Below, piece after piece: positions 1 through 33,191 of a DNA stretch of 33,191 bases. The stretch is taken from contig CAMDQJ010000045.1 in assembly GCA_945905835.1 (NCBI GenBank), forward strand, positions 1 to 33,191. The letters are read 5' to 3'. A program made the translations under genes and the position numbers. The stretch is from Asaia bogorensis (GTDB lineage: Bacteria; Pseudomonadota; Alphaproteobacteria; Reyranellales; Reyranellaceae). The notes beneath the pieces were generated by a model, which was not told the DNA's origin, did no database searches, and was given only the letters and a program-made list of their open reading frames with translations. Position 1 is the stretch's first letter. Every line of letters begins with the position of its first letter.

Positions 1-485
1 GTCGTGACGGCGAAGGGTTTGGCCTTGCTGTTGCGGATCGTCGCCATCAGGGCGACGGCGGTGTCCATGATCACGCGGACTTCGCCCGCGACGAGAGCGT
101 TCACGGCGGCAGCGCTTCCGACATAAGGCACGTGCGCGATATCGAGCCCGGCGCGCAGCTTCAGCAATTCCATGGTGAGATGCTGGGTGCTGCCCTGGCC
201 CGGCGAGGCATAGACGAGCTTGCCCTGGACCATGGCGGGGATACCGCTGTTGCCGCCGTGGTTTTGCACCACGACATCCTGATTCCAGATCGCGGCAAGA
301 CGCCTGGCGACGATGCGGGCGATCACATCGACGGCTTGTCCCTGGGGAAACGGTACGATGAGATGCACGGGACGACTCGGCCAGCCGGAAGCGACAGCAT
401 CGCGAACGACCGCGGACGCCGCCATAGCGGCACCGGCACCCGCGATAAGCCGTAGCGCCGAGCGACGCCTGTGCCGAAAGGGCAC
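1..485 (-). pseudogene. Bug-type tricarboxylate transporter substrate-binding protein, internally deleted and cut by the window edge
   Basis: The minus strand encodes the N-terminal part of a Bug/TctC periplasmic binding protein; the C-terminus lies beyond base 1. A probable GTG start at 485 gives an arginine-rich Tat-like leader (HRRRSALRLIAGAGAAMA), then the family's first strand (RPVHLIVPFPQG). Compared with the intact Bug protein at 1534-2505, the reading frame jumps from NHGGNSGIP almost directly to GKLVYASPGQGSTQHLTME, so about 71 residues (about 213 bp) of domain 1 are missing while the frame stays open. The lost part normally holds the PDGY segment and the following strands, so ligand binding is unlikely. 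It could be a decaying paralogue or an assembly collapse. The start is uncertain: no ATG is in frame, and another GTG lies further upstream. Confidence 0.6.
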
Positions 486-568
486 CGGAGAAGGCCCCCA
501 ATTCGTTTCGTGTGACACTTTAACATGCTTGGCCGAAAATGGCTTGCCCGGAGGGAATCAGTTTCGAC

Positions 569-1075
569 ATGGCAGCTTCATCATTCTCGCCCCAGTTGCA
601 TCCGCACGGCGTCTCGATTGCTGCGCCGCAAGATGACGCCGATCTGGACGCGATCCGCTCGCTGTTCGCCGAGTATGCCGACTCGCTGGGTTTCTCCCTG
701 GACTACCAGGATTTCGCATCGGAGCTGGCCGGGCTTCCCGGCAAGTTCGCAGCCCCGTCCGGTGCGCTGCTGCTCGCCCGCGTCGAGGGCGCGCCTGCCG
801 GCGCGGTGGCGCTGCGGCCGCTCGAACCGGGCATCTGCTAAATGAAACGGCTTTACGTGCGGCCGGCGTTCAAGGGCCGTTCGCTCGGCCGCCTGCTCGC
901 CGAGGCGATCGTGGCGGAGGCGCGCGCCCGTAACTACCGGCGACTGCGTCTCGACACGGTGGCCGACCGCATACAGGCGGCGGTGGCGCTTTACCGCAAG
1001 ATGGGCTTCGTCGACATTCCGCCCTACTACGACAGCCCGATCCCGGGAACCGCCTACATGGAACTGGACCTGTGA
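569..1075 (+). pseudogene. GNAT family N-acetyltransferase interrupted by an in-frame TAA
   Basis: Two consecutive open stretches in the same frame (569-841 and 842-1075) together make one GNAT acetyltransferase of normal size, about 168 codons. The first half has the N-terminal helices (DADLDAIRSLFAEYADSLGF) and strands up to GAVALRPLEPGIC. The second half resumes with MKRLYVRPAFKGRSLGRLL, the acetyl-CoA pyrophosphate-binding loop and helix, and ends with ALYRKMGFVDIPPYY. The TAA at 839-841 (codon 91) sits where relatives usually have Glu, so a single GAA-to-TAA change would explain it. An ATG follows the stop immediately, so re-initiation is possible, but each half lacks part of the fold. 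The upstream ATG at 539 is an alternative start; 569 has a purine-rich GAGGGA about 12 bases upstream. The last four bases overlap the next gene. Confidence 0.75.
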
Positions 1076-1521
1076 ACGAACGCTATTTCGAAGACTTCAA
1101 GCTGGGCGACCGCTTCACCAGCGGCGGCATGACCTTCACCGAAGCCGGCATCATCGAATTCGCCCGCCAGTGGGATCCGCAGCCCTTCCATATCGACGCT
1201 GAGTTCTCCAAGAGCTGGACCTATGGTGGGCTGATCGCTTCGGGCCTCCACACCATGTGCGCGACCCTGCGGCTGTGGCTGGAGCTCGGCGTGCTCAAGC
1301 ACTGCAGCCTGGGCTCGCCCGGCCTCGGCGAAACCAAATTCCCGTGGCCGGTGCGGCCGGGCGACACGATCAAGGTGATCACCGAGGTCGTCGAGCTGCG
1401 CGCCTCGGCGTCCAAGCCCGACCGCGGCCTCTGCCGCATCAACCAGGTGACGGTGAACCAGCGCGGCGAGCCGGTGATGGAGCAGTCGACGTTGGTGTTT
1501 TTGAGGAAGCGGCCGTCATAG
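1072..1521 (+). CDS. MaoC family dehydratase
   Basis: A 149-residue single hot-dog domain of the MaoC type, acting as an (R)-specific enoyl-CoA hydratase or related acyl-thioester dehydratase in the cytosol. The sequence shows the opening FEDFKLGDRF, the EFARQWDPQPFHIDAE segment, which carries the catalytic Asp and His of the hydratase 2 motif, then YGGLIASGLHTMC on the central helix and PVRPGDTIKVITEV in the C-terminal sheet. The start is GTG at 1072, giving a GTGA overlap with the end of the disrupted acetyltransferase, which suggests translational coupling. The substrate cannot be told from sequence. The family call is firm. Confidence 0.92.
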   Translation: MNERYFEDFKLGDRFTSGGMTFTEAGIIEFARQWDPQPFHIDAEFSKSWTYGGLIASGLHTMCATLRLWLELGVLKHCSLGSPGLGETKFPWPVRPGDTIKVITEVVELRASASKPDRGLCRINQVTVNQRGEPVMEQSTLVFLRKRPS

Positions 1522-1533
1522 CTGGGGGCGCGA

Positions 1534-2505
1534 TCACGCCGGCAGCAGGTTGAGCTTGCGCAGCAACTCGCGCTCCTCCTCGAGCGTCTTGGCCATCGAC
1601 TCGCGATACGCCGGGCCGTCGAGCAGCAGCAGCGGCTGATCCAAGTTGTCGAGGAACTCGAGGTGCTTGGGCTCCTGCGCGGCGGCGCGGAAGGCGTCGG
1701 CCAGCACCTTGATCACGGCAGGGTCCATGCCCTTCGGCCCGATCACACCACCCGGCGAGTCGACGACGACGTCGATGCCGAGCTCATGCACGGCCGGCAC
1801 CTCGGGGAAGCGCTTGGCGCGGTTGGCGGTGAAGACCGCGAGCAGGCGCAATTTGCCGGCCGCCACCATCGGCGCCCAGCCCGAGGCTTCCGAGGCGAAG
1901 TCGATCTCGCCGCCCAAGAGGGCGCGCAACGTGTCGGCGGTGCCGCGATAAGGCGCGTGCGTCCAGGTCAAGCCGCCCTGCGCGATGGCGACACGCTCCA
2001 TGGCGAGATGCTGGGTCGAGCCGACGCCGAGCGTGCCCCAGTTCAGCTTGCCGGGATTGGCCTTGGCGTAGGCCAGGAGTTCGGGCAGCGTCTTCCACGG
2101 CGCCTCGCTGCGCACCACCACGCCCATGACGAAGCCGGTGATCTGCAGGATGTAGGAGAGGTCGTTGACCGGATGATAGGTCAGCGACTTGTTGAGCAGC
2201 GGCTGGCGCAGCACGCTCATGTGCATCTGGGAGATGACATAGCCGTCGGGCTTCTCGTTCTGCAGCGCCATCGCGCCCAGCACGCCTGACGCCCCCGACT
2301 TGTTCTCGACCACGATCTGCTGGCTGAGCTTCCTGGCCACTCCGTCGGCCAGGATACGAAAGCCGGCATCGGCCGGTCCGCCGGGTGCCCAGGGGATGAT
2401 CAGCCGGATCGGCCGCTCGGGGAATTTGCCCTGCGCCAGTGCGGGCACAGCGAGCGGAAAGGCAACGGCGCCGGCGAGCGCGGCGCGCCGTGTGAGGCGG
2501 ATCAT
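1534..2505 (-). CDS. Tripartite tricarboxylate transporter substrate-binding protein (Bug family)
   Basis: A 323-residue periplasmic solute receptor of the Bug/TctC family, which usually binds small carboxylates and related compounds. The N-terminus has a twin-arginine-like export signal (MIRLTRRAALAGAVAFPLAVPALAQG). Domain 1 starts with RPIRLIIPWAPGGPADAGFR, followed by the ENKSGASG and KPDGY loops, the GKLNWGTLGVGSTQHLAME ligand loop and HAPYRGTADTLRALLGGEID. The start at 2505 is preceded by AGGGAG about nine bases upstream. No membrane partners (TctA/TctB) are in the window, which is common for these orphan receptors. It is co-directional with the exported hypothetical protein 70 bp upstream. 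The ligand is unknown. Confidence 0.95.
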   Translation of the reverse strand: MIRLTRRAALAGAVAFPLAVPALAQGKFPERPIRLIIPWAPGGPADAGFRILADGVARKLSQQIVVENKSGASGVLGAMALQNEKPDGYVISQMHMSVLRQPLLNKSLTYHPVNDLSYILQITGFVMGVVVRSEAPWKTLPELLAYAKANPGKLNWGTLGVGSTQHLAMERVAIAQGGLTWTHAPYRGTADTLRALLGGEIDFASEASGWAPMVAAGKLRLLAVFTANRAKRFPEVPAVHELGIDVVVDSPGGVIGPKGMDPAVIKVLADAFRAAAQEPKHLEFLDNLDQPLLLLDGPAYRESMAKTLEEERELLRKLNLLPA

Positions 2506-2575
2506 GGTGCGGGGCTCCCTATCGGCCGAATACTGGCGGCGCGACTCGAGTGGAGCAAGCCCCGCGCCACCTCGC

Positions 2576-3094
2576 TCAGTCGTCGCTCGCGGCGCGGGAA
2601 ACAAAATCGTCGATGTGCTCGCCGATGCGCTCGCCGTCCTTGCGCACGTCGTACATGTTGATCCTGCCCTTTTCCAGCGTGCATTGCCGGCCGCCGGGAA
2701 AGACGACCACGAAATTCCAATGAGACCAAATGTCGAACTCGCGCTCCATAACCCGCTGGCTGCCGATGACCTCGAGGCGCTGGCCGTCGAAACGCGCGGC
2801 GACCCTGGTCCAGTCTTCCGATCGGCCGATCTTTTGGGAGAACACGCTCCCCGTCACCCACTGGCCGAACGACGGCACGGCGATCCCGGCATGCCCGGAG
2901 ACCTCGCCCTCATAGCCGAAGAACACCCGACTTGGCGTGATCCGCACCACGATCGGCTTTTGGTCGGTCCCCGTCAGAATGTACTTGCCGGTGTTGCCGG
3001 CCGGTTGGGCAAGCGTGCTCGCGCCGCCGAGCAGCACGGCCAGCGCCGCGGCAACTGCGTTGACCGCGGCAACCACCGCATTCGGTCGTGTCAT
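2576..3094 (-). CDS. Exported hypothetical protein
   Basis: A 172-residue protein that I do not recognise. Residues 1-30 form a signal peptide-like stretch ending near STLAQPA. The mature part is a small, probably beta-rich domain with several Trp and Phe residues (FGQWVTGSVFSQKIGRSEDW, REFDIWSHWNFVVVFPGG) and a single Cys in GGRQCTLEKG. It ends in an acidic tail. I chose the ATG at 3094; an upstream in-frame ATG at 3172 would put charged residues before the signal peptide. It sits between the Nudix gene and the Bug receptor on the same strand and may be co-transcribed with them. A periplasmic location is inferred. Confidence 0.7.
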   Translation of the reverse strand: MTRPNAVVAAVNAVAAALAVLLGGASTLAQPAGNTGKYILTGTDQKPIVVRITPSRVFFGYEGEVSGHAGIAVPSFGQWVTGSVFSQKIGRSEDWTRVAARFDGQRLEVIGSQRVMEREFDIWSHWNFVVVFPGGRQCTLEKGRINMYDVRKDGERIGEHIDDFVSRAASDD

Positions 3095-3203
3095 ATGAGT
3101 CTCCCACGGACCCAGTCGGGCCACGGGCGGGCGCGGAGACAAGCGCTTCGCGTCGTCCTTCGCTGCGCTCAAGGGCGGGGGTTACCCGACCAAGACGACA
3201 GCG

Positions 3204-3833
3204 CTATCTCCAGGCAAACACCGGCTGCTCGAAATGGTCGACCCGCGTGTCGCGGCCGGCCAGCGCCACTTCGCGGAACTGGTAGAGCACCGCCGCCGTC
3301 GGTGCATTCACCGTCGCCACCGGCAGCGGCAGGCGGATGATCGGGCGGTCGGATTCCTCGATCGCCACGATCTCCGGCGAGCCCTCGCGAAAGAGCTCGG
3401 CGCAGCCGATGCGATAGGCCGCGGCCACCTCGGCGGGATTGGGCGTCATTTCGACGCTCGCCGGCAGCCACATCACCACGGGCGCGATGAGATAGCCCGA
3501 GCGCGTCGGATAATCGTCGAGTGCGCCCAGGATATCGTCGGGCGAGGCGATGACACCCAGCTCCTCCTCGAGCTCGCGCAGCGCCGTCTGCTCGATGGTC
3601 TCGCCGGGATCGACGCGGCCGCCGGGCAGCGCCCACTGCCCGCCATGCGCCCGCAGCCGGGGCGTGCGCTTGGTCAGCAGGAAGGCCGCTTCGCCCGGAA
3701 CCTCGGCTTCGACCACCACGACGGCGACCGCGGCGCGCTTGAGCGCGCCCGCCTCGGTGCCGCGGCGCAGATCGAAGCGGCGGAGGTTTTTCTCGATGGC
3801 GGTGCGCAGCGACGCGTCGAACGGAAAGTTCAT
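3204..3833 (-). CDS. Nudix hydrolase, CoA pyrophosphatase-like
   Basis: A 209-residue Nudix protein. The full Nudix box is present at about residues 72-94 (GGRVDPGETIEQTALRELEE followed by ELGV), with the metal-binding RE..EE glutamates intact. Just before it, LLTKRTPRLRAHGGQWALPG resembles the LLTxR...GxxxxPGG extension of the NudL/YeaB coenzyme A pyrophosphatase branch, so a CoA or nucleoside-diphosphate-linked substrate is likely but unproven. The ATG at 3833 overlaps the upstream methyltransferase stop as TGATG, so translation is probably coupled. An in-frame GTG directly before it is an alternative start. The C-terminal 80 residues are a less conserved extension. Cytosolic. Confidence 0.88.
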   Translation of the reverse strand: MNFPFDASLRTAIEKNLRRFDLRRGTEAGALKRAAVAVVVVEAEVPGEAAFLLTKRTPRLRAHGGQWALPGGRVDPGETIEQTALRELEEELGVIASPDDILGALDDYPTRSGYLIAPVVMWLPASVEMTPNPAEVAAAYRIGCAELFREGSPEIVAIEESDRPIIRLPLPVATVNAPTAAVLYQFREVALAGRDTRVDHFEQPVFAWR

Positions 3834-4450
3834 CACGTCGCGCGTTCGCGGAAGGTCCAGACGACGGCGGGCGGCACGTTGCGCCAGATGCGCGGACCGT
3901 GCGCCGCGACGAGGTCCAGACCGTCGCGCAGCTCGCGCGGCACGGGCGGCGTCAGCCCGTAGGTGAACTGCACCAGCGCCGCGCCCTTGGGCAAGGCTGC
4001 GAAGGTGCCGCGCACGATGCCGTCGACGATCGCCGCCGGCAGCGAGAGCAGCGGCAGGCTGGAGACGACGGCAGCGACCGTCGAGATATTCGCGGCCCGC
4101 AGCAGATCGGGCAGATGCGCGGCATCGCCTTCAAGGATTTTCGGACCGGGGAAACGCTTGTGCAGAAAGGCCGCAAGCTCGCGGTCGCGCTCGACCAAAG
4201 CCAACCTGTCCCTAGCGATGCCGACGGCCAGCAGCGCGTGCGTGACGACGCCGGTGCCGGCACCGAGCTCGACGACGCAGCCCGGCTGGCCCTCTATGGC
4301 CTCGAGCGTGCTGCACGCCATGGCTTCGGTGAGAAACCGGCCGCTCGGCACGACAGCGCCCATCGCGAAAGGCCGGCGCAGCCACCGTTTGAGGAAAAGG
4401 GCCGTACCGGCACGCGAATCGACGCCGCGACGAGGCTCGAAGGCTGCCAT
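3833..4450 (-). CDS. Class I SAM-dependent methyltransferase, phospholipid N-methyltransferase-like
   Basis: A 205-residue Rossmann methyltransferase. Motif I is clear at residues 59-67 (VVELGAGTG), followed by an acidic loop (LALVERDRELAAFL) and the motif II region ILEGDAAHLPDLL. The N-terminal FAMGAVVPSGRFLTEAMA matches the pattern seen in Rhodobacter-type PmtA phospholipid N-methyltransferases and in rRNA dimethylase-like relatives. Phosphatidylethanolamine methylation is a reasonable guess, but a different small-molecule acceptor cannot be excluded. It lies 56 bp after the GH17-GT2 gene and overlaps the Nudix gene, all on the minus strand, so these may form one envelope-related transcript. 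Confidence 0.8.
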   Translation of the reverse strand: MAAFEPRRGVDSRAGTALFLKRWLRRPFAMGAVVPSGRFLTEAMACSTLEAIEGQPGCVVELGAGTGVVTHALLAVGIARDRLALVERDRELAAFLHKRFPGPKILEGDAAHLPDLLRAANISTVAAVVSSLPLLSLPAAIVDGIVRGTFAALPKGAALVQFTYGLTPPVPRELRDGLDLVAAHGPRIWRNVPPAVVWTFRERAT

Positions 4451-4506
4451 GTCGGCAAGGCTATATCAGAGCCGGCGGTCCGGTCTAAGGGGGATTCGGG
4501 TCGGAT

Positions 4507-7305
4507 CTATTGCGCGGGCTGCATTGCGGACCCGGCGAGGGCCGGCGCCGGCTGGACGGCCTGCTCGAACGGCGCACGGGCATGGCGCATTTGTTCCAGC
4601 GCATTGATCATCGAGACATAGACCGCCGCCACGAACGGCAGCGACTGCACCAGCATGAAAACTGCCCACAGGCGCGCTTCGGGGTCGAGCACGCCGTTCC
4701 TGAACCACAGCAGCGCCGCCATCGACCACAGCAGGACTGCAAGCGCCGCCTCGCCGCGCGCCATGCCGAGCGCCATGCCGAGGGTCGCGCGCTCGTCCAT
4801 CTTGGGCGTGCGCATGAAGGGCAGACGGCTGGTGCACAGGCCGTAGATCACCGCACGGCCGACCGTATAGGTGAGCGCCAGTCCCGCCAGCGAGGCGCCG
4901 ACGCTCTGGCGGAACGTGCACTTCACGCGAGAGGCATAGAGGCCGAACGAATAGATCAGCTTGAAGACGAAGATGCCGATGGTCGGCGCGATGAACTCGG
5001 CCGGCGGCAGGCCGACCGGCTTGATGCCGAACAACGGCGGCACCAGCACGCCCAGCGCCCAGGCCAGGCCCGCCCAGGTGAAAATGAGGTTCAGCGCATC
5101 GGCGAACCATGGCAGCCAGCCGGTGATGAAATGGTACTTCTGCCAGAAGGTGAGCTTGGTGCGGTTGGTCAGCATGCTGCCGGCATGCGCCTTCATGATC
5201 TGCATGGCGCCGTAGGCCCAGCGGAAGCGCTGCTTCTTGTAGCCGGAGAAATGATCCGGCGTCAGGCCGTGGCCGAAGCGCTCGCGGCTGTACATGGCGC
5301 CGTAACCCTTCTGCATCAGGCGCAGGCCGAACTCGGTGTCCTCGGTGATGCACCAGGTCGCCCAGCCGCCGAGATCCTGCATCAGGTCGCGGCGCATCAG
5401 CGTCATGGTGCCGTGCTCGATGATGGCGTCGTATTCGTTGCGCAGGCACATGCCGATGTCGAAGAAGCCGGCATATTCCCAGTTGAGCATTTCCTTGAAG
5501 CGGTCGCCCTTCCAGTCGCGATGGTCCTGCGGCGCCTGGACATAGCCGATCTTGGGATCGTCGAAATGCGGCACCAGCGCCTTCAGCCAGTCCGGCCTCA
5601 CGACATAGTCGCTGTCGATGACGCCGATCACGCGGGCGTCGGGCGCGGTCTGCTGCAGCACGTAGTTCAAGGCGCCGGCCTTGAAGCCCTTCATGACGTC
5701 GAAATGGAAGAAGCGGAAGCGGTCGCCGAGCGACGCGCAGTAATCCTGCACCGGCCGCCATACCGCGGGATCCTTGGTGTTGTTGTCGATGATGATGACT
5801 TCGAAGTCGGGATAGTCGAGGGCGGCGAGCGATTCGATGGTCTGGATCACCATCGCCGGCGGCTCGTTGCAGATCGCGACATGGATCGAGACCTTGGGCC
5901 AGACGCGATCGGCGCGCTGACGCGTCGCGATCTCGGCGGCCGGCAGCGCCTCGCGCGTCCAGCGGCGGCGCCAGATCGTCTCGACCATCTCGAGCGCCTG
6001 CGCCAGCGCCATGGTGAGGCTGATGGCGAGCAGGAACATCAGCACCGCCCAGCCGACGATCTCGAAGGTGAGCATGTAGCTGCCGGCGGCGATCGACGTG
6101 GCGTAGACGACGGCGCTGGTCGAAAGTGCTGCGAAAGCGCAGAACGCCAGCTGCCCCACGATCCCGATGTCGCGCCAGCGCCACAGGAACAGCAGCATCA
6201 GCGGCAGGGCGGCGCCGAGCGAGAACAGCGCGCAGTTCTTCCATTGCGGGAAGCGCTCGATCGGACCCTTCCAGTCGAATTTCTGCTGCCGGTCGGCATT
6301 CCACAGACCCCAGTAGCCGCCGGCCTTGCCCTCGAGGTCGTAGGACTTCCAGGGCTGGTCGACGGCCTCGACCACGAAGAAGGAGATGTTCTGCGTGCCG
6401 AGCCACACCACGGCGTCGCGGATGTTCTTGGCCTGCTCGGCGGGCGTGGCGCGCTTGATCATGCCGCTGCCCGGGCTGCGCCGCGAGGCGCCGTTCGACG
6501 GCCAGCCGATTTCGGTGACGATGATGTTCTTGTTGGGATAGGCATCGCGCAGCATCTTGATGCGGCTCTTGAGGTAGTCGAGCGGCGCCTCGTCCGACTT
6601 CTCGTCCCAGTACGGCAGGATGTGGACCGCGAGATAGTCGACCTCGCGCGCCAGCTCGGGATAGTGCAGCCAGACGTGCCACGGCTCGGCGGTGCTGACC
6701 GGCACCTTGACGTTGCGCTTGACGCTGCGGATCTCGCGGATGAGCTGCGCCGGGCTGGTGGCGTTGGGATCGCGCAGGTCCTTCTGGCTGTCCCAGCGCA
6801 GGATGTTCTCGTTGCCGACCAGCACGCGCTCGATGCTGGGGTTCTGGTTGGCCATGCGGATCAGCGCGCGGGTTTCCTCGGCGTTGACCTCGGAGGCCTC
6901 GCGGCCGAACTGCAGCCTGGCCTCGTTGACGCTGTAGATCCACGCGCCGGGAACGAGCTTGAGGCCGTTGAGCCGGGCGATCTCGGGCATGATCTCGCCG
7001 CCGTCGCTGGTGCGGTAGGTCCTGACATACTTGGTCTTGCCGGCGAGCATGGCGAAGTCGCGCTCGATCTGCTCGCGCCGCGGCTTGATCGGCGGCGCCG
7101 TCTCATCGCTGATGGCGGTGCGCAGGAAGCTGAAGACGCCGCTCGCCTTGGCCTCGATCGGGTCCTGGTCCTTGCCCCATGGCGCATAGGTCACGCCATG
7201 CAGCGGCGATGCCATGTCGGGCGCGTCGATGCGGCCGTCGAGCATGCGCCAGCCGAACAGCGTCGCCGCAACGGTAACCAGAAGAACCAACGACAGACGA
7301 ATCAT
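4507..7305 (-). CDS. GH17-GT2 membrane glycosyltransferase (NdvB-like beta-glucan synthase)
   Basis: A 932-residue fusion protein. After an N-terminal membrane anchor (residues 2-18) comes a periplasmic GH17 domain (about 35-345) with both catalytic glutamates: E166 in VGNENILR and E265 in IIVTEIGWPSNG. Membrane helices around 360-440 lead into a cytoplasmic processive GT2 domain with D507 (IIIDNNTKD), the DSD motif 564-566, TED 654-656 and QRFRW 692-696. More membrane helices follow at about 725-905. This GH17+GT2 order is that of Bradyrhizobium and Pseudomonas NdvB, which make cyclic beta-1,3-linked glucans, so a periplasmic or secreted beta-glucan is the likely product. The start at 7305 begins the membrane anchor; its ribosome-binding site is weak (CGGAG about 15 bases upstream). 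Confidence 0.92.
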   Translation of the reverse strand: MIRLSLVLLVTVAATLFGWRMLDGRIDAPDMASPLHGVTYAPWGKDQDPIEAKASGVFSFLRTAISDETAPPIKPRREQIERDFAMLAGKTKYVRTYRTSDGGEIMPEIARLNGLKLVPGAWIYSVNEARLQFGREASEVNAEETRALIRMANQNPSIERVLVGNENILRWDSQKDLRDPNATSPAQLIREIRSVKRNVKVPVSTAEPWHVWLHYPELAREVDYLAVHILPYWDEKSDEAPLDYLKSRIKMLRDAYPNKNIIVTEIGWPSNGASRRSPGSGMIKRATPAEQAKNIRDAVVWLGTQNISFFVVEAVDQPWKSYDLEGKAGGYWGLWNADRQQKFDWKGPIERFPQWKNCALFSLGAALPLMLLFLWRWRDIGIVGQLAFCAFAALSTSAVVYATSIAAGSYMLTFEIVGWAVLMFLLAISLTMALAQALEMVETIWRRRWTREALPAAEIATRQRADRVWPKVSIHVAICNEPPAMVIQTIESLAALDYPDFEVIIIDNNTKDPAVWRPVQDYCASLGDRFRFFHFDVMKGFKAGALNYVLQQTAPDARVIGVIDSDYVVRPDWLKALVPHFDDPKIGYVQAPQDHRDWKGDRFKEMLNWEYAGFFDIGMCLRNEYDAIIEHGTMTLMRRDLMQDLGGWATWCITEDTEFGLRLMQKGYGAMYSRERFGHGLTPDHFSGYKKQRFRWAYGAMQIMKAHAGSMLTNRTKLTFWQKYHFITGWLPWFADALNLIFTWAGLAWALGVLVPPLFGIKPVGLPPAEFIAPTIGIFVFKLIYSFGLYASRVKCTFRQSVGASLAGLALTYTVGRAVIYGLCTSRLPFMRTPKMDERATLGMALGMARGEAALAVLLWSMAALLWFRNGVLDPEARLWAVFMLVQSLPFVAAVYVSMINALEQMRHARAPFEQAVQPAPALAGSAMQPAQ

Positions 7306-7635
7306 GCAGGGACGATCGCTCCGGCGGACCGCCGGTGGTGCAAGCTCGCGTTCGGGATCGCGGTCGCAAGCCTCCTGCGGACAAGACTGTCGACACAAGG
7401 ACCGTGCCGGATCGACTCAAAAGCCGCGAGCCGAAAACCACGCAGTGCGGTGGACCTCTTAGAGGTTGCCTTGCGCCTGGTTTCCTCGTTTCCGACCCTT
7501 CGGAGACGATGCGGCGACCGGCGCGATCTATACCGGGGCGCCTGGTGTCCGACAAGGGAGCGCGGGCGATGATGGCCAAAATGCCCAAATCTCCACTGGC
7601 CTCCCCGGCCCCCCTTCGTCAAAAACCATTCATCG
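7306..7635. other. 330-bp intergenic region between divergent genes
   Basis: This gap separates the starts of the GH17-GT2 gene and the alpha/beta hydrolase gene and must carry promoters for both. I see no convincing -35/-10 pair, no strong palindrome and no RNA gene. Open frames crossing it on both strands have low-complexity, Arg-rich translations without recognisable domains, and I do not believe them. The segment from about 7585 to 7635 is less GC-rich than the rest and lies just upstream of the hydrolase start, so a plus-strand promoter there is possible. Confidence 0.5.
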
Positions 7636-8619
7636 ATGATCAGTACCGACCCGGCGGCGGCGCCGGCCTCCGTTCCCGACCAGCTCGCGGCCAGCCATCG
7701 GCTGGCCGACCGCTATGGCTTCATCGAAGCAGCCAGTACCGCAGGACCAAGGGTGTGCCTGCGCTTTGCCACCTGGAACACCTCGGGAACCCGGCGGGGT
7801 ACGGCCGTCGTTCTGGCCGGCCGCGGCGAGTTCATCGAGAAATACGCCACCGAATTGATGGGCGAGCTGCTCGACCGCGGGTTTGACGTGCAGGCCATGG
7901 ACTGGCGGGGCCAGGGCCTGTCGGATCGTTTGCTGTCGGATCGTCACAAGGGCCACATCGACGATTTCGCGACCTACGTGGCCGACCTCAAGCTGTTCCT
8001 CGACAGGGTCGTGGCGCCGCAGGCCTCCGGCCCGGTGATTTGTATCAGCCACTCCATGGGCGGCCACACGGTGCTGCGTTACCTGGCCGAGCACGGCAAC
8101 GGGCCCCTGGCGGCCGCACTGATGACCGCACCGATGAACGGCCTGGTGCGCGAGTCGATCCTGCGCATCGCCTTGGCGCTGCTGCCCGAGCGGCCGTCGA
8201 TCGAGACGCGCTATCTCTACGGCAGCGGCCCCTTCACGCTGATCGGCCGCGAGTTCGCCATCAATCGCCTGACCCATGACGAGCGGCGCTTTCGTTTCAC
8301 CGACCAATGGTTCGCCGCCGATCCACGCCTGACGCTGGGCGGCCCGACCACCGGCTGGGCGCGCCAGGCGATGCGCTCGATGACGCTTGCGAGACAACGC
8401 GGCTATCTCGAACGCATCGAGCTGCCGGTGATGGTGCTGAGCGCCGGCCAGGACCGCCTGGTCGATCGGGCGACCCATCCGCTGACGGTGGCGCGGCTGA
8501 AACGCGGCGAGCTGGTGATGCTGCCCGACTCGCGGCACGAGATCATGATGGAGACCGATGCCATCCGCGGCCGTTTCTGGGAGGCGTTCGACCGGCTGGC
8601 GAAAAGCCTCGGTGTGTGA
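7636..8619 (+). CDS. Alpha/beta hydrolase (serine aminopeptidase S33 / lysophospholipase-like)
   Basis: A 327-residue alpha/beta hydrolase similar to monoacylglycerol lipase and lysophospholipase L2 (PldB). The catalytic triad is readable: the nucleophile S140 in SHSMGG, D273 in SAGQDRLVD and H301 in DSRHEIMME. The oxyanion segment AGRGEFIEKY and the DWRGQGLS loop are typical of the S33 hydrolase group. There is no signal peptide, so it is probably cytosolic or membrane-associated, hydrolysing an acyl ester of a lipid. It is the first gene of a plus-strand run with the TauE/SafE transporter and the phosphatase. The exact substrate is unknown. Confidence 0.9.
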   Translation: MISTDPAAAPASVPDQLAASHRLADRYGFIEAASTAGPRVCLRFATWNTSGTRRGTAVVLAGRGEFIEKYATELMGELLDRGFDVQAMDWRGQGLSDRLLSDRHKGHIDDFATYVADLKLFLDRVVAPQASGPVICISHSMGGHTVLRYLAEHGNGPLAAALMTAPMNGLVRESILRIALALLPERPSIETRYLYGSGPFTLIGREFAINRLTHDERRFRFTDQWFAADPRLTLGGPTTGWARQAMRSMTLARQRGYLERIELPVMVLSAGQDRLVDRATHPLTVARLKRGELVMLPDSRHEIMMETDAIRGRFWEAFDRLAKSLGV

Positions 8620-8657
8620 AGAAGCCGGGCGCATGAAGAAGAAAGAATGAAGAGGAA

Positions 8658-9395
8658 ATGACCGAAGTACAGACGCTGGTCGTGGCCGTGGCGTTTTTGC
8701 TGGCGGGTTTTTCCAAGGGCGCGATCGGCATGGGCCTGCCGCCCATCGCGATCGGCCTGATGACCTTCGTGATGCCCTTGAGCGACGCGCTCGCCATCAT
8801 GGTTCTCCCGTCGATCACCACGAACATCTGGCAGGCGCTCTACGGCGGCCACTTCCGCTCGATGCTCAAGCGCTTCTGGAGCCTGGGCGTGGCCGCCGTC
8901 GCCGGCGTGTTCGCGGTCGCCTGGACCTTCGGCAATCTCGGTTCGGGCAACGCCATCGCCTGGCTGGGCGTGGTCCTGGTGATCTATTCCACGATCGCGT
9001 TGTTCGCCTGGCGTGCGCATGTCCGCCCTGTCACCGAGCCGTGGGCCAATCCGCTGATCGGCTTCTTCAGCGGTGTCGTCGGCGGCTTCACCGGCATCGC
9101 GGCGGTGCCCTTCCTGCCCTACATGCAGTCGCTCGAGCTGCGCAAGGACGAGCTCGTGCAGGCGCTGGGCATCCTGTTCATCTTCATCATCGGCGCCATC
9201 GCCGTGGCGCTGGCACGGCAGGGCGCGTTCGACACGACCAATGCCGTGGGCGGCCTGGCGGCCAATGTGCCGGCCTTCATCGGCATCTGGCTCGGCCAGA
9301 AGGCCCGCCACGCGGCCTCGCCCGAGACCTTTCGCCGGATCTTCCTAACCGGCATGCTGGGGATCGGCGTGCACATGGCGCGCGGCCTGCTGTAG
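8658..9395 (+). CDS. TauE/SafE family (sulfite exporter-like) membrane transporter
   Basis: A 245-residue, highly hydrophobic protein with about seven or eight transmembrane segments and the two-fold repeat of the TauE/SafE (DUF81) family. The first repeat has LLAGFSKGAIGMGLPPIAIG and the second has SGVVGGFTGIAAVPFLPYMQ, each a Gly-rich re-entrant element followed by Pro. Members move sulfite, sulfoacetate or other organic anions across the inner membrane, but the substrate here is not indicated. The start at 8658 has AGAGG only about two bases ahead, an unusually short spacing, and two tiny out-of-frame ATG-stop units lie just upstream. No later start would keep the first repeat whole. Confidence 0.9.
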   Translation: MTEVQTLVVAVAFLLAGFSKGAIGMGLPPIAIGLMTFVMPLSDALAIMVLPSITTNIWQALYGGHFRSMLKRFWSLGVAAVAGVFAVAWTFGNLGSGNAIAWLGVVLVIYSTIALFAWRAHVRPVTEPWANPLIGFFSGVVGGFTGIAAVPFLPYMQSLELRKDELVQALGILFIFIIGAIAVALARQGAFDTTNAVGGLAANVPAFIGIWLGQKARHAASPETFRRIFLTGMLGIGVHMARGLL

Positions 9396-9406
9396 AAAGA
9401 AGACCC

Positions 9407-9958
9407 ATGGCGCTGCCCCCGTTCAAGGTCACGATCTGCGGCATTCCCGAATTGCCCCAGCACGTCGGCGCCGGCATCAGCCACGTGCTGTCGATCATCG
9501 ACACCCACGAGCCGCGGCCGGTCGTGCTCGACCAGTATCTCGGCATCGACCACGAGCTGATCCGCTTCGACGACATCGTGGCGGAGTATCCCGGCTTCGA
9601 GGCCTGCACCCAGCACCATATCGAGCGCCTGCTGAAATTCGGCGAGCGCGTGCATGCCAACCCGAGCGGCCACGTTCTGGTGCATTGCCATGCCGGCGTC
9701 TCGCGCTCGACGGCGGCGGCGGCGATCCTGATGACGCAGTTCACGCCGGGCAACGAGGAAGCGGCGTTCCTGAAGCTGCTTGAGCTGCGCAAGCACGGCT
9801 GGCCCAATACGCGCATGGTCGAGTTCGCCGACCGCCTGCTCGACCGCAAGGGCGCGCTGCTGAAGGGGCTACAGGCCTATCGCCGGGCGCTGCTGGACGC
9901 CAAGCCGCATCTGAGCGAGATCATCAGGAATATCGGCCGCGGTCACGAACTGCCGTAA
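9407..9958 (+). CDS. Tyrosine / dual-specificity protein phosphatase family protein
   Basis: A 183-residue protein with the cysteine phosphatase P-loop HCHAGVSRS at residues 93-101: nucleophile C94 and phosphate-binding R100 in a complete CX5R motif. D55/D56 in IRFDDIVAEYPGF could supply the general acid. The fold order (strand VLSIID, FDDI loop, helix, P-loop, helical C-terminus) fits small atypical dual-specificity phosphatases. The ATG at 9407 follows the transporter stop by 11 bases with a GAAAGAAG Shine-Dalgarno-like stretch. Its 3' end overlaps the convergent Rieske gene by 16 bases. The target, whether protein, lipid or nucleotide phosphate, is unknown. Confidence 0.88.
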   Translation: MALPPFKVTICGIPELPQHVGAGISHVLSIIDTHEPRPVVLDQYLGIDHELIRFDDIVAEYPGFEACTQHHIERLLKFGERVHANPSGHVLVHCHAGVSRSTAAAAILMTQFTPGNEEAAFLKLLELRKHGWPNTRMVEFADRLLDRKGALLKGLQAYRRALLDAKPHLSEIIRNIGRGHELP

Positions 9959-10716
9959 GCCTCGGTGAGGCGTTGGTGGAATTGCGCCACCTGCTTGTTC
10001 GCAGTCGCTGGCATGTTCGCGGTCTGACGCTGCTCGCAGGCCTGCTTGAAGGCATTGAGCGCCGGTTTCAATCCGTCCGGGGCAGTTCCGAAAACGTGCG
10101 TCATCAGGTGCGTCTTGAGGAAGGTGTGCGGCACGACCTGCTCGACGATCGTGGTGCCGCCGCCATTGCGCACCGCCAGCAGCGGCCAATGCCAGGTGAA
10201 ACGCGACAGCGACAGCAGCAGCTCCTCGACCGCGACCTTCCAGTTACAGGCGATCTCGGTCGTCGTCGTTCCGGCGTAGGGCGTGCTGTGGACCTCGGGC
10301 AGGTCGGCCGGGACCGCTGTATCGCCCATGTTGAACCACACGAGGCCGCCACGGATTTCGCTTGCCAGGGTTTGAAGGTGCTGGTCGGGCGATACCGGCG
10401 CCACCGGCGGCGCGCTCTGGAACTTGCCGGCGAGATCGTAGGTCCAGCCATGGAAGCGGCAGCGCAGGCTCTGGCAGCTGCCTGCCCCCGTCGCGACCAC
10501 CGGCATGTTCTGATGCCGGCAGGCATTGCGCAGCACCCGGACGGTGCCGCCCTCATCGCGAACCGCGAACACGCCCCAGCCACCGACGCTCGCCGAGAAG
10601 AAGTCCCCCGCCCCCGCCACCTGTCCCTCGGCGCAGAGCGGCAGCCATTCCTTGGCGAAAACCGTACGTTTTTCCGCCTGAAACGCCTCACCCGTCGCGT
10701 AATCCGCCGCGTTCAT
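9943..10716 (-). CDS. Rieske [2Fe-2S] protein with a reduced ring-hydroxylase-like C-terminus
   Basis: A 257-residue protein. The Rieske domain has a complete cluster motif, C66-R-H68 and C86-R-F-H89 with 17 residues between (CRHQNMP...CRFHGWTYDLAG), as in the alpha subunits of ring-hydroxylating oxygenases. The following part begins with the family's CNWKVAVE at 157-164, but the mononuclear-iron region is altered. Where the family has ENxxExYHxxxxH, this protein keeps E164 and H176 and has Glu, Leu, Leu and Ser at 165, 168, 170 and 171. The protein then stops about 100 residues short. It may serve in electron transfer rather than oxygenation (inference). I chose 10716 because the upstream start at 10770 would place the operators inside the coding region; AGGA directly abuts this ATG. 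Confidence 0.82.
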   Translation of the reverse strand: MNAADYATGEAFQAEKRTVFAKEWLPLCAEGQVAGAGDFFSASVGGWGVFAVRDEGGTVRVLRNACRHQNMPVVATGAGSCQSLRCRFHGWTYDLAGKFQSAPPVAPVSPDQHLQTLASEIRGGLVWFNMGDTAVPADLPEVHSTPYAGTTTTEIACNWKVAVEELLLSLSRFTWHWPLLAVRNGGGTTIVEQVVPHTFLKTHLMTHVFGTAPDGLKPALNAFKQACEQRQTANMPATANKQVAQFHQRLTEAYGSS

Positions 10717-10721
10717 TCCTT

Positions 10722-10733
10722 TCTGTATACAAT
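10722..10733. promoter_or_regulatory. Putative GntR operator, imperfect copy
   Basis: TCTGTATACAAT matches the perfect palindrome at 10794-10805 in 10 of 12 bases and lies 72 bp from it, about seven helical turns. It sits 6 bp upstream of the chosen Rieske start codon. TGTATACA at its core is a perfect 8-bp palindrome. The likely binder is the GntR regulator encoded at 12006 (inference from position and motif type). Confidence 0.55.
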
Positions 10734-10735
10734 AC

Positions 10736-10746
10736 TGGTCATACCA
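10736..10746. promoter_or_regulatory. TGGT-N3-ACCA palindrome
   Basis: TGGTCATACCA is an inverted repeat of four bases around a 3-bp centre. It has the TGGTnnnACCA form known for FadR, PdhR and LldR, members of the same GntR subfamily as the regulator at 12006. It begins two bases after the TCTGTATACAAT site. It could be a second operator of the same or another regulator; an 8-base match can also arise by chance. Confidence 0.4.
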
Positions 10747-10775
10747 ACCGATATCTTCGATTTTGCACATCTAAT

Positions 10776-10805
10776 TTGACGCTTCATCGCCCTATTGTAT
10801 ACAAT
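10776..10805 (+). promoter_or_regulatory. Promoter of the diiron-enzyme operon
   Basis: TTGACG at 10776-10781 (5 of 6 to the -35 consensus) and TACAAT at 10800-10805 (5 of 6 to the -10) are separated by 18 bp, on the plus strand about 32 bp before the start codon at 10837. The -10 hexamer is the right half of the perfect palindrome ATTGTATACAAT, so an occupied operator would block polymerase. Confidence 0.5.
10794..10805. promoter_or_regulatory. Putative GntR operator, perfect palindrome
   Basis: ATTGTATACAAT is a perfect 12-bp palindrome in the divergent control region. The GTATAC-centred form is typical of FCD-type GntR regulators (for example the rhizobial MatR site, TCTTGTATACACGA). It covers the -10 box of the operon that also encodes a GntR/FCD protein, so autorepression relieved by a small organic acid ligand is the simplest model (inference). 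Confidence 0.6.
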
Positions 10806-10836
10806 CACCCCTCTTTTCCACCCCGGAGGTCCACCC

Positions 10837-11574
10837 ATGTCCCCCAAAAGCCCGTTCCGCCAGTCTCTCGAGGAAGCCATCGAGCAGCGCCACTCCGCGG
10901 TGCATCCGTGGAGCGAGGCCTGGACCTCCGGCAAGCTCGACCGCCGCATGCTCGGCGAATGGGTGAAGCAGCACTATCACTACGTCAGCCACTTCGCCGA
11001 ATGGGTGGCCGCGGTCTACGCGACCTGCCCGCACCCGGAAGTGCAGCACTTCCTCCTGGAGAACGTCACCGAGGAGGAAGGTCTCGTCGGCATGGGCGGC
11101 GCGGCGCCGGTGCGCCATTCCGACCTGCTGCTCGAGTTCGGCGAGGTCTGCGGCATGAAGCGCGACGAGGTGCTGAACGCGCAGAACAATGGCCAGCTCC
11201 TGCCCGAGACGATCGGCCTGCAAAGCTGGTGCACGGTGCAGTCGCGCAAGCCTTTCGTCGAAGCCCTGTCGGGCCTACTGATCGGGCTGGAGAGCCAGGT
11301 GCCGCGCATCTACAGCAAGACCACGCCGCCACTCCTGGAGAAGTACGGCTTCAGCGAGGACGAGGTCACCTTCTTCTCGATCCACATCGTGGCCGACGTC
11401 GAGCATGGCGAGAAAGGCTTCGAGATCGTCGAGAAGTACGCGACCACCGACGAGCAGCGCGCGACCTGCGTCCGCATCGTCAGAGAGGCGACCATGATGC
11501 GCCGCCTCTATCTCGACGGCGTCTATCGCACCTTCGTCGACAAGGCGCAGGCCGAGAAGAAGCTCGCGGCCTAG
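10837..11574 (+). CDS. Haem-oxygenase-like diiron enzyme (TenA/PqqC superfamily, iron-containing redox enzyme)
   Basis: A 245-residue all-helical protein of the TenA/PqqC/CADD superfamily. The last core helix carries H183-x3-D187-x2-H190 (SIHIVADVEHGEKG), the metal-binding pattern of haem-oxygenase-like diiron oxidases such as CADD and UndA. E152 (LIGLESQVP), E80/E81 (NVTEEEGL) and H94 (PVRHSDLL) are candidates for the remaining ligands, although the spacing from E81 to H94 is longer than usual. TenA thiaminase and cofactor-free PqqC lack this set, so an O2-activating di-metal enzyme is favoured. The start has a strong GGAGG eight bases upstream. It opens a three-gene operon with GlcG-like and GntR genes and is divergent from the Rieske gene. 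The substrate is unknown. Confidence 0.82.
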   Translation: MSPKSPFRQSLEEAIEQRHSAVHPWSEAWTSGKLDRRMLGEWVKQHYHYVSHFAEWVAAVYATCPHPEVQHFLLENVTEEEGLVGMGGAAPVRHSDLLLEFGEVCGMKRDEVLNAQNNGQLLPETIGLQSWCTVQSRKPFVEALSGLLIGLESQVPRIYSKTTPPLLEKYGFSEDEVTFFSIHIVADVEHGEKGFEIVEKYATTDEQRATCVRIVREATMMRRLYLDGVYRTFVDKAQAEKKLAA

Positions 11575-11575
11575 G

Positions 11576-12001
11576 GTGCTCAGCTACAAGACCCTGACGC
11601 TTGGCGAAGCGCACCTAATCCTCGACGCCGCCCAGAAGGTTGCCGAAAAACTGGGCGTGCCCGAGGTGCTGTGCGTCGCCGACAACTCGGGCTATCCGAT
11701 CGCGCTGCGGCGACTGGACGGCGGCAAGGTGACCAGTGTGCAGATCGCCATGAATAAGGCCTTCACCGCCGCCGGCCATCGCAAGCCCACGCACAACTAC
11801 AAGAACGCGCTGCCCGGCAAGGAAGCCTTCGGCATCTTCACCCAGCACGAGGGCCGCTTCACCGTGTTCGTCGGCGGCTTCCCGATCTTCGTCGACGGCC
11901 AGTGCGTCGGCGCGGTCGGCGCTTCGGGCGGCAACGGCGAGCAGGACACCGCCTGCTGCGAAGCCGGAATCGCGGCCTTCATGGCAACTCTGAAAAAGTA
12001 G
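11576..12001 (+). CDS. GlcG/HbpS family heme-degrading/binding domain protein
   Basis: A 141-residue single-domain protein of the GlcG/HbpS (DUF336) family. Typical segments are LTLGEAHLILDAAQKVAEKL, VCVADNSGYPIALRRLDGG, the AMNKAFTAAGHRKPT helix, and the Gly-rich VDGQCVGAVGASGGNGEQD followed by a helix with DTACCEAGIAAF. The family contains haem-binding HbpS and accessory proteins of glycolate, propanediol and aromatic pathways; the true ligand is often unknown. The GTG start at 11576 follows the previous stop by one base, so it is almost certainly translated with the diiron enzyme. It could help deliver a cofactor or act on the product. Confidence 0.88.
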   Translation: MLSYKTLTLGEAHLILDAAQKVAEKLGVPEVLCVADNSGYPIALRRLDGGKVTSVQIAMNKAFTAAGHRKPTHNYKNALPGKEAFGIFTQHEGRFTVFVGGFPIFVDGQCVGAVGASGGNGEQDTACCEAGIAAFMATLKK

Positions 12002-12005
12002 AACC

Positions 12006-12659
12006 ATGGCACTGGATCGCGATTCCCTCACCAAGGTCGCAAGCGACCGCATCCGTAGCCAGATCCTGGCCGGCAAGCTCAGGCCGGGCGAGCGGCTGGT
12101 CGAGGACAAGCTTTCGGCCGAGTTCGGCGTGTCGCGCGTGCCGGTGCGCGAGGCCCTGCGGCTGCTGTCGGTCGAAGGCCTGGTGCTGCTCGAACCACGC
12201 CGCGGCGCCTCGGTCGCCAGCGTCTCGGCGGAAATCGCCGACGAGCTGGTCGAGGTCCACGCACTCCTCGAGGGCATGAACGCCCGCATGGCCGCGCGTC
12301 GCCACGACCCGGAAATCATCGCACGGCTGGGCGACACGCTGAAACGCGGCAATGCCGCCGCGGCCAACGGCACCGTCGAGCTGCTCGCCAGCCTCAACCG
12401 CGAGTTCCACGGCCTGCTGGCCGAGGCCAGCCGCAATTCGGTGCTGTCGGACATCATGCGCAGCCTGCGCGAGCGTACGGCGCTGGCCTTTTCGGAGAAC
12501 AGCCGGGTGCGGGCGCGCCAGGACTGGAACGAGCATTCCGGCATCCTGGCCGCCGTGATCGATGGCGACGAGGAACTGGCGGCGCTGCTGGCCACGCGTC
12601 ACGTGCAGAACGCGGCGGAGGCTTTTGCCAGCTCCACCGCCGAAGGCAAGGCCGCCTAG
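12006..12659 (+). CDS. GntR family transcriptional regulator with FCD domain
   Basis: A 217-residue regulator of the FadR/VanR type. Residues 7-72 are the winged helix-turn-helix (KVASDRIRSQILAGKLRPGE, SAEFGVSRVPVREALRLLSV, then LEPRRGASV as the wing). The C-terminal FCD domain has the expected metal-binding histidines in NREFHGLL, WNEHSGILAAV and ATRHVQNAA; the usual first-ligand Asp is Asn in this reading (LNREFH). Such domains bind organic acids with Zn or Ni. The gene begins 4 bp after the GlcG-like gene and is the last of the operon, so it probably controls its own promoter through the GTATAC palindromes. Its TAG stop shares the bases CTAG with the convergent SDR stop. Confidence 0.93.
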   Translation: MALDRDSLTKVASDRIRSQILAGKLRPGERLVEDKLSAEFGVSRVPVREALRLLSVEGLVLLEPRRGASVASVSAEIADELVEVHALLEGMNARMAARRHDPEIIARLGDTLKRGNAAAANGTVELLASLNREFHGLLAEASRNSVLSDIMRSLRERTALAFSENSRVRARQDWNEHSGILAAVIDGDEELAALLATRHVQNAAEAFASSTAEGKAA

Positions 12660-13456
12660 CGTCCCTTCATCGGCAGGCTGCCGAGGTGCGTGCCGGCATC
12701 GACGATCAAGAACTCGCCGGTGACGTTGCTGGCGCTGGTCAGGAAGAACAGCACCGCCTCGGCCATCTGCTCGGGCGTACCGGCCTGGCGCAGCGGCGTG
12801 GTCTCCTGCTGCGCGGTCCGCAGTTTCTCATAGTTCTCCTGCCCCAGGGCGCCGAGCAGCCAGCGCGTCTGGATGAAGCCGGGGCACACCGTATTGACCC
12901 GCACCGCCGGCGCGAACTGGCGCGCCAGCGACAGCGTGAGCGTGTTGAGCGCGCCCTTGGAACAGGCGTAGGGGATCGACGTGCCGACGCCCATGACGCC
13001 TGCGATCGAGGAAATATTGACGATCGAGCCGCGGTCCTGCTTGTCCTCCCACTGTTTCTTCATCACCGGAAAGGCCGCCCGGCTCATCATGTAGGGACCG
13101 GTGACATTGACGCGCAGAATGCGGTCGAAATCCTCCGGCGTGACGCCGTCGAAATCGCCCTGCGCCTGGAACTTGGTCGTGCCGGCGTTGTTGATCAGCC
13201 CGTCGACGCGGCCCCACTTCTTCATGGTTTCGGCCAGAAGCTTCTTGCAGTCGGCATCCTGGCCCATGTCGGCCTGCACCAGGATCGCCTCGACACCCTT
13301 GGCCTTGACCGCGGCGTAGCTCGCATCGGCTTCCTTCTTGCTCTTGGTGTAGTTGATGGCGATGTTCCAGCCGCGCGTCGCGAGCTCGAGCGCGCACGCC
13401 GCCCCCAGTCCCGTCGCCGATCCCGTCACGATCGCCACTTTGTTCGTCTTGGCCAT
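12656..13456 (-). CDS. SDR family oxidoreductase
   Basis: A 266-residue classical short-chain dehydrogenase/reductase. The dinucleotide-binding motif TGSATGLG is near residue 12, NNAG near 90, the catalytic Ser lies in VNISSIAG, and the Tyr/Lys pair in YACSK. It ends with the usual substrate-loop and C-terminal GEFLIVDAGTHLG. NYTKSKKEAD after the second strand, with basic residues, suggests NADP rather than NAD. The ATG at 13456 has GGGGGA about six bases upstream; a TTG 12 bases earlier is less likely. It is divergent from the next SDR across 72 bp. The substrate is not predictable. Confidence 0.92.
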   Translation of the reverse strand: MAKTNKVAIVTGSATGLGAACALELATRGWNIAINYTKSKKEADASYAAVKAKGVEAILVQADMGQDADCKKLLAETMKKWGRVDGLINNAGTTKFQAQGDFDGVTPEDFDRILRVNVTGPYMMSRAAFPVMKKQWEDKQDRGSIVNISSIAGVMGVGTSIPYACSKGALNTLTLSLARQFAPAVRVNTVCPGFIQTRWLLGALGQENYEKLRTAQQETTPLRQAGTPEQMAEAVLFFLTSASNVTGEFLIVDAGTHLGSLPMKGR

Positions 13457-13528
13457 GTCATCCCCCAATGCGTGTTCTGGCGTCCTTCATAGGCTAGGAT
13501 TGCCTCCGGAATCAAAGCGGGCGAGGAT

Positions 13529-14290
13529 ATGGCAGATCTGTTTTCACTGAAGGGCCGCGTGGCGCTGGTCACCGGAGCCTCGCGCGGACTCGGCCGCGAA
13601 TTCGCCCTGACCCTGGCCGGCGCGGGCGCCACGGTTCTTTGCGCCGGCCGCACGGTCAAGGAGCTGGAAGGCACCGCAAAGGCCATCGCCAAGAAGGGCG
13701 GCAAGGCCCAGGTCGTGCCGCTCGACGTCAACGACGAGGACAAGGTCCGCGCCGCCGTGCGAGCGATGATCCGCAAGTACCGCCGCATCGACATCCTCAT
13801 CAACAACGCCGGCGTCGTCCATCGCGCGCCCGTCGTTGATACCGACACCAGGGACTTCCGCAACACCGTCGAAACCGACCTGATCGCGCCCTTCGTGCTG
13901 GCGCGCGAGGTCGGCCGCCACATGCTGGCGCGGCGCTACGGCCGCATCGTCAACATCAGCTCCGCACTTGCCATTCTCGGCCGCGCCACGGTAGCGAGCT
14001 ACGTCGCCTCCAAGCACGGCATCGGCGGGCTTACCAAGTCGCTGGCCGCCGAATTTGGTCCGGACGTCACCGTCAACGCCATCGCTCCGGGCTACATCCG
14101 TACCGAATTCAACGTGCCGCTACAGAAGAACAAGGAATTCAGCGCCATGGTCGAGACGCGCACCGCCTCGAAGCGCTGGGGCGACGCCGCCGACCTGCGT
14201 GGCGCACTGCTGCTGCTAGCGTCAGACGCCGGCGCCTACATCACCGGTACAACGCTGGTGGTCGACGGCGGCCTCACCTCCATTCTGTAA
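13529..14290 (+). CDS. SDR family oxidoreductase (gluconate 5-dehydrogenase-like)
   Basis: A 253-residue classical SDR. It begins with LFSLKGRVALVTGASRGLGR, then CAGRTVKELE (an Arg after the second strand, compatible with NADP), LDVND, ILINNAGVVHR, the active-site Ser in NISSALA, and Tyr/Lys in YVASKHG. The C-terminus TGTTLVVDGGLTSIL is typical. The FSLKGRVALVTG opening resembles gluconate 5-dehydrogenase and 3-oxoacyl reductase-like SDRs of sugar or carboxylate catabolism. A GAGG motif precedes the start. It is followed six bases later by a small hypothetical gene on the same strand. Confidence 0.92.
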   Translation: MADLFSLKGRVALVTGASRGLGREFALTLAGAGATVLCAGRTVKELEGTAKAIAKKGGKAQVVPLDVNDEDKVRAAVRAMIRKYRRIDILINNAGVVHRAPVVDTDTRDFRNTVETDLIAPFVLAREVGRHMLARRYGRIVNISSALAILGRATVASYVASKHGIGGLTKSLAAEFGPDVTVNAIAPGYIRTEFNVPLQKNKEFSAMVETRTASKRWGDAADLRGALLLLASDAGAYITGTTLVVDGGLTSIL

Positions 14291-14296
14291 ACAGCC

Positions 14297-14785
14297 ATGA
14301 CCGGCATTCCGCGCTGGATGATCCTGCTGTTGGGCGCCGCCCTCGTCCTTTACGGTGTCGCGGCATCGATGGGCTGGCTGCGCGACCCGACACTGGCCCG
14401 CGCCGACTATATCGGCACCATCGACGTCTCGCCCGACGACACCAAGCTCTACCGCGCCGTCCCCTTTGAATGGACCGTCGCCAGCAATGCCGGCAGCTTC
14501 AAGGGCAAGGACACTGCCTGGGTGCGCATCGATCCCACAGGCGAGCGCACGATCCTCTGCGGCTACCTGCGGCTGGTCGACAGCGGCGCCTCGCTGCACG
14601 CCGCGCGCTGGCTGACCGAGGCGCGGCTCGCTGCCGGCGACCTGAAGATCTCCGCCCTGTTCATCGCGCCGACCGACAAGAGGCCGGGTGACGGCTTCAA
14701 TGCCGGTTGCGCAAGACTGGATCAGGGCGTGAAGCTCGCCGTCGACGCGCCGCTGATGCTCGACGGTTCGTCGGTGCGGGAGTAG
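14297..14785 (+). CDS. Small membrane-anchored hypothetical protein
   Basis: A 162-residue protein I do not recognise. Residues 6-25 (RWMILLLGAALVLYGVAASM) form one membrane anchor or uncleaved signal. The remaining soluble part carries two Cys (RTILCGYLRL and NAGCARLD) that could form a disulfide if the domain is periplasmic. It starts six bases after the SDR stop, so it is probably co-transcribed with it. It is convergent with the SDR on the other strand, with only eight bases between the stops. Confidence 0.7.
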   Translation: MTGIPRWMILLLGAALVLYGVAASMGWLRDPTLARADYIGTIDVSPDDTKLYRAVPFEWTVASNAGSFKGKDTAWVRIDPTGERTILCGYLRLVDSGASLHAARWLTEARLAAGDLKISALFIAPTDKRPGDGFNAGCARLDQGVKLAVDAPLMLDGSSVRE

Positions 14786-14793
14786 AGCGCGCT

Positions 14794-15525
14794 TTAGATA
14801 AACGACAGTCCGCCGCTCAGCGCCACCGTCTGGCCCGTCATGTAGGCGTTCCCTACCAGCATCATCACGACCTGAGCACATTCCTCTGATGTACCGAAGC
14901 GCCCCAGCGGAATGCGCGCCGCCGAGGAGGCGAGTCCGCCGCGCACCATGTCTGTCTCGATCAGCGACGGCGCCACGGCGTTCACGGTGATGCCATCCTT
15001 GACCAGCCGCGCGGCATAGCCCCGCGTCATCCCCTCCATGCCGGCCTTTGACGCATTGTAGTGCGGCCCGACACCGCCTGCCCCGCGCGCCGCACCGGAG
15101 GAGATGTTGACGATCCGCCCCCATTTGCGCGCCCGCATGCCGGGTACGACAGCTTGCGTGCAGAGAAATACCGATTTGAGGTTCACCGCGATCGTGCGGT
15201 CGAAATCCTCTTCCGTCAGGTCGTCGACGCCGCGGATGATGCCGATCCCGGCATTGTTCACCAGCACATCGACCGGCCCGAGTTCGCGTAGCACAGCGGC
15301 CATCATAGCCGACACCGATTCGGTCTTCGACACGTCGGCGGCGACCGCCATGGCCAGTCCGCCGGCTTTGCGGATCGTCTCGACCACAACCCGCGCCTCG
15401 GCGGCTTTCTCGAGATAATTCACCGCGACGGCCGCGCCCGCCTCGGCCAGCGAAATCGCAATGGCGCGCCCGATGCCGCGCGATGCACCCGTCACCAGCG
15501 CAACCTTGCCTTTGAGCATTGCCAT
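14794..15525 (-). CDS. SDR family oxidoreductase (FabG-like)
   Basis: A 243-residue classical SDR close in pattern to 3-oxoacyl-carrier-protein reductases. It shows LKGKVALVTGASRGIGRAIA, NYLEKAAEA after strand two, VNNAG, NISSGAARG with the active-site Ser, and YNASKAG with the Tyr/Lys pair. The C-terminus MTGQTVALSGGLSFI has Ser where VDGG is usual. The ATG at 15525 has GGAGG five bases upstream, which decides it over longer alternatives. It is divergent from the flavin monooxygenase at 15596. The physiological substrate is unknown. Confidence 0.92.
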   Translation of the reverse strand: MAMLKGKVALVTGASRGIGRAIAISLAEAGAAVAVNYLEKAAEARVVVETIRKAGGLAMAVAADVSKTESVSAMMAAVLRELGPVDVLVNNAGIGIIRGVDDLTEEDFDRTIAVNLKSVFLCTQAVVPGMRARKWGRIVNISSGAARGAGGVGPHYNASKAGMEGMTRGYAARLVKDGITVNAVAPSLIETDMVRGGLASSAARIPLGRFGTSEECAQVVMMLVGNAYMTGQTVALSGGLSFI

Positions 15526-15595
15526 TACCGCCTCCGCATATCGACCCGCCCGCCCCAGCATGTTACCCGTTTAAGAGGAAATAGGAGCATCCAAC

Positions 15596-16828
15596 ATGGC
15601 TCGACTCGGTTTCGGCGCGTTCCTCGCGCCCCATCATCCCATCGGCGAAAATCCGATGCTGCAATTCCGCCGCGACATCGCCTTCGTGAAGCACCTCGAC
15701 GAGCTCGGCTACGATGAATTCTGGTGCGGCGAGCATCACTCCTCCGGCTGGGAGATGATCGCCTCGCCCGAGATGTTCCTGGCGGCGGCCGGTGAGCACA
15801 CCAAGCGCATCAAGCTCGCGACGGGCGTGATCTCGCTGCCTTACCACAATCCCTTCAACGTGGCGCAGCGCATGGTGCAGCTTGACCACATGACCGGCGG
15901 CCGCGCGATCTTCGGCTCCGGCCCCGGCGCGCTGCCGTCCGACGCCTACACGCTCGGCATCGACCCGATGACCCAGCGCGACCGCCAGGACGAGGCCATC
16001 GACATCATCCGACGGCTGTTCCGCGGCGAGCGCGTGACTCAAAAGAGCGAATGGTACACGCTGCAGGACGCCGCACTGCAGCTCCTGCCGCTGCAGGAGG
16101 ACATGCCTTTCGCCGTCGCCTCTCAGATCAGCCCGTCGGGCATGACGCTGGCCGGCAAGTACGGCATCGGCATCATCTCGCTGGGTTCGATGTCGACCGA
16201 GGGCCTGACGGCGCTGCCGACGCAATGGGGTTTCGCCGAGACGGCCGCGAAGAAGCACGGCACAACGGTCGACCGCAAGAACTGGCGCGTGCTGCTCAAC
16301 TGGCACATCGCCGAGACCCGCGAGAAGGCGCGCGAGGAGGCCAAGCACGGCCTGATGCGCTGGCACAACGAATATATCCACGGCACGCTGCAACGGCCAG
16401 GGTCGGTCGCCTACAAGTCGCCCGAAGCGGCCGTCGAGGAGATGTCGGGTCCGGGCTCCGCCGCCGTCATCGGCACGCCGGATGATCTGGTGAAGATGAT
16501 CAAGAGCGTGGTCGCCCAGAGCGGCGGCTTCGGCACCTGCATCGGCTTCGTCCACGACTGGGCCAATCCCGAGAACACCTTCCGTAGCTGGGACATGGTC
16601 GCGCGCTACGTCGTCCCCGAGATCAACGGCTACGTGACCAAGTTGCGCGAATCGGAGAAGTACCTGCAAACCAACCGCGCCGTCTTCGATCGCGCGGGCC
16701 AGGCCATCATGGCCAAGATCATGGAGAACAAGGACGCCGCCGAGGCGCTCAAGGTCACCAGCAACCCGCGCGTCAGTGCCGCGGCGGCACAGGTGCCGAA
16801 GGGTCTGGGCAAGCAGGCAGCTGAGTAA
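15596..16828 (+). CDS. LLM class flavin-dependent oxidoreductase
   Basis: A 410-residue luciferase-like (TIM-barrel) flavin monooxygenase. Family features include LGFGAFLAPHHP, ELGYDEFWCGEHHSSGWEMI, the IKLATGVISLPYHNPFNVAQ strand-helix, LDHMTGGRAIFGSGPGALPSD (flavin/phosphate region) and MTQRDRQDEAIDIIRRLF. Size and pattern resemble the limonene 1,2-monooxygenase-like branch, which uses FMNH2 from a separate reductase to oxidise hydrophobic substrates; no flavin reductase is seen in the window. AGGAG lies about nine bases before the ATG. Flanking SDRs could act on its oxygenated product (inference). Confidence 0.93.
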   Translation: MARLGFGAFLAPHHPIGENPMLQFRRDIAFVKHLDELGYDEFWCGEHHSSGWEMIASPEMFLAAAGEHTKRIKLATGVISLPYHNPFNVAQRMVQLDHMTGGRAIFGSGPGALPSDAYTLGIDPMTQRDRQDEAIDIIRRLFRGERVTQKSEWYTLQDAALQLLPLQEDMPFAVASQISPSGMTLAGKYGIGIISLGSMSTEGLTALPTQWGFAETAAKKHGTTVDRKNWRVLLNWHIAETREKAREEAKHGLMRWHNEYIHGTLQRPGSVAYKSPEAAVEEMSGPGSAAVIGTPDDLVKMIKSVVAQSGGFGTCIGFVHDWANPENTFRSWDMVARYVVPEINGYVTKLRESEKYLQTNRAVFDRAGQAIMAKIMENKDAAEALKVTSNPRVSAAAAQVPKGLGKQAAE

Positions 16829-16838
16829 CGCTCTAGTC

Positions 16839-18608
<1,770 letters not shown>

Positions 18609-18610
18609 CG

Positions 18611-19373
18611 CTAGATAGCCGGTGCCCGACGGTGGGCGACCTGCGAGGCGTAGCGCGCGGCGACCGGCAGGAAGGCGCGGAAGTCGAGATGGCTCTCGGC
18701 GCCAGCGAGGTCGCTCAGGCAGCGCACGTTGACGAACGGAATGTCGTCGCCCCAGCGCCGCGCGACCTGCGCCACCGCCCCGCCCTCCATCTCGACGGCA
18801 TGCGCCTTGAATTCGCGCATGCAGGCGCTGACGCACGCTCTCCGAGTTGACGAAGATATCGCCGGTCATAATCGGGCCGAAATGAATCGTGGGCGTACGC
18901 CGGCCAGCGCCCACCGTAGCTGGCAGCGGCTCCAGCGCCAATCCACTCAGCGCCGTCCGCAGGCGCGTCACCAGCGTCTCGGGCCCTCGGTATCCCGGTG
19001 TAAAATCCTCGCCCAGCGACGGCCGGCTGCCGGGCTGGATTGTGATGAAGCTGTCCACTTTCTGGATGCCGCAGTCGTGCTGCGTGTTGCTGGTGCCGAC
19101 CACGATGTCGCCCACACCGAGGGCCGGATCGAGGCCGCCCGCCACGCCGCACAGCATCAGCGCTCGGCAGCCGAAACGGTCAAGCAGCAGGGTCGTGGCG
19201 ATACCGGCATTGACCTTGCCGGCGCCCGATTCCACGAACACCGCCGCGCGGCCGGCGATCTCGCCCTGCCAGAAGGCCATGCCGCCAATCCGGCTCTGCT
19301 TGCCCGACAGATCCGAGAGATGGGCAAGTTCCTCGGGCAGTGCCGATATGACGCCGAGGAACCTGTTTGCCAT
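18611..19373 (-). pseudogene. mtnN: 5'-methylthioadenosine/S-adenosylhomocysteine nucleosidase-like protein, frameshifted
   Basis: The minus strand from ATG 19373 gives a nucleosidase N-terminus (FLGVISALPEELAHLSD, FVESGAGKVNAGIATTLLL, CGVAGGLDPALGVGDIVVG) up to GDIFVNSESVRQRLHAR. The frame then turns into Arg-rich nonsense. One base out of register, from about 18820 to 18611, it resumes with REFKAHAVEMEGGAVAQVAR, FVNVRCLSDLAG and a normal end. The total of 763 bases is one more than a multiple of three, so a single-base insertion near 18815-18845 explains the break. With it removed the protein would have about 253 residues and the family's Glu (ALPEE), VEME and SD residues. It may be dispensable beside mtnP, or the extra base may be an error. 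Confidence 0.8.
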
Positions 19374-19403
19374 GGTCGGATGGGTTATAAGTTCGCCGCT
19401 CCG

Positions 19404-20194
<791 letters not shown>

Positions 20195-20198
<4 letters not shown>

Positions 20199-21166
20199 AA
20201 CTGGTCGAGTCGACGGCGGAGACGGTCTCCGAGGCCGCACGTCTCATCCGCGACGGCGGGCTTGTCGCTTTCCCCACCGAGACGGTCTACGGCCTGGGCG
20301 GCGACGCCACCAACGAACGCGCCGTTGCGGCGATCTTCGAGGCCAAGGGCCGGCCGCAGTTCAATCCGCTGATCAGCCACGTGCTCGATGTTGCCGAGGC
20401 CAGGCGCCTCGTGCAGTGGAGCGATACGGCTGACAAACTCGCGGCACGTTTTTGGCCGGGACCGCTGACGCTGGTGCTGCCCCGCACCAAGGACTCGCCC
20501 ATCGCATTGCTGGCAAGCGCCGGCCTCGACACCGTCGCCATCCGCGCGCCGGCGCATCCCGTGGCGCAGGCGCTGATCCGAGCCGCCGGCCGACCCATCG
20601 CCGCGCCGTCGGCCAACCGCAGTGGTGCCATCAGCCCGACGCGCGCCGAGCATGTGGTCGAATCGCTGGGCGAGCGCGTGAAGATGATCCTGGACGGCGG
20701 ACCGTGCCTCGTCGGCGTCGAATCGACGGTGCTCGATCTCACGACGGCGACGCCCACCCTACTGCGTCCCGGCGGCGCCACGCGTGAGGCGATCGAGGCC
20801 GTGATCGGCGCCGTGGCACTCTCCGACGCGATCCCGAGCGGCGAGGCGGCACGCAAGTCGCCGGGCCAGCTCGAAAGCCATTACGCACCCGCACGGCCCG
20901 TGCGGCTGAATGCATCAAGCGTCGGCACCGACGAGGGCCTTCTGGCATTCGGCCCGCACCCGCCTGCCGGCGCCATGCTGACCTGCAATCTCAGCCCCTC
21001 CGGCGACCTCGGCGAGGCGGCGGCCAACCTGTTCGCGCATCTGCGCGCGCTCGACCGGCCGGGCATCGGCCGCATCGCGGTCATGGCCATTCCACAAACG
21101 GGCCTCGGCCTTGCGATCAACGACCGCCTGCGGCGTGCGGCGGCGGGTGACGGCAAGGCCCGCTAA
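20195..21166 (+). CDS. sua5: L-threonylcarbamoyladenylate synthase (Sua5/YrdC type)
   Basis: A 323-residue Sua5 protein that makes threonylcarbamoyl-AMP from Thr, bicarbonate and ATP for the universal t6A modification of ANN-decoding tRNAs. The YrdC domain (about 1-200) shows GGLVAFPTETVYGLGGDATN, EAKGRPQFNPL, RFWPGPLTLVLP, RAPAHPVAQALI, PIAAPSANRSGAISPT and ESTVLDLT. It is followed by the linker SPGQLESHYAPARPVRLN and the Sua5-specific C-terminal domain, which short TsaC proteins lack. The GTG start at 20195 overlaps the cysQ stop by four bases, suggesting coupling. Confidence 0.95.
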
Positions 21167-21204
21167 CGCTAGATTTCGGGCCTTAGGGAGAAGAAACAAA
21201 AGCC

Positions 21205-22677
21205 ATGCCCGATACCGTCATCGCCCCCACCATTCCGACCGTTCCCGTCACGCCCGCCGTGCTGGAAGGCCTCAAGGCCATCGTCGGCGAAAAGGGCCTG
21301 ATTCTCGATGAGCAGGGCAAGCAGCCGTTCGTGACGGACTGGCGCGGCTCGACTGTCGGGACCGCCGCCGTCGTGGTCCGGCCGGCCAACACCGAAGAGG
21401 TCTCCAAGGTCGTAAAGCTTTGCTTCGACAACGGCATCGCCATCGTGCCGCAGGCCGGCAATACCGGCCTGATGGGCGGCGCCACGCCCTGGCCGACACA
21501 CTCGGGAATCGTCCTGTCGGTCGGACGCATGAACAAGGTGATCGAGGTCGACCCCGTGGGCTATTCCATGACCGTCGAGTCGGGCTGCATCCTGCAGACG
21601 CTGCAGGAGACGGCGATCAAGCACGACCGCTTCTTCCCGCTTTATCTTGGCGCCCAGGGCTCATGCCAGATCGGCGGCAATCTCTCGACCAATGCCGGAG
21701 GCGTGCAGGTGCTGCGCTACGGCAACGCCCGCAACCTCGTCATGGGCCTCGAAGTCGTGCTGCCCAACGGCGACATCTGGAACGGCCTGCGCTCGCTCAA
21801 GAAGGACAATACCGGCTACGACCTCAAGCACCTGTTCATGGGCGCCGAGGGCACGCTCGGCATCATCACCAAGGCGGTGTTGAAGCTGTGGCCGGCGCCC
21901 AAGGACGTGGTGACCGCCTGGCTCGCCGTGCGCGATCCCCAGGCCGCCATCGAGATCCTGTCGGAGGCCCATGCCGCGTCGGAAGACAATGTCGGCTCGT
22001 GCGAGCTGATGAGCCGCGCCTGCACCGACATGGTACTGCGCCACATTCCCGGCACGCAGGATCCGCTGAAGGCCGATACACCGTGGTTCCTGCTCCTCGA
22101 ATGGACCTCGGCGCGGCAGAAGATCGAAGGCACCGAAGGCATGTCGGACAAGATGGAGCAGTTCCTGGCCGACCAGATGGAGGCCGGCCGCGTGCTCGAC
22201 GCCGTGATCGCGCAAAGCGAGGCGCAGGCGCGCAACATGTGGGTGATCCGCGAAGCGGTCGCCCCGGCCTCGCGCGCCGAGGGACCGGGGCTGAGCTACG
22301 ACATCTCGGTGTCGGTCTCCAAGGTGCCGGAGTTTATCGACAAGGGCCTCAAGGCTGCGCTCGATATTTTGCCCAGCATCCGCCCCTACCCGCTCGGCCA
22401 TATCGGTGACGGCAACGTGCACTTCTCCTTCATGGGACCGAAGGGCATGGACCGCCAGACGCTGAACCAATACTCGCCCGCCATCACACGCGCGGTGAAC
22501 GATCTGGTGACCAGCATGGCCGGCTCGATCTCGGCCGAGCACGGCATCGGCATCGACAAGCTCGACGAGCTGGCGCACTACCGTTCGAAGATCGAACTCG
22601 ACACCATGCGCACCCTCAAGCGGGCGCTCGATCCGAGGAACATCATGAATCCCGGCAAGGTTTTGCGGTTGGTATGA
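21205..22677 (+). CDS. FAD-linked D-2-hydroxyacid dehydrogenase-like oxidoreductase, copy 1
   Basis: A 490-residue flavoprotein of the vanillyl-alcohol-oxidase/GlcD-D2HGDH family. The FAD-binding domain has VPQAGNTGLMGGATP, GYSMTVESGCILQTLQE and GNLSTNAGGVQVLRYGNAR. The C-terminal cap has GHIGDGNVHF (metal histidines seven apart) and SAEHGIGIDK, the zinc-site pattern of D-2-hydroxyglutarate and D-lactate dehydrogenases. It probably oxidises a D-2-hydroxy acid, passing electrons to an unknown acceptor. An AGGGAGAAG motif precedes the ATG. The next gene is a paralogue overlapping by four bases (ATGA); by eye the two share roughly 60 percent of residues in the FAD domain. Confidence 0.93.
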   Translation: MPDTVIAPTIPTVPVTPAVLEGLKAIVGEKGLILDEQGKQPFVTDWRGSTVGTAAVVVRPANTEEVSKVVKLCFDNGIAIVPQAGNTGLMGGATPWPTHSGIVLSVGRMNKVIEVDPVGYSMTVESGCILQTLQETAIKHDRFFPLYLGAQGSCQIGGNLSTNAGGVQVLRYGNARNLVMGLEVVLPNGDIWNGLRSLKKDNTGYDLKHLFMGAEGTLGIITKAVLKLWPAPKDVVTAWLAVRDPQAAIEILSEAHAASEDNVGSCELMSRACTDMVLRHIPGTQDPLKADTPWFLLLEWTSARQKIEGTEGMSDKMEQFLADQMEAGRVLDAVIAQSEAQARNMWVIREAVAPASRAEGPGLSYDISVSVSKVPEFIDKGLKAALDILPSIRPYPLGHIGDGNVHFSFMGPKGMDRQTLNQYSPAITRAVNDLVTSMAGSISAEHGIGIDKLDELAHYRSKIELDTMRTLKRALDPRNIMNPGKVLRLV

Positions 22678-24104
22678 GCGACTTCGTCGAAAAGCTGCGC
22701 GCCATCGTCGGCGACAAAGGCCTGATCACCGACGCCGCCGGCAAGCACCCTTATCTCACGGACTGGCGCGACAATTATCTCGGCACGGCGCTCGCGGTGG
22801 TGCGGCCGGCAACCACGGAGGAAGTGGCGGCAGTCGTGAAACTCTGCGTCGCCGAGAAAGTCGCAGTGGTGCCGCAGGGCGGCAATACCGGGCTGGTCGG
22901 CGGCGGCATGCCGCATGAGGACGGTCGCGAGATCGTGCTGTCGCTCAACCGCATGAACCGCATCCTCGAGGTCGACGAGGTCGGCTACTCGATGACCGTC
23001 GAGGCCGGCGTAGTGCTGAAAACCGTTCAAGAGAAGGCCGCCGCGCACGACCGGCTGTTTCCGCTGAGCCTGGCGGCCGAGGGCAGCTGCACCATCGGCG
23101 CCAATCTCTCGACCAATGCCGGCGGCGTGCAGGTCCTGCACTACGGCAACGCCCGCCAGCTCGTGATGGGCCTGGAGGTGGTCACGCCCCAGGGCGAGAT
23201 CTGGAATGGACTGCGCGCACTCAAGAAAGACAATACCGGCTACGACTTGCGCGACCTCTATCTCGGTGCCGAGGGCACACTCGGCATCATCACACGGGCG
23301 GTACTAAAGCTCTGGCCCAAGCCCAAGGATGTCGCGACCTCGTGGATTGCTGTCCCCTCGCCCGACGCCTCGGTGGAGCTGCTGAGCGGCGCGCATGCCG
23401 CATCCGAGGACAATGTCACTTCCTGCGAGCTGATGAGCCGCCAAGGTGTCGACTTCGTCCTGAAGCACATTCCTGGTTCGGCCGATCCGCTGGCCGACAA
23501 GCACGACTGGTATGTACTGCTCGAATGGTCTTCTACCCGCGCACGGCGCGAGGGCGCCAACCAGGACGGCCTGCGCGAAAAGATGGAAGCTTATCTCGGC
23601 GAGGCGATGGAAAAGGGCTTCGTGCTCGATGCCGCCATCGCCCAGAACGAGGCGCAGGCGCGCGCCTTCTGGGCGCTGCGGGAGAACCACTCCGAATCGC
23701 AGAAGCGCGAAGGCCCCTCGATCAAACACGACATCTCCGTCGCCGTGAGCAAGCTGCCGGCCTTCATCCCGCAGGGCCTTGCCGCCATGCGCAAAGCATT
23801 GCCGGGCTGCCGCCCTGTCGTCTTCGGCCATGTCGGCGACGGCAATCTTCACTTCAACTGCCAATCGCCGGCGGGTTGGGACAAGGCGAAATTCATGGTG
23901 CATCACGAGGCGATCAGCGGCGCGGTCTACGACCTCGTCGTGGGCTATAGCGGCTCAATTTCCGCCGAGCACGGTATTGGCCGGCTCAAGGTCGACGAAC
24001 TGGCGCATTACCGCACCAAGATCGAGCTCGACGTCATGCGCTCGATCAAGCGTGCACTCGATCCGCAAAACCTGATGAATCCGGGCAAAATCCTCCGCGT
24101 CTAG
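22674..24104 (+). CDS. FAD-linked D-2-hydroxyacid dehydrogenase-like oxidoreductase, copy 2
   Basis: A 476-residue paralogue of the preceding protein, overlapping it by ATGA. It keeps the same landmarks: VPQGGNTGLVGGGMP, GYSMTVEAGVVLKTVQEKAA, GANLSTNAGGVQVLHYGNAR, GHVGDGNLHFN and SAEHGIGRLKVDELAHYR. Differences concentrate in the N-terminus (shorter by about 14 residues) and in the substrate-cap region (copy 1 FLLLEWTSARQKIEG, copy 2 YVLLEWSSTRARREG). The arrangement suggests an old tandem duplication followed by change of substrate, or a heteromeric enzyme. D-2-hydroxyglutarate or D-lactate type substrates are possible; nothing nearby decides it. Confidence 0.93.
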   Translation: MSDFVEKLRAIVGDKGLITDAAGKHPYLTDWRDNYLGTALAVVRPATTEEVAAVVKLCVAEKVAVVPQGGNTGLVGGGMPHEDGREIVLSLNRMNRILEVDEVGYSMTVEAGVVLKTVQEKAAAHDRLFPLSLAAEGSCTIGANLSTNAGGVQVLHYGNARQLVMGLEVVTPQGEIWNGLRALKKDNTGYDLRDLYLGAEGTLGIITRAVLKLWPKPKDVATSWIAVPSPDASVELLSGAHAASEDNVTSCELMSRQGVDFVLKHIPGSADPLADKHDWYVLLEWSSTRARREGANQDGLREKMEAYLGEAMEKGFVLDAAIAQNEAQARAFWALRENHSESQKREGPSIKHDISVAVSKLPAFIPQGLAAMRKALPGCRPVVFGHVGDGNLHFNCQSPAGWDKAKFMVHHEAISGAVYDLVVGYSGSISAEHGIGRLKVDELAHYRTKIELDVMRSIKRALDPQNLMNPGKILRV

Positions 24105-24166
24105 ACGGCGCTCGATTCCCGTGTAGCATTCCTTTCCGATGGGCCGCGGAGCGGCTTCCTCGGGGG

Positions 24167-24283
24167 ATGACAACCATGGTTGATCCAACTTCGGCGCAAA
24201 GCCGCAAGGCCGTGACCGCCGCGGTCATTTTGACTGTCGAGATCTGGAACCTCAAGGAGACGGCGCACGAGGATCTTGCATGA
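24167..24283 (+). CDS. Possible 38-residue small ORF upstream of an SDR gene
   Basis: ATG at 24167 directly follows a GGGGG run, with a second in-frame ATG at 24176. The frame reads MTTMVDPTSAQSRKAVTAAV and continues through LTVEIWNLKETA to a TGA at 24281, seven bases before the SDR start, which itself has no obvious ribosome-binding site. This could be a translated leader coupling to the SDR, a remnant of a longer protein, or chance. No family is recognised. Confidence 0.25.
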   Translation: MTTMVDPTSAQSRKAVTAAVILTVEIWNLKETAHEDLA

Positions 24284-24290
24284 GCAGTCG

Positions 24291-25028
24291 ATGCTGATCC
24301 GCTTCGAAGGCCGGAACGTCGTCGCCGGCGCCGCGCGCGGCATCGGCCGGGCCATCACCCGTGCCTTTGCCGCAGACGGCGCTACGGTGCTGGCCTGTGA
24401 CCGGCTGGTCGGCGAGATCGAAACCGGTGAGCGCATCACCGCGCTCGCGGTCGACGTCACCGATCCTGCGAGCATCGACGCCGTCGTGGCCAAGGCGGGC
24501 GGCCGTGTCGACGTGCTGGTCTATGTCGCCGGCGGCATTTTGGGCCAGCGGCCGCTGCCCATCGAGGAGGTCGCGCCCAACGATTTCAGCGCCATCGTCG
24601 ATGCCAACCTGAAGGACTGCTTCCTGTTCGCCCGCGCCGTGGCGCCGGCGATGAAGAAGGCCCGCGCCGGCCGCATCGTCACCATCTCCAGCCGTGCCGG
24701 GCTCGCCACCAGCCTAACCGGCATCCAGGCTTATGCCTCGGCCAAGCATGGCCAGGTCGGGTTGGTGAAGCAGCTCGCCCAGGAGCTCGGGCCGTTCGGC
24801 ATCACGGTCAACTCGGTGGCGCCGGGCTTCATGGCCACCAGCCCGGACTACGAACGGCAATGGAATTCCTACGGCGAGGAGTTCCGCACCAATTTCACCG
24901 ACCGTATCGCCATGCGCCGCATGGGCAAGCCCGAGGACATTGCCGATGCCGTCCTGCTTCTCGCCTCAGAGCGTGCATCCTGGATCACCGGACAGATATT
25001 GCCGGTGACCGGCTCGCCGCTCGCCTGA
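24291..25028 (+). CDS. SDR family oxidoreductase with altered motifs
   Basis: A 245-residue SDR. The glycine motif is AGAARGIG, with Ala in place of the usual Thr, and the NNAG motif reads YVAGG (VLVYVAGGILGQ), so the central Asn is missing. The active-site Ser (VTISSRAG) and Tyr/Lys pair (YASAKHG) are intact, and the end ITGQILPVTGSPLA lacks the common VDGG. It is therefore probably still an NAD(P)-dependent reductase, with a modified cofactor pocket. The start at 24291 is the first ATG in frame; a TTG at 24276 is an alternative. It is followed 18 bp later by the deacetylase gene. Confidence 0.85.
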   Translation: MLIRFEGRNVVAGAARGIGRAITRAFAADGATVLACDRLVGEIETGERITALAVDVTDPASIDAVVAKAGGRVDVLVYVAGGILGQRPLPIEEVAPNDFSAIVDANLKDCFLFARAVAPAMKKARAGRIVTISSRAGLATSLTGIQAYASAKHGQVGLVKQLAQELGPFGITVNSVAPGFMATSPDYERQWNSYGEEFRTNFTDRIAMRRMGKPEDIADAVLLLASERASWITGQILPVTGSPLA

Positions 25029-25046
25029 ACCCCAAAGGAGACAATC

Positions 25047-25952
25047 ATGCCCGATACACACAGCCCGCAGATCGAGCCCTGGCAATGGAGCGAGGAGCAC
25101 TGGCGCAAGCTGGTCGGCCAAGTCAGGGCTGGCAGGAAATACCGCCCGGACAAATGGAAAGGCGGCGCGCGCTGCGCGGTGGCGCTCAGCTTCGATTCCG
25201 ACCACGAGACCAACGAGCTGCGCGACGGCGGCAAATCAATCGGCCGCATGGCCTGGGGCCAGTCGGGCAACCGCGTTGGCATTCCGCGTATCCGAAAGCT
25301 TCTGGACAAGCACGGTGTCAAGGCGACGTTCTACGTTCCCGCGGTGACTGCCCTGCTCTATCCCGACGAACAGCGCACGCTGGTCGCGGAGGGCCACGAG
25401 ATCGGCATCCACGGCTGGATCCACGAGCTCAATTCGGTGCTGCCCTATCAGGCCGAGCGCGACCTGTTGATGAAGTCGGCCGACACGCTGGAGAAGATCA
25501 CCGGCAAGCGCTGCGTCGGCATGCGCACGCCGTCGTGGGATTTCAGCCCCAATACGCTCGCCCTCGAGAAGGAACTCGGCCTGTTCTACGACTCCTCGCT
25601 GATGGCCGACGAGGATTGCTACGAGTTGCTGCTGCACGGCGAGGAGACCGGCGTCCTGGAATTGCCGGTCGAATGGGTGCGAGACGACGCGGTTTATTTC
25701 GCCATGAACCGCTTCTCCTCGCTCAGGCCCTATACGCCACCGACCGACGTGCTCGACATTTTCCGGCGCGAGCTCGACGCCGCCTGGGAAGAGGGAGGCA
25801 TTTTCCAGCTCACCATGCACCCGCACCACATCGGCTACCGCTCGCGCATCTGGATCGTCGACGAGCTGATCCGCCACGCCAAGGCCAAGGGCTCGGTATG
25901 GTTCGCCACCCACGCCGAGGTCGCGCAATACGCCAAGGAACACGCGGCATGA
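25047..25952 (+). CDS. Polysaccharide deacetylase family protein (PuuE/cyclic imidase-like)
   Basis: A 301-residue NodB-homology hydrolase. The metal motif reads LSFDSDHE (residues 47-54; D50 and D52) instead of the peptidoglycan-type FDDGP, and the zinc histidines are H122 and H126 in GIHGWIHE. Further family features are VKATFYVPA, GMRTPSWDFSPNTL and TMHPHHIGYRSR. This pattern is that of PuuE-type allantoinases, Helicobacter PgdA and cyclic imide hydrolases rather than chitin deacetylases; there is no signal peptide. So a cytosolic C-N hydrolase acting on a small cyclic amide is more likely than a wall enzyme (inference). AGGAG precedes the ATG; the stop overlaps the next SDR as ATGA. Confidence 0.9.
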   Translation: MPDTHSPQIEPWQWSEEHWRKLVGQVRAGRKYRPDKWKGGARCAVALSFDSDHETNELRDGGKSIGRMAWGQSGNRVGIPRIRKLLDKHGVKATFYVPAVTALLYPDEQRTLVAEGHEIGIHGWIHELNSVLPYQAERDLLMKSADTLEKITGKRCVGMRTPSWDFSPNTLALEKELGLFYDSSLMADEDCYELLLHGEETGVLELPVEWVRDDAVYFAMNRFSSLRPYTPPTDVLDIFRRELDAAWEEGGIFQLTMHPHHIGYRSRIWIVDELIRHAKAKGSVWFATHAEVAQYAKEHAA

Positions 25953-26692
25953 AAACCGCCATCGTAACGGGTGGCGCGCGGGGCATCGGCCGCGGCTGCG
26001 CGCTGGAGCTGGCCGCGCGCGGCTACGACATCGCCCTGGTCGACCTTTTGGCACCCGAAATGACGCGGACGGCCGGCGAGATCGCAGCGCTCGGCCGCAA
26101 GGCCCTCACCTACCAGGCCGACGTCTCCCTCTTTGCGCGCGCCAGCGAGGTCGTGGCCGACGTGCATAAACAATGGGGCCAGATCGATTTCCTGATGAAC
26201 GACGCCGGCGCCTCGAACGCCCAGGGCATCCTCGAGATCAAGGAGGAAGAGTTCGACCGCACGATCGCGGTCAATCTCAAGAGCTGCTTCAACTACATCC
26301 ATGCCACCGCCCCGATCATGCTGAAGCAAGAAACCGGCGGCCGTATCGTCAGTATGTCGTCGCTCAATGCGCTGAGCGGCGGCGTCACCTCGGCCGTCAG
26401 CAAGCATTCCTACGCTGCAGCCAAGGCCGGCATCCTCGGCCTCACCCGGTCGCTCGCCAAGGAACTGGGGCCCAAGATCATGATCAACGCCGTCTGCCCC
26501 GGCGTGATCGAGACCGAGCTCGGCAACAGCCTCACCAAGTCGCGCGGCGCGGAGATGGCCAAGGGCATCGTGCTCAACCGGCTGGGTAAGCCCGCCGACG
26601 TGGCGCAGCTCGTGGCCTTCCTCGCCACCTCGGAGCCCTGCTTCATCACCGGCCAGCACTTCGTGATCGACGGCTTCCAGTGGTCGTGTTGA
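25949..26692 (+). CDS. SDR family oxidoreductase (3-oxoacyl reductase-like)
   Basis: A 247-residue classical SDR. Motifs are AIVTGGARGIGRGCALEL, LVDLLAPEMT with an Asp after strand two (which favours NAD), MNDAGASN in place of NNAG, the Ser of SMSSLNALSGG, and YAAAKAG. The insertion SAVSKHSYAAAK just before the Tyr is a feature of sugar-alcohol type SDRs. The end ITGQHFVIDGFQWSC has a terminal Cys. Its ATG overlaps the deacetylase stop by four bases, so the SDR-deacetylase-SDR set is probably one operon, a sequence suited to a small catabolic route. Confidence 0.92.
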   Translation: MKTAIVTGGARGIGRGCALELAARGYDIALVDLLAPEMTRTAGEIAALGRKALTYQADVSLFARASEVVADVHKQWGQIDFLMNDAGASNAQGILEIKEEEFDRTIAVNLKSCFNYIHATAPIMLKQETGGRIVSMSSLNALSGGVTSAVSKHSYAAAKAGILGLTRSLAKELGPKIMINAVCPGVIETELGNSLTKSRGAEMAKGIVLNRLGKPADVAQLVAFLATSEPCFITGQHFVIDGFQWSC

Positions 26693-26696
26693 GGCG

Positions 26697-26984
26697 TCAA
26701 CGCGGCGGCGGATCGTCCTTCTTGTCGACGATCTCGTAGGACACATCTGTCACCCGGCGCAGCTCCTGGGCCGGCGGTTGCGGCGGCCGCCCGCCCAACA
26801 GCTCTGTTAGCCAGGCCCGCGCCTTGAAGGCGAGGATCAGCACCAACCCTATCACCGCCACCGCGGCGATCACGGCAAAGCCCAGAACCGCCAGCACAAC
26901 GAAGCCAACAATGCCGAGCACCGCCTGGATCCAGACCCGCGCCGGCAGGTGCGCCAGCGCCTCGATGAGTTGCTTGGCGGTCAC
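26697..26984 (-). CDS. Small membrane protein
   Basis: A 95-residue protein I cannot assign. Residues about 18-53 are strongly hydrophobic (IQAVLGIVGFVVLAVLGFAV, then IAAVAVIGLVLILAF), enough for a tight two-helix hairpin. A basic and proline-rich cytosolic tail follows, ending VDKKDDPPPR. It starts with GTG at 26984, overlapping the stop of the isocitrate-lyase-family gene as GTGA, so it is translated from the same message. The region between its stop and the convergent SDR stop is only four bases. Confidence 0.7.
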   Translation of the reverse strand: MTAKQLIEALAHLPARVWIQAVLGIVGFVVLAVLGFAVIAAVAVIGLVLILAFKARAWLTELLGGRPPQPPAQELRRVTDVSYEIVDKKDDPPPR

Positions 26985-27865
26985 AGGTTCCAGCGCTTCT
27001 CGAAGTCCCAGACTTCGGGGAAGCCCATCAGCTCGTGCATGCTCTTCACGCCGTCGCCGCCCTGGTATTGCGGCACGTTCATGCCGTTGCTGGTGCCTTT
27101 GTCCTTGAGGTGAACCCAGGCCTGGCGCATCGCCTCGGCCGCAACGGAGAAACCCAGGCCGGGATAGATCGCGAGGTCGAAGCCCCATTTCTTGAGGCGG
27201 CCGGCCTCGACGCGCGGCGTCTTGCCGAATTCGACCATGTTGGCGAGCAACGGCTTGCGGACCTCCTTGCCGATGCGCTCGAGCTCGGCCTCGCTCTCGG
27301 GCGATTCGACGAAGATCACGTCGGCGCCGGCATCCTCGTAGAGCCGGGCGCGGCGCAGCGCCTCGTCGAGGCCGTGACCGGTGCGGGCGTCTGTACGGGC
27401 CACGATCATCGTATCCTCGTGCCGGCGCGCCTCGACTGCGACCTTGATCTTGAGCACCATTTCCTCGGCCGTGACGACACGGCGGCCGGGCGTATGGCCG
27501 CATTTCTTGGGCATCTCCTGGTCCTCGATCTGGATCGCCGCGACGCCCGCCGCCTCGTAGCCCTGCACCGTACGGCGGACATTCAGCAGCCCGCCATAGC
27601 CCGTGTCGGCATCGGCAATCAGCGGCGTTTCCGTCACCGAGCAGATCATCTCGGCCCGGCCAACCATGTCGGAGTAGGTCGCGAGCCCGGCGTCGGGAAG
27701 GCCGAGCGCCGAAGCCGTGGCTCCGTAGCCCGTCATGTAGAGCGCCGGGAAGCCCATGCGGTCGGCGACGCGCGCCGAGATGCCATCAAAGATGCCTGGT
27801 GCCAGGATGAACTCGCCCTTCGCCAGCCGCTCGCGCAGCGCGCGCGCCTTCATATTGCCCGCCAT
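26981..27865 (-). CDS. Isocitrate lyase / PEP mutase superfamily protein
   Basis: A 294-residue TIM-barrel protein. It has the lyase signature KKCGH at residues 120-124, metal-binding D85/D87 in IADADTGYG, the IQIEDQ strand and IVARTDARTGHGLDEALRRA. KKCGH is characteristic of C-C lyases such as methylisocitrate lyase (PrpB), oxaloacetate decarboxylase-like and dimethylmalate lyase enzymes, and argues against the phosphonate mutases. It probably splits or decarboxylates a 2-hydroxy di- or tricarboxylate. No prpC or prpD is nearby, so PrpB itself is not supported. GAGGGA lies six bases before the ATG. Confidence 0.9.
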   Translation of the reverse strand: MAGNMKARALRERLAKGEFILAPGIFDGISARVADRMGFPALYMTGYGATASALGLPDAGLATYSDMVGRAEMICSVTETPLIADADTGYGGLLNVRRTVQGYEAAGVAAIQIEDQEMPKKCGHTPGRRVVTAEEMVLKIKVAVEARRHEDTMIVARTDARTGHGLDEALRRARLYEDAGADVIFVESPESEAELERIGKEVRKPLLANMVEFGKTPRVEAGRLKKWGFDLAIYPGLGFSVAAEAMRQAWVHLKDKGTSNGMNVPQYQGGDGVKSMHELMGFPEVWDFEKRWNL

Positions 27866-28070
27866 GTCCGATCCCTCGCCGTGGTTGCCCTCGGAACTAT
27901 ATCAGGTGCGCGGCAGCTCTAGGGCCGTCGTGTCAGCGTGATGTCGCAGATGCGCCCACCGCCGTTCGCCTCGGGCCTGCTGGGCGTCGTCCTGGTCGCT
28001 CATTGCGGCGCAATATTCCCATCCCAGCCGCCCGGCAGCAATCGCAGCAGTGTCACGGTTCCCGCCGCGG
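27866..28070. other. Intergenic region, 205 bp
   Basis: This gap lies between the stop of the cyclase-FHA gene and the start of the isocitrate-lyase-family gene, both on the minus strand. A 33-codon open frame (28003 to 27902, minus) is present but shows no ribosome-binding site or recognised domain. The region probably holds the promoter of the lyase gene; no clear -35/-10 pair or terminator hairpin was found. Confidence 0.4.
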
Positions 28071-28997
28071 TCAGGCTTGGCGGACCATCAGCTCGACGTC
28101 GCCCAGGCGGAGCTTGCCGCCGGCGTGCAGCGGCACCGGCTCGCCGGGCTTGATGATGCTGCCGTTCAACGCCGTACCGTTGGTCGAGCCGAGATCCTCG
28201 ACCTGGAAGGCCTCGCCCTTCAGCAGCAGCCGGGCATGCCGGCGCGACACGGTGGCATGGGGCAGCACGAATTCGCACTGGTCGCCGACCCGGCCGATCA
28301 CCATGCCCTCGGAAGCGCTCAGGAGCTTGTCGAACTGGACGTCGAAGGCATATTTCTGCCCCTTCGAATCGGCGCCCTCGAAATGCAGCGTGATCTGCGG
28401 CAGCACCTTCGTGGTCGCCACGGTACTTGTCGCCGGCGCCGCGGGGGTGGCCGCTTCGGCCTGTTCGGCGTGCCGGACATGGAAGACCTGGACCGCGCGG
28501 CTCACGTTCTTGAGTTGATGCTCGCCGCCATCGACGAAGACGTATTCCATGCGCAGTTCGACAAGATCGCGCACGGCGCGCGATACCGCGATGCCGCCGG
28601 GCTCGGCCAACGACTGGATGCGGGCGGCGAGATTGACGCCGTCGCCGAAGATATTCTGGTCTTCCTCGTCGATGATCACCTCGCCGAGATGGACGCCGAC
28701 GCGGAACAGCATACGCTGCGTGACCTCGAGGCTTTCGTTGAACTTGGCCATGCGCTCCTGGATGTCGAGCGCCGCGCCGACGGCCGACACAGCCGAAGCG
28801 AATTCCGCCAGCATGGCGTCGCCCGCCGTGCCGACCATACGGCCGCCGCCCTGCGCGATGGCCGGCCGCCAGACATCGATCTGGGCCTTCTTGAGATGAC
28901 GGAACGTGCGCGTCTCCGCCCCCTCCATCATGCGAGTGAAGCCCGCCAGGTCGGCATGGACGATGGCGGCAAGCCGCCTTTGCATGGTCGAGGCCAT
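28071..28997 (-). CDS. Class III adenylate/guanylate cyclase domain protein with FHA domain
   Basis: A 308-residue soluble signalling protein. Residues 8-172 are a class III cyclase homology domain with metal-binding D16 (HADLAGFTRMME) and D60 (GTAGDAMLAEF), D119 in IFGDGVN, and transition-state N122 and R126 (NLAARIQ). The position that often carries the adenine-binding Lys (GR.VK..GD) is Gly, as occurs in rhizobial relatives, so nucleotide preference is unclear. After an Ala/Thr-rich linker, residues about 205-305 are an FHA domain with VIGR, SRRHARL and LGSTNGTALNG, which binds phosphothreonine. The ATG overlaps the transglutaminase-like stop as TGATG. It probably joins protein phosphorylation to cyclic-nucleotide output (inference). 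Confidence 0.9.
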   Translation of the reverse strand: MASTMQRRLAAIVHADLAGFTRMMEGAETRTFRHLKKAQIDVWRPAIAQGGGRMVGTAGDAMLAEFASAVSAVGAALDIQERMAKFNESLEVTQRMLFRVGVHLGEVIIDEEDQNIFGDGVNLAARIQSLAEPGGIAVSRAVRDLVELRMEYVFVDGGEHQLKNVSRAVQVFHVRHAEQAEAATPAAPATSTVATTKVLPQITLHFEGADSKGQKYAFDVQFDKLLSASEGMVIGRVGDQCEFVLPHATVSRRHARLLLKGEAFQVEDLGSTNGTALNGSIIKPGEPVPLHAGGKLRLGDVELMVRQA

Positions 28998-29947
28998 CAG
29001 TTCAGCGGCCAGATCTGGACGTCGCGCGCACCGAGCAGCCGCTCCGTGTCGGGACCGACACGGCCGACCGGGATGAGAACCGGACCGGCAGCTTCGAGCG
29101 CGACCAGGGAAGTGCCGGCGACGCGCCCGGAGGCATGGATCTGGCGGTCGCCGGGCTCGGGCGAGAGATCGACGGCAAGGATGGCGTGGCCGGGCATGGT
29201 GACGATCACGAGTTTGCGGGACGGCGCGTAGGTCCGCAACACCGCGGCAAGCGCCACGGCCTTGCTGTCGCAGTCACCGCGGTTCTGGGAGAGCAGCGCC
29301 GGGCCCCCGGGCAGGAAATCACCGCCCTGGCGGGAGGGGTCCTCCAGCAGGGCGTAGGGGATGTCCTGGAAGAAGGCCAGCGCATGGGCCACCCGGGCGC
29401 GGTCCGTGCTGGCAATGCCGCGGTCTTCGCCCAGCGCCCGCGCCAGGGGCCGCATCGGCTCCTGCAGGGTCCGCGTGGCGCCGGCGAAGTCGACCATGAT
29501 CCGCCGCTCGTCGACGCGGCGGCGCAGGTGCCGTGCGAGATAGGCAGCCTGGCTTGCGTCGAGGCGCTCGGTCAGTCGGCGGCCCAGGACATCGGCGGGC
29601 GACTGGTCGCGGGCCTCGATGTTCCAGCCGATGCTGTTGCCGGAGCGCCGCAAAGTGACCCGCGCGCCGCGCGCCGAACGGTCGATCTCCTCGCGCATAT
29701 CGGCCTCGATGACACGCCACATCGCCTCCAGGCTGAAGTCGCAGAACGAGCTCTCGGCCGTGCGGACGACTTGTCGCGTAAGCGTGAAAACCGTGCTGAA
29801 TTCGCGCTGCTCGTGGTCGCGCCAGCGATACGAGAGTCGCTCGTCACCTGTGAGGATGGTGCGTTAGAATTCGAGCTGCTGGGCATCCGCCACCGCGCCT
29901 AGGCCGAGGAGTGCCAACAGCGCGAGCAGCGGCAGCCCAAGGCGCAT
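28997..29947 (-). pseudogene. Exported transglutaminase-like cysteine peptidase family protein with an in-frame TAA
   Basis: The ATG at 29947 overlaps the crotonase stop as TGATG and opens a signal peptide (MRLGLPLLALLALLGLGAVA DAQQLEF). Codon 28 (29866-29864) is then TAA, after which the frame stays open for 288 codons: RTILTGDERLSYRWRDHEQR, CDFSLEAMW, and a papain-like transglutaminase core with Cys226 in SQNRGDCDSKAVALAA and His254 in MPGHAILAVD. TAC or TAT to TAA would explain the stop. A later ATG at 29722 would omit the signal peptide and 75 residues, so any product from it would be cytosolic. It is either a recent pseudogene or a sequencing error in an otherwise intact coupled operon. 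Confidence 0.75.
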
Positions 29948-30720
29948 CAGCGGCCCTTGAATGACGGCGTCCGGCGTTCCTTGAGCGCGGCGAGGCCCTC
30001 GCGCAGATCGTCCGACGACTGGCATTCGCGGATGCCGTCGCGGATCTTCGGGATGTCCGGGGTGGCCTGGGCGAACTGCTCGATGGCGCGCTTCATATTG
30101 GCCATGGCGATCGGCGCCAGTCCCGCGAGCTTGTCGGCCATCGCATCGACCTTGGCCTTGAACTCGGAGCGGTCGACCAGCCAGTCGAGATAGCCGGCAC
30201 CAAGCAGGTCCTGGTCGGTGAAATCCTCCGACAGCATGAAGGCGCGCTTGGCGAAGCTCGGGCTCACCTTCTGGGTGTAGCGGCGCAGGCCGCTCGGATA
30301 GTAGTGCAGGCCGAAGCGCGCCGCCGGCATGAAGAACCTCATGCCATGGACGCCCATGCGGAAGTCGCAGGCCAGTGCCATGTCGGTGGCGCCGCCATAG
30401 ACCCCGCCGTTGAGCGCGCAGAGCGTCGGCATGCGCATCGCCTCGATGCGGTCCATGACGTTCTCAAAACTGTCGCCGCCCTCGGCCGGCCGCGCGCCCT
30501 TACCCGAGGGAATCGAGCCGAGGTCGTAGCCGGAGCAGAAGCTCTTCTCCCCGGCGCCGGTCAGCACCATGACGCGGACCGCGGGATTGGCGTCGGCGGC
30601 TTCCACAGCCTCGCGCAACAGGGTCAAGCCCGCCGGATCGAGGCGATTGTGCTTGGCCGGGTCGTTCAGTGTGACGGTGGCCCGCGGGCCGGCGATTTCG
30701 AGCAGGACGGTGTCTGTCAT
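29947..30720 (-). CDS. Enoyl-CoA hydratase/isomerase (crotonase) family protein
   Basis: A 257-residue crotonase. Family marks are LNDPAKHNRLDPAGLTLLRE, VLTGAGEKSFCSGYDLGSI (first oxyanion segment) and NGGVYGGATDMALACDFRMG (second oxyanion Gly). The two catalytic glutamates of true hydratases are not there: D113 stands in the GGGxELA position and A133 in the usual PE position (FFMPAARFGL). A standard enoyl-CoA hydratase reaction is therefore doubtful, and an isomerase, hydrolase or decarboxylase-type crotonase is more likely. It heads a minus-strand operon, coupled through TGATG to the transglutaminase-like gene. Divergent from the acyl-CoA dehydrogenase across 80 bp. Confidence 0.9.
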   Translation of the reverse strand: MTDTVLLEIAGPRATVTLNDPAKHNRLDPAGLTLLREAVEAADANPAVRVMVLTGAGEKSFCSGYDLGSIPSGKGARPAEGGDSFENVMDRIEAMRMPTLCALNGGVYGGATDMALACDFRMGVHGMRFFMPAARFGLHYYPSGLRRYTQKVSPSFAKRAFMLSEDFTDQDLLGAGYLDWLVDRSEFKAKVDAMADKLAGLAPIAMANMKRAIEQFAQATPDIPKIRDGIRECQSSDDLREGLAALKERRTPSFKGR

Positions 30721-30800
30721 GATGCCGGCAGGATAGCGGACGGCGGGGGCAATTGCATGGCCCGCCAGCCCCCCGCATATTGCCTGACGGAGGAACGTTC

Positions 30801-32591
30801 ATGACCTATACCGCCCCGCTGGCCGACATGCGGTTCGCGCTGCGCGAAGTGGCAGGCCTTGCCCAGGTGGCCTCCCTGCCCGGCTACGAGCACGCCACCG
30901 ACGACATGATCAATGCCGTGCTGGAGGAGGCCGCCAAGCTGGCCGGCGAGGGCCTGGCGCCGCTCAACCGCGACGGCGACAAGGTGGGCGCCAAACTGGA
31001 GAATGGTGTCGTGCGGACCGCTCCGGGCTTTGTCGAGGCTTACAAGGAGTTCGTCGCGGGCGGCTGGAATTCATTGCCCTTCGACCCCCAGTTCGGCGGC
31101 CAGGGCATGCCCTGGCTGCTTGCGGCCACGGTGCAGGAGATGTGGCAGGCGGCCAATATGGGCTTCGGGCTAGTGTTGCTTCTGAATCAAGGCGCGATCG
31201 ATGCAATTCACCATCACGGCTCGCCGGAGCAGAAGGCGGCCTATCTGCCCAAGATGATCTCGGGCGAGTGGACCGGGACGATGAACCTGACCGAGCCGCA
31301 GGCGGGCTCCGACCTCGGCCAGCTCAAGAGTCGGGCTGTGAAGGACGGCGACCACTACAAGGTTACCGGCCAGAAGATCTTCATCACCTACGGCGAGCAC
31401 GACATGGCCGAGAACATCGTGCACCTGGTGCTGGCGCGCACGCCCGATGCGCCGGCCGGCGTACGCGGCATCTCGCTGTTCATCGTGCCGAAGTTTCTGG
31501 TCGATGCCGACGGCTCACAGGGCAAGCGCAACGACCTGAAATGTGTATCGCTCGAGCACAAGCTCGGCATCCATGCGAGCCCGACGTGCGTGATGTCGTT
31601 CGGCGACGATGGCGGCGCGGTAGGCTACCTCGTGGGCGAGGAAGGCCGCGGGCTTTCTTACATGTTCACCATGATGAACAACGCCCGCCTGTCGGTCGGC
31701 ATCCAGGGCCTGGCAATCGCCGAGCGTGCCTATCAGCAGGCTGCGGCCTTTGCCAGAAGCCGCGTGCAATCCAAGGACGATGGCAGCCCGGAGCCCAAGC
31801 CGGTGGCGATCGTGCACCATGCCGACGTCCGGCGCATGCTGATGACCATGCGGGCGCAGATCGAGGCCATGCGGGCGCTCGGCTATTACACGGCGGCCGG
31901 TATCGACGGCGCTCTGAAGCATCCCGACAAGGAACTGGCGCGCCGGACGCAGGACCGCGTCGACCTGCTGATACCGATCGTCAAGGCGTGGTTCACCGAC
32001 CTCGGCAACGAGATCGCCTCGACCGGCGTGCAGATCCATGGCGGCATGGGCTTCATCGAGGAGACCGGCGCCGCCCAGTACCTGCGCGACGCTCGCATCC
32101 TGCCGATCTACGAGGGCACTAACGGCATCCAGGCGCGCGACCTCGTCGGCCGCAAGGTCGCCAAGGACGGCGGCGAGACGATGCTGGCGCTGGTGGCCGA
32201 GATGCGGGCGCTGGCCGAGGCCATGAAGGCCGCACCCGGCGACGATCTGGCGGCGATCCGCGCCGGCGTTTTGGCCGCGGCGGACGCCCTGGGCGACGCC
32301 ACCAAGTGGGTTGCCGAAACCGTGAAGGGCGATCTGGTAACGGCGCTCGCCGGCTCCGTGCCGTTCCTGCGGCTGGCCGGCACGGCGCTCGGCGCCTGGT
32401 TGCTCGCCAAAGGAGCGATGGTGGCGCAGGCGAGGCTGGCAAGCCGCGACGGCGACCCCGCCTTCAACGAGGCCAAGCTGATCACGGCGCGGTTCTATGC
32501 CGATGTCGTGCTGCCGCCGGCGTTGGCCCAGCTCGGCCCGCTCAAGGCGGCCGGCCGCACGGTGTTCGCATTGAAAGAGGAACAGTTCTGA
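30801..32591 (+). CDS. Acyl-CoA dehydrogenase, DmdC-like long form
   Basis: A 596-residue flavin enzyme of the larger acyl-CoA dehydrogenase type that includes methylmercaptopropionyl-CoA dehydrogenase (DmdC). The N-terminal TAPLADMRFALREVAGL is typical of this group. Next come MNLTEPQAGSDLGQLKSRA (FAD/substrate strand), KIFITYGEHDM, the QIHGGMGFIEETGAAQYLRD helix region and IYEGTNGIQARDLVGRK with the probable base at Glu438, then a C-terminal extension of about 130 residues found only in long forms. GGAGGAA six bases before the ATG at 30801 decides the start. It is followed at once by a cytochrome P450. The acyl substrate cannot be named. Confidence 0.93.
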   Translation: MTYTAPLADMRFALREVAGLAQVASLPGYEHATDDMINAVLEEAAKLAGEGLAPLNRDGDKVGAKLENGVVRTAPGFVEAYKEFVAGGWNSLPFDPQFGGQGMPWLLAATVQEMWQAANMGFGLVLLLNQGAIDAIHHHGSPEQKAAYLPKMISGEWTGTMNLTEPQAGSDLGQLKSRAVKDGDHYKVTGQKIFITYGEHDMAENIVHLVLARTPDAPAGVRGISLFIVPKFLVDADGSQGKRNDLKCVSLEHKLGIHASPTCVMSFGDDGGAVGYLVGEEGRGLSYMFTMMNNARLSVGIQGLAIAERAYQQAAAFARSRVQSKDDGSPEPKPVAIVHHADVRRMLMTMRAQIEAMRALGYYTAAGIDGALKHPDKELARRTQDRVDLLIPIVKAWFTDLGNEIASTGVQIHGGMGFIEETGAAQYLRDARILPIYEGTNGIQARDLVGRKVAKDGGETMLALVAEMRALAEAMKAAPGDDLAAIRAGVLAAADALGDATKWVAETVKGDLVTALAGSVPFLRLAGTALGAWLLAKGAMVAQARLASRDGDPAFNEAKLITARFYADVVLPPALAQLGPLKAAGRTVFALKEEQF

Positions 32592-33191
32592 GCCCCGGCC
32601 TGATCGAGCTGCCGGACGACGAGGCCCGCGCCTTCGCCGGGCGCTTCGACTTGGCCGTACTCGAACGCGGCTTCCTCGACGACCCGTTTCCCCGCTATCA
32701 CGCGCTACGCCGCTTCGCGCCGCTGAAGCGGCTGCCCGACGGCAGCGTGTTCGTGTCGCGCTATGCCGACGTCGCGCTGTGCTACCGCGATCCGCGCATG
32801 AGTTCCGACAAGAAGGCCGAATTCGGCCCCAAGTTCGGCATCGGCACGCCGCTCTATCGCCACCACACCACAAGCCTGGTGTTCAACGACCCGCCGCTGC
32901 ACACGCGCGTGCGCAAGCTTCTGGCCGCGGCCTTCACGCCGCGCGCGCTCGCCGCCCTCCAGCCGCGCATCGAAGCGGTGGTAGACGGGCTCCTGGCCGA
33001 GCACGCCGAACGCGGCCGCATGGACCTGGTCGAAGATTTCGCCTTTCGCCTGCCCGTCGAGGTGATCTGCGACATGCTGGGCGTGCCGACGGGCGAGCGA
33101 ACGCCCTTCCGCCGCTATTCGCTGGCCATCCTGGGCGCGCTAGAACCGGTGGCAGGGCCGGAGCGCCAGGCGGCGGGCAATGCCGCCGTGG
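32588..33191 (+). CDS. Cytochrome P450, N-terminal part, apparent CTG start
   Basis: About 201 residues of a soluble bacterial P450 are visible before the window ends. Recognisable parts are LDDPFPRYHALRRFAPLKRL, VFVSRYADVALCYRDPRMSS, and the helix C region NDPPLHTRVRKLLAAAFTPR with His and Arg for a haem propionate, then FRLPVEVICDMLGVP. The oxygen-binding helix and the haem Cys are beyond the edge. The frame has no ATG or GTG near its beginning. CTG at 32588 overlaps the upstream stop as CTGA and has GAGG seven bases ahead, so it is the likely start. The first in-frame ATG, at 32798, would remove about 70 residues of fold. Coupled to the acyl-CoA dehydrogenase. Confidence 0.85.
   Translation, partial: MSPGLIELPDDEARAFAGRFDLAVLERGFLDDPFPRYHALRRFAPLKRLPDGSVFVSRYADVALCYRDPRMSSDKKAEFGPKFGIGTPLYRHHTTSLVFNDPPLHTRVRKLLAAAFTPRALAALQPRIEAVVDGLLAEHAERGRMDLVEDFAFRLPVEVICDMLGVPTGERTPFRRYSLAILGALEPVAGPERQAAGNAAV

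Follow-up and report, generated by a model that had tools for sequence, protein, structure and literature searches.

The stretch of DNA analysed here (33,191 bases, contig 45 of a 4.07-Mb assembly, in the following referred to as the window) encodes a Rieske protein, RIES, that has kept its [2Fe-2S] cluster motif and has lost the mononuclear-iron site of a Rieske oxygenase completely. From comparative genomics we consider it probable, with a chance of roughly two in three, that RIES is a former Rieske oxygenase alpha subunit which now serves as a dedicated [2Fe-2S] carrier for the heme-oxygenase-like dimetal oxidase (HDO) encoded next to it. According to the mechanism that we propose, a cellular flavin reductase would reduce the Rieske cluster of RIES, which would hand the electrons singly to the dimetal centre of HDO, and HDO would activate O2 at this centre and oxidise an imported small molecule. 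In RIES, the helix-grip domain, now shortened, would no longer bind a substrate and would act as scaffold and docking surface. A GntR regulator might sense the substrate or the product and control both divergent promoters via paired GTATAC palindromes. Purifying selection on RIES, its compact fold, its co-occurrence with HDO, the operator-like sites shared by both genes and the ferredoxins found in sister HDO operons all support the carrier function. The corresponding features are listed in Table 1.

Table 1. Features of the window discussed in the text, with the basis of each assignment. Residue numbers of RIES refer to the 257-residue form counted from the Met at 10716.
Feature	Position	Strand	Basis
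RIES, degenerate Rieske oxygenase alpha-like protein, 257 aa	9943..10716	-	orthologue alignment, Pfam Rieske
F223, which replaces the Asp iron ligand of the C-terminal ExxQ helix	10048..10050	-	three concordant MAFFT modes
Remnant of the catalytic site: NWK helix (residues 159-168) followed nearly at once by the W-P strand; holds S171 and H176	10189..10242	-	alignments, secondary structure
[2Fe-2S] Rieske motif C66-x-H68 ... C86-x2-H89	10450..10521	-	C66, H68, C86 and H89 invariant in 29/29 distinct orthologues, window included
Operator-like palindrome TCTGTATACAAT near the RIES start	10722..10733	.	comparison of GTATAC sites
Operator-like perfect palindrome ATTGTATACAAT upstream of HDO	10794..10805	.	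no second exact copy in the assembly
HDO, heme-oxygenase-like dimetal oxidase (Haem_oxygenas_2 / TENA_THI-4)	10837..11574	+, divergent from RIES	Pfam; mechanical ORF from 10795
HbpS-like protein	11576..12001	+	PF03928, 115.9 bits
GntR-family protein with FCD domain, which probably regulates the module	12006..12659	+	PF07729 and PF00392

Intact cluster and lost iron site in RIES

The open reading frame of RIES (9943-10770, minus strand) comprises 275 amino acids, and the residues upstream of 10716 are not conserved. Since the 29 distinct orthologues, including the one in the window, can be aligned from Met19 of this frame onward, translation probably starts at the Met at 10716, which had also been chosen in a preceding reading of the sequence alone (the sequence-only reading). 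The conserved region is intact in 29 of 30 distinct copies, and the remaining copy is broken by unread assembly bases. Duplicate loci from one genome were counted once, and L034/L058 (one genome) was left out of the residue counts because the gene is interrupted by such bases. One orthologue (L033/L057) stops early, after 229 residues. The only Pfam match of RIES at E 0.001 is the Rieske domain (PF00355, 60.2 bits), and among the NCBIfam and PDB matches listed, most are oxygenase alpha subunits that align chiefly over this domain. The named relatives are Reyranella and MAGs called Rhodospirillales or other Alphaproteobacteria, and in a few cases bear different labels. With 29 of 30 copies read through and an invariant cluster motif, the assumption of an intact frame, an intact Rieske domain and a complete 2Fe-2S motif, made from the window sequence, is borne out.

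The fate of the iron site was examined in alignments (three MAFFT modes) of 24 RIES orthologues and 12 ordinary oxygenases, the latter from the own genome and from other loci. All three modes align the NWK helix of RIES with the oxygenases as far as residue 169, after which approximately 95 oxygenase residues (211-305 of the oxygenase L003) have no counterpart in RIES. H212 and H217 of L003 both lie opposite this gap, and the position of its D372 is occupied by Phe223 in the window protein; these three residues correspond to the mononuclear-iron ligands established for ordinary oxygenases. Beyond the gap, residues 177-178 of RIES (W-P) correspond to the F-P strand of the oxygenases, residues 196-202 to the P-x5-T hairpin and residues 223-231 to the ExxQ helix. 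The spacing between NWK and this Pro is 17-25 residues in all 29 orthologues, compared with 116 in L003, and none of the orthologues at this locus has the full triad, as all of them carry these 17-25 residues where the oxygenases have both His. At the position of the Asp ligand the 29 orthologues possess Ile (20), Phe (4), Thr (3), Leu (1) and, in the distant L060, Asp (1). The 2-His-1-carboxylate site of the window protein is therefore lost completely, with both His in the gap and Asp replaced by Phe. A global hhalign comparison places the excision at the same spot but introduces a gap in the last helix, and it is consequently not used for the assignment of F223. Since the local hhalign of both alignments covers only residues 3-171, the C-terminal part was mapped with the MAFFT modes, and the global hhalign serves as additional evidence for the place of the excision.

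A further acidic residue of the active oxygenases is mostly lost as well. Position 168 of RIES, which is Leu in the window, aligns with E209 of L003, the Asp/Glu that bridges the cluster and the iron site between oxygenase subunits. Ala, Leu or Gly are present here in 24 of the 29 orthologues, Glu or Asp in four and a gap in one. The loss of the bridging acid would fit a cluster whose electrons leave the protein.

These results modify the picture drawn from the window alone in several details. The sequence-only reading had stated that most of the iron site is lost and that the first Glu and the last His of an ENxxExYHxxxxH region remain. The loss itself is confirmed, but it is not partial, since no ligand is left in the window protein. 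Ser171 and the His five residues further on are indeed present in the window, with Ser at position 171 in 3 of 29 orthologues. H176, however, is His in just eight of the 29 and lies, according to MAFFT, opposite the residue preceding the conserved F/W-P of the next strand and not opposite a ligand, so that a retained His ligand was rejected. E164, the supposed first Glu, is kept in 28 of 29 orthologues, but it is not known as one of the three iron ligands of these enzymes. The catalytic domain, described there as about 100 residues short at its C-terminal end, lacks approximately 95 residues, and these are missing internally and not at the C-terminus, the ExxQ helix being kept.

The AlphaFold2 model of RIES, calculated from the orthologue alignment A1, has a pLDDT of 89.0 and a pTM of 0.87, and the best 50 rows of a Foldseek search with this model are all oxygenase structures. 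VIA-align 2 superimposes it on CntA (6y8s) with a Z of 24.2 and an rmsd of 3.1 over 254 residues and on TPADO (7q05) with a Z of 24.0 and an rmsd of 3.1 over 257 residues. The comparison of the predicted structure with ring-hydroxylase alpha subunits thus gives an oxygenase-like fold over the full length of RIES, in which a Rieske domain is followed by a helix-grip catalytic domain that is approximately 95 residues shorter internally. Since the model aligns over its entire length, RIES retains the complete alpha-subunit plan at a reduced size.

The RIES gene shows dN/dS values of 0.14-0.23 in the 12 closest pairs among 23 sequences, where the pairs share members and none of them contains the window. 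The remodelled domain (residues 147-212) is under purifying selection, with dN of 0.02-0.10 versus dS of 0.19-0.44 in the same pairs. Among 27 RIES rows of the genus, the mean pairwise identity amounts to 75% for the Rieske domain and 72% for the core of the remodelled domain, compared with 40% for the linker and 48% for the tail.

The four-gene module and its putative regulation

Of 65 genomes of the Reyranella-like genus, the same 28, including the own genome, contain both RIES and a close HDO, and neither RIES (E 1e-20) nor a close HDO (1e-30) was found in the other 37. Carriers of the module include Reyranella soli NBRC 108950 and R. massiliensis 521, which makes the question of its function testable. 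Beyond the 28 genus genomes, RIES was found at two more distant loci. G069, which belongs to another genus, possesses both RIES and a close HDO. When 398 genomes drawn across the phylum were searched with the A1 profile (E 1e-28), only G000 and G016 contained full-length matches, and the remaining matches stop at or before profile position 175, as expected for full oxygenases. Among plasmids, 942 records match RIES, all with less than 60% identity, and 28 of them cover 80% or more of the query. Three plasmid records examined from the matches listed have long reading frames for oxygenases that include the NWK...YH...H region, and nothing matching HDO was found near the oxygenase genes of these three.

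For an analysis of empty sites, 17 of the 37 genus genomes without RIES and five genomes from other genera were queried for the flanking gene for a dual-specificity-phosphatase-like protein (DSP). DSP was found in 21 of these 22 genomes, which resulted in 16 genus loci without RIES. In 12 of the 16, DSP and the SDR1 gene are separated by 10-1,064 bp (six within 150 bp) and no module gene was detected between them; of the other four, L167 keeps a remnant of the GntR gene and in three SDR1 was not found within the examined stretch. In the other genera, DSP is located beside SDR1 in four of five loci. Accordingly, the four genes of the module occur together or are missing together. The GntR remnant of the module-less L167 (L167:3014-3115, between DSP and SDR1) points to a loss in that lineage.

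HDO belongs by its sequence to the heme-oxygenase-like family (PF14518, 100.8 bits versus a cut-off of 28.9). The six ligands of the 3-His/3-carboxylate dimetal site (E, H, E, H, D, H) are present in all 30 HDO rows of the RIES type and in 44 of 46 HDO rows overall, the first Glu being a gap in L136 and Asp in L143. In a tree calculated from 32 of the 46 rows, the 16 RIES-associated rows form one group (100/97). A structure model of HDO made from the single sequence only reached a pLDDT of 40.

The gene order of distant members gives some hints at the physiological context. In G069 all four module genes lie on one strand, with the start of RIES 6 bp past the HbpS gene, and an ABC transporter of the SBP_bac_5 type is encoded divergently. 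In L060 an aldehyde dehydrogenase gene is inserted on the HDO strand between the HbpS and GntR genes, a gene for an FMN-dependent dehydrogenase follows beyond, and an NMT1-type ABC transporter is encoded on the other side of the module. These transporters and dehydrogenases suggest a catabolic role, and the substrate of HDO is probably an imported small molecule. In the window, the 3' end of RIES overlaps the convergent DSP gene (9407-9958) by 16 bases (9943-9958). Some Reyranella possess an ORF of roughly 280-340 aa between RIES and DSP on the RIES strand (L043:6978-7826, as well as L040, L042, L045, L047 and L051). The L043 protein may resemble the CmcJ family; no Pfam match was found for it at E 0.01.

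Exactly two GTATAC-centred sites are present around the starts of RIES and HDO in each of 23 loci (L037-L059, L058 included and L060 with its five sites excluded). In these loci, 46 of 49 GTATAC sites fall within 7,065 of 256,722 bases (2.8%) around the two starts, and the window contains no other GTATAC sites than these two. A less strict 10-base pattern, allowing two mismatches, is no rarer in the window by itself than chance predicts (2 occurrences, 1.12 expected), and the 12-base operator word with up to 2 mismatches occurs at 8 places in the whole genome, compared with 4 for the reversed control. The evidence for the palindromes as operators therefore lies in their conservation across loci. 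Near-perfect copies elsewhere in the genome lie on C33, beside another GntR gene, and on C24; no link of these copies to the module was found. Paired GTATAC sites also precede the sister HDO genes described below, and in L060 three such palindromes (L060:9780-9962) are located upstream of the gene for an NMT1/THI5-like binding protein of an ABC transporter. The latter suggests that the L060 transporter belongs to the same regulon as the module. Taken together, the sites at the sister HDO genes and at the L060 transporter suggest a regulon for the import and oxidation of a small molecule, and the GntR protein would be the factor that binds the palindromes.

Proposed electron supply to HDO and competing explanations

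Three of the 37 genus genomes without RIES (G011, G039 and G062) carry an HDO with 45% identity to that of the window. At the corresponding loci (L132, L133 and L131, respectively), two plant-type [2Fe-2S] ferredoxin patterns are located between HDO and a related GntR gene. The first ferredoxin gene of L132 starts 3 bases past the HDO stop codon and its product matches Fer2 with 29 bits (cut-off 21), whereas the second one, like the pairs of L131 and L133, was identified solely from its cysteine pattern. These operons represent another candidate for a dedicated HDO redox system. By analogy, RIES would fill the slot of the electron carrier, since the sister HDO operons have two ferredoxins and no Rieske gene, and this is the strongest argument for the proposed function. 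The L132 operon (L132:5909-8557) also encodes a protein of 98 aa without Pfam match.

Some observations weaken the carrier function. Within the genus RIES varies more than HDO, with 50-61% identity compared with 78-91% for the best HDO copy. The flanks of approximately 1.5 kb (5 kb for one locus) of the 13 other HDO rows in the tree, which come from 12 loci, contained no convincing gene for a Rieske protein or a ferredoxin, so that these HDO relatives may use general carriers. Isolated hits to the carrier patterns, two in L142, one in L130 and, elsewhere in L132, one resembling a ferredoxin and one resembling a Rieske protein, did not look like genes on visual inspection. No reductase gene was detected among the scanned neighbours of RIES either, and the two FAD_binding_6 proteins of the genome are both encoded on other contigs.

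Among the other explanations, the most probable one, although unlikely, is that RIES is itself an enzyme of the pathway in which HDO takes part, with a newly formed site for a metal or substrate that conserved residues of the remodelled domain, and in many orthologues a loop His, would build up. The remodelled domain is under purifying selection, E164, H165, H197 and H207 are conserved in 28, 24, 27 and 28 of the 29 orthologues, respectively, and 17 of the 29 have a His within the loop that was shortened, frequently in the form EHLLAEH, so that a new metal or ligand site is conceivable. However, the window has Glu and L060 has Ser at position 165, H197 is replaced by Arg in the two most distant members (L035 and L060), H207 is Leu in L060, and the loop His is missing from the window and 11 other orthologues. 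H197 would moreover be located in a hairpin turn, as judged from the alignment with the strands of the model, and the oxygenase region from the ligand helix to the next strand is gone. A function as redox or oxygen sensor, or as assembly factor for HDO or the HbpS protein, instead of a catalytic electron donor, might be suspected from the presence of a regulator and an HbpS-like protein in the module. We regard it as very unlikely, since the regulator is of the GntR-FCD type and the two ferredoxins that replace RIES in the sister operons point to electron supply.

Ordinary oxygenases pass electrons between subunits, and the own genome encodes nine further Rieske-domain proteins. RIES might thus pair, as a subunit, with an active Rieske oxygenase whose gene lies elsewhere, with the cluster of RIES feeding the iron of the neighbouring subunit in a mixed trimer. 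This arrangement is likewise very unlikely, because no second Rieske protein was detected in flanks of up to 6 kb at the RIES orthologue loci, whereas HDO is a constant neighbour, and because the bridging acid is gone from the window protein and most orthologues. The decay of an oxygenase gene, finally, would explain the loss of the catalytic ligands taken alone, but with the conserved region read through in 29 of 30 distinct copies, dN/dS values of 0.14-0.23 and an invariant cluster it has next to no probability and was rejected. The sequence-only reading had likewise preferred a remodelled electron carrier or a new activity over random decay, and this remains the best reading and gained independent support, although it was inaccurate in assuming remaining iron ligands and a C-terminal loss and made no mention of the partner enzyme HDO. 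Compared with the carrier function of RIES as such, a more specific version is tentative and has in our opinion somewhat less than an even chance: HDO and RIES would form a two-component oxygenase, in which a Rieske alpha subunit turned carrier is the obligate donor and perhaps gates O2 activation by docking via its remodelled domain.

Relation to known systems

RIES shares with the oxygenase alpha subunits CntA (6y8s), TPADO (7q05) and stachydrine demethylase (4qup) the Rieske domain and the order of the fold over the whole length, including the NWK helix, the W/F-P strand, the P-x5-T hairpin and the ExxQ helix. Unlike these, the window protein has none of the three iron ligands, no bridging acid and approximately 95 internal residues less. 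The Rieske-type ferredoxins of multicomponent oxygenases are single-domain proteins of about 110 aa that use their cluster only for electron carriage. RIES, with 257 aa and a shrunken catalytic domain, is clearly larger and does not belong to this size class.

The module would be a further candidate for an HDO with its own redox partner, of another chemical type than the one already described, and the sister operons with ferredoxins would be yet another. According to the report on MboA and MboB, the genes of this HDO and of its dedicated redox protein lie in one gene cluster, the redox protein MboB, an NAD(P)H-flavin-Fe2S2 reductase, is required for a second turnover, and the authors state in 2026 that MboAB may be the first characterised dedicated pair of an HDO and a redox partner (PMC13185094). 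The existence of a dedicated partner for one HDO supports, by analogy, the proposed role of RIES. MboB, a flavin-Fe2S2 reductase, belongs to a different pathway and differs in type from RIES, a degenerate Rieske oxygenase. The literature searched, mostly outside subscription journals, does not describe any Rieske protein as partner of an HDO, and a review on HDO enzymes mentions Rieske twice only, in an unrelated comparison and its reference (PMC13108848).

A separation of the Rieske cluster from the oxygenase iron is described for the 7-methylxanthine demethylase NdmCDE, in which both are located on separate proteins and NdmC is an iron monooxygenase without Rieske cluster (PMC4408171). In NdmCDE, as described there, the cluster resides on the reductase and the oxygenase iron is kept, whereas in RIES the iron site is lost and the proposed partner is an HDO. 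If the proposed function is true, RIES would be a clear case of an oxygenase that kept its electron-input domain and lost catalysis, the mirror image of NdmC, and it suggests how an old enzyme might become a wire for a new one.

The nearest solved relatives of HDO are p-aminobenzoate synthases of the CADD / PabS type (9pj4, 1rcw and 8va9; E 1e-19 to 2e-17), with which the six ligand positions align. HDO reaches 100.9 bits with the curated CADD model, well below its cut-off of 200 bits, and is thus not a CADD-type protein by this measure. The position of Tyr27 of 1rcw, which is described as the self-sacrificed residue of this enzyme, is Ser in all 30 HDO rows of the RIES type, which makes a self-sacrificing reaction unlikely for these proteins. 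A tandem duplication of HDO was observed in one genome (L046:4386-5937 and L017:3-1437), with copies that are 72-73% and 87% identical to the HDO of the window.
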